A stretch of 64,000 bases of DNA from Pyrenophora tritici-repentis (lineage: Eukaryota; Ascomycota; Dothideomycetes; Pleosporales; Pleosporaceae): the NCBI RefSeq assembly GCF_003171515.1, contig NC_089390.1, positions 1,798,001 to 1,862,000 of the forward strand, written 5' to 3'. A model generated the notes under the pieces. The model was given only the letters and a program-made list of their open reading frames with translations, was not told the origin of the DNA and searched no databases. Both the position numbers and the translations under genes were made by a program. Positions 1 to 64,000 of the stretch are shown here, piece after piece. The stretch's first letter is position 1. The number at the start of each line of letters is the position of its first letter.

Positions 1-1
1 A

Positions 2-895
2 GACATCCGCTTCGGTCGAAAACGCGACCCCAAACATGGGAAGCCCATTGCTCTCCTGGCCCCACCCCAGCACGGCCCAGCACCCCTGGAGTTCAATATC
101 TCGCACCAAGCAGGTCTCGTGGCGCTGGTCGGATGCAAGACTGACGAGCTAGATGCAGAGGTTGGCGTGGACATCGTTTGTGTGAACGAGAGAAACGATT
201 ATAGAGTCGTGGATGAAGAGGGCTTCGATAGCTGGGTAGACGTCTACTCCGAGATCTTCAGCCAGGAGGAGAGCTTCGATCTCAAGTATAACGTTGACCC
301 TTTTCCTCTTCTCGACGGTACCATAGTCACCCAGGATATGCTTGGTCGACACGATCGGTGTTGTACACGGAACCAACACCTTACCATCACATTACCAAAC
401 GGTGAAAAGAGGTCGGTCGACTCAGATCTTCTCATTGACGCCAAGTTGAGACGCTTCTATACGTACTGGTGCTACAAAGAAGCATACATCAAGCTGGACG
501 GCGAAGCTCTTCTCGCGCAATGGATCCCATGCCTAGAATTCAAACACGTGCGCGCCCCGCGACCGGGCACACCTGCACGTTGCAGCACGCATGGTTCCTG
601 GGGCGAGCGCATTAGTGACGCAGAAGTTTGGTTCTCAATGAAAGCGGACGGAAAAGGGCCGGCGGGCGTGCGAGATATGACGAGGGGGGAAAGTAGGAAG
701 TTGGATGATACAAGAGTGGAGATTCAAGCTTTTGAGGAGAACTTTATGATTGGGGTTGCTGCGAGGGAGAGAACGGATCCGGTGGTTGATGGACACAGGA
801 GCAGATTGCCGAATGTACTCACACACTTCAAGGGGCTGCATCTTGAGGAAGATGTCATTGCCATTGCGAGGATGTCATCTCCGGGAAGTTGGTAG
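2..895 (+). CDS. npgA: 4'-phosphopantetheinyl transferase (Sfp/NpgA type), 5' end missing
   Basis: The frame is already open at base 2, so the N-terminus lies outside the window; about 297 residues are visible to the TAG at 893-895. It should move the phosphopantetheine arm from CoA onto carrier domains of polyketide synthases, NRPSs and the lysine-pathway aminoadipate reductase. Seen: the upstream motif 'GKPIALL...LEFNISHQAG', the Mg-binding 'VGVDIV', and the third signature 'WCYKEAYIKLDGEALLA' (W-x-x-KEA-x-x-K). These three in order define the Sfp-type family. The downstream part with 'FEENFMIGVA' is typical of the fungal broad-range enzyme. No intron is needed in the visible part. The window has no PKS or NRPS, so this is likely the general cellular enzyme; calling it NpgA rather than another PPTase is inference. 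Confidence 0.88.
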   Translation, partial: DIRFGRKRDPKHGKPIALLAPPQHGPAPLEFNISHQAGLVALVGCKTDELDAEVGVDIVCVNERNDYRVVDEEGFDSWVDVYSEIFSQEESFDLKYNVDPFPLLDGTIVTQDMLGRHDRCCTRNQHLTITLPNGEKRSVDSDLLIDAKLRRFYTYWCYKEAYIKLDGEALLAQWIPCLEFKHVRAPRPGTPARCSTHGSWGERISDAEVWFSMKADGKGPAGVRDMTRGESRKLDDTRVEIQAFEENFMIGVAARERTDPVVDGHRSRLPNVLTHFKGLHLEEDVIAIARMSSPGSW

Positions 896-1213
896 GATAT
901 GAGGTTACATTCAACATAGATACACATCGTGGACTTTAATGGTCTATAATACGGCATGTACACGACCTTGGCAATTTTTCATGTTGTTGGACCCTTTGCG
1001 CGTTTCATGAGGGAGTTGAGAGTGAAACCCCTCAGTAGAGCTCTCGTCAAAATCATGTCATCGATAATTCTACAGTTTGGTACGCCAAGGATAAGCTGCT
1101 ACGTCAACAATAAATGTATTGCCCCTCCATCACTAATCACTAGTAACCTCATCTCCTCTCATAGCTCATCAACAATTCAGCTTGAATTGAACAAATCGAC
1201 TGCCATATCAACC

Positions 1214-1769
1214 ATGTCTTCCAATTCGCTCAAGTACCCACTTCTCGCAATTCCTGCCTATTACGTCTTCTCAGTCGTTCCACATGTGTACGCCAGTGGC
1301 CTACTCGCAAGACATGGCTACAAAATGAACAATGCAAACCCCAAAGCCTCCTTATCCCCAGAAAATGTGAAGGGCAAGGTGCCTGATGAGGTGTATGACA
1401 CTCCTTCACGACATGGTACCGCCTTCTCAATCAGGCGTTAACAACGCATACAGGTTCCAAAAGTACCAGCGCGCTGAAAACGCCCAATCCAACAACATGG
1501 AACAAATGCCCTTGTTCGCAGCTGCCGTGCTTGCAAGCCTCATCGCCGAACGCACCACCGCCACTGGAATCGGAAGGGAGGTCATGTCAGGTGATGCAAC
1601 GGGCTTGACGACGTTCATCTCAGCTTGGTTCGCCGTCAGGACCTTGTATGTTGTTTCCTATGTGCAGCTTTCAGAAGCCCCCAAGAGTGCCATCAGGAGT
1701 GTTTTGTGGGCTACCGGTTCCGGGTTGGCATTCTATCAGTTCTACAAGGCTGCTGCGCTTTTCGGCTAA
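1214..1769 (+). CDS. MAPEG-family membrane protein (microsomal GST-like)
   Basis: Two exons, 1214-1392 and 1454-1769, give 164 residues. The intron 1393-1453 (61 nt, GTATGA...ACAG) was chosen because it joins 'KVPDEV' to 'FQKYQRAENAQ' in frame and yields the family core. MAPEG proteins are four-helix membrane proteins of ER or mitochondria that act in glutathione conjugation or eicosanoid-like lipid metabolism. Seen: an N-terminal hydrophobic helix (YPLLAIPAYYVFSVVPHVYA), the signature region 'RAENAQSNNMEQMPLFAAAV' with the conserved E-x-x-P, and two more hydrophobic segments ending at 'LAFYQFYKAAALFG'. The start ATG at 1214 has an ACC ahead of it. The substrate cannot be read from sequence. 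Confidence 0.85.
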
Positions 1770-2155
1770 GGGTGCGGAAGGGTGCGGGGATAGAACGGGG
1801 AATAAGAGTACACGATAACAGCCACAATGACATGCGGTGACATGCACGGCTAATAAGCGCATGAAAATGCCGCCCGGTATTTCAGGAACGTATGATAAGC
1901 ACGAATCATGATCGTAGCCAAATCTGAAAATTCAATCTTAATAAGCCCGATATCTCGCCGCAAAGGTGGGGATCGGTATCTCGGGGTACACTATTCACGT
2001 GTGGCGGTTCACAGTACCCGGACTATGGCTGTCCGATAACTTCATCATATAATGGACAATTCCTGGGTGGCGTTCCTTTTGCTTTCTTTCTTTTTCTCCA
2101 CCTTCACGCTGTACCCTTTAAGCGCAAATTGTTCATATACTTGAGCGGTACAGCC

Positions 2156-3229
2156 ATGCGGTCAACTCTCAACACAGCCCTTTGGCTCGCTTTTGCGACT
2201 TCTCTCAGCTCAGCGACGCCTCATTATGGCACTGCCAAAACTCAACTCAAGCATTGGCCCGCCGAAGCCGCAACAGCACTCAACCGCATGATCGCGCGCA
2301 ACGCAAACCAGAGCAACTACGCATGCTTCGACATGGACAACACAAGTTACCGCTACGACATTGAAGAGTCTCTCATCCCCTTCCTCGACAACCGCGGCAT
2401 CCTAACGCGCGAAAAGCTGGACCCGAGCCTAAAACTAATCCCCTTCAAAGACACCGCAAACGTCACGGAATCAATGTACAGCTACTACAACCGGCTCTGC
2501 GAAATCGACAACTTCATATGCTACCCATGGGCAGCTCAAGCCTTCTCGGGCTTCACCCTGCGCGAGCTCAAAGGCTGGGTCGACGAACTAATGGCCCTCA
2601 ACACCACGATCCCAACCGCCTACTGGGACAACGACACCCTCGTCAGCACATCAATCAACCCCCCACGTATCTTCCGCGGACAAGTCGAACTCTACAACGC
2701 ACTTATGGAAAACGGAATCGACGTCTACGTTATCAGCGCTTCTCATGAGGAACTCGTTCGCATGGTCGCCAGCGACCCGAAATACGGGTACAACGTACCG
2801 CCGCAGAACGTCATCGGCGTCACTACGATGCTAAAAAATGCGACCTCAGGCGCCCTTACAAATGCCCGCAAACAAATTGCCGATGACTCTTACGATCAAA
2901 CCGCTAACCTGGATCTCGTCGTCACCCCGTATCTGTGGACGCCGGCGACGTGGTATGCGGGTAAGTGGGCGGCTATTTTAACGTATATTTCCGAGTGGAA
3001 GAGGCCCATACTGGTGGGCGGTGATACACCGGGGAGTGATACGTATATGCAGTTTCATGGGGTGGATGTGGGGAAGGGCGGGGTGCATCTTTGGATTAAC
3101 AGGACGGCAGCTGTATATGAGAAGTTAGAGAAGGAGATTAAGGAGAATGCGGAGGAGCAGAGGGCTAATGGGAGAGAGGTTACTGCTGATAAAAATTGGG
3201 TTGTTGTTAAGCCGGAGGAGATTTTGTAG
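2156..3229 (+). CDS. Secreted HAD-superfamily phosphatase, phosphorylcholine-phosphatase-like
   Basis: Single exon, 357 residues. The ATG at 2156 is preferred because it starts a clean signal peptide (MRSTLNTALWLAFATSLSSA); the frame is open a little further upstream. HAD motif I is 'FDMDNT' at residues 58-63, with D59 the expected nucleophile and D61 the acid/base. Motif II is around 'VISASHEE', and motif IV is 'ILVGGDTPGSD'. The 'FDMDNTSYRYDIEESL' context resembles PchP-type phosphorylcholine phosphatases and the phosphoserine-phosphatase-like branch, so a secreted phosphomonoesterase is likely; the substrate is inference. Several N-x-T/S sites fit secretion. A strongly CT-rich tract at about 2075-2104 lies just upstream, common in well-expressed fungal promoters. 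Confidence 0.85.
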   Translation: MRSTLNTALWLAFATSLSSATPHYGTAKTQLKHWPAEAATALNRMIARNANQSNYACFDMDNTSYRYDIEESLIPFLDNRGILTREKLDPSLKLIPFKDTANVTESMYSYYNRLCEIDNFICYPWAAQAFSGFTLRELKGWVDELMALNTTIPTAYWDNDTLVSTSINPPRIFRGQVELYNALMENGIDVYVISASHEELVRMVASDPKYGYNVPPQNVIGVTTMLKNATSGALTNARKQIADDSYDQTANLDLVVTPYLWTPATWYAGKWAAILTYISEWKRPILVGGDTPGSDTYMQFHGVDVGKGGVHLWINRTAAVYEKLEKEIKENAEEQRANGREVTADKNWVVVKPEEIL

Positions 3230-4368
3230 GGGGGTTATGGGGGAGGGGGGAAATAGGTTGGGGAGTGTAAATATTAGGGATATGTGTTTATATAAATATG
3301 ATTCTTAATCGATGAACCAACAGGAGCTTTGTGTGGATGGGATGGAATGGGATTTACATGTAAGATGTGAGGACGTCACGTGCACACGAGGCGCGGCTTG
3401 ATGACGTAAACGTCTCTCTTGGCAAAGCTGCAGCCAGCTGAAACGCGTCGCGATAGCTCACTGAGTCTCTCACCTTCAACCTCCAACCCGGAATACCACC
3501 ACGGCGCACCAAACCAAGAGAACGACAAGTAGCTATGCAACAATGTATCTCTATAGCCCTGAGTAGATCAGTGCTCAAGGCACGACAACTAACGCAAAGA
3601 AAACTCCCCAGACACCTCACCTAGCCAGTTTGGCTCGGCCAACGGGCGGAGGGTGTCCACGAACAGTGTCTTGTTGAATGACGCGCCAGCTGGTGCTCGC
3701 AACGAATATACTACTATGTATGTCTCATCCTTTCCTACCTTCATCCCCCCATCTCCCCACAAACACCCAATGATGATCCAAAATTACACTTGAACCGAGA
3801 ACCCCGGGTCCCTACTTCAATGTCTGCGCATTACGTGGTTTGCATTATGCTAGCCCGGGTGTCTGTTAATATGGGGGCACGGGGTTCGATGGCGAGGTTA
3901 AGATAGCTCTGATGGGTGCGGGAGGTAGTCATGAATAGGATATTAGGATGGGGATTAGGCTGACGTCGTTTAGATAATGTAGATCTCGAGGCTTATGCCG
4001 GATATCCCTTGCTCGTTTCGCACCTCTTTCCAAGGATTCTTTGACTTAACTTTCTTTACTAGCTGTTGGTACTAGGTTTCGTCTTGAAAGCCAATATATC
4101 CTTTTGCAACATGTTGTACATGACTTCAAAGAGATGGTCGGCTTAGGGTACAGATAGTTATAATAGACATAGTTTAGACAAATCGTCTATGCGCAGCTTA
4201 TAAAGTATGCGCATTCTTCGCCATAGTTATTAGGAATGCTACAAGTCCAATAATAGCTATTGTATTAGCTTCACTATGTGGAACTTCATAAGGTCTGTCT
4301 AAGGGAATATTAGGGTAGTCACAACCTCCACGTATTTGAACTTCCGCACGGTGCTTCCGGAGAAGTGT

Positions 4369-4385
4369 CCAGGGTAGAACCCTGG
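4369..4385. repeat. Short perfect hairpin (7-bp stem, 3-nt loop)
   Basis: CCAGGGT and ACCCTGG flank AGA. It lies in the AT-richer intergenic stretch. Function unknown. Confidence 0.6.
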
Positions 4386-4640
4386 TACTGCAAGCGGGAC
4401 TAAGGGTAGGTGTCTTTGTCCCTGCACGCATTAAGTAAATTTTGTCCTGGCACTTCCCACTCACACTATAGACTGTTCAAGATTAGACTCTTTAGAAAGG
4501 TATCATGACGCGGAGGTTTTGTTTGTAAGCTGGTCATTGTTTAACTAATCAAGCGGTAGCATCTACAATACTGTCACTAACATCTATCAAGGTTAGCGTA
4601 GGATATGACTTTAATGGCGAAATACTTATAAAAAAAATTG

Positions 4641-4660
4641 GCCGTTCCAAAAGGAACGGC
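4641..4660. repeat. Perfect GC-rich hairpin (8-bp stem, AAAA loop)
   Basis: GCCGTTCC and GGAACGGC flank AAAA, directly after an A-rich run (ttataaaaaaaattg). GC-rich hairpins in AT-rich DNA are common in fungal mitochondrial genomes, which is one reason to suspect an organelle origin, but this is weak. Confidence 0.65.
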
Positions 4661-5521
4661 TAGGGCAACCATCCGTGATAACCTCGTACAGCGTATTCCT
4701 ATGTCCACACTAATGACATGACAGAAGCCCATGTCGAGCAATGTATTGGCTCTGCACCCCCATTTTTGACCAAGAAAGCGTTGCGAAGAAGGATGGCGTG
4801 TTGACCAGGGAGCGAAGCTGGACAGACGAAAGGAGGCTTGCAGTGCCCAACGCGGGCGATATTGACAGACAGGCCTAGACCTTGATCCTCACTCGAGAGA
4901 GGTCCCGTCGCTAAAGCCTTGATAGAGGAGCTTTGCATGGTAGCTTCCCTTGTCCTGCCAGTCTGCTGCCGATGGTATACTGTTCCTTCCCGCAAAACCA
5001 TCCGGTGTACGGCCATGTCCGAGAAGGCAGAGTTATGCACCCGAGCATTTGGACTTCTTGCCTAAGCCCTAGTGCTTTCGTAGAAATTGTTTTCGCTTCT
5101 CTGTCAATGCCATTTACTCTTCATCGTGGCATGACCATCGACGCCCGAATAAGCGCACGTAGTCAACGAAATCCTAATCAGTGTAGCACAGCGATCGCGT
5201 AATCCTCTCCTTGTGATACCGTCATCATTGACTTTCAGGCCAATGAGCTTCTCTCTGAGTGTAGTAGCTTGATTTTCGGAGACTGGTCTTTGTTTCCTCC
5301 TCATGCACATGGAGCAATGGGGGGCATTGCGATACGGACAAAAGACATCCTCAAAAGCCGCATTGTCGTTCGTAGCAGCTAAGGAACTGCGCAAACGAAA
5401 GGGTAAACGCTCGTCAAAACTTGACGTACGCTGAACGTACGTGTGACAATTAACGCGACTGGCCGGATATCACCATATGGTGACTAGTATCGAATGAAGT
5501 TCGTTGCGATACAGACTTTGT

Positions 5522-6139
5522 ATGGACGTAGGCGACGCGAGAGGTTGGAGATATGATCAGGACTTTCGTCCTTGTCGGAGAGACACACAGGCATCTTCGT
5601 CGCCAGACACAGCAAGCTTGTCCCAGGATGAGCAACCGCATAGTGCTAGCGCTGCGTACCAGGTCCAACACACTTTGACCCATCAAGCCTTCATGCGCGA
5701 GTTTCAAGACATCAGATCCGAAGCGTGGCGGTACACCATCGTTGACAATACCAACCTGAGACGTATTGAGACCTCGCTGGGCTTTCGCCTTTCCGACGAG
5801 TGGATCTCACGCCAGCCAAAGCCAAACAGGTTCGTACGTCTGTATGTTAGGTTCGACCTTAGTCAATACCGCGCTCTTCCGAAGTCTATCCGCTATACGC
5901 ATGATGCTGAACGTGAGCTTGGTGATAATTGGTACCCGGTATTACAACTCCCATACGAACTTCAGTACCAGGTCGCTTGTATGTTGACGGAATTCAAGAA
6001 CCTAGAGTTTTCCCTCAACAGAGGAAACCGGCATCTCTCGTCATTTCTCTTCTGCTCGCGTCATCGCGTGTTCTACAAAGTTACCCAGAATGGCCAGAGT
6101 CTGTTGTACGGATGGGTAGTCGACGTGGTCCTTTTGTAA
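5522..6139 (+). CDS. Hypothetical protein, about 205 residues
   Basis: An open frame from the ATG at 5522 to 6139. I recognise no family. Seen: a Ser/Gln-rich N-terminal part and a more ordered C-terminal half with alternating hydrophobic and charged residues ('FVRLYVRFDLSQYRALPKS', 'NWYPVLQLPYELQYQVACML'). The second half looks protein-like rather than random. It stands between a gene-poor stretch and RTP1. The start is uncertain, an intron near the N-terminus is possible, and a chance ORF cannot be excluded. Confidence 0.4.
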   Translation: MDVGDARGWRYDQDFRPCRRDTQASSSPDTASLSQDEQPHSASAAYQVQHTLTHQAFMREFQDIRSEAWRYTIVDNTNLRRIETSLGFRLSDEWISRQPKPNRFVRLYVRFDLSQYRALPKSIRYTHDAERELGDNWYPVLQLPYELQYQVACMLTEFKNLEFSLNRGNRHLSSFLFCSRHRVFYKVTQNGQSLLYGWVVDVVLL

Positions 6140-7049
6140 GAACTTTAACACCCCAACAGGCACATGACATCCCAATTTGAGCTTGCACTCCCGTACCTCG
6201 AATCTCCCTTTTGCACACCGTGCGAGGTGGTTCACAAACGCAAACCAAGAGGCAGGGGCTAATCGGAAGGTCGGCGACATGACCGCGATACTTTCGATGC
6301 TGTAAACCAGCATGGATACCAAGAAATGATTAGGGTTAAGATCCGAGTCTGCCCTCCTCACGCACAACCCTGGTGTTGCCACTGGGGCGCACGAACCAAC
6401 ATGCAACCAACCAATAAGACCATACTAAGAGGCTCAGGATGGGTGCTGACCGCGCGAGTACGTGAGGCGCGGACGAACCGCATTCCAAAGAGAAGACAGA
6501 CATCGGTAACTGTGGGGGAAATGGCAAGCGTTGTGCTCGCAAGCGAGCGAGAGAAGAGGTGGTGTCGAAGGAGATGGTGACGCAACCGACCCGCTATAAC
6601 AGACATTGTCAGATTCGATGATTTCGTTTGCGATTTCAGACTCCAGTCATGATTCGATAAAGAGTGGCAGTGATGCAACAAGAAGGAAATCGTGTAGTAG
6701 CGAAGTCACTCGAATGGTTGTTGTGTTAGAAAGCTCCGGGCAGATAGGTGAGAACGACGCGTTAAGGTGGTACCTGCCAAGAAACGCGCCCCTTCCTCGC
6801 GTAACTCTGACGCTAGCACGTGAACGTGTTTTCTTACTAATCACCGACATTCCTTTCACCTTCTACAACCGACCATCACTTTGCGCATGTACTAGTACGA
6901 GGCTCTGAAGTGGAATCCACCTGGAATATTGAGAATATTCGTGCCCATTGTCGACGTTCCTGCGTAGCCCGAACAGTAGCACCGCTGCAAAACGCTACTC
7001 GCCGATCGTGAGAAGCCTGGCCCGAACACTCGAAAGAGTTCTACCTACA
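6140..7049. other. Intergenic region upstream of RTP1
   Basis: About 0.9 kb without a supported gene; it should hold the RTP1 promoter. The RTP1 frame is open for about 100 nt upstream of its first ATG, but without an ATG. Confidence 0.5.
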
Positions 7050-10000
7050 ATGGGCACCATCGAGGAATCCGTTGATGCAGCGGCTGAATTTATTGGTCCC
7101 TTCGTTGACAAAGGTCGCAAATACAGTGCTGAAGTCTCAACCGACTTGCTTGTAGACCAGGCGCTTTTCCATCTCCAGGCTATCAATACCGCAGACCTAG
7201 CGGCAGATCCAAACGCACCCTATGACGCTTCGCTTGCTGGAGTCGTCTACGGTCTTCTAGACTTGATCACCCTGCTAGGCATAATACCACGACTATCTCC
7301 CGGTGTTGCGTTCAGTCAGCGGCCGAGATCCACACTGTCTGCAATCATCTACACGCCGCCGAATCGCAGCTTGGACCTGCTTGCAAAGATAATAGAATGC
7401 CTTTTATCGGTGATGAGGCAACATGGAGATGGTGTGCAGCCGCTGCTTTCTCAGCGGATACTTCCTGACATGATCTCTGCGCTGGCTGAGCTTTCCTTCT
7501 CACCAGACTCGGACCAAGACACCAAAAACAAATACACAAACGCATACGAGAAAATAATGAAAGACACTCCCACCTCGCGGCTACTTCCAATTCTTACAAC
7601 GTTCCTGCAACAGCCGCTACCGATATGGTTCAAGCCCGTGATCTCTGCTGAGCTATCCATGGTCCCACTTCGACCCAACGGCGTTCGGCACACCGTCGAG
7701 TTTCTTTCCTTGTCTTACTTATCCAAAAACTCCCAGATCCCCCAGGGCGCATCAGGTCCATCTTCACAAATTCCAATCCCGTTGGAGGCTGTTACGCAGG
7801 CCTCAAAGTTACTGGTCCAGCCACCGAGTGGTATCGGCCTTGATGCTTGGTTGATGAAACTCGCTCCCCAAATACTGCATTTGCTCGATGGAAGCGAGGG
7901 CAAGGAGCTAAGTCGGGCGGCTGGACAGATTGTTGCAGGTGGGATATTGAGTAAACGAGCAACTGGGGCGCCCGGTTCCGTGGGATGGGAAACCTTTGTA
8001 AGCCCTTTATTGCGAACGATTTATCCTAAGGAGCTCGAGAATGCTGCATCCAATACCAATGATAAGACAAAGGTTGTTGTGCAGGAGGCAGACTTGAAGA
8101 TTGCATTACGACGACTCGATGCCATTGTGTTCTCATATTCTCACGTGGGACTCATCAAGCGCTTGATTAGTCCCGTGCTCCTTTCATTATGGGCTTTGCT
8201 TAATTACACCGAGTCCAGGCCACTGCTGAATAAAGAATGGGGTGCGCTAGCGAACTCAATTCTGTCACGGTATATGGAAATTGCTTGCGATGTCAATCAA
8301 ATCGACAACATTGCTACAAACCTCTTCTGGAACGGAGACATTCTTTGGACCTTTGGACCAGGGTCCGAAGGTGGCGTGGAGATCCGACGGCGGTTGCGAG
8401 AAAAGAAAAAGGATGTGGGGTCAATGGAAAGCATCGTGGAACAGATCAGCAATCTAGATGACAGAGTGTCCCTTTTGGTTTCCCTTCTTTCGGAAGCCAA
8501 AATTCCTGACGAGGTCGCTGGATCTATTTTTCTCCACACAACAAGGCGCTGGCTAGCTCCGGAGGAGTCTACAGCAAAGTCTCTGGTTGACGACGATCCG
8601 ACAGGTGATCCACTTGCAGCACTTGTTGATGCAAAGCTCTCGGAAGCGTTGGCGCAGCGTTTCCAGAAGCATCTCGCACGAAGTCCACAGCACATTATCG
8701 AGCTCGTGGCCCAGCTTATCGTAAGCTCTATCAATGCGCACAAGGATCGGCTGGACAAGTCCCAAAAGTTGCGGACTTCCAAACGAGCACTGTTGGGTAG
8801 TATCGTGCAGAAGCAGGGTGTTTCAGCAGCAGAAGACGATAGCGACGCTACAGATGAGGATTTGTTATCATTTTCTCTGGGGATTTTGAACATGTTGATA
8901 GCGTCGCCGGACTTCAAGAAAACACTCTCAGTGATGGAATCGTTGCACGAACTCATCCCGCCGCTGACCTATCTCACGCAGCCTCACTCTCAATCTCAGC
9001 TTTCCTTTTCGCCCTTGATAAGTAATTCGGCGACAACCATTATCCAGCTCATCGCCCCTATGCCTACAGTTCAGTCTTCTACAGCGGGCACCATGCCCAG
9101 CAAACTAACTGATCCTCTTGCGGAGCACCGCGCTACGTTGAAGACATGTCTCGGGGAACTGCAATCACCCGAAGCCCCCAACCGCACGTGGGCCCTCAAC
9201 ATGCTACATACACTCCTCAAGAGCCCTATCGCATTCAGAGCGGTTGATGTGCCATCACTCTCACACACACTACTGTCAGCATCCCTAGCAGACCCGGAAT
9301 CATATGTCCACCTAGCCGCAATACCCGTCGTCGTCACCTTGGCAGACCGAGCGCCCAAACCCGTTGTAGGCATCCTAGTCGACGCGTTCATTGACATTGA
9401 CGAGCGATCCCTGAAGCTTGCCCGAGGAAAGCAGACTGAGGAAAAAGAAAACGAATTGAGAAACGCCATGGACTTTCGGCTGCGTGTTGGTGAAGTGCTG
9501 AACAACTTTGTCAACGAGGGCGACATTTGGAACTCGAACGATCGTACTACTATGCGGTATAAATATGCGAAACAGATCACGGAGGCGTGCCTGTCGTTGG
9601 CGAGTCGACGTGGTCAGCGTACACAGACTCTGTTAACTCGCACGGAGCTTGCAGAGCAGGAAAAGAGGATTAGGGAGGAGGGCGAGGCAGCTTGGGGCGG
9701 TCCCATTCCTAACGTCTTTGATCCAGAGGATGCAGGATCACAGGACAAGGCAGAGTACGAAGCGCTGCAAAAGATTGTTCGCGGTTGGGAGGATACGGGC
9801 ATCGAAGAAGACGTTCGGATTCGTGCTTCTGCTCTCAGCGTCTTGTCCATTGTCTTTGAGCACCGACTAAACGTGTTGCGGCAACCGACTGTTGATGCAG
9901 GACTACAGGTTGTTCTTCTTGTCCTTACTGTGGAAAGAGAGGAGCCCAAGGCATTGTTACGTCGCGCAGCTGTTCTCGCGGTCATGGGCCTATTGCGTAG

Positions 10001-10310
10001 TTTCGACGCGGCCATTGAACGTGGACAGGAGCACGAGATTGGGTTGAGTCCGAAGCAGCAGGAAGAACTAGAGCGAGTCGTCAAATGGGTTAGAGATGAA
10101 GACGGGGATGCGCTTGTAAGAGGTCACGCGGCAAGCGTAGTCGAAGGACTGGAGACTTTACGACTGAAGAAGCTATACAATGCCAAAGATGACAGCCTAA
10201 AGCTCGGGCAGGATCTTGGGCTCGAGGGCAATCTCAGGGGACTCAACGTGCAGCCTCAAATGGAAAGAAATGAGCAGAAAAAGAAGAAGATTATCGAGGA
10301 GATAGAATAA
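7050..10310 (+). CDS. RTP1: RTP1/TANGO6-type RNA polymerase II assembly and nuclear import factor
   Basis: A single long exon of 1086 residues. Start at the ATG 7050 (MGTIEESVDAAAEF), the first ATG in frame. Rtp1 is a HEAT-like alpha-solenoid protein that helps assemble RNA polymerase II subunits and bring the enzyme into the nucleus. Seen: helical repeats throughout; the RTP1_C1 region around 'HRATLKTCLGELQSPEAPNR' to 'LRVGEVLNNFVNEGDIW' (roughly residues 690-830); and the C-terminal RTP1_C2 region around 'LRRAAVLAVMGLLRSFDAA' to 'VRGHAASVVEGLETL' (roughly 960-1050), then a Lys-rich tail. The length fits the fungal family. It is convergent with SmF, 261 bp downstream. Confidence 0.9.
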   Translation: MGTIEESVDAAAEFIGPFVDKGRKYSAEVSTDLLVDQALFHLQAINTADLAADPNAPYDASLAGVVYGLLDLITLLGIIPRLSPGVAFSQRPRSTLSAIIYTPPNRSLDLLAKIIECLLSVMRQHGDGVQPLLSQRILPDMISALAELSFSPDSDQDTKNKYTNAYEKIMKDTPTSRLLPILTTFLQQPLPIWFKPVISAELSMVPLRPNGVRHTVEFLSLSYLSKNSQIPQGASGPSSQIPIPLEAVTQASKLLVQPPSGIGLDAWLMKLAPQILHLLDGSEGKELSRAAGQIVAGGILSKRATGAPGSVGWETFVSPLLRTIYPKELENAASNTNDKTKVVVQEADLKIALRRLDAIVFSYSHVGLIKRLISPVLLSLWALLNYTESRPLLNKEWGALANSILSRYMEIACDVNQIDNIATNLFWNGDILWTFGPGSEGGVEIRRRLREKKKDVGSMESIVEQISNLDDRVSLLVSLLSEAKIPDEVAGSIFLHTTRRWLAPEESTAKSLVDDDPTGDPLAALVDAKLSEALAQRFQKHLARSPQHIIELVAQLIVSSINAHKDRLDKSQKLRTSKRALLGSIVQKQGVSAAEDDSDATDEDLLSFSLGILNMLIASPDFKKTLSVMESLHELIPPLTYLTQPHSQSQLSFSPLISNSATTIIQLIAPMPTVQSSTAGTMPSKLTDPLAEHRATLKTCLGELQSPEAPNRTWALNMLHTLLKSPIAFRAVDVPSLSHTLLSASLADPESYVHLAAIPVVVTLADRAPKPVVGILVDAFIDIDERSLKLARGKQTEEKENELRNAMDFRLRVGEVLNNFVNEGDIWNSNDRTTMRYKYAKQITEACLSLASRRGQRTQTLLTRTELAEQEKRIREEGEAAWGGPIPNVFDPEDAGSQDKAEYEALQKIVRGWEDTGIEEDVRIRASALSVLSIVFEHRLNVLRQPTVDAGLQVVLLVLTVEREEPKALLRRAAVLAVMGLLRSFDAAIERGQEHEIGLSPKQQEELERVVKWVRDEDGDALVRGHAASVVEGLETLRLKKLYNAKDDSLKLGQDLGLEGNLRGLNVQPQMERNEQKKKKIIEEIE

Positions 10311-10571
10311 CCTCTAGTGGGTGTGGCAATGGTAGCATTTTTTGAAGCTTCATATCCGAAGCTAGGGTATCCTGACTCGCACCAAATCCATGCCTACGCG
10401 TCGTGGCTTGGTTGTCTCTTGCGCTGCAATGGAGTGTGTAGCGCACGGCTTGTCTTGCAGCGTGCTTAATTCCCCATAGTCGCACCGGGAGCTTCCAACG
10501 TACTCAGAGCGAGAGCATCATAGCTCTGGTTGCGGTCCTTTTGGGCTCGCGCATGCTGTCCTTTCCCTCGC

Positions 10572-10970
10572 TCAACCACTCATGGCCGTGTCTTTGGTGG
10601 CCTTGGGTTCCACCTCTTCGGCCTTGCCGATCCAGAGCACATTGTTGCAGCGGATGAGCACTTGTCCGAGCGTTCCTGAGCTAACTCCGTTGACGAATTC
10701 CTCCGTGTTGGACAGCTGGATGTTCATGTAGAGGTCGACGGAGATGAGTCTGCCCTTGTACTCGGTTTCGCCCCACTTTAATCGGACAACGATGTCTTTG
10801 TCGACCCTAGACCGCGTTAGTTACGGGCTCGCTCGCAGGTGAGTGGTGAAAGAAGCTGAACGGGTGACGTACAAGCTCTGGAGGAGTGGTCGGGGATTGA
10901 AGGGTGCAACAGCCTGTACACGATTAGATGTGTATAACGATATAGCAGCATTTGTATAACTTACAGCCAT
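10572..10970 (-). CDS. SMX3: Small nuclear ribonucleoprotein SmF
   Basis: Three exons on the minus strand: 10965-10970, 10873-10913, 10572-10806; 93 residues. The first coding exon is only six bases (ATG GCT), followed by a GTAAGT donor. Introns are 51 and 66 nt. SmF is one of seven Sm proteins forming the ring on U1, U2, U4 and U5 snRNAs. Seen: the N-terminal '[14 protein letters not shown]', the Sm1 motif with '[19 protein letters not shown]', and the Sm2 motif '[11 protein letters not shown]'. These are near-diagnostic for SmF. A Fot1-like transposon now lies 333 bp upstream of the start. Confidence 0.95.
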
Positions 10971-11302
10971 GTTTGCGACACAAGCTACAAACTCGGTATA
11001 TGGGAAAGTGTGTTGCTGGAGGCGCAGCAGTGAGACTGGTGGTGGTATGGTCTGGTCGCGCCTGCAGCTTTGGAAAGTTGTCGGCAAAAGGTAATGCCGA
11101 TTGGCCAAGGGGCTTTACCGCGGGGAAGTCGCGCAGCCCTGATCAACCTCATATGGTAGTGCTAAATGTACCGTCGTGAAGTCTTTAGTTAGCATTTGTA
11201 GTTTGTGCTATACATTTCTCGAGCGTAGATATCTCTGTTACAAAAATATCTCAAGCATACCTGCCTCACTTCCCAATCTTTGAGAACACACAGAGTCGCA
11301 AC
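10971..11302. promoter_or_regulatory. SmF upstream region, left remnant of a shared promoter
   Basis: 332 bp between the SmF start and the target site of the transposon. Together with 13414-13638 it would have formed a divergent promoter of about 0.56 kb between SmF and the PPR gene before the insertion. No specific sites recognised. Confidence 0.5.
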
Positions 11303-11304
11303 TA

Positions 11305-11355
11305 ACGTGTCCGTGCGCGTGATGCGCGGATTCGCGTGATGCGCGGGGAACACCA
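11305..11355 (+). repeat. Left terminal inverted repeat of the Fot1-like element
   Basis: Matches the reverse complement of 13361-13411 over all 51 bases. It holds an internal direct repeat of a 13-base GC-rich unit, a likely transposase binding site. Confidence 0.95.
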
Positions 11356-11402
11356 AAACACGTCAAACCCCTTCACCTTCAACACACGTTAACTCCACCA
11401 AT

Positions 11403-13259
11403 ATGGACCCAATTCAAGCTGCGATTGAAGATATTGAAAATCTAGAGCCAGGAGAACAGTTCTCGTATACTAAAATTGCTGCTAAGCATGGTGTTGTGAG
11501 ATCTACGTTGACCCGAAGGCACCAGGGCCAGACAAGCTCAGAAAGAGACAAGAACTTCAACCAGCAGAAACTCAACCCACAACAAGAGCTAGAGCTTGTG
11601 AGATATATCGAAAAGCTCACAAAGCGAGGCATTCCTCCTACACGAGAGATGATCAGGAATTTCTCATCAGAAGTAGCCCATCAGCAGCTCAGCGAGAGCT
11701 GGGTTACTCGCTTCATCAACCGACACGAGATCCATCTCATCTCAAAGTGGACCAGCGCCATGGATCGTACGCGCCACCTGGCTGATTCTGAGTCAAAGTA
11801 TAGACTCTACTTCGAGCTGCTGCATCGAAAGATCACCGAATATCACCTAGAGGCTCGAGATATATACAATATGGATGAGAAGGGCTTCTTAATTGGCTTG
11901 ATAGGCAGAAGTAAGAGGATATTCAGCAGGCGTCAATGGGAGAAGAAGGAGGTTCGAGCATCTCTCCAGGATGGATCACGCGAGTTTCTGACAGTCCTGG
12001 CCTGCTGCTGCGCTGATGGGAGCTCGCTGCCTCCAGCCCTTATCTACGCAGCTAAAAATGGAGCTATACGATCGAGTTGGGTAGAAGATATCAAGGCAGG
12101 AGAACATGAGGTCTTTGTCTCATCATCTCCAACAGGCTGGTCAAATGATAACGTAGGCCTAGCTTGGCTGGAGCAGGTGTTTGATCGCTCTACAAAGCAA
12201 CGATCAGGTAGATGGAGATTGCTCATCCTTGATGGCCATGGATCTCACCTCACGATGGAGTTTATTAAGTACTGCGATCGCCATAGGATCCTCCTCATGA
12301 TCCTTCCTCCCCATTCGACCCATACGCTCCAGCCGCTAGATGTAGTGCTGTTCAAGCCACTCTCTCAAGCCTACTCTAACGAGCTCACTAACCATCTCCA
12401 TAAGGCTCAAGGCCTTATTCCAATCAAGAAAGGGGACTTCTTCCCGCTCTTCTGGAGCGCCTGGATATCCTCCTTCACAGAGAGCCTCATATTGAAGGCC
12501 TTCGAAGCCACTGGGATCTGGCCGATGGATGCCAACGTTATCCTTCGTAGATTTGCTAGCACGCCAGAAGCTGAGAGAAGCTCATCGTCAGGGCTCTCTG
12601 ATCATGACTGGAGAAAGCTCGATCGGCTAGTACGAGCTGCTGTTAATGATAGCCATCAGTATGAGGCAAGAAAGCTGCGCTCAAGCGTTCACCATCTCTC
12701 TGTGCAGTATGAGCTTTTAAAGCATGAGAACGAGGGCTTAAAGGAGGCTCTTCAACATAAAAAGAAGCACAGGAAGAAGGGCAAAGCTCTTGACCTTCAA
12801 CAGCGCCAGGAGTATCACGGTGGCTCTGTCTTCTGGTCTCCTCGCAAGCTGCGTGAGGCTCGAGCTAGAGAAGCAGTACGGGAGCGAGATGAGACGGAGG
12901 AGAAACTCCAAAAAGCACGGTCCAAGAAGCAGCGCGAGGAGGCTCGACTGCAGCGTCAAGATGAGCTCGAGGAGAGGCGTGTGGAGAGGCAGAGACTCAA
13001 GGAGATGAGGGAGCTTGAGCGAGCTGAGAAAGCAGCTGAACGCGCGCGCCAGAAGGAGGAGAGAGACGCTGCTAAAGCTATACAACTACCCCAAAAGGGA
13101 AAGAGGAGAGCTTCAGCAGCTACCTCATCGAACAACAAGCGTCAAAAACGCGTTGAGGCTGCTCGCGCTGGTGCTCAAGTTCAAGAAGAGCCTCCAGCTC
13201 CTCCATCAAAGCTCACATCACGTGGCCGCAACGTCAACCTCCCATCAAAATATAGATAG
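11403..13259 (+). CDS. Pogo/Fot1-family DDE transposase
   Basis: One exon, 618 residues, 47 bp inside the left TIR. N-terminal helix-turn-helix (residues ~10-40, 'FSYTKIAAKHGVVRSTLTRR') and a CENP-B/Tc5-type HTH (~55-110, ending 'WVTRFINRHEIHL'). DDE catalytic domain: first Asp in 'YNMDEKGF' (D158), second in 'LLILDGHGSH' (D277), third in 'HTLQPLDVVLF' (D313), a DD35D spacing typical of pogo/Fot1. The last 170 residues are a highly charged coiled coil with Arg/Glu repeats and Lys-Arg patches likely to serve nuclear entry. No stop or frameshift, so it is probably functional. Confidence 0.95.
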   Translation: MDPIQAAIEDIENLEPGEQFSYTKIAAKHGVVRSTLTRRHQGQTSSERDKNFNQQKLNPQQELELVRYIEKLTKRGIPPTREMIRNFSSEVAHQQLSESWVTRFINRHEIHLISKWTSAMDRTRHLADSESKYRLYFELLHRKITEYHLEARDIYNMDEKGFLIGLIGRSKRIFSRRQWEKKEVRASLQDGSREFLTVLACCCADGSSLPPALIYAAKNGAIRSSWVEDIKAGEHEVFVSSSPTGWSNDNVGLAWLEQVFDRSTKQRSGRWRLLILDGHGSHLTMEFIKYCDRHRILLMILPPHSTHTLQPLDVVLFKPLSQAYSNELTNHLHKAQGLIPIKKGDFFPLFWSAWISSFTESLILKAFEATGIWPMDANVILRRFASTPEAERSSSSGLSDHDWRKLDRLVRAAVNDSHQYEARKLRSSVHHLSVQYELLKHENEGLKEALQHKKKHRKKGKALDLQQRQEYHGGSVFWSPRKLREARAREAVRERDETEEKLQKARSKKQREEARLQRQDELEERRVERQRLKEMRELERAEKAAERARQKEERDAAKAIQLPQKGKRRASAATSSNNKRQKRVEAARAGAQVQEEPPAPPSKLTSRGRNVNLPSKYR

Positions 13260-13360
13260 TACAAGTTGATCGCAAGCATCTAATTACTCCCCCTCTATAA
13301 ATTCGTATAATAACAGCTTATATACGTGGCTTAATAGCTTCATTTTTGAAGTAGTGGATA

Positions 13361-13411
13361 TGGTGTTCCCCGCGCATCACGCGAATCCGCGCATCACGCG
13401 CACGGACACGT
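13361..13411 (-). repeat. Right terminal inverted repeat of the Fot1-like element
   Basis: Perfect inverted copy of 11305-11355, followed by the TA target duplicate at 13412-13413. Confidence 0.95.
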
Positions 13412-13638
13412 TAGTTAGCGGACGCGCTAAGATTTTATTCATATCTGCATATCATCCACCCACGAACTGCAGAGCACTAGGTCGATATCGCACGCGAACA
13501 GAGAATCACCCACGCCGTACCATCGCAGCTTGATCTGCACATAGCCTTGCGCCTGCCACGCTGCGCTACCTCGCCCCGCCGCTTGCGACGCGGTCTTTCG
13601 TCGCCCCGCCGCTTCTCGCACAGCATGCTCCGGTAGCG

Positions 13639-15630
13639 ATGCTAGCCATCTGGTCCCGGGCAATATCTAACCCGGGTACCTGCAGATGCATATCATGTGT
13701 ATCCAGTTCTTCCGCGCTCGTCAGACGAGGTGGTCGCACCAAGCTTCGCGGGACATGGCCACTCGGCGCACCCACTTCGACCTTTGTGTACACGGCCATA
13801 TTCGCTGTAGGGCTATCCGTTGATGCAAAATCAAAGGCCATTAGGAACAAACAATGGGAAGAAGCATTTGCGCGTCTAAACAATGCTAGAGACAATTGTG
13901 TCCCGGCCAAGAAACCGGAAGAGGTCAATGGTGGTTACAACCCTGATATAAGACAGGGCCTATCATTCGAAGACCTTCCCGAAGACTTCGATTGGGGAGC
14001 CTTCGAAAGAATTGTAGGTATGGAATTGGTCGACGATCAAGTGTTGCAAACGCAAGAGGTCCAGTCGCAACTCCGTGACTACGCGACAATGGACTGGGAA
14101 GACCTACGCTACGATTCAAGGTTCCCAGGCATTCCCCCACTTGAATGGCCAGCCAACACTGGACCCGATTTGATTCTTTACAACCTCCCGCCCCAGTCCT
14201 TGTGGGCTCCAGACACACAACGCCTCAATGCAATAAGGAGGCGACACACGTGGAAAAAGCTGGCCATACAAGAACTTGCGACTTGTTTCTTGATACATGA
14301 GCTCTTGTACTTGGCCAAAGTTTCTCGCCATGCAAAATCTGCAAGGAGTGAACTCGAAAAACTGGCGCCGCAAATTCTTGAAGTCAGTTCTCAAACCGAA
14401 GATCAATACAAGGAAGCGCGCTTCGAGATACTGCAGGCCCTACGTGTTGTCAGCAACACCCCCGTGGATAGCTCTCCTGAGAAGATCGCTGATGCCCGGA
14501 AATATGCGGGCCACCGGGCCATACCACACTATTATCAGGATGCTGATGGCGACTTCTATGCCATCACAAAGCAGATGAATGATGGCCTCAAGACATTACT
14601 GCGGGACGTACCCCGTGGCAACGCGAAAGAAGAATCCATCATGATTGCAAAGATCTGCCACAATCTCCTCATCTCGTCAGCCTCTCCCGATCTACAGACG
14701 TTCAATACGTTACTGGTTGGCTTCAGGCACTGGCGTCGCCGGGAACTGATAGATCGTGTCATTGCTGCCTTCTACGTTAACAAGATCCGACCCAACGAGA
14801 TTACATGTCGCGAGATACTCAACCACTATGCCCATGTTGTACGCCCTGAATCCTTTTCGCGCTTCGTAGCTAGGATGAGAGGCGTAGGTGAAACGCTCAT
14901 GCTCGCAAACCCGAACATATCGGTCAACGAAGCTAGTCAGGACCGACTAGTGCGAGCCAACAATGAAAAGATATATCAGAAGGTATACCCAACGCCTATG
15001 GTGTTTGACGCCCTGATTCGCGGCGTCATGAGATTTGCAGGCTTCGAGCGAGCACTGGACATCTACTACGAGATGAAGGCAGACGGCTGGGGTCTCGAGG
15101 TTCAGAGTCTAACTAGGCTGTTGAAAGACTGTATTCGCCGTGTTGATTGGGAAGGTGGTCTATACGTCTGGGAAGAAATCAACAGCATGGGGTCGAGAGC
15201 CAAATATCGCGACATGGCCGACGCATATACTCACATGCTTAGCTTATGTTCAATCAGCAACAAGACTGTTGCATTCAATCAGATCCTGAGCGATATCGGC
15301 AGGCGAGGCTTCGATGTCAAGTCTATCATCGACGCTGCTACGGAGCTTACACGAGTGCAAGAGAACAAAAAGGTCTACCTAGCTCCAGCTTGGGCCGCAG
15401 ACAACATGCTGATCGCTGTATCTGACTACATCCACGATGCTAAGCCAGATGAGCCTGCCGTTGTATCCGAGCTTCCAGAAGATCCAGACACAATGTTCTC
15501 GCAGCACCATCCTGATCCTATCGACGATATTGAAAATAGCACATCCGACCACGTAAAGGACAACAAAGACGCATGGGCATCATGGCTGGAACACGAGCTT
15601 GGAGGCAAGCCTAAAGACCCTAAACCCTGA
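13639..15630 (+). CDS. Mitochondrial pentatricopeptide-repeat (PPR) protein
   Basis: A single exon of 663 residues. The N-terminus is Arg/Ser-rich without acidic residues for the first ~40 positions, fitting a mitochondrial targeting peptide. Helical-hairpin PPR units are visible in the C-terminal half: 'DLQTFNTLLVGFRHWRRREL', 'VFDALIRGVMRFAGFERALD', 'EVQSLTRLLKDCIRRVDWEG', 'YTHMLSLCSISNKTVAFNQI'. Such proteins bind mitochondrial RNAs to aid processing, stability or translation; the target is unknown. A three-codon upstream ORF (ATG CTC CGG TAG, 13625-13636) ends two bases before the start. The Fot1-like transposon ends only 226 bp upstream, so the promoter may be altered. Confidence 0.85.
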   Translation: MLAIWSRAISNPGTCRCISCVSSSSALVRRGGRTKLRGTWPLGAPTSTFVYTAIFAVGLSVDAKSKAIRNKQWEEAFARLNNARDNCVPAKKPEEVNGGYNPDIRQGLSFEDLPEDFDWGAFERIVGMELVDDQVLQTQEVQSQLRDYATMDWEDLRYDSRFPGIPPLEWPANTGPDLILYNLPPQSLWAPDTQRLNAIRRRHTWKKLAIQELATCFLIHELLYLAKVSRHAKSARSELEKLAPQILEVSSQTEDQYKEARFEILQALRVVSNTPVDSSPEKIADARKYAGHRAIPHYYQDADGDFYAITKQMNDGLKTLLRDVPRGNAKEESIMIAKICHNLLISSASPDLQTFNTLLVGFRHWRRRELIDRVIAAFYVNKIRPNEITCREILNHYAHVVRPESFSRFVARMRGVGETLMLANPNISVNEASQDRLVRANNEKIYQKVYPTPMVFDALIRGVMRFAGFERALDIYYEMKADGWGLEVQSLTRLLKDCIRRVDWEGGLYVWEEINSMGSRAKYRDMADAYTHMLSLCSISNKTVAFNQILSDIGRRGFDVKSIIDAATELTRVQENKKVYLAPAWAADNMLIAVSDYIHDAKPDEPAVVSELPEDPDTMFSQHHPDPIDDIENSTSDHVKDNKDAWASWLEHELGGKPKDPKP

Positions 15631-17339
15631 CGCGATTACTATTTATAGATTACGACTGTTTACCTTGTATACTACTGTACATATTAGAGTACCAAAACGG
15701 CGTTCGAGAGCGCGAAACGGCTATCACTAGCTGATGTAGGATATGGTCACGAATTCGGCTTTTGTTGACGTTTTCTTCGACTACATTCATGCCGGCGAAC
15801 AGTTGCATCACGCACGACTATGATCAAAGAATGCGACGGTCAGCAGGTCTCCATCATTCGAATGTGTGGTTTTATGACGAGTTGCTACCAAACAATGCCA
15901 CCGTTTTCTCTATCACAGGCTGTGACGCCAAGCGACGTTTCGCTGTGCTGCTCGTTTATTTAAATTAGATGATGCATCTCAATCTGGCTTCTCGCTTCTG
16001 CACGTCTCGTCAACAACACAAGTACTGCGACCGGGATCATGGTTTATGAAGTCCATTTTGCGTTATCACACGTTAGTTTCAGCAGTGTTTTCAAGCATCG
16101 TGCTGCTGACTGTTCGGCTGACAGTACCTCCTTAGTTGCATGTCACAGACACTAACTCCTGGAGCCATATTGACTGACAATACATACACTTCATCCATCA
16201 GTGTCAGTACTTTCTCAGCCACTAATTTCATGCAAACATACCACATACTCCGCTCATACGCACCAGCGCGAAAGCCCAGAAAACTTAACCTCTGCCTGAG
16301 CCTTTTGTGGCGTACGCGAAAATGAACGTTTGCACTATGGAGATCATATCACCGGGTCTCTATAACGACAGGGATGACTTCTCCCGTACCTCATGGCCAT
16401 GAACGCACGGCTATCTTTCCCCACTTTTTCTCGTACCATGGGCTGGTTCTAGTCTGTGCGGTAGACTGTTTACCCTGGCTGGCGAGCTGAAGAGTTAGAT
16501 GGGAGTTGGTAGTATGCAGTTAGTGTACATGCCTCTGGTTTGGAGTTGGGGTTAGGGAGACGCACAACATGGGTGTGGTATGTGCGTAGTACTTGCATGA
16601 GAACTTGAGGGAACATCTCGGGACGAACGGGTATAGTGGTTGGACTATATGGGAAAAGATGGAGTGATTCCAAGTTAGAGGAGATCTTGATGGTAACATG
16701 GACCAACTGTCATTGTCTTGCCACACTTTTCGTATCTCAATCATCGTATGCAGACGTCCCTTCCTGCAAAGTGACCGTCAGATGCCTGACAGATAGATTG
16801 ATGTGTGTGCTACACCATAACAGAAAAATTATATCAGGAGCAAGCCCCATATCGCATACAATAACCCGACATAAACCCTAAGACAACCAAGCAAGTAGCC
16901 CAAAACCCAAACCGCCAGCACCCAGCCACTCCAGGCCATCGTATCTCTTAATCACCTCTATCCGAGGTCCTCAATCTACGCTCAAGACTTTCCTTAAATG
17001 GCTGGTGAGGAAGAAAACGAGGTTTCTCATGCAGCGGCGCTACAACCCAAAACAGACATCTCACAGTTTACCCAGATTACCGGCATTTGGTCACATACGA
17101 GAGGCCTCGAACCACCCATGGCTGTTTGCGTACATGTGGCAAAAGAGTGTGTCTTTTTGAAGAAAGTTTGGTTCGAGTGATGCGTGCGTGGGTATATATG
17201 AGGCGTGTATATTACTGCTGCTGGCTGCTGTTACTGCTGGATCTATCCTCTACCTAAGACCCTGATATCCCTCAACTCCTTCTCTATACTTTTTAAGATT
17301 CTACGCCAAGAAGACTGAAGACCAGAGTCTACAACGAAG
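15631..17339. other. Intergenic region, no gene seen
   Basis: About 1.7 kb. Only short frames without recognisable domains. A TATA-like TATATAT at 17193-17199 lies about 140 bp upstream of the next gene and could belong to its promoter. Confidence 0.5.
17193..17199 (+). promoter_or_regulatory. TATA-like element upstream of the repeat-peptide gene
   Basis: TATATAT 141 bp before the ATG at 17340. Position and sequence fit a TATA box with a leader of about 100 nt. Weak evidence on its own. Confidence 0.35.
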
Positions 17340-17910
17340 ATGCAGTACAGACTCATCTCTACCATGGCCGCTAGTGCCTTCCTCGCCATCACCACTGCCG
17401 CCCCAATCCCTTCATCTTCGGTTTGTCCTTACCTTTCCCCATCTCAACACCAACATCTACTAACACAAGCCACAGACCCCAAATCTACCAGTCGACTCCA
17501 TCGAGCTGGGTAAACCCAACTCTGTGATTGCCTGGGGCAAACGCGACACGACAGAGAAAGACACCTTCACTCTCGGCAAACCCAAAACCGTAATCACATG
17601 GGAAAGAGATACTAACACCGCCGACCCAGCGAACACGATTGATCTGGGTAAACCTAGTAGTGAGATTAGCTGGGTGAAGAGGGACACGACGACCGTAACC
17701 ACGGACCCAAACACCATCGACCTGGGGAAGCCCAGTTCGGGAGTTACGTGGGGGAAGCGCGACACTACTAGCACTACCACAGACCCAAACACCATCGATC
17801 TAGGTAAACCTAGTTCGGGTGTCACCTGGGGAAAGAGCAAGCGGGATGAATCGCCCAACCCGGATGAGATTGGTATTGGGGCACCGGACTCTGAGACTAC
17901 GTGGGGTTGA
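17340..17910 (+). CDS. Secreted repeat-peptide precursor with Kex2 (KR) sites
   Basis: Two exons, 17340-17420 and 17476-17910 (intron 55 nt, with a CTAAC branch site), 171 residues. Residues 1-21 form a signal peptide (MQYRLISTMAASAFLAITTA). The rest is six related units of 20-28 residues, five ending at a basic site: KR at 49-50, ER at 70-71, KR at 95-96, 121-122 and 149-150; the last unit runs to the stop. Each unit carries a core of the form L-G-K-P-x-[ST]-x-[VIT]-x-W, best seen in 'IDLGKPSSGVTWGKR'. Units 3-5 are joined by Thr/Asp/Pro linkers. This is the layout of kexin-processed repeat proteins, which release several near-identical peptides in the Golgi. There is no Cys and no Tyr in the cores. 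The role (signal, effector, pheromone-like) is unknown. Confidence 0.88.
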
Positions 17911-18409
17911 AAGTGTGTGGCTGATGGAGTATAGAGATCAGAGCCATTTCCCTTGTATTGTCATGTCCAAGTAGTTGTATATTGTGGGGTAGAAGTTTCC
18001 AATATCTGTCGCTACTATAGTTGTTGCGTGGGAAAATGCGATATCCGAGGGTTTTAGTTTAGGTACCAAATACAGTCTCATGTGATTTTTTCTTGAGAAA
18101 TGGACTTCCGAGTGCGTAAGTGAGGGAGAAGATGATGGTTGGAGTGGGATGTATCCCATCCGCCTACCTCACCGTGCAGCGTGTAACATTAACAACATGT
18201 CCTTCCTCAAAGACTAGTTTGATAATATATACAATCCTGTCCTTTACGAACGCATTCATTCCCACTCTTTCCATTGGTATGCCTACCAGCCTGTGCATTC
18301 TGTTCGGGTAGGAGACCTCGAACACGATATTCCCACCTCGCTTGCGAGCGCAGACGCAGCATCTTGTGCATTCATCCAGACCGCGCATTTAGTCGGTGCT
18401 CTAAGGCGT
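17911..18409. other. Convergent 3' intergenic region
   Basis: About 0.5 kb between the stops of the repeat-peptide gene and the DUF866 gene. Nothing recognised beyond likely 3' UTR sequence. Confidence 0.5.
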
Positions 18410-19016
18410 CTATGCGCGACGAATCTCCCACTCCACATTTGTGATGCTAACCTCTTCTCCCGCCTTCTCATCATAATCATACCACTCCCCATCCGGCAGC
18501 TCGATTCCGGAGAATTTCGTTCCGGACTCAATGCCTGTGGCCAAAAACTCCCCTTCAGCTTTAAACTCGACAAACTCTAAGCCTCTGCAGTCAAACTCGA
18601 GGATGTTAACTTTCTTGGGGGGGTCGCTTTGTGGGTACGAAGTAGGCGCTGCTTTGATATTCGCGGAATGCTCTCTCTGTTGGGTAGGGTTGGTCAGTAT
18701 GGGGTCTCGGTAAACGGGGAAAGGGGGGAGAAGAGACCTTACAGTTCTTACACCTCCAGACAAAGTTTGCCTCGCCTTTGCTGCCGCTTTGCTCGTTTTG
18801 CTCAAAGCGGTTGACGGAGACGGGGTTGGGATGAGTTTCGCGGCATGATGTGCATTGGACTTTGAAGGTGTAGAAGAAGGGCGCGTCTTCGGTGTCGGCG
18901 GGGCGGAGGTCTGTTACGCTGGGAAGGCGTGTTAGTTGCATGTGGTATGGGAGCATGGGCTGTTATGGAGCGCGTTACCCGTTGAGCTCGGCTTTCAATG
19001 CTAGTGCTAGTACCAT
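18410..19016 (-). CDS. CXXC-motif zinc-binding protein (DUF866/CZIB)
   Basis: Three exons on the minus strand: 18979-19016, 18738-18918, 18410-18676; 161 residues, the usual family size. Starts MVLALALKAELNG. Two zinc-binding CXXC pairs are visible, 'QCTSCRE' and 'RCKNCKRE', about 33 residues apart, followed by the beta-rich half 'VNILEFDCRGLEFVEF' and the C-terminal 'WYDYDEKAGEEVSITNVEWE'. The family is conserved from yeast to human; its biochemical role is poorly known. Intron 2 has an unusual GTCTCT donor; nearby GTAAG donors would create a stop when joined, so the weak donor is the only in-frame solution I find. Confidence 0.9.
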
Positions 19017-19564
19017 GTTGACTGCGTGGCCAGGGCTGGATGTCAGATTTGGGGAAACTGAAACTGGTTGATGCTGCTGCTTTCGCGATCGGATGCGCCC
19101 CGCCCCCACTAGCTCTGGTCCAGGGCACGTCCAAAGGTTCGCTGTTGTGCTAGTCTGGAATAGGAAAGGCGGTTACACTCTACCTATTTGGTCTGAACTT
19201 TCAGATAACTTCTCAAGATTCACAGCTTAAGGAACGTTGCTTCTTTTCCTCTGATATAATATTTTCAACTGCATCATCGCCAGAACCCTTTTCCACGTCT
19301 GCAATTGAACCTGGGATCAGGACACCGAACTACAACATTTATCCTACGAGCAAACTTCGTCCTGGACACTCCTTGATCACTCCTATCAACTCCTCACACA
19401 AAGGAGCCTCATAGAAAATCAATCTATCAAAACCGGACACCGTATTAATCGTTTTAGCCCAGCAGTATTTGCATACTCGAACAAACCGGACGAAAAACTT
19501 ATTCCCAAAACCCTTCACCGCCTCCCACCCATCAACCCCATCCACCCCATCCTCATCCCCCAAG
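19017..19564. promoter_or_regulatory. Divergent promoter region
   Basis: About 550 bp separate the starts of the minus-strand CXXC zinc protein and the plus-strand split-barrel protein, so it should contain both promoters. No known factor site picked out. Confidence 0.5.
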
Positions 19565-20419
19565 ATGCCGCAATCCCATCCCTCCCTCAGCCCCTCCCAC
19601 ATCTCTTTCATAACCAGTCAACCTCTCTTCTTCGTCGCCACCGCTCCCTGGGCCGGATCCCACATCAACATCTCAACCAAAGGCCACCTCTCCCGCACCT
19701 TCGCCGTGCTCGGCCCCAACACAGTCGCCTACCTCGACGCCACGGGCCCATCCTGTGAAACAATATCGCACATCTACGAAAACGGGCGTGTAACCCTCCT
19801 CTTCTCGTCTTTCTCTGGCGACAAACCGCGTAACATACGCCTCTTCTGCAAGGGCCGGGTAGTGGAGAAATGGGATCCATACTATGGCCAACTTCGCGCA
19901 AAGATGGCGACCGAGAATGGAGATGAGGTTGATATTACAGGTGCGAGGGCGATTGTGGTGCTGAAAGTGTTGAGTGTGCAGACGAGTTGTGGGGTTAAGA
20001 TGCCAGAGGCTGGGGAGGAGGGGGATGCGGTCATGTATGCGGATCATGGGGAGGAGGAAGGGGTTGGCGGCGATGTTACCATGGAGAGCTGGGCGAGGAA
20101 GATGCTGGAGAAGCAGGAGCTGGGGGATTATCAGAAGAGGTATAACCATAGGTCGTTGGATGGGCTGCCGGGTATGATGAGTGCGAGGAGGTCGCATGAT
20201 GAGAATATTGCGGTCGAGGATACCAAGGCGTGGTTTAGGAAGGTTAGTAGGCAGCAAGATGCTGTGGCGCTTGGGGTTGGGTTGGGTATGCTGCTCATGT
20301 TGCTTTTGAGTTTCGTGGGTATACTCAGTATCAAGCCAGTATTCTTGGAGCATATACTCAACTTCCAGCGGAGGCAGATGGGCGAGCCGGAGGACCATTC
20401 CTGGAAAAGCGAGCTTTAG
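19565..20419 (+). CDS. FMN-binding split-barrel (PPOX-family) protein with C-terminal membrane anchor
   Basis: Single exon, 284 residues from the ATG at 19565 (MPQSHPSLSPSHISFI); the frame is open further upstream but lacks family similarity there. The N-terminal half matches fungal pyridoxamine-5'-phosphate-oxidase-like proteins: 'FFVATAPWAGSHINISTKG', 'VAYLDATGPSCETISHIYEN', 'VTLLFSSFSGDKPRNIRLFC'. These strands normally bind FMN or F420. After a Glu-rich linker with 'WARKMLEKQELGDYQKRYNH' (the conserved 'Y..KYN..SLDGLPG' region) there is a transmembrane helix near residues 230-255 (VALGVGLGMLLMLLLSFVGI). Catalytic activity is unproven for this fungal group. Confidence 0.85.
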   Translation: MPQSHPSLSPSHISFITSQPLFFVATAPWAGSHINISTKGHLSRTFAVLGPNTVAYLDATGPSCETISHIYENGRVTLLFSSFSGDKPRNIRLFCKGRVVEKWDPYYGQLRAKMATENGDEVDITGARAIVVLKVLSVQTSCGVKMPEAGEEGDAVMYADHGEEEGVGGDVTMESWARKMLEKQELGDYQKRYNHRSLDGLPGMMSARRSHDENIAVEDTKAWFRKVSRQQDAVALGVGLGMLLMLLLSFVGILSIKPVFLEHILNFQRRQMGEPEDHSWKSEL

Positions 20420-20671
20420 GGGGGTATCAGAGAGCTACAAGATGGTCATAAACCATGTCAGGTACTAGTACCATTTCTACCTATCAGCAATATCTTACAA
20501 GCCATTCTCATATCAAACGCGCACATTCCCTTCCATTCCCGGGGTATTCAATTCTTCTCGTCGTATCTCGACTACGCATGATCCAGCATGTACATATCAG
20601 TTCATTCCAGTAGCCATGCCACTAAGCAAGTGCTACTCCATGCAACGTACAAGTAACAAGCCTGGCGATTC

Positions 20672-22115
20672 TTACAGGAAATATTCTCCTCGGCCTCCAC
20701 GACCTGCGGGGACGGCGCGCTTGTGGTCGGGAACGGCGGAGAAGATTTGGAATTCTGGCTTGAGATCCTCGCCTAGATTCATAATGGATGCAACGTTGCC
20801 GCAGCGGTAACAATAGTTTGGGGCGGACCAAACCGTCACGACGTCCTTGTCTTTGAAATGGTACTTGTAGCCTTCATTGACCAGCTGATGCGCTCGTGCG
20901 ATGAGCTGCAGGCCGTTTACGTGGTTGAACTGGGAAGGATTAGTGACTCAGTCGAAGCTTGGAATGTAGATGCATACCTCCGATGACACCTTGTCTCCGA
21001 ACAACCATCCAGCACCTCGGGGCGATACTGCCCATGTATCTACGTCTTCGGGGTCGCTCCATACAAGATCGCAAAAGGCTCCCTCGTGTGGAATCTCCTG
21101 CGCTCGCGCAACGACACGGATCTGGTCTAATGTCCGGATCTCCGGGCTCAATCCGCCGTGCACACAAAGCACTTTGCCATCCACAATGGCAGCGAGTGCA
21201 AGGAAATCGAAGACTTGACAGCATGCCTTCCATACTGAAGCATTCCCGTATTTTGTTTGGCACTCTTCGTAGAAGCCGTATACTTGGGTTATTTGTCTCG
21301 ACTCGTGGTTTCCACGAACAAGTGTGACGCGATCTGGGAATCTGTGGTTGTCAGTAGCCAGAATATGAAGTTTGAAGTTGTGTACTCACTTGGCCTTGAG
21401 ACACATGAGAAGAGTGAAGGTTTCTAAGCTGAAGTAACCTCGGTCTACAAAGTCACCGAGGAAGATGAAGTTTTGCTGGCCGTTGCCGCCAACTGTGTTC
21501 TTGAGCGAGTCTGCGTCGGACGCAGAGCCGAGACTCCGTCTATCGTGAACGCTCCTGCTACGGCCCCGTTCTTCCTCTTCGTCGTCATCTCCATCATCAT
21601 CGCCATCGCCGCCGGGAGGACTCGTGGGTCCGGTATAGTTGGGATCGCGCTGGAACCTCCTCTTCATTTTGCGCTTGACCTTGGGGTCGGTTATACTTGT
21701 AGGCGGCTCGAGGTCAGCGGGATTGATTGTGGCTGGTAATGTGACTGGCGGCGCGAGGGGAGCGGCAGGCGCGTCATTAGGCATGCCTCCAGCAACGCGG
21801 AAGAGCTCGAGAAGGTCGTAAAATTGGCCATGAATGTCACCGCATACTGTAACGGGTGTTCGTACAGGCTGGATGTTTGATTCTATACATGACGAATTAG
21901 TGCCTTATACCCGGGCTACCGACGCGCAACCGCCAATGCATGCACCAGACAAACACACCTTCCATGAGACACTCCTTTACAATCTCACACAGCCGCTTCA
22001 TGTCGGCCTCTGGCAGGTACTTGCACTGTTTGGCCTGCTCTAGCCATTCATCAGGGCCGGCCCCCTTTGCCAGGCGCGCGGGACCCGGCTGTGGGACGTC
22101 GTTGTCCTTTGGCAT
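20672..22115 (-). CDS. SIT4: PP6-type serine/threonine phosphatase catalytic subunit (SIT4)
   Basis: Four exons on the minus strand: 21959-22115, 21390-21882, 20978-21341, 20672-20929 (introns 76, 48, 48 nt); 423 residues. It dephosphorylates proteins in cell-cycle, TOR and stress signalling with SAP-type regulatory subunits. Seen: '[17 protein letters not shown]' start, metal motifs GDIHG (67-71), GDFVDRG (195-201), GNHE, the '[10 protein letters not shown]' loop, and the C-terminal YFL whose Leu is methylated in PP2A-like enzymes. 'MEESNIQPV' and '[15 protein letters not shown]' are closest to SIT4/PP6 rather than PP2A or PP4. Odd: about 100 extra residues (roughly 86-189; Pro-rich, then basic, then Asp/Glu-rich, then Ser-rich) sit between GDIHG and GDFVDRG; yeast Sit4 has about 310 residues. 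Confidence 0.93.
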
Positions 22116-22833
22116 GGCTACCCTATCTCTATACCTATCTCTTCAATGGGGAAAAAGGTGTCGCTGCGGTGCGCTCAGATGCTCAAGGGCGATAATGACG
22201 GCAGAGACAGCGTTCTTCGTGTGACGGCGGGGGTATTGAGGCGTGACGTCGCAGCGCGATGGGGTATCATGGACTGAATAGTAGGTTGGGGTGAAAGCAA
22301 GGCAGAAGCAGTGATAAGGGAACGACGGTCTGGCAGCTCCAGCTAGCGCATGTGCACAGTGAATTGGGCCTCGCTGAGCCGTACTGGTACCGTCGAGTGA
22401 GGTTCGGGTGCTAGTGGGGCGGCGGCGGCGGCGGCGGCTGCATGCCATGGCCTCGGCGCTTGCCGGCGCGAGGCTGTGGTTCCGTTGCCAATTGCCCACC
22501 AGGGCGTGAAAGCGCAACAATCGCGTTTGCGTCATTGCCGACTATTCACCGTCGCTGTGTCAACAAGAGTGCTGCAAGTAGTCGCCCTGTTCGGACCGGA
22601 CCTTCCTCATAATCCCAGCCTCTGGACTGCCAATGTCCAGTCCGACAAACCCCCTCTCCCCTCCATTTCGCTTTCTCGCAGCGACTTTCTCCATACGCCC
22701 GCCGACGGCCTTGGTCGGGCACCTACTTGGTCGCACATTACAGTACGAGGCAATCCCCAGGTTCGACATTTAACCACGCTACACTTTACTGCACCACCTT
22801 CCACCACTAAACCCGAGTACAACTTCGCCCCTC
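22116..22833. promoter_or_regulatory. Divergent promoter between SIT4 and UPF3
   Basis: About 0.7 kb. It includes a GGC trinucleotide run (seven units, 22418-22438). No gene supported; the ORFs here are overlaps in other frames. Confidence 0.5.
22418..22438. repeat. GGC trinucleotide repeat, seven units
   Basis: Uninterrupted GGC x7 in the SIT4/UPF3 intergenic region, about 300 bp upstream of the SIT4 start. Likely a simple repeat. Confidence 0.8.
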
Positions 22834-24749
22834 ATGGCTCCCCAGCCGGGCGCCAATGGCGTCCTACCCGTCACACTTCTTCAGAAGAACGCGCCTGCTC
22901 AAACACCCCGCGGCCCCAAAGCGGCGCAGCCCCGCCTGAAGCTGATATGTCGCCGACTCCCCCCAGGCCTCACCAAAGCCGAGTTCATCGAGGCCCTCGG
23001 TGATGAGTGGAAGCTAGGAGCCGGCAAGATTGACTGGATCAACTACAGGAAGGGCAAGATCTCTACAGAGTATGTACTGTATTGAGAAGTCTTATCGCAA
23101 CATGTCGCATACTAAGCCCCACCAGTGCCGCCAAACCCTCTAAACCAGCCCGAGCCTACATACATGTTACGAAGCAGGACCACGTCAAAGTACTCGGCGA
23201 CCATGTTCGTACCATTACCTTCCACGACGCCACAAAGTCCTGGCAAGACCCTGTCCTCGTCGGCCCTCCAACTCTCGAATACGCCCCCTACCCTAAGATG
23301 CCTGGTGGACGCCGAAGGAATGACAACCGCCAAGGCACCATCGACCAAGACCAGGAGTTCAAGGACTTCCTCGAGAGCCTCACAAACCCCATCACCAAGC
23401 CTGCCGCCCCCGAGAACGAAGGCCAAAAGGAAAAGGTCAAGACGACGCCTCTGATTGAAGCGCTGCGGGAGAAGAAGGCTAATAGGGATAAGCCGAGCAC
23501 CAAGGCAAACAGACAGGGACGTGGAGAGGGCAAGGAAGATGTTGTAGAGCGTGGTGAGAAGAAGATCCTGGCCAAACCAGGCAAGGAAAATGCTCTCAAT
23601 GCCGGAGACAAGAACCGCCGTCTAAGCAAAGCTGACAAGGCTCAAGCAACTAAGGAGGCTGTGAAGATTCTCAACAAGGAAGCCTCGTCCTCCAAGTCGG
23701 CCGCTGCCACCTCAAACGACAAAGCCTCTAGCAGTCCAGCACTTGAACGAAAGCGTGGTAATGTCGCAATCGCAAAATCCATGTTGCAACGTGACCTGGG
23801 TGTTGGACCAGCTCCTAACCGCAGACGTGGAACAAAGCGTGAGGTTGGCACAGCTGCGCCTGAAGCTGCCGTTCAAGCAAAGGAGAGCAAGGTCGTTGAA
23901 GAAAAGGCAAAGGAAACACCAGTTGCAGCACCCACTGCTGCTCCTATAGAGAAGGCTGCCCAGGCAAACAGAAAGGAACGCCCAACTAGAGCAGAGCGCC
24001 GCGCATTCAAGGCGAACCAGGGCGAGAAACCAAACGAGAAGCCTGCAACTACTGAGCCAAAAGCTCAAACAGCACCAAAGACTCCTGCGCCTCAAATCCT
24101 CAAGAAGCCTCAAGCTGCTCAGACTCCGACCGCCCCGAAGGGTCCAGGTGCCTCACGAGCTCCACCTACTGAGCCTGCTGCTGCTAGAAACAACACTAGT
24201 ACAGGCCAGCCCCTGACCACCCCAGCAAAGGCAGAGACAACGCCTGGTCCAGTGGCTAACAACGCCCCCAAAGCTATACCCGCATCACCTGCGCCTGCAC
24301 CTACGAGCAAACAAGCGTTCCTCAAGCATGCAAACCCCAGTCAGGGTATCACCGAGCCCCTCATCGAAGAGGCCATGAAGGCATATGGAGGCATTGACAA
24401 AGTCGAAATTGACAAGCGCAAAGGTTTCGCCTACGTCGACTTTGCCGAACCCGAAGGCCTGCAAAAGGCCATGGCTGCCAGCCCGATCAAAATAGCTCAG
24501 GGCGCAGTCCAAGTGCTCGAGCGCAAGGAGAAGGTGGCTAGGAACCCTCGCTTCAACGGCCCACCAACCGGCCCTGCTCGTGGCGGCGGTCGTGCAAACT
24601 TCGCGCCTCGCGGTGGACGTGGTGGTCGTGGAGGCGGCGCAAGAGGTGGTGGTCACGTTGGCCCAGGTCCCGCTGCCGATACTACGTCTACCGCTCCAGC
24701 TGTTCCCCCGCCTGCTGCACCCGTAGCCACGGCCAATGCTACCACGTGA
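22834..24749 (+). CDS. UPF3: Nonsense-mediated mRNA decay factor UPF3
   Basis: Two exons, 22834-23069 and 23126-24749; 619 residues. The intron is 56 nt; an alternative acceptor at 23116 keeps the frame and adds three residues. UPF3 links the exon-junction or mRNP to UPF2/UPF1 in NMD. Seen: the Smg4/UPF3 RNP-like domain from 'LKLICRRLPPGLTKAEFIEA' through 'RAYIHVTKQDHVKVLGDHVR' to 'PYPKMPGGRRRND' (about residues 33-150), then a 'DQEFKDFLESL' helix, a long Lys/Ala/Pro-rich disordered middle, an RRM-like unit near the C-terminus ('IEEAMKAYGGIDKVEIDKRK', 'GFAYVDFAEPEG') and a terminal RGG box. The extra RRM and RGG suggest added RNA contacts. Confidence 0.9.
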
Positions 24750-26252
24750 ACGACTGGCCTTGTACTTAGCAAACAGAACGGAGGGGCATCGAATTGACTG
24801 TACTGCGACGACACGAGCTTAAGAAATTGCCTACTCATCCCGATTAACGCACCTCGCGACATCACAACATCGCACTACGATATTATGGCTACCACTTTTA
24901 CCCCCGTCTTGCATACCTCTTTTTGACTAACCACCACGAGGAAATCCATAGTTAGAGCCAAGATGCTTATGATGAGAGACAGATGTAGCATTGCCAGTAC
25001 ATGTATGATATCTGGGATTAATATAAAAGACATTGTATATGCATACGTGGTATGGCAGCTAGCTGGGCCATGACCGATCGTTGAGAGCAAGGCGAGCGAG
25101 AGGGAGGCAAGAGGGATGAGAGAGAGAGGGCAGGCAGATTAGTCAGATACCAGCAAAGTAGATACGTAGCCAAAGTCGAAATAGCACGTCTGTTAACGAC
25201 CTACTTATATTATATAAGCTTTAGCTTCAACTGCATTATCAAACCAAACTTTAACCTTGAGAATATCAGCGTTCACCAAAAAGTGCAATTCCAATAATTT
25301 GTAATAAGAAACGTGTATTGGTCAATTAGAGGTAGACTAGACTAGATGTATGCTGATGATTGAGCGAGTGCCATGCAACGACTGGAGGAAACTGGAAAGA
25401 AAGGCGATATGCTTTTGTTGCCGTGAGGCGTTGGTCTGTGGTATAATGTAGTAGCAATCTGTGGGGCAATCGTGATAGATGGGCGCTTTGGCTTCGGTCC
25501 GGCTTGATATAGATTCCGTTCAGTCTCGTTTGGTCGGTCGGTCGGTCGGGCGTACAAACGAGGAGTGAACAACAGGCGCGAAAGCAAACACAAAAACGCA
25601 TAGCAGTAAGCAACAAAATCATAAAGCATGTACATTTAACATCGAAGTGAAAGATTCCCAGCTCTTGTCCCTCTCTTTGCTCTAGTCGAGCCATCGAGGT
25701 CTTGCAGTGCCTCTATTTCCTCAAATCACACAATGCATCTCTCACCATCCCCAGCATACAAATAAACCCATCAAAACAACTGCAAAGTTAGACCAAAAAT
25801 GTCCCCAATATAACAACAAGATGCAAAACAAAGTAAGCCAAAGCTAACAAACAACGATTAACAGCCACGACATACATGCCAGCCACTAGGCGACTGCCAT
25901 GAACATGGAGGTTTGAGAAGAAGAGAATAAAAGAGTATACAAAGACTGAGAAAGGGTATCCGACATTTCCGCCGTGAAGCGCATGGAAAAGAAGTTTTTC
26001 TTCCAAATCCAGATCTTTGATGAAAAAGACTGATGATGATGACAACAACGACCCGCTAAATGATACTGACAAGGGTAACAAGGATGCTATATACGCTCGA
26101 TAAAGATGCACAGATGATGTCATCGTGCTCAAGGCGGTTATGAAGTAGAAGGTGTGAAGGATAGCGTTGAATGCAAGTCGTTAGAGGCCGTCTCAATTGT
26201 ACAAGATAGGAAAGAAAATGTTTGGCGAGGTGGCCATGGTCTTAGATAATGT
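24750..26252. other. Convergent 3' intergenic region
   Basis: About 1.5 kb between the stops of UPF3 and the large WD40 gene. Contains a short CGGT run near 25530 but no gene I can support. Confidence 0.5.
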
Positions 26253-29200
26253 TTAGATCATGGGAGTTTCGCCACCTTGGTATACACCGGCTTGAAGGGT
26301 GTTGGGGGGCATGTTGGCGCGAAGCTCCTTCGGAGTCCTGTAGAAGGACTGGTTCATGTCGGATGGGGGGATGACCTGCTCCATGGGCTGAGGCGGGGGA
26401 GGGGGCGGAGGTGGGATTTGGCCAAAGTACGACTCATGTTTGACATGGTTCGCCGGAGGAGAGTGCGTGTTCTGTCCACGAGGGAAAGACATCTCCGGTA
26501 CACTCTCATATGGAGAAACCTCAGCGCGAGTAGAAGGTGGGGACTTCGCACGTTGAGGCCCACGGCTGGTGCTACGCATGCGTTCAGTGACACGCTTGAA
26601 AGTCATACCAAGATTTTCGCTCACACTGCCGCGACCTCGACGGTGGGTATGTGGAGAGCCAGTGGCGGAAGCATTGGTCGGTGACACTTCCATAGGCTTC
26701 TCACCCGGACTGTTGCCTTCGATGGCAATGTTGATCATGCCCACGCCATTGCCTCCACCAATGTTTAGCGGTGGTGGGGGTGGGGGCGGTGGGGTGGCCA
26801 AGTGTTGAAGCTGAGACAGTAGAGGGGGTGCATAACCCTTATCTTCTTGGTCAAGAATGACGACTTGACTTTCATGAATTGTCTCAGCGATGCTAGCCGT
26901 GATGGGAGGAGGGCTGTGACGCTTGTAGTTTGTCTGAGGTAGAATCTCAGGCATTGTGTTTTGGCGCGCGTGGCCACGCGACCCACCCAAGGAAGGACGC
27001 CTGCCTATTGTGGGATAGGTAGGGGAGTTGTAAGAGCCAGAAGGCAGTAGCATGTCTTGTGGAGGAGCTGACATGGATCGGGGAGGTGAGATGGGCTGTC
27101 CGAAAGTTGTCGCGGGAAGTAAAGGCCCAATGTCATCCTCGGTGGAGTGCGGTTCCTGAGGTTGTTGCATGTTGTCCGGGATGCTTGGCACGGCAGGAAT
27201 GTCGTCCTCGTTCGGTTCAGCCGTCATATATCTGGGGTGCCTCACACGTGGGTTTGCCGGAAGACCAATTGGTGCAGAACTATTAGAAGTTGGGCCGGCG
27301 CCGACTCTGTTCGTAGGTGAGTATCTCTTGGTCATCTCTGGGTCTGCAGTCTGGCTTCTCTGGATGGGATCCCGGTACATGGACATGGAGTTCAGCATAT
27401 CGTCGGTGTTCGACCGCTCATGGGACACTGGTCGAAAGGCGAGTTCTCCTGGATGAGGAATGATTGGAGCAGAGGGGCGTCGAGCTAGCGACAACCTGCG
27501 TTCTTCAAGTTCACGAGCAGCCAAAGCTCTTCTTGACAATGTAGAAGGGCGCAGGCGCGACACGCCTGAACGCCCAGATGTCAGGGAGTCTGGCGATACA
27601 TCTCGTCCGTAGCCTCGTGTACGGCTAGATTCCCTTGCAGCTGGCGTCGGTTTGCGACTCATGGACCGGTCTCGTGGCGCGCGACGCTCTGGTGAAGCCT
27701 CACGGCGACTGTTCTCTGTAGGCCGGCGGCTACTGCTTCGTTGACGTGGACGAACAGCGTCAATCTCAACAATCATCTCGGATTCTTCGTGTTGCATGGG
27801 CTGAGGTGATACAGGTGAGCGTTCTCCACGACTGGCACTTCGACCGCGATACTCTGCTGGGCGACGACTTGATGCTCGGCTTGCGCCTTTGCTCCTGGCG
27901 CGCACGCCGCCTTCAGGAGACTCGCCACGGCGTGTAGCCGTTTTAGAGGAGGATCTGGTCTTACTCACTCCGTGTCGTGGTCGGCTTCGGGCAGTGCGAG
28001 TGCTAGCGACGGACTCGGTGACAACAGGAGACGCAATGCTCATCTTGTAGAATCTTTCGTCGTCAAAGTCCTCTGTGTTAGTTCCAGCTTCTTTCTTGGT
28101 GGAAGCATATATGCCTGCGTCTTCTGGAGACATGGGAACGGGAGAGGAGGGGGAGCGCTTTGCGGGGCGGATATAGCGAACACCAGATCGTCCACGGCTC
28201 TGTGAGTCGTCGCGGTTACGACTGTGGGCGCGAGCAGTACGAGAAGGGGGCCTGTCTTCGTTCCTAGAGTTTGCACGATTTTGAGCGTAGTGGTTGGCTT
28301 CATCCAGGCTGCTGATATATTGGTCGATGCTTCGTGCTTTTGCGCTCTTGATGCTTGCGCCAGTCAAAGGAGGGCTGAGCCTGTTGGTGTAGCCAGTTTC
28401 TGGGCCGCTCTCCACAACCTTTTCCTTCATATCCAAGTGGAGATCTTGGATGTTTCGGCTCCGAGAACTGGCACGGGAATCGCTACGCTTGTCTTTCAGT
28501 GCGTCAAACACACCTACTGCTGGCGAAGGTAAATGATCGCTGGATTTCCCAGGGTTAAAGGTCGTTGCAGACAGGACAAAATCCTTGGACCCGCTCGTCG
28601 CTCGGCGTGTAGAGAAGGGCAATGTTTCGGCTTCGCGACCGACATTGTCAATCGCAGTCCTTGGGTGGGATTCACCGCGTTGGCCACGATCGGGGATAGC
28701 CAATGAGGCGAGTACTTGGTTATTGGTCGTGTTGCGGTCGGCGTCCGATCGCGAGGGTAAGCGTTTCCTTCCATAGGAGCCCGGAGTTGCGGTTCTCGCT
28801 GAAGATGGCTCCCTTGAAGGATCGCGGGCACGACCAAGCCAGTGGTGGTTTCCAACAGCAGGACTGATAGCGGACTCTGCGATAGGTGTCACACCTGCAT
28901 TCATGGGTGTTCTCCCATCCTCTTCTCGGACCATTTGTTTGGGCTGGGGGCCGCGGCTAAAGTCAGTGACGAGCTTGAGCGAGGCCATTCTAGCCGCCAC
29001 CCTGCTACTACCAACACTTGGAGGTGACAAAGGCGGGCTGACTTGTGATCCAAGCAGTGCTTGCTTCTGTGCAGAAAAGACGGCATCCTGAGCGCGGGGA
29101 GAAAACCAAGGCTCGGTGGTTTCGAGACCCATGCATGAAAAACATCGGACTGCCAGCTCTGCTTTTCCGTGTCCTACAGCATGCTCTCCCCATTTGCGGA

Positions 29201-31490
29201 CGAGAAATGATTGTCTCTGCCAGTCAGTTGGGAATGTTAAACATGTAAGCAAAATTGCCTCCATGTAGTATTTGCGAGACACGTAGACCTCGATGGCGTC
29301 GTTGTGTTCACCCAGTCCAAGGAAGATTGCGACTGCGGGGTGGATGTCGCCCTTCTCAAGAAGGCGCTGGACGAAAGCTTCGCCAACCTTTTTCTGTGAG
29401 CCTTTGCCCAAGTTGCTCAGAGCCAACAGCATCCAGTCGGAGGAAGTCATAGACTCAGAGCCGACCATGTCAGCCATAACGTCAGCGCTGAGGTCACCCA
29501 GCCATTTGGAGAGAAGAACAGCTGCGGCCGAACCAGGGGGGTGGCGTGCCACTGGACAGGTTAGTTCAATACAAAAGAGATGTAATGGAAACCTTACATT
29601 CATCCTGCACCAATTCGTCGATGTCATGATCCCATCCAAAAACGACCTTGAGCATGTTGAGGCGAAGATCATCAGCCGTACGTTCAGGCCCAAGGTTTGT
29701 AGAACGGAAGGGCACATCGCTGAGCCTCGCTTTGGTGAATGGAAACAGATCCATGTGTTGATTCTTCTTGGACTCATCTGGGCTTCTAAGAACCTCCTTG
29801 CGCAAAGCAGAGGATGTATATCGAGAAGAAGCAGCTGACGATATTGATCGGATGGAAATGCTCTCACGGGTTGAAGTACCTGCGAGCGAGGAGGTGCCGG
29901 ACGAGAAGATGGTACCGGAGCCTCCTGAGCTCTTGGATATGGTGGAGCGTTGCGATGCAGTCGAAGGCCTGTCGTATCGGTAACGTGGTGCACGTCCGCT
30001 TCCAGATGATTTTGAGCTCTGGGACCCTCGACTTGAGACGGGGCTGAGGGGTCCGACACGATCGCGGCGCTCCTCCTCCAGCTGGTCCATCTCCTGAGCA
30101 ATCTTCTGTAATGGCGACATGGTGACACCCTCATCAGCACTACTCTCGGAATCGGCGAGAATGAGCGGGATTGACTTGGACGGGAGTGCAGTTAGTGGTG
30201 TTTCCATTTGTTTCTTGTGCTCGCCGAGAGAGATGGGTGGTGATGGTGGTGTGTTGGCAGGTGCATGTTGGACGTTTGCAACCATGGTGGCTGGCCCGTT
30301 GCTAGGGTTAATATCATACTGTTGGATACTTGAGTTGCGACCGATGGTAAACAGAGTGGCAGTAGGGCCATAGTTGCAGATGGCCGCGATGCCGTCGGTG
30401 GTTGGCACAGGCTCATAGCTGACTCTCTTGGTGCGTACATCCCAGGCACAGGTTTGGCTATAATCGGAAGTGTCAGCATGAGATGCTTTGCATCGGAGAT
30501 TGCGGATATAAAGCAGGTACGGGAAGAGGTACGTACCCTTCAGTGTACTGTACGATTCGGCCGTTTTTCGACCAAGCAAACCAACAAGGACCAGGCTCCC
30601 GCTGATCCTTTTGGTTGAGGACTCGGATCACGCAGGGAGCGTCGCTACCGTGTGGTACCTTGGGGACACTCCATACTCGCAGGTCGCCGTCTGATGTCTG
30701 GGCGGCCAACATGTCGGATTTCTGCTTGGATGAGGAGCCATGCCAAGCCAGGCCCGCAATGGGCGAAGGCGATCTCGGCGTGGTCAGAGTGTGAAGGATA
30801 GTGAATGAGGGCTGTAGAGTGGCAATCAGGATAGAACCATTGAGGTAGCTGGCATGCATTAGTGGTGGCTGCAGATGGGCGCATGTTCGCTTATACACAC
30901 CCAATGGCAAAGGTTCTGCAGTCTGCAGCTGGTGCCAAGGCGGTTATTGGGTCGAAGATTGTTCTCGCTGACAAGTGTTCAGACGTGGAAGGCTCGAACA
31001 AGATGATGTTGCCCTGGGCATTTCCTGGCTGGAGGTTAGTTCCGAATCAGGCAATGGTGACTGCCGCGGGTGGACACTCACCAAAAGCAACATTTCCGTT
31101 CCTCATCCACGTTGCTACCCGTATCTGCTCGTACGACGCAAACCGGGCCACCTCGTCGCCGGTAAACAAGTCCCATACTATGGCGGTTGAGCCGGCATCG
31201 TACGACACTACTAACCGCCCAGCGCCTCGTTCGCTGGAAGTGTCGACAGATATCCACGAAACGTCTTCCCGGTGACTATCAAAGCGGCGCTCGACGGCCA
31301 ATGTGTCGTGGTGAAGGCACAATATCACGTTTCGCTGGGCGTAGAGCAGGTATGAGCCGGTCGCGGCACAGGGCTCAAATGCAAACTCATCTTGGCCGGG
31401 AGTGGGTGGTTTGAGCTTCACATCGTTTGAGCGCACGGAGCTGCTCTTGATGGAATTTGAATTCGCGCGCTGTCTCAGTCCAGTCGACAT
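26253..31490 (-). CDS. Large WD40 plus alpha-solenoid protein with disordered RS/Pro-rich tail
   Basis: Five exons on the minus strand: 31082-31490, 30901-31024, 30537-30848, 29598-30457, 26253-29551; introns 57, 52, 79 and 46 nt; 1667 residues. The first ~350 residues form WD-type strands ('RLVVSYDAGSTAIVWDLFTG', 'AAQTSDGDLRVWSVPKV', 'GQTCAWDVRTKRV'). A helical region follows ('FVQRLLEKGDIHPAVAIFLG', 'EVYVSRKYYMEAILLTCLTF') like the TPR-like solenoid of Gemin5. The last ~950 residues are low-complexity: Ser/Arg-rich runs, then polyproline stretches. Beta-propeller plus solenoid suggests a scaffold; Gemin5-like is my best guess, and a coat/SEA-type protein is an alternative. Confidence 0.85.
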
Positions 31491-34400
31491 GGTGAGGGCT
31501 GGACCTGGATGGTAGCTTGGTGGTCAGTCGGGGCAAATCCGCAAGGGCCCACGAGGCGCATAACGATGAGGTCAAAGTCGATAAAGTAGCAGCATGAACT
31601 TGCACAAAAGCAATGATGAAACTGACTGCAAGACGTCAGGAGGAAGCAACTCACTGCAGAGAGCTAGAGCGCGCCAAACAATTATGCGCTGACAGCTCCA
31701 CGGCGTCTGGAGGAGGGTACCGTTTGGCCCCGCCCCTCGTCTTGCAAGGATTCAAGCTGAGGCGGTTAAAGAGGTTGGAAGTACCGGTTGTAGGTTTTAC
31801 GGCGGTACGCAGGTTGCAGCAGCGGAAGGGACAGACGAACAAGCAAAGACAGCAGGAAGTTGTTGAAAAAGCGAAAGCTGCGCAGACAAAGTGTGAGTTG
31901 ATGCGCGTGGACACCCGCCTATCAGTAACGGCGCTTAGAGGAGCAATGGCCGACTCTTGTGGCTCGAAATAGTACTGGGAGCATGGCTTGGGGCCGTGTA
32001 GCCAACGAGCAGCATGTCCGGCCGCAAAAGGCGTTTAACGGGCTGGGGTTGAGCAGCCTCATTCGCCCGGTGACTGTGAAAGGTCGACATTGTCGCTTCG
32101 GGGACTCGACGAACGAAGCAGACTCGTGGTGCCATCCTGGCGGCCAAGGTGGTGACACCGCACGTTAATGGTTAGGTTCGCGCCGGCGTGTCTATGTGGA
32201 GAAGACGAACAGCCTCTCAGAGGCCGGGACAGCACAGGGACGAGGACGCGGTAGACGGGGGTCCAAAGCACACACGAGATGCAGCGCCCCATTGGCCTAG
32301 CCATGTGCCTACCGCAGTATCATCACACTTGAGCGCTGCCATCCAGCGTATCACGATGCCGTGCGGCCGCCTGGGCCCGGCCCGTAAAGGATGATCCCTA
32401 CGTGCTCAAATATCAAACCTTCCTCGTCGACTCGATGCATATAACCACCCTCTGTGCCCGACACTGGTACACGGCTATGACTCTTCCCATCAAAGTGCGG
32501 TGACGGTAACGCCACACGACCAGAAAAATTGCCTCTCAGGCCTGTCCAAGACCAAGGCTATCGTGAGCGTGTGGCGAGAGCAGAGGGCAGCTAGCATCAT
32601 CGCGACGGGTGCCCCAAGCTTCCTGCACAACGAAGCCGCTGCCCGCTGCTCCCCCGTGAGTTGGTGGCACCATGGTCACCGTCCCTGAACGACTATCCTG
32701 CACAAGCCATGGCCCGTCCCGAAAGATACATCAACATCTCGCGCATGACGCCCGCTCTCCCCATGGCATGGTAGTTCCGACCTGACCCTCAACCCAGCTG
32801 CTTGTATTGCCGACGCATTGTAACCTCCTGCAACCCATGCTCTGACCGATGTGTCGTGTCGACACCCACAGATGCTACCTACACGTACCGCCCCGGCTCC
32901 AGGTACCATCCGTCGAACCAGGTACAAACAGATAACATGCGCTGCAGACGCTGCCCTCTAGGGCTTCCAGCGAAACCACATGTGGTTAAGCTAGCACAAT
33001 TTCATCTGCTCCCGGTTGTGATATATATGCATACCAGTTGATAGTGGCTACAAACCTCGAGCTGAACAAACTGCTCCCCCGGCTTAGCATGAAGATGATA
33101 ATCTGGGAAACAGCATTAGCTCTCTCAAACCGCCTTACACCGTTCGGGCTAATCCAACGGCATCGCAGAACCAGGCCTGAAGTTGGGCACACATGGGCCT
33201 AGTTCGTGTGAATAACTCACAAGTCTGCACACTTGCAAGCGCCCAGACTAGGACCAAGACCCTGGTCTCTCTACACCGTTTATCAGCCACTCGACCTTGC
33301 TGCCCCTCTTTTCTTCTTGTCTCCCCCCTCCCCCTCCACGAACACGACTCACAGGGCCAGCAAAGCAACAGCGAGGGATGGGCAAATTTATTTCGCTCGC
33401 ACAAATCGCATACAGAGCAGACCATCTATTCTATGTGAGACAAATGCATCAGTGTCAGACTGCAGGTCCAACCAACCGTGACACGGCATCTGCACCGATA
33501 TCCGGACGCGTGCAGTGAATGGGGATGCACTGCAACGGGGTGGAAAAGAACCCCGCAGATGGAAATTTCGCTTAGATTCGCACTTTGGCAATTGATGCAT
33601 TATTTTTTGGCGCCTTTTTTTCTTTGGGTTTCGCGATAATCTCCTCGCATTGGTGTAGGTACCCATACCATACCATTCACGAGACGCATGCTTTCTGCTG
33701 TGATTAGAACATGGCGTTGTGATGGATTGCTTTGCGTCCCGTATGCGGAGCTACAGCGCTGGCCAGAGGGGGGCGACGACGCTGCTAATTCGCTCCGTGG
33801 TTGCCCAAGAAAAGAATAAAGCTGCATTCCTTTTTCGCCCGCGGTAAACAATGGTCGAAAAATAGGCCTCCAAAAGGGAGTGCCGCTTCCATCACGGAAG
33901 AGATGTGGAGACGTTTTGTAAATCACCGGAACCAGAGCGCCACACATCTCAACAATCACACTTGCAAAATTCAGCTAACGAAGCCGTCACATCTCGTCAC
34001 GCTCATCACAATCAAATTTTGGGTGCAAAGGAGCTAGGGTTGGTCAAGAGTAAGCTATTGTAAAATTCAAAATGGGGTATATCTAAATGATGGGGGTATC
34101 AAAGAAGGAGAGAAGCGAGGTTTATGGTGCGAAAAAGGGTAAGCCGCAAAAGCCTCACTCTATACTGCGCACACAATGCCTCGCAGATAAGCGTGCCGTC
34201 CCAGCCATAATCCGTCCGATTCGCGGAGCGGGGGTATCGATGCCAAGTTCAAAACGCCTGCAAAATGCTCAAATTCCGTCACAATGCTTTCCTCCAATCC
34301 TATCCGCTAAGTCGTCTCTTTCGTTCGGTGCACCACTTCGCTTCGTGGTGGCGATAAACTGGAGGTACGTTTCAAATAAATGACGGTTGAGTCTAAGGCG

Positions 34401-34880
34401 ATCTGCATTGCGCGAACGCAGTACAAATGCATGTGCGCACCGCACGCTCATCCGCCGATGCAAGTGAAGTCGCGCCCAAATGGGTCGCTTGGTGATGGTG
34501 ATGATGATGTTGTTGTAACCCCGTTAACGAGTGGCAAGAGCAACGGTGTGACTGAACTGGTGTGGCTGACTTTGGCATCTCGAAGTAGGCGAAATGGGAA
34601 AGCGAAAAGAATGTGCCGCCAAAAGCGCAACGCGCGGCTACCACTCATCACGGAGTATTAGACAAGAGTGGCCATGGTGAGTGAGGCTGGCGGGCGTGGC
34701 GGTGTAATCATGTGACCAGCTAGCACGGGCGTGACGCGCGCGCGTGTTGCAGTGACGTTGATGTTTATCGATGTGATGATAACTGACAACGTCGTTAGGA
34801 CTACGGCGCGATTCGATGTAGTCATGTTGACTTACGATGGCACGAATGATAGCGTGCATCGGTGATGATGATGATGTTGC
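31491..34880. other. Gene-poor intergenic region
   Basis: About 3.4 kb between the start of the WD40 gene and the stop of the small gene at 34881. It has pyrimidine-rich tracts (e.g. near 33305-33340) and a small CACCAC/GTGGTG hairpin near 34331. No ORF shows a domain or coding-like composition. Confidence 0.5.
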
Positions 34881-35330
34881 TCACTCAACCTGCTCAGGTG
34901 ACTCAGAGATGGGAGTCATTGGCTTGGATGTGCGACGTTGCTTGCGACCACTGCTGCGTCGACGCTCCGTCTTGGGCTTCTTCTGGGCGTAGAGTGGGGG
35001 CAGGATGGGAACTGCCTGGGCGATCGGGTATGTTCGTGGTGGTGCTGGGGCCTCCTCAAGGAATGGGCAGGCAAACTCGTCGTCAAAGTCCTCGCCAAAG
35101 AGATCGGCATCGCTGATGTAGGACGATGGTGGACTGCGGTGGTCCAGGTGAGGTCCTGTTGGCCATGATGGGTAGGCACATGATGATGCACGGCTTGAGC
35201 TCGTCTGGGTGGAGAAGTTGCTGTAGAGAGAAGTGGTGAGAGAGGTGGTGGGAGAAGACATGCTTCTGGGCGAGATGCCGATCGGGATGGACTTTGAGGG
35301 CGAAGAGCCAGGCGAGTATTCGAAATGCAT
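34881..35330 (-). CDS. Small Ser/Pro-rich conserved-looking protein, 149 residues
   Basis: Single exon with a strong start context (CACCATG). The protein is Ser-rich at first ('PSKSIPIGISPRSMSSPTTS'), then has an acidic ordered patch 'SDADLFGEDFDDEFACPFLE', a Pro-rich segment and a basic C-terminus (QKKPKTERRRSSGRKQRRTS) ending in 'PMTPISESPEQVE'. The acidic 'DLFGEDFDDEF' patch and the basic nuclear-signal-like tail suggest a small regulatory protein; no family is named with certainty. It lies alone in a 9.5-kb gene-poor stretch, with 5.6 kb of upstream DNA before the next gene, which hints at complex control. Confidence 0.7.
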   Translation of the reverse strand: MHFEYSPGSSPSKSIPIGISPRSMSSPTTSLTTSLYSNFSTQTSSSRASSCAYPSWPTGPHLDHRSPPSSYISDADLFGEDFDDEFACPFLEEAPAPPRTYPIAQAVPILPPLYAQKKPKTERRRSSGRKQRRTSKPMTPISESPEQVE

Positions 35331-38300
35331 GGTGAAGTGGTGGTAGTGGTGGTGGTGATTGTGATGATTGCTGAAGGGATGTTCGGTGTGTAGCGTACGG
35401 GGTGGGTCTTGTGTATATACACACTTGCGGGCACTTTCGGCACTGGGAGATTTACGGTGGTTTTCGTGTTTTTTTCGTCAACTAGGGTCGCGGCAACTCT
35501 AGCGAGGTCAAAGCTTGGAAACGGGTGAAGGTCAAGATGTATGACGCCGATGTGGATAGTCCGAAGCAGGGTTTGCCGGTACTAGTCCGGGATAGCGTCG
35601 GGGACTCGTCTCGAAAAACTCAGCAGTAAGCTTGGAACTGTGCGATGATGGAGTATGGGGATGCAACAAGCAAGCGGGTGGACACTGTCTTAAAGTAGTT
35701 GCACGGGGATCGTGGGAGGCGGAAGGGTCAGGCGTTCGAGTCAGGCAGAAGCAATCTGGTGTGTCTCGAAATGGAGATCAGATGGAGGTCTGGACGTGGG
35801 GACTGCGGAAGCACACGTTCCATATATCCTCCGTCGAAAAGCAACAATCGACGCCTCGCTCCGGTCCGCATGAAACGCTTTGTTTAGCGCGTTGTGATTT
35901 GCCTTTTTGCTATGAGTCGGTGAGCGACCGCCTTTTGGAAGGGGGTGCGGCGCCGAGCCGTGGTTGGCGCACTCTCAGACCGCCCCTTCAAAGGATACAC
36001 CATTCTGGGCTACCTTTACCGTCAGCCCCGTCTGCTCCGCTACGCCTGGGGGCTCATCCCGGCTGTCGGGGCACCTCGACCGCCCTGTCAACTTGCGCAC
36101 ATGCGGATTGCGATGACTCGGCCACAGGACGATTTGTATCCTTGTTTGCCTGGTCGTGATAACGGGGCATGAATTACAGAGAATCCGCCTAGGTGCAGGC
36201 ATGACTGGAGCCTCGTCGTCACAGGCATCCAGGAGGTGAATGGAAATCCTGCTTCGTCGCCCTATCACTAGGACCCTGTATTGCCAGCTTGCTTTGGAAT
36301 CCTGATCCTGAAAAAGCACCAGCTGGCAAGGGATGTGACAGTGACAGCGGTTACGCCCCCCACGACTCATTCCGCGCCACGCCCGTCTCCGCGAGGGTCT
36401 ATGCGGATAAGATTCGTCGCATTACTCAATACAGTAAGCTTATTGCCAGAGGATCATCTCGGGGATGCGAGACAGACCCTTTTCCACTCCCCACGCCGCC
36501 GGATCAAGGCGTGCAACTTCCACGAAAGGAAACACGAACTGCACACCCCGGCTCACTGGCCGCCTCTCCGTACGGCCTGCGAAATTGACTGCGTGAAAAT
36601 TTGCCGGTGGATTACGCGCCTGCTGCCCAAGTGTCAATATCTGCCAGCTGCCAGCGCGACGAATCGTGCCTGATGACTCACTCTAGCTGTGGCTATTTGC
36701 GCGCCCCCGTCTGCAGTCACATAGTGGCTGCCATGGTGTTTTGCCTTGCACTAGCCATCCAGACAGTGAGATCGCCGACACGGCGAAACGAAACTTGTCC
36801 ACAAACTTTCTCTAGCGAGCAAGGCCTCGGCCGGGTTTGCGCCTCGGAAGTTGGCCTTTCCACCACGCTTCGAGCTTTAGCCGGTCGTAAACTGGGGTAC
36901 ATACAGTAGGTACCTATCACATGCGCGTACCTAGGATGAATACATACCCGACACAACTTGTAGCTTCTAGCTCACGGATCCCCTTCACGGCACCTACTTG
37001 GTTTGCGAGACACGGAGCGAGGTAATATCGCCACCAATCGCTATACGGGAGGTTTATGTCGGTCCGCAATAATTCAGGCTACTTGTTCTGATTCCGACAA
37101 CCGCCACACAATCGCTTGGTGAGACGGTCATGCTCGCATCCGCAGCGGATCCACCTCTACTTGGTACCAAACATGATGCAGCAACCTTCCATTCCTGAAT
37201 GCACTAAAAATGTCCATCCATCCAACCTGTACTACCCGACTACTGACGGCTTACGTGCAGCGCGCAGGACGCTGAGGAGACCTGTTGTGATGGCCGGGTA
37301 ACATGCAGTAAGCAAGCTTCGGGACACCAACCTTCGCATCTGGCATGGCATAATCTCATAAATGGAACACAACCATCAGCCCTGTCAGCACTATGAGACC
37401 GAATCTGGCTGGGTGCAACATAAACGTCTATGCTCCATCTCCATGTTCATGCGCGGCACATATAGCAAAGCCGTTCAGCCTGCACGGTACACGCAACGCG
37501 TGGAATCTGGGGTCGAAGTCGTGTCTGTGCACGCAATTACGGGGATCGTGAACCTGGGTATGGAAGGTTCCATTCTTCCATTCCGAATAACCGCGGGGAA
37601 GATGTGCTCGTGCACGCTCCCCGTGTCCAGAAAGACCCGGTATTGTTGCGAGCCAGACCCAACCGAGGCTACATACAGTACGAGTGACGCTCGGAAATGC
37701 CCTTTACTCGTCCATGGCCAATTTGATTGTCTAGATTGCACACTATCACGACCGAGCTACGTTTCCGCCATCTTTTGCCCAAGTTGCACGCCAGCCCGGC
37801 CGAAGACCAGTTTTAGAATTAGAAGGTTTTTGGAGGCAAAACCTTCTCCAACACTCTAATGCGGCAAAGCTGCTCCGGTAACGAGAGCCGCATCAGGCAT
37901 GCAGGGACAAACTCTGTATGACGAACTCGGCGTCTGTACCGCCCTTGAAACCCTTCTAAGGCGCACAACCTCCCTTTTCGCGCTATGCAGCAGAAATCGT
38001 CGTCAAAGCAACTTTGCCGCAACCCACCCCCTTGGTGTCAGCATGTCTCTTGCTCGTGCTGAAAAAATGACGTCGTTAGGCACTTCATCACAGTATGAAG
38101 CCGACGAGACACCGACGCTACACTGGTCAACACAGCTATCACGCAAAATCTCTGCCTTCTCTCCACTTCCCGTAGTGTACTTGTACATGTACCAGGTCGC
38201 GGTGTGTGTGGTGAATGCACGTGAGCGGATCGTTACATCATCATGCCGCTGAGCTAGAAGCCCCTTTCTGGAAGTTCCAATGTTTCAAGTGGAGTCTTGA

Positions 38301-40966
38301 TAAGACCCTTTCTGTTGACGAGGAAAATATCGACACGGCCATGTGGAGAGGGAGGATACCGACCTCCGGCATGTTTTCGTTGGAGAGGTGGCCGACTCAT
38401 GGGCGTTGCTAACAGGACTGGCGAAAACCGGCCGGGTGCTGTGGCTGTGGAGCTGGTGTTGCAGCCTCAGTTCATGCGGCGCGCACGCGGGCGGAGGGAT
38501 GATTCCGTGCGCGTGCGTGCTTGATACCTACTCCACTCACCTTGTGGATACCATCATCTACAACTCGACTCGATCATTAAAACTAAACCCTCGCTTACAA
38601 GCGGCTGAGATGATTCCAATTTCTCTCGTTTCTTCTTTCTCCTTGATCAAAAAAGGAGAAGAACTTTTAAATTTCGCTTGTCAAGATAGACACTACACAG
38701 AGTCTCCAAGGCTGAATCCTTTCAATATATATACTTGCCTATTAGGGAAACACAACCGCCTCATGGCTCCTAGGTCGACTCCCTTGCTGTACATCGCGGC
38801 TCAGACCGCCTTTGCGATCAACAAGAGACCCTGCGTCTAGCGACCTGCAGCTTGGCAACTCACAGGGCGAGACGGCATCTAGGACAGCTGATCCGCACAC
38901 TGTTTATCTACTCGACATTTATTTTTCCGCCATACTATAGGCGACGAGGGTACGTGCCGTAGAGATACTCCGGTGGGTAACAAGGATTATGCGGAGAAAA
39001 AGTATCGTGAAACCAATATTACTCCGCATTTACAGTGCAGCGAAACAAAATGAAGCTGTTGCCCCCCGGACAAGTGCACTTGGCTGTTTTTTCGCGTTAC
39101 CGCGTTGTTGTTGCAGCTTGATCAAATCTCAAGACACTCATTACACACGGAAATTCAGGCAAATACTCAGCTGGTAGCTTGTGTCAAACCTCCCCCCCGC
39201 TAAGTTTAGTGTACACATGTCACCCCCCATCCTTCCTACATCAGCTTAGTCTAGACTCTGATATCGCATTTTTGTTGTTACCCCTCATCGCAACAAGTAT
39301 CCAAATCAGACCAACCCGAAGCCGCAACGCAACGCGCTATGGGCGGTGAGGTGAGTCACCGCCGCTCTCATCCATGTCCTTATCTGCCACAAACCCGTTG
39401 CGCCATTGCTGCTGCACAACACGCAGTATGCAGCACAGCACGCAAGCCTGTCGATCTCCCAGGTGCGGTCTGAGCTGTCAGATGCACGATAGCGCCCCCT
39501 CACCCAACTCATCCAACGGCTTTCCTTCTCAACAAGCCACCCACCGCCCGACTACTATCGTGCTCAACATGGCTTTCGCTCTACTGTATGTCCATACCGA
39601 TAAGTGAAATCGCCACCGCGACAAGAGCGGCATTTCGCTTTCGCATGATAATTGCCTTTCCCATCCATGTTTGGTTTTGGCTATTTTCGCCTTCGTCTCG
39701 CTACTACACACACATGTGCGGCCCGGACTTTCTATGGTAGGCCCGATTAGTATTTCGGGGGTGCGATTGCGTGTTACCCAATGACGACCCCACGCGCGGT
39801 CGCAGCACATCACAGGCATGTGTTTGTTTTTCGCTTGCTTGCGGCATGCTTGCTTCTGTTTGCTTTGCTGCATGGCTCCGACGCTACTGGACTCGGTGTT
39901 CGTAGGGCAAGCCGCTCACGGCGCACACATGTGAATTTTGCGTCCTGCGAGACAGAGAGAGACCGAGGAAGCTAAGCGCTATCATACCCACGCAGCACGC
40001 GTTATCCTTCACAGGGAGAGTGACATGCCTTGTTGGCTTACTAGTCTATTCTCTTTTTTTATCCCCTTCTGCGCGACTTTCTTGCTCTCGCTCCACTTTC
40101 GCTGTTCTGCCTGATTACCCGTTGTGGTAATAAGAGAGATTTTTTTTTTCTCTTCCGTTTAGAGTATCAATGACGGAGTGGAGTTGCACGGGTGGAGTAG
40201 GAAGTGGAAAGTGGAGTGGGAAAGTGCTTGGAGTTTCGTCATTATCTTCGCTGTGGGGGTTGGGAGGAAGCATGGGGATGGGTGGGTTGGTGGGGTAGGA
40301 GAAAGTGGAGGAGGTATTGCAAAACAGTGGAAATTTTAGTAATCTCTCCTCCTCCGCACTTTTGTCACAGTCCTATATTTTGCTACTGGAGGTGTGGGGA
40401 TTTTGGTGGGTATCCAGCCCCTGCATATGTTCGTACTGTCTTTTTTTTCTGCCACCGTTTGAAAAGGGGAGGGCTGTTTTTCCTTGGCGGGAAAAGCAGT
40501 TGTGTAGGATATCGTCATTGTGGGGGTCGGAGTTTGCTCGGGAGATGCGATCTCGGCGACGTTGTAGATTCGCGAGGGAGGTTTCTGGGCATGTGAAATT
40601 CAAGGTTACCTCGAAAGATCATGAGGGGAAGCTTGTTTTGCGATCTTGGCGAGAATTTTTAGGACTGTAAATCTTGATTGCTACTCGTCTGATGGACTGA
40701 CTACACTAGGGCACTCGTTCTACGATCGGATCCGCTTGTGCTCTGCCATTTCATTCTTGCAAAAACGCAGTAGCTGATGTCGCGTGAACGGAATCTCGAT
40801 CATAGCATGGCGCCCCCCAAGGTAACGATGCCAACACCTACCTAGATCCGATAACATCCGGAATGTATGGCTATTGACAGCCGCCATGTGCGTACGTATG
40901 TCTGTAATACGGTGCGGAGCCGGACTACAGCAAGGTAAGTACCTCATTCACAAACACCGCGGCATT
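35331..40966. other. 5.6-kb gene-free region upstream of the 149-residue gene
   Basis: Many short frames, none with a domain, good codon bias or a credible start; the longest are about 165-175 residues and look random. Pyrimidine-rich tracts occur near 40040-40160. It may be an extended regulatory region, a long untranslated leader or a non-coding RNA locus; nothing in the sequence alone decides. Confidence 0.5.
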
Positions 40967-42487
40967 TCAGGCCGACGTCCAGTAGCCATGCCAGTTGTAC
41001 TTCAGTACCTCGTTACCCCAGGACGTCCATCCACTCACAAGGTAGCGAGAGAAGACCTCCAGCGCACTGTAGTCAGTCGGGTCCAGCAGATAGGGTTCAA
41101 GTAAAGTCTTCAGGCACGGCTTCCGTGAGTGGATGTCAGGTACAGCAGCGATGACTCTCCTCTTGATGTTTGGCGCATGTGCCATGGTCGTCCACGAGTT
41201 GGGCGCTGCGCGACCCAAGAGTAAGATCTCGTATGGCTTCCGCATGGCGCTATCAATGTCAAACATGGGCTCGCCCTGTGTCGTAGTCTTGATCCAGACC
41301 CATTCCTCAACCAGGCCCACGTTCCACGCCTCGAACAGTCCACCGGGACCCAGCACATGTACTCTCAAAGCCTCTTTGTTTGTGATCCAGACGCCCACCA
41401 GCGCATTGTGTTCGAGGTAACTGTCAATGTCCATGTTCAGTAGCATCTTCTTGAGGTACGGCATGCCTCCAACTTGTTCGTAAGCGCCCTTGCGCTTGGC
41501 TGAACGATTGGGCCATGGTGGGTCCAGCAGTACTAGGTCAAAGTGTCGTGGAAGGGTAAACTCGTCGGTAAGCTCTCGAAACGACGTACGGAAGGCATCC
41601 GAGGCAGTGGAATCGCTGAGAAACAAGGTCGATCTGGGTGGTACTGTGAAACGATACTCTTGACCCGGCAGAGTAGATTGCGGCGTAGGTTCGGTAATTG
41701 TCAGCTCCAGAGATTGGCGGTTGGGATTGTGGAAGGTACATGTCCATGGTTCCGTTTGGGCTTCGTGGCTGGCCGTTTCTGCAACCTGTGTACCACTTAC
41801 AGACTCACGTGCAGGCTGGTACGACACGATCCATTTGTGTGCGCCCACGGCCGGTCCTGCGGCCTCGGATGTTGCACCGAGGGAGACCATCATCTGCTGC
41901 AGATTGAATGCAGTGTCGTCTCCCTTGCGTTCGCTCCACGAGGCCCACTCTCGCATTCGGGACTCTAACTCTTTTTCGGAGATTTGGTCAACGTCCATGG
42001 CTTCCTCTTCCTTATGCGATGGCCTCTGGGACATTAGCTTACGCTGTGCGCACCACGGGCTTGAAACCTTTGTGCGGATTTGGGAGAGTGCATGCTCAAC
42101 GAGAAATTTGTACCGCACGTCATCGATATGTAGTGACTGGAAGTCGAGATTGAAGGGATCCACGTTTTGGGGAGAGGTAGTTTCGAGTCCCCCGTCTTGT
42201 TTGCTCGCACGCAGGAGTTCGGTCTGCTCCACCAGCATGCTGTTGGTGTCTGGAGATGTCGCTTTCGCTTTCTTTGTCTTGGGCTGATAGTCTTCTTTTA
42301 GTACGATGGGCGCTTCTAACGGTGCAGTCGATAGGAGTACATCCGAGCGATCGCCTTGAGCAGCTGTAATAGACTTTGGAATATCGATTAACGTAATGTC
42401 GCACTCCGCATTTTGGTACAGGATGGGGTTCACGGGCGCCATGATGAATTCCATGTGCATGAGTGGTTGATGGGGTTGGACCATCAC
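40967..42487 (-). CDS. MT-A70 family N6-adenine methyltransferase, METTL4 type
   Basis: Single exon, 506 residues; a start at the twelfth residue (MEFIMAPVNP) is also possible. METTL4 enzymes methylate adenine N6 in DNA or in RNA such as U2 snRNA (m6Am). Seen: N-terminal 'LIDIPKS', the catalytic motif 'LVLLDPPWPNRS' with DPPW at residues 322-325, then 'LVGVWITNKEAL', 'EEWVWIKTTTQGEPMFDID', 'KPYEILLLGR' and the substrate-loop 'IHSRKPCLKTLLEPYL', in the order of the MT-A70 fold. The 'KRKGAYEQ' after DPPW and the 'HSRKP' motif favour METTL4 over IME4/METTL3. It is divergent from LEU5. Confidence 0.88.
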   Translation of the reverse strand: MMVQPHQPLMHMEFIMAPVNPILYQNAECDITLIDIPKSITAAQGDRSDVLLSTAPLEAPIVLKEDYQPKTKKAKATSPDTNSMLVEQTELLRASKQDGGLETTSPQNVDPFNLDFQSLHIDDVRYKFLVEHALSQIRTKVSSPWCAQRKLMSQRPSHKEEEAMDVDQISEKELESRMREWASWSERKGDDTAFNLQQMMVSLGATSEAAGPAVGAHKWIVSYQPARESVSGTQVAETASHEAQTEPWTCTFHNPNRQSLELTITEPTPQSTLPGQEYRFTVPPRSTLFLSDSTASDAFRTSFRELTDEFTLPRHFDLVLLDPPWPNRSAKRKGAYEQVGGMPYLKKMLLNMDIDSYLEHNALVGVWITNKEALRVHVLGPGGLFEAWNVGLVEEWVWIKTTTQGEPMFDIDSAMRKPYEILLLGRAAPNSWTTMAHAPNIKRRVIAAVPDIHSRKPCLKTLLEPYLLDPTDYSALEVFSRYLVSGWTSWGNEVLKYNWHGYWTSA

Positions 42488-42906
42488 AAGGAAAAGTTTT
42501 CCACTTGTCTACAGACAGTTTCAAGGCATGAATATCTGCCCCGAACCACGTGTGCAAAAGTGAACCAGACTCAGTGCTTTCTCGCGTGACATATAACCAT
42601 GGTGAATCCCAAGCATCGTGTTTACATACTCGACATCACGTTCCTCGATATCGTGGGGAAGATATCGATGGGTAGCGTCGGATTAACAGCGACTATGTGG
42701 GATCCCCGACCGGAAACAGATTATCTCAGCCTCGGCAACGTCATTGCCGAGTTTCAAGCCATCAACCAGCCAAAGTCCGCCGCTTTCTAATCCACACGCG
42801 ACCTTTTCCTCCCCTTCACGCATGCCCTCATAGCCATACGCTACAACTAGATTCTACACATATAATTACACATGTCGCGGTAGTCGCACGCGCAGCCCGC
42901 CCTGGA
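42488..42906. promoter_or_regulatory. Divergent promoter between the METTL4-type gene and LEU5
   Basis: About 420 bp separate the two starts. No distinct factor site noted. Confidence 0.5.
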
Positions 42907-44151
42907 ATGTCCACGTACCTCCGCAATGACGGAAGCAAACCGAATATCATGACCACGACCGCGGCGCAAACCAACAGCGCAATAAACACACTTCCCGACC
43001 ATGACGCCGTCATGTCTGCGAGGAAAGAAGGAGGCGCAGACACAGAGCCTGGGAGGAGGAAGAAGACGGATAAGAAGAGCATGGAATATCTCATAAAGAG
43101 TGGCCTGGCGGGGGGCTTCGCTGGATGCGCTGTACGTCAGGAAACCACTGTCATCGGGATAGCATGTATACTGACCCGTCACTAACAGGCCAAAACCGTA
43201 GTCGGCCCCCTCGACCGAGTAAAAATCCTCTTCCAAACCCGCAACCCAGAGTTTGCGAAATACGCTGGTTCCTGGTCTGGATTCCCCACTGCAATCCGCG
43301 ATATATATGCCAGCACCGGTGTGCGCGGGCTCTTCAAAGGTCACTCTGCAACACTTCTCCGTATTTTCCCCTACGCCGGCATCAAATTCTTGGCCTACGA
43401 GCAAATCCGCGGGCGCCTTATAAAAACAAAGGCGCAAGAAACACCCGGCCGACGCTTCTTATCCGGCAGTCTCGCTGGCATGATGAGCGTCTTCATGACC
43501 TACCCACTGGAGGTTATCCGGGTGCGCCTTGCGTTCGAAACAAAAGAATCCGGCCGTAGCAGTTTAAGTTCCATAATCCGTAAAATATACGCGGAGCGCG
43601 CACCCGCCGTTTCATCGTCACACAACACCAACATACCCGTGGTAGCGACGGCAACCCACGTCGCCCAAAAAGTAACCCCCTCATCCGGCCTTCCCAACTT
43701 CTTCCGCGGCTTCACGCCCACACTACTCGGAATGATACCATACGCCGGTGCCTCCTTCCTCGCCCACGACTCTATGTCAGACCTCATGCGCATCCCTATC
43801 CTCGCACCCTACACCACTCTCCCCAACACTTCCCGCGAAGAATCCTCAACCACATCCCACAAGCCCGCGCAACTGCGCTATTGGGCTGAGCTCTTCACCG
43901 GCGGGATCGCAGGCTTTGTCTCGCAGACAGTGTCGTATCCACTTGAAGTGATCAGGCGACGAATGCAGGTTGGTGGTGTGGTGGGTGATGGGCGGCGACT
44001 GAGTATTCCGGAGGTTGCCAGACGCGTTTATGCGGAGAGGGGGTACAAGGGGTTTTTTGTGGGGTTGTCGATTGGGTATGTCAAGGTTGTGCCGATGGCG
44101 GCTGTTAGCTTTTATGCGTATGAGAGGGGGAAGTATTATTTGGGGATATAG
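42907..44151 (+). CDS. LEU5: Mitochondrial coenzyme A carrier (LEU5)
   Basis: Two exons, 42907-43131 and 43189-44151 (intron 57 nt, CTAAC branch site); 395 residues. A start at 42949 (MTTTAAQTNS) is also possible. This mitochondrial carrier family member brings CoA into the matrix. The three carrier signatures are visible: 'PLDRVKILFQ', 'PLEVIRVRLAFE' and 'PLEVIRRRM', each after 'GLAGG', 'SGSLAGMMS' or 'TGGIAGFVSQ' helix starts. The intron falls exactly inside the first signature, between 'GGFAGCA' and 'AKTVVGPLDRVK'. 'GHSATLLRIFPYAGIKFLAY' and 'GFTPTLLGMIPYAGASFLAH' are hallmarks of the Leu5/SLC25A42 group. Confidence 0.92.
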
Positions 44152-44429
44152 GTCATGGGATTAGAGGGACTCAGCGTCGTTTGTTTGTATCGTAAGGGAT
44201 ACTTCTCGCGTTGTTATAAAGGGGGCCAGCTTGTAGAGCCGTATACCTAGATGGGAGTTCCGCGCCTACTAGATATGGCAGGATAAGTACATAGACAGGA
44301 TTAGCACATACATGCCACTGAATGCATACATGACAAAGAGCTTTCACCAAATCACCACAAAACCATCAGCCGTGCTTGAAACAAATACGGTATATTCGTA
44401 CATCTAGAATACCACTACTACCATCCCCT

Positions 44430-47223
44430 TTATTTCAGCGTATCAACCAACTCCCTATAAATCTTCTTCAAATCCCTAACATCGCCCTCCAGCTCCTCGA
44501 CCCTCTCCGTCTTCTCTCCCAGCATCTCCAACGCCGTCATCTCCCTCCTCTCCATCTCGCCGAGTCTCTTCTCCAAATCCGCAACTTTATCCCCCTGCCT
44601 CCTCGCCTCATCAACCTCACGCATCAGCTTAACCACCTCCTCGCGCGCTTCATCGCGCTGGGCGGTGAGGCGAGCAAGCTCCTCTTTATGCGTTGCCTTT
44701 TCTGATTCCAAACGGCGCACTGCGGCGCTCATGCGCTCGACGAGTTGGACGGAGGGGCCGGCTCCAGCGGTGGATACGCTGATCATGTCGTTGATGGTGT
44801 GGTGGGGGGAGGAAGTGTATTCAAAGGGGTCATCGTGGTCAACTGTATGGATGGAGGGTGTTGAGATGCCATTGAGTTGGGAGAGACTTGATGGGAATGA
44901 GTCTTGGCGGGATGGAAACGAGTCTTGTCGTTGCGGGGGTGTGCCGACTTCTGGGGTTCGTGCTTTGGACGTTGTGGGTTTGGGGATGCGGCCAGTCGAG
45001 GGACGGCGCGTGGCGTCGTCGAACATGCGGTCCATGGGTGTGAGGGGGGTGTCTAGGCCGCTGGTTATGGAGCGGGGGTTGGGGCGCCGGGTTTGCAGGC
45101 CCATTGGGTCGGGAGAGTGCTTTCGCTGGGCTATGGAGGGTGAGTCCGCTCGTAGGCGGTGGGGCTCGCTGAAGAGAGATGGTGTTTGGATTTCAGATTT
45201 CCACTTGCTTCTTTCTTCTTCTAATCGTTGTTGGAGCTCGGCTTCCCAGACCTTCTTTTCTCTTTCCAGGTCTGCTCGAGCATCTTGCGCTGCGGCTTCT
45301 GCCTGTGTAAGTTTAGCTTGCAACTTTTGAGCTGCAGCACGCTGCTCGGTCAGGTCCTGCTCAAATGTGCGGGCTCGCTCGTTGATGCTTTCGAGTTCGT
45401 CTTCCAATCGACGTGCTTTTGAGTTGACTTCCCTCGCCTTGCGTCTGACATCAGACTCCCGCTTGGCCGTCTCGTCACGATCTTTCTCCAGAGCCGCGAC
45501 TCTAGATGTCAAGGTCGTTTCAATGCCTTGCCAATTCTCCGAAGCGAGCGAGTACTGTGTTTGCAAGGTTTCGATTTGGCGAAGAAGCGTAGCTTGAGAG
45601 TCACTAGTCGCAGACGATGACGCCTCTTCTGTTCGACTACGGAGAAGTTCCAACTTGGATTCAAGGTTCTGAATTGAATGTTAGAGTGCAAAATTACCGG
45701 GCTATCCAGGGAACTTACCGCAATCTCACCGCGAAGCTCAAGCTCGGTGACGTTTGCCTTTTCTTGTTGGCTCTTTGCCTCGTCTCTTGCGGCCTGGAGC
45801 TCTCTCTTCGCCCTATCCTCGGCAAGCTTCTTTTCTATTCGCATGTTTTCAATATCTTCTTTTAGTGACGCTGTGGCTCTCTTTTCGGCTTCCAGTGCTC
45901 CAGTTTGAACTCTCTTTTCGGCATCTTCGGCTCGTGATAGCGCATCATTCAGCTGCTTCCTGAGTTCTGATATCGTCAACCCAGCCTCTTCACGCTCGGC
46001 CTTGATGGTCTCGATGTCCTTTTCGATCCTGCTCACGATCTTGAGCTTTTCCTGCGCAGACTTCTCAGCAGCTTCAGCCCGCCTTGCTCTTTCAGACTGC
46101 TCGGTAATGCTCTTTTCGGCCTTCGAAAGCCGTTGTTTGAGCGTGGTAATTTCTCTATCCTGTTCCTGGGCTTTGATGCGCATCTTCTTGATAGTCGTCA
46201 TGTGCTTCATCTCGGTTTTGGAAAGCTTCTGGCCCTCATCCATGAGCGCAGCTATCTGCGCGTCCTTTTCTGCCAGCCTTTTATCTGCAAGTGTCGCTTC
46301 ATTGTCCGAAGATGCGGCCTTTGCAGATGCAGCGAGTTGCTCTGAAAGATATGTGAGCTTTGATTGTAGAGCGTCAATTCGTTCCAAGTGAGAATTGAGC
46401 TCTTCGCGATTGTCGCGTAATGTCTCCTCATATGTCTTTTGTAGTAGCGATAGCTCGGCCTCGACTTCTTGGGGGTCTCTGGGTCCAACACTCGGCGTCG
46501 GGGCGACTTCTTCAATAGAGGGCCGAGAAGCATCGTCGTCGAAGGACTGACGCGGAGAGGAGGTCTGCGGGGTGAAAATCGAGGGTATCAGAGGCTTTGA
46601 GGGCATGGACATGGACATGGACATTGGTATCGAAATGGGCTGTTCCGCTATCAGAGGCGAAGCTAGTGGAGATATTACTGGGGGAGAAGTCGCTGGCGCA
46701 GGAAGTTGGATGGAGAGTGTAGGTTCTTCGACCTTGGTCTCTTCCGCCGTGCTCGCCTCATCTTTCTTGGTTTGCGCAGCGTCTGTAGTCGGCTCAGAGG
46801 CTTTCGAATCTATGCTCGTCCTCCCTGTATCCGCGACAGCTGTCACGGCTCGGAGGGCAGGACTCTCTGGTCTTGAGCCTAGATCCGATGACGCTCTTGA
46901 CTCTGACCTTTCTGTTCCCTTGTTGACGGCCTTGGCAAGGCGATCCTGTAACCGCGAGTTGGGTCGGCTGCGCGACGAGTTCCGTGAGCCTTGAGCTGTG
47001 TTAGCCTTCTTCACGCCTACCCTGCCGCCTCTCTATCCCCAGACTACCCACCTGCGTCTACAGCCAACTTCTTATCCGCCGCCACCACCTTATCTACGCC
47101 ATCCGACGTAGCTGCGCCCTCTGTGGCCGCCGGCTTCGCTGGGGTGCCATCCTCGGCCAGTATCGTGTCGAGCCGTGACTCGAGGCCCGAGATGGCCGTA
47201 TTCCACCAGCCTTTCCCACTCAT
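44430..47223 (-). CDS. TMF1/Sgm1-type Golgi golgin
   Basis: Three exons on the minus strand: 47052-47223, 45719-46995, 44430-45668 (introns 56 and 50 nt); 895 residues. Starts 'MSGKGWWNTAISGLESRLDT'. After a Ser/Pro-rich segment there is a very long coiled coil (roughly residues 210-600, 'KRLAEKDAQIAALMDEGQKL', 'RAEDAEKRVQTGALEAEKRA') corresponding to the TMF DNA-binding-named region, then a disordered linker and a final coiled coil 'VQLVERMSAAVRRLESEK' ... 'LEGDVRDLKKIYRELVDTL', the conserved TMF/TATA-binding-named domain that binds Rab6 at the Golgi in homologues. The role is vesicle tethering; the transcription-factor name is historical. Confidence 0.88.
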
Positions 47224-48718
47224 GTCGCCTGTCTTGGTCGTGTACGTAAGCGTGTTATCGCGATTGGCGTCGTGTCTGAAGCTTTGCGAGCTTTCAGCGT
47301 GCACTCGTTCTCCGCCTGTGTTTGTTCATAGCTCAAGTGCGCAAAAGGCCAGGTTGTTGTCTTGGTCGCGGTTGGTACGTCGTCAGCTAAGGTTTGGCGG
47401 GGAGTCGCAGTGTGAGACGACCGTCCGCAACAGCCACAGTGTGAAGATTCAGGCTGCCGGCTATCCAGAGCGCAAAGTAGCCCCAATTGTAATCGTGGTC
47501 TTGGGATCGCTGCCGCGCAAGCCTTCATTCCAACATGACGGTGCGGTGCAGGCCAGGGCAACCGCTCAATTCGCTCCGATTGGCTGCCGTTCCGTAATTC
47601 CGCTATGAGGTAATCCGGCCAACAGCCTCGTAATACACCACATCTTGATCGGCAGTGCAGAGACATGTCACTCATGTCTAACGTGTAATTAAACTATAAC
47701 ATGGTTACGAGTTCCTGGCTATTACCTCTATCTAGTGCATACACTCAACGCCGCGTCTCCTGGTAGTCTCAATATTGATCCTGCCAGCCAAGCTCTTGAA
47801 CCCACTCCATCCCTCAGCCAAATCTCCTGAAGCCCGGTTACGAGATTGAAATTTCCCCTCCAGCCCTCATCTCCATATTCTGACGCTCATATGTATCACC
47901 CAATCGACCCGGCGTCTGCCGAGCCGGTGCAGTAACACCCCATGAATCTACGACATGAACTTGGTATAGCGAACAGGTAATCCAGTTCCTAGACTATGTT
48001 TACGCTTGGCCACAATGTATCTGCTATTCACCGTCTTTATCTCGCGAGAAGACCGATGTGAACCCATCTAGCACAATGGAAGAATGAATGGCAGTCTAGA
48101 CGGTGATAGCCGGATGAAGTAGTAGTGCTCGCGCAGTGTGAACATATTGTTTACATAGCACAAGCGGCATGATGCTTGTTAAAGAATAACGAGGAACTCA
48201 TCTTGTTTGCTGTCGCTGGTATGATGCTGCGCCACAGCCATCATCCATTCTGTCAGTAGCATGTAGACATCACCCACCACTTCTCGTCCGACTAAATGAA
48301 CACTGCTGATGAGATAAACACGAAGCTGCCATACATACCAAAGAAACCACACCACCCTGCAAAGCCGCAGATCACTAGCCCCACCAAGACCCTGTCCCCC
48401 TCTTCCTTCTAATCCAGCATGCAAGGTACAAACGTCATCCGCGTCTCCCCCTGTCCAAGAAACTCCATACTCACATACCAAGCAAAAGAAAATGCCCATT
48501 GCTGTCAAAAACAAAATTTCAAATTCCCATGCTGATGAACACGTATATTGCGATGGCTGCCAGATTTGAACTAGGCGCGTCTAGCGGCAATCGCCTACTG
48601 GACGACGTCAGCACTCTCTTTCTTCCGTATAAACAAGTACAACAACGCGGTACCGATACTCTATAGACTGAGTGAAAAACACAATTGAAAGAGTTTTTTC
48701 ATGTCAAAATCTGCAAAG
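47224..48718. other. Intergenic region between divergent golgin and Nit-type genes
   Basis: About 1.5 kb, upstream of both genes. Short frames only, including a 111-residue minus-strand frame (48179-48514) without recognisable features. Confidence 0.5.
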
Positions 48719-49760
48719 ATGGTTCTCGCTGTAAGTGGAATTGAGTGCTGATTACGGTTTTCTGGTGTCTTTTGTGTGCGGCTTTTGATATCAGGTATAT
48801 GTATTCTATTCTCATGTCCTCTTTTCCTGTACATACTCAAGCCAGGCATCATGTAGAACTCTTTCATCTTACATATACTCATCGCTACTCCCCTTCAAAT
48901 ATCTCTAACAACCCACTCAGGCAGTCGGTCAAATGCGTTCCACGCCCTCAATGTCCGACAACCTAACCCAAGCGCAATCCCTCTGCACCAAAGCCCACGC
49001 CGCCGGTGCTGCCGCCCTCTTCCTCCCCGAAGCTGCCGACTACATCACCACCTCCGGCGGCCTCAAACTCTGCAAACCAACCTCCGACTCCGAGTTCATC
49101 AAGGGTCTCCAAGAATCCGCAAAACAGTATTCCCTCCCTATAAGCGTCGGCGTCCACGAGCCCACCTCTACCCCCTCCAAAGTGAAAAATACCCTCCTCT
49201 GGATCGATGCCCAAGGCTCAATAACGCACCGCTACCAGAAACTGCACCTTTTCGACATGGATGTTAAAGACGGCCCGCAGATGCAAGAGTCCAAGGGTGT
49301 AGAACGCGGTACCGAGCTACCAGACCCGTTCGAGTCTCCCGTGGGGAAACTCGGCACCCAAATATGTTTTGACCTGCGTTTTCCCGAACCAGCCCTCGCG
49401 TTGCGAAACCGCGGTGCGCAGGTCCTTTTGTACCCAGCGGCGTTTACCACGCCAACGGGCAAGGCAGGGCATTGGGAGATGTTGCTAAGAGCGCGCGCGA
49501 TTGAGACGCAGAGTTATGTTATTGCTTCTGCGCAGGTGGGGCCGCATGACGAGGAGGGTAAGAGGAGGAGTTGGGGCCATGGGATGATTATTGATCCGTG
49601 GGGGAAGATAGTGGCGGAGTTGGGGGGCGATGAGGAGGATGGGTCATGGAAGGGGGAGGGGGAGATTGCGGTTGCAGAGATTGATTTGGAGTATGTAGAC
49701 AGGATTAGGAAGGAGGTGCCTTTGATGAGGCGGACAGATGTTTATGCGGACGTTTGTTAG
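48719..49760 (+). CDS. NIT2: Nit-type carbon-nitrogen hydrolase (deaminated glutathione amidase-like)
   Basis: Two exons, 48719-48730 and 48921-49760; 283 residues. The first exon holds only four codons (MVLA) and the 190-nt intron is far longer than others here. 'MVLAAVGQMRST' is the classic N-terminus. Catalytic triad: Glu in 'LFLPEAADYI', Lys in 'RYQKLHLFDMD', Cys in 'GTQICFDLRFPE'. Also 'ARAIETQSYVIASAQVG' and 'WGHGMIIDPWGKIVAELG'. These enzymes repair deaminated glutathione or act as omega-amidases; Nit2 (yeast naming, equal to mammalian Nit1) fits the 'FDLRFPE' context best. A start at the ATG 48933 would lose the conserved beta-strand. Confidence 0.9.
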
Positions 49761-49845
49761 GGGGTACTGATTTAGAACTCCCCAAGACCTTTGATCCTGC
49801 ATAGTCATTCATCTACTTCATGCTTATGGAGACCTTGAAATCTCC

Positions 49846-50878
49846 TTAATCGTCCAAGTACTCCAAATCCCGTCCCTGCAGTAACCTTGCCTTACTCCCC
49901 AAACTCAGATACGCCAGTGAATGATCCGACCGCTCAAGATCCTGCTCTATCCTCCTCCTGACCTCCCCCAATGCACAACCCACCAGTTCCGCCAACCTCT
50001 CCAAGAGCGTCGTGTACAAACTCCGCCCTGGTCCCTTCTCTAGCTTCGGACCTTGTGTCCTCGGTGGTTCAAACTCTCCTTTACCCGAGCCCCAACAAGG
50101 CCAGTCCCAATCATGGATGCCGTGGTTATGATAAAAGTTGAGTAGCGTCGCTTGTCTATGCGGCTCTTCGCTGGATAGTAGGCTATCGGAGATAAACTCG
50201 GGTCCCAGGTTCAGCGCGGCTTCTGCGAAACAAAATTCCAGCTCGCTGCGTAGCTCGACTTGGTTTGCGTCCATGAAGCGACCGTATGTGCTTTGGTTGA
50301 TCCAACCGTAGCCGTGGTATCGGGCTGATAGCGTCGCATGATGCAACACAAGGTACATCGCAATCAGTGGGTCTCGCTCCAGTGATTTGATATACGTGAT
50401 TCTTGCGGTGTGTGCTTCTGCGATAAGGTTAGCCATATATAATCTCCACAGAAGCTCTCACTGGACACTGACTGATCGAGACTAAACGGTATAGTAACAG
50501 CAGTCCCGCGTTTGCGACGGCGGCGTTCTGCGGCAATACAGCCATGTAGTTGTGCTCTGAGCACAGTATGTCCATGACCTCGTCGACCACGTCGTAGTTC
50601 TTAACACAATCCGCCAACCAGTCCAGACTGATGTTTCCACCGTCGTGGACAAAGTCTGTTTGCGCGTGGCGAAGCTCTTTCTTCATGAACCAGGCTGTGA
50701 TAGAGTGCTCATAGTTGCGGAAAATGGCCTCTAGACGCGGGTGCGCATTGCGGATACTCTGTATGAGTTTCCCGTCCTCGAACGGAAGGTGTTGGATGGT
50801 TTTCAAGATCAGTTCTGTAGGGATACGAGGTGAGATGAGGATATCGAGGCTCTTTGATGGTTCTGTAGAGATTGCCAT
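49846..50878 (-). CDS. F-box-like hypothetical protein
   Basis: Two exons on the minus strand, 50473-50878 and 49846-50417 (intron 55 nt, GTCAGT donor, CTAAC near the acceptor); 325 residues. The frame is open upstream of the ATG at 50878 but without a better start. The N-terminal 'SPRIPTELILKTIQHLPFED' followed by 'SIRNAHPRLEAIFRNYEHSI' has the Pro-x-Glu-Leu and helical pattern of an F-box, as in many fungal SCF adaptors; the match is partial. The rest is helical with no named domain. Its stop faces the Nit gene stop 85 bp away. Confidence 0.7.
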
Positions 50879-51788
50879 ATCGTCTAGTAAGTGAAGAATA
50901 TAGTGATTGTGGATAGCTAGTGCAGTAGACAAGTGATATAGAAAGTGGGAGTCAGGTAGGAGGGGAGCGCGGTTGCAGACTTATACCTTCCAGGTAGGAG
51001 CTTTTCGGAGTGCAAACAGCGCACATTCATGTTCACGGGTACATCCCACGAGGCTAGATACCCGAAGTTGTGAATACCGTGATGGAGGTGGTTAGCACCA
51101 TGATGGCGGATCACACTTGTGTCCTGCAGGTACCAAATCCCTGGAACCGTGACGTTCTGTACTCGTGACTGCAAGTATAACGGATATGTCTGTTTACAGG
51201 CTTTGTAAAAGTGTAATGATTGGGGCGGGTGTCTGTTTGCATCCGTGTCAAAACGTTGGCTAGAGAAGCATTGAGTACCGACCGATCGCTGCCGACGCAC
51301 GCCACGCCGCGCTATGACATGCGGACGGTTGGTGGGGCTAATGTAAGTGACAAGTGCGATGGCGCAATATTAGGTCCGAAGCAGTAGAACAGGTGGGGTA
51401 TGAAGACGCGCAGTTGCGGTCGGGCGCGACGTTTGCTGGTCACCCGTGACGGATCTCATCACCAACAAGGCACATTAGGTCACCTTGTGTATTTGCCCAC
51501 AAAATGCCATGTCACAAATACCCCGGTTCCTTTTCTGGGTAATTCAAAGCTTTTTTTTTCTGTGAAGTAAGTTCACAAGATAGCGATTGCTGCTCACTCT
51601 GAAATGGACAGTACAAACTCTCTTACTTGCGTAGCTACTCAGAACAAATGTGTTTCAGTAAAAAATGATGAAATTGGATGTAGCTTCATGTCAGTTCAGA
51701 GTATGGACTACAGATCTCAATGCGCCATACCCGGGGTATCGTGTAAACTCCATGAATGCAATGCCGTACTCGATGCACTTTACTCCAA
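50879..51788. other. Intergenic region, no gene seen
   Basis: About 0.9 kb upstream of the F-box-like gene and downstream of gankyrin. A T-run near 51551 and short frames only. Confidence 0.45.
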
Positions 51789-52554
51789 CTATAGCAGATC
51801 TATGCCCTCCCGCTCCGCAGCCTGCAGGATGAATTTCCTCGTCTTTGCATCTGGCACAAGCTGCAAGGGTATATGGCCATCATTATCCTGCTTGTCGAAT
51901 TCGGCGCCCATGGTTAACAGTAGCAACGCCGCGTCTCCATGACCCTCGCACATGGCATGGTGTAAGGCTGTCATGCCATCCATATCGGTTGCATTCAGCG
52001 GACTTTTGGCGTCCAGAAGAGCCTTCATCACCGGCACGCTTCCAACCGCAGCCGCTCGATGCAACGGAAGCTGCCCTCTTTTGTCTTTTATCCTTGCTGA
52101 GGCTGGCGGCTTTTGCGCGAGTAGTGTGCGTGCGATATCGAGGTTGACTTTTGACGCGCAAAAGTGAAGGGCGGTTTGACCGTTGTTGTTCTTCGCGTTT
52201 ACATCGGCATCTTTGGATAGTAGGAGGTCTACAATTTGCTCTGCATCCTTCCGTGAGCATGCCATCATCAGTGGTGTCCAGCCTGAGCCATCCGTGACAT
52301 CGGGATCAAACGACTTGAGTTGAATGAGGGATTGCACGATCGGGAGGTGGTTGTAGGATACAGCCCAGTGTATGGGAAGACGGTCGTCGGGATCGCGCAG
52401 GTTTGCAAGCTTTGGATTTGCGGCGAGGAGTGAGTCGACTCGGGATACTAACAAATGTTAGACGGGTACATGTGCGAGGGGGGCGTCAATATCACGCACC
52501 TTGACCTTCTCGACACGCCTCGTGAATGGCGTACTTGGCCTTGTATTCCTCCAT
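51789..52554 (-). CDS. NAS6: Proteasome assembly chaperone gankyrin (NAS6/PSMD10)
   Basis: Two exons on the minus strand, 52500-52554 and 51789-52447 (intron 52 nt); 237 residues, close to yeast Nas6 (228). Starts 'MEEYKAKYAIHEACREGQ'. The rest is consecutive ankyrin repeats of about 33 residues: 'DDRLPIHWAVSYNHLPIVQS', 'SGWTPLMMACSRKDAEQIVD', 'NGQTALHFCASKVNLDIART', 'RGQLPLHRAAAVGSVPVMKA', 'DGMTALHHAMCEGHGDAALL', then a capping repeat. Gankyrin binds the Rpt3 C-terminal domain and helps build the 19S base. A hAT transposon now ends about 390 bp upstream of the start. Confidence 0.9.
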
Positions 52555-52939
52555 GATATTAAAAGATATACCTAGGTATTCTTTGTCACAGCTCAGCTTC
52601 TACAGAGCTAACACGCGCTACAACAACCTAGCACACTGGGTTTGGTGGTTTGGCCATCAGCTTACCACGGAGTTCTTGACCCCACCACGCCCGAGGCAGT
52701 TGTCCTTGGCGTAAATGACGTAATCAAGCATGATTTACTCTCTTAACATCATCCGCTAGCACAACATCTTGGCGCCATACTATCAGGTAGCTATACTATT
52801 AGCTCCCGGATCTTTGTATAACAAAACGGTGTTTTTCGAAGCTTTGTGTTCAATTGTCTTCACTCCAGCTTTCAACCCTCCACTAGTCTCTCTACAAGTG
52901 GACACCTCAAGATTACAAATGCAACGTTCATAGGGACGA

Positions 52940-52947
52940 GTATTAGG
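52940..52947 (+). repeat. Target-site duplication of hAT element, left copy
   Basis: GTATTAGG, repeated exactly at 56080-56087. Eight bp is the TSD length of hAT transposons. Confidence 0.95.
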
Positions 52948-55900
52948 CAGACTTTCCAACAAGCAAGTAAAGCAAGTCACCGCTCTAAACTTGACTTGCT
53001 TGGTTCAAACATAGGCTTTACTTGACTTGCTTGGGGTGATTTTTTTACTTGCTTGACTTGCTTGTATTACTTGCAAGTACTTGGATTACTTGACTACTAC
53101 AAAGAGATTAAGCTACATACAAATTACCAAAACTCAGTGTTCCACTCTAGTATGTTGTAATCTCCTACAAGCTGCTCATCTGAAAGCTTAGCCTCGCTAC
53201 AGTTGTACGGTTTATAACCAGCTCGCACCCATGACCTTACTAATTGAAGAGCTGCGAGTAGCTCACTGCCCAGAGCACGTCGTTTAGGTTCAAGAAGGTC
53301 GCCAAGCTCACTGAAGAGGCGCTCACAGTCGCTGCTTGATGCTGGGATAGTCATGATATCGATTGCAAACTGCGCTAAATGCGGGTATTTCGGCAGTAGT
53401 TGTATCCAGTATTGGACAGGATTTCCATCTGCGTTGTACTGCTCCTGCGTCCACTGCGGCTCTTGTGTTTTCCAGCGCTCAAACTCGTCAAGTGGAGCCT
53501 CTCGGTCATTGTTGCGGCTAAGTATAGCAATAATTGCCTCGTCTATGTTGTTGCTACTCGGCGCAGTTGTATACCGCTGGCGTGCTCGTTGAGGTTTGTA
53601 TGCCGCCCAAAGCTGTTGGAACGACGCGTTGGCACTAGTAAGCCAATCAGCTTTGTCTGCCCACGCCACATCGCAGTAGTTCTTGTAGTACGGGTGTAGG
53701 CAAACAGCGGCGTAGTAAGCGGGCGAGTCGTCGAGCTTGTTGTAGTAGTCGTTGGCTTTGCTCCACGCGGCGCGGAGGTTGACGTTGAGGTGATCCTCTG
53801 GAGCCTCGGCATGAGCGTTGAAGTCGACGTGCTCGAACGGGCGCGCCCGGGCCTCAAGCTTGCTGAGTACGTACTCAAAAACGGGTATAACCTCATAGAT
53901 TGCGCCGTATTTGCCATCCTTAGAGCGTCCCTCGAGGCGTTTTGTGGCGTACTTGAGCGGCTCTAAGCAGTCCTGGTACTCTGCAATCACCGCCCAGTCA
54001 GCAGCTCGGAGCCCAGTTGATCTCATCCAGTTTGGGGCGTCGGGCCGCTTATTATTCCGCTGCGCAGCGTGCGCATCTTCAAGGATAACCCTATTGATAT
54101 GATGCTCAGCGTACAAGTTATACGCGGCTTGAAGCTTGGTAGCGCGCTCAAAAGCAGCATAGTATGAGTTCCAGCGAGTGACGACAGGCTTGACTGGCTC
54201 GAGTACTTTGAGACGCCCTTCAGCAGGCAGGTTGTTGTTGGCAAGGCGCTGGTAGCCACGAAAAAGCTCGTACTGTTGCGGCGTTTTGATATAGTTGATG
54301 ACGTCAACTAGCACTCCAATAGGGCCATCTTTCCGCCACTCTCGCATATACTGCTCCTCGGTATTGTACTGCTCTTGAGTGTTGCCGTAGGCGTCTTTGT
54401 TGGTGCCAAATATAATAGCCTGGCCGATGAGGTTAAGCGTGTGACAACTGCAGCGGAGGCGCCGGTGAGCGGACTCAAATTCGTACTCGCGCGCGAGCGC
54501 GGCGATCGCAGTGTCGTTGTTGGTAGCGTTGTCGAGTACAAAATAGCCTAATCGGTCGCTTGTTATTCCGTATGCTGAGAGCGTCGTCGAGATAGCTTTG
54601 GCAATAGCCTCACCGGTGTGGGCGCCAGCGAGCTCAGGCAGATCGATTGGTAAGTCTCGTATTATTCCAGCTGCGTCGGCAAAGTGAGCGACTACTCCAA
54701 AGAAGCCACGTTTACCACCCTTTGTTGTCCAGCCATCAAAGCTTACGTGTATTTTGCTTACTGAGCCTGACAGGGTGTCGATAACTTGCGGTCGTATAGA
54801 CCGGAACAACCTCATCACAAAGGTAGAAACGCTGGTATTACTTACCCACAACGCTGCCTCTGCCTCTGGGTTGGCAAATCTCATCATCTCTCTAAAATCA
54901 GGCGTCGTAAGTTCGCTGAGCGGGTGGTTTCGGTTAACAAGCCACATGACAGTGGCTGTTCGAAAGCCCTCTACGTCGAAGTTTCCAAACGCGTTAGCAG
55001 TGTTTTGTTGTACGTCTAAACCAGCGTCAAAAGCTTGCCGCAACGACAGCTGGCCTCGAGCTCTCTGCGCTAACTTTGGGCCATCTTTCGTAAGGTTGTG
55101 GCCAGGCTTTGGTTGGCTGAGATGGGTGGCTGCTGAGGTTGTAGCCTGAGTAATGTTAAACAAACCACCACGGCCAGCGTCGATAGTTTTGTGTACATGG
55201 CAGTACTTGCACACAAACCAGATTCGAGATGTAGCATGGCGCTCAACAACGCGGTAGCCATACTGAAAGATCCAACTTTTTGGGCGCTTAGAACGCGCCA
55301 ATGGCTTGATAAAATCAGGTAAACGTGCCCAGTCAATGCCGTCAAAGTTCTCAACTAGTGCGCTGTTTGTCTCATCCTGACCACCCTCTCCAGCCTCAGT
55401 TGTAGCCACCGTGCCAGCTCGGCTGCCCTCGGTGGGCGCGACAATCTCAGCCTCCGCCTGCGACTCTAAGAACTGCAACTCGAAGGTAGGTATTGGCGGC
55501 GAGGCGTTAGCCTGGCTTGCGGCAGCTAGGGTTTTGCGAGGTGATCGACGCTGAGGTCTAGGCTTAGATGCAGGCTTAGATGCAGGCTCAGGTGAAGCCT
55601 CAGGAGTTGAGGCGACGTTGTTGGTGGCAGCGGCTACTTTCGTACGTTTGCTCCGAGCAGAAGTTTGTGGTAGGCGACGTTTGGCCATATTGGGGGTATC
55701 AGGGCAGTATAAATCACTGGAAAACGCGTTGCTATAGGGGATACTGCATTGCGATAGGCTTCTAGACAGGCGTACGTCGAGATTGGAGCAATGCGCTAGA
55801 CTAAGGCTAACGTTATTTGATAGCCGCTTAGCCTGTTTGGGACTCAACCGAGGCAACTGCAACACTTCAAAACCATCGCGACATCTACCGTACAGCAGTT

Positions 55901-56079
55901 TTAGCACCCTCATCACAGTAACGCTAAAACAACCAAGTAAACCAAGTAAGCCAAGCAAGCAAAGTATCTTGACTTGACTTGCTTGCTTAGCTGCCCAGCT
56001 CTTACTTGACTTGCTTGCTTGGTTTAAACCAAGCAAGTCAAGCAAGTAATCCAAGTCAACTTGCTTTTTGGAAAGTCTG
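52948..56079 (-). mobile_element. Complete hAT DNA transposon, 3132 bp
   Basis: Bounded by terminal inverted repeats starting CAGACTTTCCAA (20 of 21 bases match between ends) and an exact 8-bp duplication GTATTAGG at 52940-52947 and 56080-56087. Both subterminal regions (about 52960-53090 and 55930-56070) are packed with ACTTG/CTTG-based motifs in both orientations, typical hAT transposase binding arrays. The internal transposase frame is intact. The element sits between gankyrin and the Zn2Cys6 gene. Boundaries are seen directly; activity is inferred. Confidence 0.96.
53124..55688 (-). CDS. hAT-family transposase with C-terminal dimerisation domain
   Basis: Single exon of 854 residues from the ATG at 55688 (MAKRRLPQTSARSKRTKVAA); the frame is open upstream through the subterminal repeats, but that part is not protein-like. 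A basic, Pro/Ala-rich N-terminus is followed by a zinc-finger-like region 'WFVCKYCHVHKTIDAG' (BED-type candidate), the RNase-H-like core ('IHVSFDGWTTKGGKRGFFGV', 'YFVLDNATNNDTAIAALARE', 'HRRLRCSCHTLNLIGQAI'), and the hATC motif 'YPHLAQFAIDIMTIPASSSD' then 'CERLFSELGDLLEPKRRALG'. All conserved blocks are present with no stop, so the enzyme may be functional. Confidence 0.95.
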   Translation of the reverse strand: MAKRRLPQTSARSKRTKVAAATNNVASTPEASPEPASKPASKPRPQRRSPRKTLAAASQANASPPIPTFELQFLESQAEAEIVAPTEGSRAGTVATTEAGEGGQDETNSALVENFDGIDWARLPDFIKPLARSKRPKSWIFQYGYRVVERHATSRIWFVCKYCHVHKTIDAGRGGLFNITQATTSAATHLSQPKPGHNLTKDGPKLAQRARGQLSLRQAFDAGLDVQQNTANAFGNFDVEGFRTATVMWLVNRNHPLSELTTPDFREMMRFANPEAEAALWVSNTSVSTFVMRLFRSIRPQVIDTLSGSVSKIHVSFDGWTTKGGKRGFFGVVAHFADAAGIIRDLPIDLPELAGAHTGEAIAKAISTTLSAYGITSDRLGYFVLDNATNNDTAIAALAREYEFESAHRRLRCSCHTLNLIGQAIIFGTNKDAYGNTQEQYNTEEQYMREWRKDGPIGVLVDVINYIKTPQQYELFRGYQRLANNNLPAEGRLKVLEPVKPVVTRWNSYYAAFERATKLQAAYNLYAEHHINRVILEDAHAAQRNNKRPDAPNWMRSTGLRAADWAVIAEYQDCLEPLKYATKRLEGRSKDGKYGAIYEVIPVFEYVLSKLEARARPFEHVDFNAHAEAPEDHLNVNLRAAWSKANDYYNKLDDSPAYYAAVCLHPYYKNYCDVAWADKADWLTSANASFQQLWAAYKPQRARQRYTTAPSSNNIDEAIIAILSRNNDREAPLDEFERWKTQEPQWTQEQYNADGNPVQYWIQLLPKYPHLAQFAIDIMTIPASSSDCERLFSELGDLLEPKRRALGSELLAALQLVRSWVRAGYKPYNCSEAKLSDEQLVGDYNILEWNTEFW

Positions 56080-56087
56080 GTATTAGG
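56080..56087 (+). repeat. Target-site duplication of hAT element, right copy
   Basis: GTATTAGG, identical to 52940-52947. Confidence 0.95.
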
Positions 56088-56470
56088 GTTCCAAGGTAGG
56101 TGATACGGTATCTACAATGTTGTATTTGTATTTGGCCGAGGTATTCAAAATGGCGGTAGCCTCGAGGGTGTAGACTACACATGGCGCTCGAGATGTACCG
56201 AGTGGCTTTGAGAATCAAGGACACACCGTGGAGGAGGCTCGGGAAAAGCTACAGTGAGGCTGTATAATTAGGAAATGATTGGAATGAATGATTCAGGTAC
56301 CACGCCAGTCACTCTAGCACATCATTTGTGTAGTAAATAGTTAGATATACCAGCCACTTGATGTAACTACTAAGTAACCTTCCCGAAAATATGGAATAGA
56401 CTTGAGTCGCTTGCGAATGATTAAATGTGAAAGTAAGCTAAGAATCATAGATGTCTCCTGTGTCACCTGT

Positions 56471-57703
56471 TTAGTCCCACCTCAAATTATCAATCGTCTT
56501 CCGAATATGCTCAGCCCCCAAAGCCTCACATCCCTGTGATGGATCACTGTCCTGCCTCTCAGGATGCAATTGTTCCATCTCCTCGTTCCATGCATGTCTA
56601 TCTCTGTGCCACATCTCTTGTCTCTCCTCACTCTCTTTGACCAGATCCAGCAGCGGTCTCGGGTTGCTCCCCCCACCATATACCTCAGTCTTCAGGGCAG
56701 TCTTGACCAGCTTCCTCCAGTCCTTGGGCTCGAGCTCGATATTAAATCCCATGGGGCAATTGAAATCACCAGTGTGTAAGTGAAACAAAGCAGGATTGTT
56801 GTCGCCAATGCGGTATGGTTTTCTCTCGCCTATAGCTTCCAGGCGAGCTGCTTCGCGGTCGACTTCCATGAGGACTTTGTTGAAACGCTCGACTATGGCC
56901 TTCATGAGGGAAATAATAGACTGCACGTTTTGGATTGCGCTGTATGCTTCCTTGGGGCATTCCGTGCAGTGGATCAGGCCTGAGAGCACCGACTGTGCTT
57001 TGCGCAGGGGTATAATGACTTGGGGAAAAGGAAAGGACACAATGGATTGTAACTCAGTGAGTATTAGCCAGGTGGTTGTGAGACATGTGCATCTTCCTGT
57101 GTTTTCCTGGATGGGGTCGTCGGGGTGATTAGCCTGAACACCAGACTGCAAGTTCCAGAGGGACGGGTCGATGGTCGGGTCCGTCGTGTATCTATGTATT
57201 TGTTAATTCTCATGAAATACCTTTGCACGATGCGACATACGCGGCGATGGGCAAATAGGGCAATCCGAACGGATCCGAAAAGGTGAAGTTGTATTGTGCT
57301 GGAGTCACGGCCCCATGTCCTGAGGAGCCATTCGACGACTGAGTATCCTGCAAAGCCGGCATGGAAATCCGATTATGGAAATCCGCAAAGTTTGGCATAT
57401 CAGCGAAGTTGTTCATAGTGTCAGGATGCACAGGCACAGGCAAATGGGCAGCTTCAACGGCTTCGCTCTCCCTCATCCTCTTCCTGGGTCGACCCATTTG
57501 CTTTTGCGGCGAGTAGATGCAGTCTATCTTCTCTCTATTGCAGCGTTCACATTTGGGAGTATTGCCGGAGCATTTCAGCTTTCGTGTGCCTGGGTGCTGT
57601 TGAGCCCTGATCGGCAAAAGTGGGAGTCTAGCTTGAGATACTCACGGCACTCATCGCAAGCCGCATGAAGCTTCCCCCCCGCCTGCACTTGGACTTGTGC
57701 CAT
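56471..57703 (-). CDS. Zn2Cys6 transcription factor, AflR-like
   Basis: Three exons on the minus strand: 57646-57703, 57241-57589, 56471-57191 (introns 56 and 49 nt); 375 residues. The DNA-binding binuclear cluster spans the first intron: 'AACDEC' joined to 'RTRKLKCSGNTPKCERC' and 'NREKIDC', giving C-x2-C-x6-C-x5-C-x2-C-x6-C, followed by the basic 'GRPRKRMRES' linker. The C-terminal half is helical with 'CTCLTTTWLILTELQSI' and 'ALFHLHTGDFNCPMG', resembling the AflR/fungal-specific regulatory domain. Such factors usually control secondary metabolism or local pathways, but no cluster genes are next to it here. Confidence 0.85.
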
Positions 57704-59043
57704 TCTCGCCACAAAGATCTGAACTAAAGGGGCATGTATGTGGTAAGAAGGGGACGAGTGAAGTATCTGGTGCTAGAGTGTTGTTGTGGTTCTAAGCATG
57801 ATCGCCGCCAAGGCAAGGCGTGGGTAAGCTACCCGGACAGAAGGTACACATTGACGATCTGGGGACGCCTAACTCGATACTGTTATGCTCTACAAGCATA
57901 TCGCCACAAAGAATGAGAAGGCAAATCAGCCCCACTTGGGAACGGGAGACTAAACACGATGAATCGGATTGTGACGAGGAGCACTCCCTAGACACTCTGT
58001 CTGTGCTCTTGTGTGCAAATATTAGTCACCATTCGGGTTGATCATGTGCTGAGGCTCACAGACAAAGTTTTGTTCCTGTGGATTGACATGGCTATGTAGC
58101 CCGGTGGCATACTGGCGACATGGTTATCCGCGGCCGTAAGCCTAACCGGTGCCTCGCAATTGATCAAGGCCTCGCAGTGAGTGAGAACAAGACATGAGCA
58201 GTAGACGCCGGGCTACCTGCTGAGCGGCTTCCATTTTCAAGGCAATATGGACTATTGGGTCGCTTGGCAGGCTGCGATCCGATGCGCTGGCTGCGGAGAC
58301 GACGTTGTGTTTCAGATGTTTCTTCACCGCCCCCAACACAGGCTCAAGTGCCGTCGCCGACGTTACGGCGGCTTCGCGCAATCGCTCAACCGAGCCAGAG
58401 GCATGTGAAGACGGCCCTGCATTATGAGGGCCTCAAGCGCATACCGCGCATGTGCATGTGCGATCAGTGAAAGGGCGCAGGAGCTCCGCCCCTTCTCTTG
58501 CAGCGAAACACGCCTACCTTTCTCCCATCTTGGTTTGGCTCTTCGCATGTGTAATCAATTCTCCCGATTCATGGTGCTGCCGACAGGCTCCGGGGTACTC
58601 TAGCCTGCTGCAGCGCGCCCTACCATGGTACCAAAAGCTGATGCCTGATGGCCCGGGGTCCACCCAAGGCAACGATGCGGACGACGTGAGGGTTCCTTTT
58701 CGTGCACAAGAGTACAGTCTCATGTAGCCAGAAACGGTCAAAGGGTCGTGACCATGTCAAGGCCATTGGCAATATCATGGGGACGAAGAGGATGCTTTGT
58801 TTCGCCCAATGTAGGCTTAGGGCTGATGGACAAGGGCGCGGTGGGTGGCAGCTATTGGCTGACGTGCACTGGCGCTGCTGCACGATTTGTGAGTCACAGG
58901 TCGGTCGGCCTTTCCATCCGCCGTCTCTCGCTTCGGATTACTTTTAACCCCCCACTTCGCCCGCTGCCTGAATTTCTCCTTCCTACTCATCTCACATCAA
59001 CACAACACCACACCACAAACAGCATACAAGACAGCCACGAACA
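57704..59043. other. Intergenic region with CPC1 promoter
   Basis: About 1.3 kb between the divergent starts of the Zn2Cys6 gene and CPC1. The only motif I can point to is the CPC1/GCN4 site at 58890-58896. Confidence 0.55.
58890..58896 (+). promoter_or_regulatory. CPC1/GCN4 response element (CPRE) upstream of CPC1
   Basis: TGAGTCA inside the palindrome GTGAGTCAC, the reverse complement of the consensus TGACTCA. It is 148 bp before the first uORF of CPC1. Autoregulation of cpcA through such sites is established in Aspergillus; here it is inferred from the motif and its place. Confidence 0.6.
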
Positions 59044-59058
59044 ATGGCTGCCTTTTAG
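59044..59058 (+). promoter_or_regulatory. Upstream ORF 1 in the CPC1 leader (4 codons)
   Basis: ATG GCT GCC TTT TAG with a good start context (acaATGG). It is the first of two ATGs that precede the CPC1 start. In GCN4/CPC1 genes a short first uORF allows ribosomes to resume scanning. Confidence 0.75.
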
Positions 59059-59257
59059 CTTCCCCCGCCTCTCGCCGTCCGCTCACAGCTGACATCTTGG
59101 ATACCCCCAATATTCCCAACTTCCCCACTCAATCATCAACCTCAGAGCCTTCCTTTTTGGAACCTCTGAACTCAAGTCTAGCCTTGCGCAGCTTCAGTTC
59201 GCCGTCTCCCCTCCCGTTCGACTTTACGTCGTCCATCACGGCTTCCCAACAGTCATC

Positions 59258-59422
59258 ATGGCTTTCTTCACCAGCTCCTCACGCCTCTCGGCAACCACAG
59301 AATACGAGTCAAACCACTTTCGCCCATCGTCAGGCCGACTTTGTGCTCTACGATCAACCAGCTCAGGTCTCTCAGCGGCCTCTGCAAGCACCGAGCGCTC
59401 CTCAGCCTGGGCATACGTTTAA
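59258..59422 (+). promoter_or_regulatory. Upstream ORF 2 in the CPC1 leader (54 codons)
   Basis: ATG at 59258 (tcATGG) to TAA at 59420-59422, starting MAFFTSSSRLSATTEYES. It ends 139 nt before the main ATG and is in another frame. A longer second uORF that blocks initiation when amino acids are plentiful is the known CPC1 layout in filamentous fungi. Confidence 0.75.
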
Positions 59423-59561
59423 CAACGGCCAGCACTTTTACGCAAATTCTGCCCCGTCATCTACCACAGAATTCAAGCAGCCACGGTTACTCCAACGTCC
59501 TCCGGTTCCACTGTTTTCCAGCTCTAGCAACAACATTCCTCAACTGCACAACGTCACAAAC

Positions 59562-60341
59562 ATGGCAGGTACGGTGCGCGCTTTCCGATATCCCAGTCGC
59601 GAGCTCACGTTCCCCGCAGACTTGAACAGCAACAACTCCTTCGACTCGGGCGCGAGCCTGATGTCCAACTTCAACAACGGAGCCTATTCAATGGATCATG
59701 CGTCCGCATTCACGGCCATCAACGATCCTTCTGTTGCCGCCGCGTCTTCGCGCACCGTGTCCCCCAAGGACATCTTCAGTGATGGCTTTGGGTCTGCGCC
59801 ACCATCTACGGCGTTTACAAACTTGACTTCCCCCGATATTGGTGACTCTCCCTTTATTCAAGACCCCTTCGAGTGCTCGCCCATGTTCAACGGTGACGCC
59901 GTCATCTCCGACACGAGCGACTGGTTCTCCTTGTTCCCTGAGCAGGAGACCAAGGTTGCTGACACCGTCTACGCGCCCGCCATCTCCATGTCTATGGAGC
60001 GCACCGTCAGCAGCCAGTCGATGGAGCGATCTGGTTCCTCCAGCATCGGCTCTCCTCTTGTTTTGGATGCACACTCTCGAAGGAAGTCATCTGTCACCAA
60101 CTCACCTGCGACAAACGGCATCAGCAAGTCTCGTCGGCGAAAGGGCCCTCTACCAAACATCACGGTCGACCCTTCCGACAAGATTGCCCTGAAGCGAGCG
60201 CGCAACACTCTTGCCGCCCGTGAGTCGCGACAAAGGAAGTTTGACCACGTCAGCACTCTCGAGCAGCGCAACTCTGAGCTCGAGGCTGAGGTCGAAAAGT
60301 GGAAGAGCATTGCTTTGGCTCATGGATACAGCGGACAATGA
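59562..60341 (+). CDS. cpcA: bZIP activator of amino-acid starvation response (CPC1/GCN4)
   Basis: Single exon, 259 residues from the ATG at 59562 (acaaacATGG), matching the length of fungal CPC1/CpcA (250-280). It activates amino-acid biosynthesis genes on starvation, binding TGACTCA as a dimer. Seen: activation segments with 'SPKDIFSDGFGSAPPSTAFT' and 'SDTSDWFSLFPEQE' (residues ~67-128), the basic region 'KRARNTLAARESRQRKF' (~211-227) and a short Leu zipper 'VSTLEQRNSELEAEVEKW'. The frame is open without an ATG for several hundred bases upstream, so an N-terminal extension by a hidden exon or non-AUG start is possible; I prefer the ATG because two uORFs precede it. Confidence 0.88.
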   Translation: MAGTVRAFRYPSRELTFPADLNSNNSFDSGASLMSNFNNGAYSMDHASAFTAINDPSVAAASSRTVSPKDIFSDGFGSAPPSTAFTNLTSPDIGDSPFIQDPFECSPMFNGDAVISDTSDWFSLFPEQETKVADTVYAPAISMSMERTVSSQSMERSGSSSIGSPLVLDAHSRRKSSVTNSPATNGISKSRRRKGPLPNITVDPSDKIALKRARNTLAARESRQRKFDHVSTLEQRNSELEAEVEKWKSIALAHGYSGQ

Positions 60342-61207
60342 ATGTCTTCGTCTCTCTCATATGGTTACCGGTTCATGGAGCTGGTGAAGAAATCAGCCTT
60401 GCCTTTTGGCAAAAAATCCTTTTCTTGTTGTTCTTTGCGGTATTCCTTTTCGTTCGCCCGCCTTCTTGTCGCTCGACGGATGGTGTTTAGGCGCTTTTAC
60501 CTTTGTTATCTTTATCGCCGGTGTGTAGTCTCCCGTTGTGGTTTTAGATTGACTCCGCCTGGTGTATTTGTTAATACGCTGTCAAGGCCTTTTCCGTTGA
60601 GTTTGGTGAGCGCTTTCGTGCTGAAGCCTCCGAGATAGTCTCCTTATATATATCTGTTCATCCATGACTCCCTTGCAATGACTGTGACGTTTTTCGTGAC
60701 TCATTTTTGCCACCCGTGAGTGTTTGATGCATATGACTGGTAACGACCCCCCCTTGTGAGTCATACGTTGTTGGTCATGTCGACCTGAGACCAATCATTC
60801 ATTATTGCAATGACGCGCAGGCCCCTCTAGATAACAAATACTCCCGGCCACCCTTACATGATATTGTTGATGTTGGATGCTACTCGCCTGAAGCTGTGCT
60901 GTTGGTGTTGGCTCAACGCTGGGAAAGGCCTGCGCTGTGAGGCAAATTGAGAGCCCGCTCCCTGTATCTGCAGATTCGAGCTAGCCAACGTGTTCTAGCG
61001 CATGTGCAAATTGTTGGAAATGCTGTGCATATGTATGCGCATGTGATTCTTGCAGTAACGATCGCTGGTCCCGCTATGGGTGGGGCGTCTGAACCAAGGT
61101 TCACCGAATACCCAGCGGTTCTGCCACTTCCCTCCGACTTTCTAAATATCATAGTGCTACTCTATATATACACTACTATTGTTAATTACTTCTATAAAGC
61201 AATCAAT
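60342..61207. other. Intergenic region between CPC1 and tRNA-Leu
   Basis: About 0.9 kb. It has a TGACTCA at 60697-60703, 3' of CPC1 and of unclear meaning, and otherwise nothing I can name. Confidence 0.45.
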
Positions 61208-61357
61208 GGACAGATGGCCGAGTGGTCTAAGGCGCTGCGTTTAGGTTCGTTCTAAACATCCTCCGCAGTCTTCACGGGCGTGGGTGTAAGTTTACTCAAT
61301 CCTGGCGAATTTCAATCACAATACTAATATCCACACAGTCGAATCCCACTCTGTTCA
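61208..61357 (+). tRNA. tRNA-Leu (anticodon UAG) with two introns
   Basis: Exons 61208-61245, 61263-61285 and 61339-61357 join to an 80-nt class II tRNA including A73. Acceptor stem GGACAGA pairs with TCTGTTC (one G-U). D stem GCC/GGC. Anticodon stem CTGCG/CGCAG, loop TTTAGGC with anticodon TAG at 61242-61244. Long variable arm. T stem GTGGG/CCCAC. Intron 1 (61246-61262, 17 nt) follows base 37 as usual, and its CTAAA can pair with the anticodon loop TTTAG. A second insertion (61286-61338) lies between T54 and U55. The A box TGGCCGAGTGG is intact but the B box is split. A T7 run follows 21 nt downstream. Whether the gene is expressed is unknown; a pseudogene is possible though all stems are kept. 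Confidence 0.9.
61286..61338 (+). other. Spliceosomal-type intron inside the T-loop of tRNA-Leu
   Basis: 53 nt starting GTAAGT, with TACTAAT at 61322-61328, ending CACAG. Donor, branch site, branch-to-acceptor distance and length all match the protein-gene introns of this window. Exact removal restores the T-loop TTCGAAT. It interrupts the internal Pol III B box. Confidence 0.8.
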
Positions 61358-61378
61358 ACGCTTTAATAGCCCGATTTC

Positions 61379-61385
61379 TTTTTTT
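61379..61385 (+). terminator. Pol III T-run after tRNA-Leu
   Basis: Seven T residues, preceded by TTTC, starting 22 nt after the discriminator base. This is a normal Pol III stop signal and argues that the locus was, or is, a Pol III gene. Confidence 0.75.
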
Positions 61386-61449
61386 GCCCTTTGCTGGAAA
61401 TTGAGGTATTTTCTTTTTGCTTCGTGGTGGGGCGAAGGGAATTAGCGAG

Positions 61450-61469
61450 TGCCCCGCCACAGCGGGGCA
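61450..61469. repeat. Perfect GC-rich hairpin (8-bp stem, CACA loop)
   Basis: TGCCCCGC and GCGGGGCA flank CACA, in the 420-bp gap between the tRNA and the next gene. Role unknown. Confidence 0.65.
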
Positions 61470-61777
61470 AGCACATGCGCGTTGTTTTTAAACAATAGAT
61501 GCAACGTACAGGGAGTGTTGATATTATACAGCGAAGTGTCTGTGAAGGAGGAAGCTCTCCAGTTGTTAAATTTATTCTGTGGTTAATCTTTTGTTCTTGG
61601 GGCTTCACTTTATTCCTGGAATCTCGCTATACCTGCACACTACCAGTTTTTCCTACGGTCTACCTACGGAACTATCGCGATAAAGCTGGAAGCGTCAACC
61701 CCCTCTAAAGCTACGCAAACGTATATAAGGTCGATTCATAGAGCAATACAAACACCTATCAGTCCTACATTACAGCT

Positions 61778-62182
61778 ATGCCATCACAACCCGACGACCT
61801 TCTACTATCCGTAAGCAGCCATCCATATTACCAGGTAGCAAGCACCCTGGAGCTCAGTATCTCGAAGTCTCCAGGCCTTCGCGACAACATCAACATCACA
61901 TCTGTCTTAAAATGCCGCAAAGGCCTACGTATATACATCCCTCCATCACCTGGCACTGCAGAGAGCTTTGTATGAAGAAATCTCGGACAAGATACTAACG
62001 AGACATAGCTTCAGTCTTCCCTTCGCAATGTGCTGGCAACGTTTGGCGCAAACAGCAAACAGTACCGCGATATTAAACTGATGGTCGACGAGTACACGGC
62101 CAAACTTGCGATGGAGAGGCTGTCTATATCTTCGAGCAAGCCGCTGCGGGATGATGGATGTGAGAGGATGCACGTGAATTGA
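61778..62182 (+). CDS. Small hypothetical protein, 119 residues
   Basis: Two exons, 61778-61969 and 62015-62182; the 45-nt intron has a GTATGA donor and a TACTAAC branch site. An acceptor at 62008 is also in frame and would add two residues. A clear TATA box (TATATAAG, 61722-61729) lies 49-56 bp upstream of the ATG. The protein starts 'MPSQPDDLLLSVSSHPYYQV' and ends with a helical 'QYRDIKLMVDEYTAKLAMER' segment. I recognise no family. TATA box plus splice signals that keep the frame support a real gene, modestly. Confidence 0.5.
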
Positions 62183-62509
62183 TAAGGAAGTCTTGGTAGT
62201 TGGAAGATAGTGAGGTTGGGATGAGCTCGCCTGGTTCAGAAAAGGAGTGCGCAAAACTTAAGCAGTCTTTCATTCATAGGAGATGCTAAATATGTCTAGG
62301 TGCATTTGTGGCTTGCGCTATACAGGCGGCACAATGTATTGGTCTTTGTAGACACGAAAATTTCAATTCGATCTCAGTTTTGGATTCTGCAGGGTAATAC
62401 CCGGGCTATCGTCGAGAGATGGAAACATTGCTTCCTCCTATCACTCCCAACCTAACCTGTTCATGCTTTCTGCCCGTTGTTACTTCAATATAACTCTGTA
62501 ATTCCTTCT

Positions 62510-63088
62510 TCAAGATAGGTATGTCGAGTCGTCTTCCTCTGGAGCGGGTACTATAGCGAGCATTTTGTGCACCAACAACCGGAGATCCTCTTTGGACAAC
62601 GACGCAAGCTGGCTCGATGTAGAAACCATGCATTCCTCGACGATCCTTTCGACTTCTCGGTTGGGCACGTCGAGTGGGATGCCCAGGAGAGATTGATAGT
62701 GCGCCATAGTCTCCCTCAGTGTCTTTTCGTCGTCGGGCGTCACATCCAAGGTGATGACCGAGTCTTTGATGATTGCTGAAGTAGCTGGCAAGACCCTTTG
62801 AATCAACTCCATGATGCTATCGGGGACTGTGTTGATGGCGTATATGATCTGGAGGAACTGGTGCCAATCTTTCTGGGGCAACTGCATCTCGTGGGTTTCC
62901 CTGGGGACCACAGCAGGTGGCGTCCATGGCACATAGACGTATGGCACAAATGGCTTGGACGCTTGAATTGGGTTTGGGTTTGACGAGCGGTAACCAAGTG
63001 GCCAGAATTCCGTTCCTGGAGCGAGTGTATTGCGTTCTTCCGGGTTTGTGCTTGTGTCTGCATCTGCGACTGCTCTGTTCAACGCCAT
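62510..63088 (-). CDS. Hypothetical protein, 192 residues
   Basis: Single exon from the ATG at 63088 (context aaaATGG), MALNRAVADADTSTNPEERN. Seen: a Pro-rich aromatic segment 'PFVPYVYVPWTPPAVVPRET' and a helical C-terminal half with 'QFLQIIYAINTVPDSIMELI' and 'VERIVEECMVSTSSQLASLS'. No named domain. Composition and a clear start favour a true gene. It is divergent from the frameshifted gene at 63339, with 250 bp between the starts. Confidence 0.6.
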   Translation of the reverse strand: MALNRAVADADTSTNPEERNTLAPGTEFWPLGYRSSNPNPIQASKPFVPYVYVPWTPPAVVPRETHEMQLPQKDWHQFLQIIYAINTVPDSIMELIQRVLPATSAIIKDSVITLDVTPDDEKTLRETMAHYQSLLGIPLDVPNREVERIVEECMVSTSSQLASLSKEDLRLLVHKMLAIVPAPEEDDSTYLS

Positions 63089-63338
63089 TTTCGAAAGGAG
63101 AGGCCGTGATGTAATGGGCAAGTATTTGCAGGTGCTGCCCCTAGGCGGTTAGCGCAGGTAATTGGAAAGTTTGTACACAAGCATCCCTAGGGTACTTACC
63201 TAGGTAGGCATCTGGCACTAACTTCATTGGGAGCGCGCCTCTCAGTCAACCCGCCTTCATGCCTGTTGATACTCACTCACTTTTAATTTTACTTCAGTCC
63301 TGTCAAAAGTCCACAGCAACATCGGTGTTCACGCTATC

Positions 63339-64000
63339 ATGGAGCGCATCGAGCTACACAATGTCAAAGATACCCTCGAAGAGAGCGTCGACTTCAACCG
63401 GAAAACGAAGAAAGACACAAAGATACAGTTCATGAATTCGACCGCAGACAAGCACTCGCTACAGAAAGGTGACCTGGGTGCGGTGGAAGCAACTGCAAAG
63501 ACGGCTATCAGCTATCTGGGATCTGGAGGTAGCCTAGAATTTCCCACGCTAGGCATTGTCGCACTCCAAGCAGTGACAAAGGACCTGGGACAGATTCGCA
63601 TACAGTTCGAGGAACTAGTACTGCACAAAAAAAGCTCAAGTTGCTGCGACGCTACTATCAGGCATTTGGCTATGAGACCCTGAAGGAAGCGCTTTCCGAC
63701 AAGGGCATCCAAAAGCCTACCGCAAAAGAGATCGAAAACATCCTCGTCAAGAAATACAAGCCTCTTCAAGCAGGGATCTCGTCCGCCTCGGCTTGTCGGA
63801 ACTTCTTGAGAATCCTGCAGAACCTTCGGCAAGATGGCTACAACTTGATCTACCTATTCCGGGACGCCTCTATGAACTGGCGCTTGAGGAACGAGACGGT
63901 TTCCGGAAGACAGACGCGCGAACGTATAGTAGCTCTTTTCGGTCGCTATCTAGAGGATCTCCGCCACTTTCCTTTCGTATCCACTGCTGGTGATATCCAG
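63339..64000 (+). CDS. Hypothetical gene with -1 frameshift at an A7 run, cut by window end
   Basis: The first frame runs from the ATG 63339 (MERIELHNVKDTLEESVDFN) and would stop at 63683. At the A7 run 63627-63633 a shift to -1 continues an open, protein-like frame to the window end: '...FEELVLHKK' passes into 'KLKLLRRYYQAFGYETLKEA' and on through 'ENILVKKYKPLQAGISSASA' and 'SGRQTRERIVALFGRYLEDL'. The frame after the shift stays open for 123 codons, while the unshifted one turns Cys/Ser-rich and stops. Causes: a lost A in the genome (pseudogene), a homopolymer sequencing error, or programmed -1 shifting on A-AAA-AAA. I recognise no family. Confidence 0.55.

Follow-up and report, generated by a model that had tools for sequence, protein, structure and literature searches.

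Putative spliceosomal introns in the T-arm of nuclear tRNA genes of Pyrenophora tritici-repentis

Textbook accounts assign tRNA introns solely to the tRNA-splicing endonuclease (TSEN) and link spliceosomal introns to transcripts of RNA polymerase (Pol) II, U6 and rDNA being treated as odd cases. Some archaeal noncanonical tRNA introns lie in the T-arm, and fungal nuclear rDNA carries spliceosomal introns. The rDNA case resembles the one described here in that mRNA-type introns lie in a non-coding RNA gene; it differs in that the genes encode rRNA rather than tRNA and that no second, tRNA-type splicing machine is known to take part. A further parallel is the U6 snRNA of Schizosaccharomyces pombe, which is transcribed by Pol III and whose gene contains an intron of the mRNA type (PMC10484740). 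The title of Frendewey 1990, cited in that source (PMC10484740), places a B-box match inside the U6 intron. The likeness is that a spliceosomal intron interrupts the gene of a small RNA made by Pol III. However, U6 is itself an RNA of the spliceosome and its intron is thought to derive from reverse splicing, whereas the present case comprises at least 11 tRNA genes, nine of which also contain a TSEN-type intron.

In Cyanidioschyzon merolae, according to the available part of PMC9602550, a T-arm intron at 53/54 accompanies an anticodon intron, some tRNA genes contain three introns, and the anticodon intron is removed after those of the D- and T-arms, the mechanism for ectopic introns being otherwise little known. 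These introns have been discussed in connection with bulge-helix-bulge processing, and spliceosomal signals are unmentioned in the available part of that source (PMC3978253). The same source describes ectopic tRNA introns in another eukaryotic genome, the nucleomorph of Guillardia theta, many of which lack a defined bulge-helix-bulge and for which its available part likewise mentions no spliceosomal signals (PMC3978253). Archaeal noncanonical tRNA introns also lie outside the usual anticodon-loop site but, as the available part of PMC8450103 describes them, are found by their bulge-helix-bulge, pairing for which does not exceed that of shuffles at the Pyrenophora T-arm junctions. tRNAscan-SE 2.0 handles noncanonical introns for archaea, and no word beginning with 'spliceosom-' occurs in the available main text of its description (PMC8450103). 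Canonical eukaryotic TSEN introns are present in the anticodon loop of 9/11 genes described here and also need removal, whereas the T-arm inserts differ from them in position, length, motifs and putative enzyme. Among the matches listed in a literature search, the scope of which left out the bulk of subscription papers and bioRxiv preprints, none reported a nuclear tRNA gene with a spliceosomal intron in its title or the start of its abstract. U6 already provides an example of a spliceosomal intron in an RNA made by Pol III, but among tRNA introns this kind would be novel.

We analyzed a 64,000-nucleotide stretch of P. tritici-repentis DNA (hereafter the window), which contains a tRNA-Leu(UAG) gene on its forward strand. 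The first exon (61208-61245; positions 1-37, with anticodon TAG, as given by ARAGORN after insert removal) includes the A box (~61215-61225) and is followed by a 17-nt intron of the canonical TSEN type at 37/38 in the anticodon loop (61246-61262; ARAGORN i(40,17)). The second exon (61263-61285) extends from position 38 to T54 and includes the T-stem 5' strand GTGGG. It is separated from the third exon by a 53-nt insert at T54/T55 that resembles a U2-type spliceosomal intron (61286-61338), and the third exon (61339-61357) runs from T55 to the discriminator A73, with TCGAATCC forming the downstream portion of the B box that the insert splits. Downstream, a run of seven T residues read from the sequence (61379-61385) is a likely Pol III terminator, and ~38 nt upstream TATATATA (61163-61170) was picked out by eye as a possible TFIIIB site; by eye, upstream sites of this type are not common to all of the interrupted genes described below.

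A sequence-only reading of this locus had described 53 extra bases between positions 54 and 55, which was confirmed to the base; they start with GTAAGT, contain TACTAAT at 61322-61328 and end in ACAG. It had also described a 17-nt intron at 37/38, which ARAGORN placed at 61246-61262. Its claim that exact removal restores a fully paired tRNA was upheld by ARAGORN and by a count of pairs in the acceptor, anticodon and T stems, with an 80-nt tRNA-Leu(UAG) remaining once the 53-nt insert and the 17-nt anticodon intron are excised. The ends of the insert cannot be slid, since T54 differs from its last base and T55 from its first. The 17-nt intron is TSEN-like in its 37/38 position and in a possible 6-bp pairing with the anticodon loop (counted without a shuffle control). 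A cmscan search of 61100-61450 at E up to 10 returned tRNA only, with no catalytic group I or group II core in the 53-nt insert. ARAGORN recognized the window tRNA only with the 53-nt insert taken out. In a 351-base search, the Rfam tRNA model matched 61208-61357 at 29.4 bits (cut-off 29), treating the 53-nt insert as an unmatched T-loop, and the gene was not listed when the same model was used to search the whole window.

The sequence-only reading, to which the rest of the genome was not available, treated this locus as a single case. Whole-genome pattern scans (40.9 Mb in 41 contigs) identified 11 tRNA genes with a GT-AG insert of 51-68 nt in the T-arm, such that at least ten more tRNA genes of the same genome share the arrangement. 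The 11 genes represent six amino-acid classes and are located on seven contigs. Besides the window Leu(UAG) gene (61208-61357, forward strand, insert at 54/55), they comprise two Leu(AAG) genes (C8:1749966, denoted L102, and C9:1196804), Leu(UAA) (C6:2126482, minus strand), Gly(CCC) (C9:737016, minus strand), two Pro(UGG) genes (C2:1481863 and C2:1489734, both minus strand), two Ala(AGC) genes (C1:4413478, and C4:2291085 on the minus strand), Lys(CUU) (C7:1290065) and Arg(CCG) (C9:865578). The two Pro(UGG) genes, which are ~8 kb apart, contain three introns each, namely a GT-AG insert at 34/35, a TSEN-type intron at 37/38 and a GT-AG insert in the T-loop, and would probably need two splicing machines. 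The total of GT-AG inserts is 13 (11 in T-arms and two at 34/35 in the Pro genes), and a TSEN-type anticodon-loop intron is also present in nine of the 11 genes. One or two repeated bases permit sliding of the inserts at 52/53, 53/54 and 34/35, for which the positions quoted assume GT-AG. The count of 11 genes is a lower bound, because three T-arm positions only were scanned, with TCRA or TTCRA loops; the introns at 34/35 were met by chance.

With the full architecture specified, the 54/55 pattern gave 12 genome matches, five of which are tRNA genes (reversed-pattern control, six matches), and the 52/53 and 53/54 pattern gave five matches, all of them tRNA genes (control, three). When the branch point was left free, six of the nine matches at 54/55 (control, eight) and five of the 16 at 52/53 and 53/54 (control, 19) were interrupted tRNA genes, which added one gene to the set. 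When the 5' splice-site letters after GT were left free at 54/55, six of eight matches were tRNA genes (control, two) and no gene was added. Matches left out as not being insert-bearing tRNA genes numbered 7/12, 0/5, 3/9, 11/16 and 2/8, respectively, some of those from the motif-free scans being discarded by eye from the matched letters alone. One of the 11 discarded at 52/53 and 53/54 lies in a mitochondrial tRNA gene without an insert. Among the matches of all scans that fall outside tRNA genes, two (L094 and L099) resemble, by eye, ordinary coding-gene introns with the same motifs. No match to the architecture was found in one viral and one prokaryotic contig. At nine loci, ARAGORN reported no tRNA (eight loci) or the wrong one (one locus) before insert removal and recognized the tRNA after it, and a tRNA-model search of the genome listed no interrupted gene among the 63 scored of 1172 candidates. 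Genes of this kind can thus escape annotation of the tRNA set.

Also present in the genome are dispersed, near-identical tRNA-like sequences of 84-99 nt that carry GGGGGGATGGCGCAGTGGTA and a B box (L035, L045, L082, L083, L086-L088, L091, L092 and others). These are probably tRNA-derived repeats of the SINE type; they recur in the B-box scan and among the tRNA-model matches and stand outside the counts given here.

All 13 inserts, which are 51-68 nt long, contain a fungal-type 5' splice site, a CTAAY branch point and a YAG end. Their 5' starts are GTAAGT, GTAAGA, GTGAGT, GTATGT or GTACGT (12 of the form GTRNGT and one GTAAGA), their 3' ends are CAG or TAG, and the branch-point A lies 10-18 nt from the 3' end in all 13, such that the spacings of the predicted splice signals match those usual for fungal introns. 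As background, 0.20% of 8864 GT..AG segments of 51-68 nt from the window, which may include real introns, pass all three motif tests. The motif evidence is not only circular, because GTAAGT and CTAAY recur with those letters left free: 6/6 tRNA matches still read GTAAGT when the 5' splice site was free, and with the branch point free, CTAAY was still present in 11/11, at 10-18 nt from the 3' end. We also excised 868 motif-bearing segments from the window and the fetched loci, a number in which loci overlap and several are present more than once. All excisions that made a junction-spanning tRNA fall at the described loci, recovering nine of the 11 genes, whereas equal-length excisions at random places made a tRNA in 0/868 cases. 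The two Pro genes were missed because of their extra introns, and for Leu(UAA) and Arg(CCG) the test was passed by more than one choice of insert ends.

Removal of the inserts yields a tRNA of the expected isotype for 11/11 genes (two ARAGORN runs combined), Gly(CCC) being read as Gly(tcc) if its anticodon intron is left in. Across the 11 genes, 182 of 187 pairs in the acceptor, anticodon and T stems are standard; the five nonstandard pairs are all in the Lys gene and arise from one extra 3' base, and the acceptor and T stems of this gene are fully paired when this is corrected. The Pro paralogues differ at 9/72 bases, six of which form three compensatory acceptor-stem changes. Interrupted and intact Ala(AGC) differ at four bases, all accounted for by two compensatory changes, and the pair affected by one of these belongs to the T stem and spans the insert.

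The exons of Leu(AAG) L102 on C8 are identical to those of two intact genes on C1 over 98/98 nt, a span that includes the anticodon intron of 16 nt. The 3' flank of L102 also closely resembles that of one intact copy, so that this genome holds both an occupied and an empty version of one tRNA gene site. Within the interrupted Leu(AAG) pair and the Ala pair, mature exons are identical and splice motifs are kept, while intron interiors differ. Identity of intron interiors, as measured with a gap-tolerant aligner and hard to read, is near the shuffled level for the Leu(AAG) introns and the Pro introns at 34/35. By the same aligner, and with the same difficulty of reading, identity in the 5' part is 0.86 versus 0.69 shuffled for the Ala introns and 0.84 versus 0.70 for the Pro T-arm introns, so that interior drift is less marked in these two. 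An introner-like element would be expected to have many near-identical copies; at the DNA level, two inserts were each found once in the genome, namely that of Leu(UAG) in a search at E up to 0.001 and that of Leu(UAA) in one at E up to 10. The resemblance between the inserts of Leu(UAA) and Arg(CCG) exceeds that of 200/200 shuffles (z ~6; the best of 54 non-Ala pairs), hinting at a shared origin.

The T-arm inserts are located at the 5' edge of the B box, which lies whole (GGTTCGANNCC) downstream of the insert in the 52/53 class; in the 53/54 class it is reduced and reads AGTTCGATTCC; and in the 54/55 class it is reduced further, with the core TCRANNCC kept, the window gene having 7/10 consensus letters left. 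Inserts at 54/55 thereby damage the 5' edge of the B box and may lower transcription. The spacing from A box to B box varies widely in yeast genes, and displacement of the B box by 51-68 bp should therefore be tolerated by TFIIIC. By eye, the A boxes of the interrupted genes are kept. A run of at least five T residues begins 3-42 nt downstream in 11/11 genes, and ATCAA occurs within 70 nt upstream of 8/11 as well as of both intact Leu(AAG) genes (by eye, without a control). A spare B box inside the inserts, as in the S. pombe U6 intron, was considered and rejected, the set as a whole not being significant (P about 0.09); individual inserts are suggestive, such as a Pro insert with CGTTCGAATCT. 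Runs of four T residues are absent from all 13 inserts (P 0.001 by single-base shuffles and 0.024 by dinucleotide shuffles). This is no clear Pol III signal and was not used as proof, because intron-like segments of the window rarely have such a run either (1/23). The Arg(CCG) gene has one inside its anticodon intron.

We also searched the genome for other copies of the interrupted genes. A leucine A-box and anticodon pattern matched eight genome places (control, 0), comprising Leu(UAG), a 56-nt fragment of it, four Leu(AAG), one Leu(CAG) and one Leu(UAA). The A-box pattern without the anticodon matched 30 places (control, 17), namely the same eight and 22 others, of which the one inspected in full, a candidate Leu gene (L112, C4:460086), proved not to be a tRNA and 21 were set aside by eye from the matched letters. 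These scans revealed no other full Leu(UAG) gene. For Leu(UAA), the A-box patterns gave no further gene and a DNA search at E up to 10 returned the self-match only; in both cases, a gene with an unusual A box could escape. The 56-nt exact copy of Leu(UAG) (C1:1869307-1869362, minus strand) lies ~10 kb beyond the window gene with unrelated flanks; running from position 6 through the anticodon stem and including the anticodon intron, it is a fragment and not a gene. Leucine A-box patterns found no Leu(CAA) gene genome-wide; this gene might be interrupted as well, or its A box might depart from the usual form. The gene search is thus incomplete, and a Leu(UAA) copy could be missed.

By wobble rules, UUA needs a UAA anticodon, whereas CUA and CUG could be read by Leu(AAG) and Leu(CAG), such that Leu(UAG) is less critical. 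UUA is used once among the 415 codons, stop included, of the CPC1 gene neighboring the window tRNA gene, which encodes a bZIP protein that matches P. tritici-repentis cross-pathway control protein 1 with 100% identity along the query. Uninterrupted copies are present for Leu(AAG), Ala(AGC) and Lys(CUU), the interrupted versions of which could therefore be dispensable.

As the sequence-only reading proposed, a spliceosomal intron in a nuclear tRNA gene is the best explanation of the window locus. On the sequence evidence, we consider it highly probable that the window gene is a working Pol III tRNA gene interrupted by a spliceosomal intron of the U2 type, and that its 53-nt insert belongs to a set of at least 13 introns of this kind spread over 11 genes; a working tRNA would probably need both splicing systems. 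It is likely, with a little less assurance, that spliceosomal introns have colonized nuclear tRNA genes of several isotypes, for the most part at the B box's 5' edge, and that some indispensable tRNAs, including the only reader of UUA found, depend on two unrelated splicing machines acting on one Pol III transcript.

The interrupted genes might instead be dead or dying copies with intron-like insertions, their tRNAs being supplied by intact genes elsewhere, as the existence of intact Leu(AAG), Ala(AGC) and Lys(CUU) genes and of the 56-nt Leu(UAG) fragment 10 kb away would allow. We regard this as quite unlikely, given that stems pair in 11/11 genes, that interrupted genes show compensatory stem changes, and that splice motifs are kept between paralogues with differing introns. 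For the window gene, a dead copy with intact copies elsewhere had been raised at the outset, and it is disfavored by the genome scans, which could miss genes with an unusual A box and in which the 56-nt fragment alone and no other full Leu(UAG) gene, nor a second Leu(UAA) gene, was found. Spliceosomal removal from an RNA made by Pol II or by read-through from a neighbor, rather than by Pol III, is unlikely. Spliceosomal splicing is normally coupled to Pol II, and the 5' edge of the B box is broken in the 54/55 class; however, A-box sequences are kept (by eye), T-run terminators follow 11/11 genes, ATCAA precedes 8/11 and both intact Leu(AAG) genes (by eye, without a control), and U6, in the available part of PMC10484740, provides the precedent of a Pol III-made RNA with an mRNA-type intron.

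Removal of the inserts by the tRNA-splicing endonuclease or another tRNA-specific enzyme would correspond to what is supposed for ectopic tRNA introns in the red alga C. merolae and in a cryptomonad nucleomorph, and has a parallel in the 53/54 T-arm intron of C. merolae tRNA-Ile(UAU) described in the available part of PMC9602550. Pairing for a bulge-helix-bulge at the T-arm junctions of the present genes does not exceed that of shuffles (38 of 110 possible pairs versus a shuffle mean of 40.9); the Leu(AAG) gene L104 alone forms 4/4 central pairs, with 1/6 flanking ones, whereas pairing with the loop is possible over 3-6 bases for the nine anticodon introns tested (counted without shuffles). 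Lack of a bulge-helix-bulge does not by itself exclude such an enzyme, because many ectopic introns of the G. theta nucleomorph lack a defined one, as described in the available part of PMC3978253. However, the spliceosomal signals are complete in 13/13 inserts, and we judge this alternative to be highly improbable. An assembly or sequencing artefact, in favor of which nothing was found, has a negligible probability, since eleven separate loci on seven contigs share one architecture with different insert sequences.

Spliceosomal introns in Pol III tRNA genes thus being the preferred reading, we infer from the B-box remnants, the tolerated spacing and the T runs at 11/11 genes an order of Pol III transcription, spliceosomal splicing, T-loop folding and TSEN cleavage. 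Pol III would transcribe the whole gene from the A box and from a B box 3' of the insert, either whole or as the core TCRANNCC, which the insert would have displaced by 51-68 bp from the A box. The T-arm insert would keep the pre-tRNA from closing its T-loop until excised by the spliceosome, which would restore the loop, and TSEN would then remove the 37/38 intron, where present, to yield the mature tRNA. This TSEN-last order has a likeness in C. merolae, where the anticodon intron is likewise removed last according to the available part of PMC9602550. More tentatively, the introns may have arisen by reverse splicing or from an intron-carrying element near the B box, with tRNA genes later duplicating together with their introns and exact gain or loss taking place between copies, as the occupied and empty Leu(AAG) pair would suggest. 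If these tRNA genes do carry spliceosomal introns, the spliceosome would routinely handle Pol III pre-tRNAs and tRNA supply would be coupled to splicing. The genome would also offer a natural system for intron gain, with occupied and empty sites side by side, and for the tolerance of Pol III promoters.

Three further features of the analyzed sequence were observed. On the minus strand of the window, 5281-5361 matches part of the Ascomycota telomerase RNA model (RF02462) at 43.7 bits, and 53124-56054 contains an open frame of 976 amino acids that has, by eye, the look of a hAT-type transposase. A long hairpin at C1:1866049-1866182 gave microRNA-model matches below cut-offs and is possibly a small inverted-repeat transposon.
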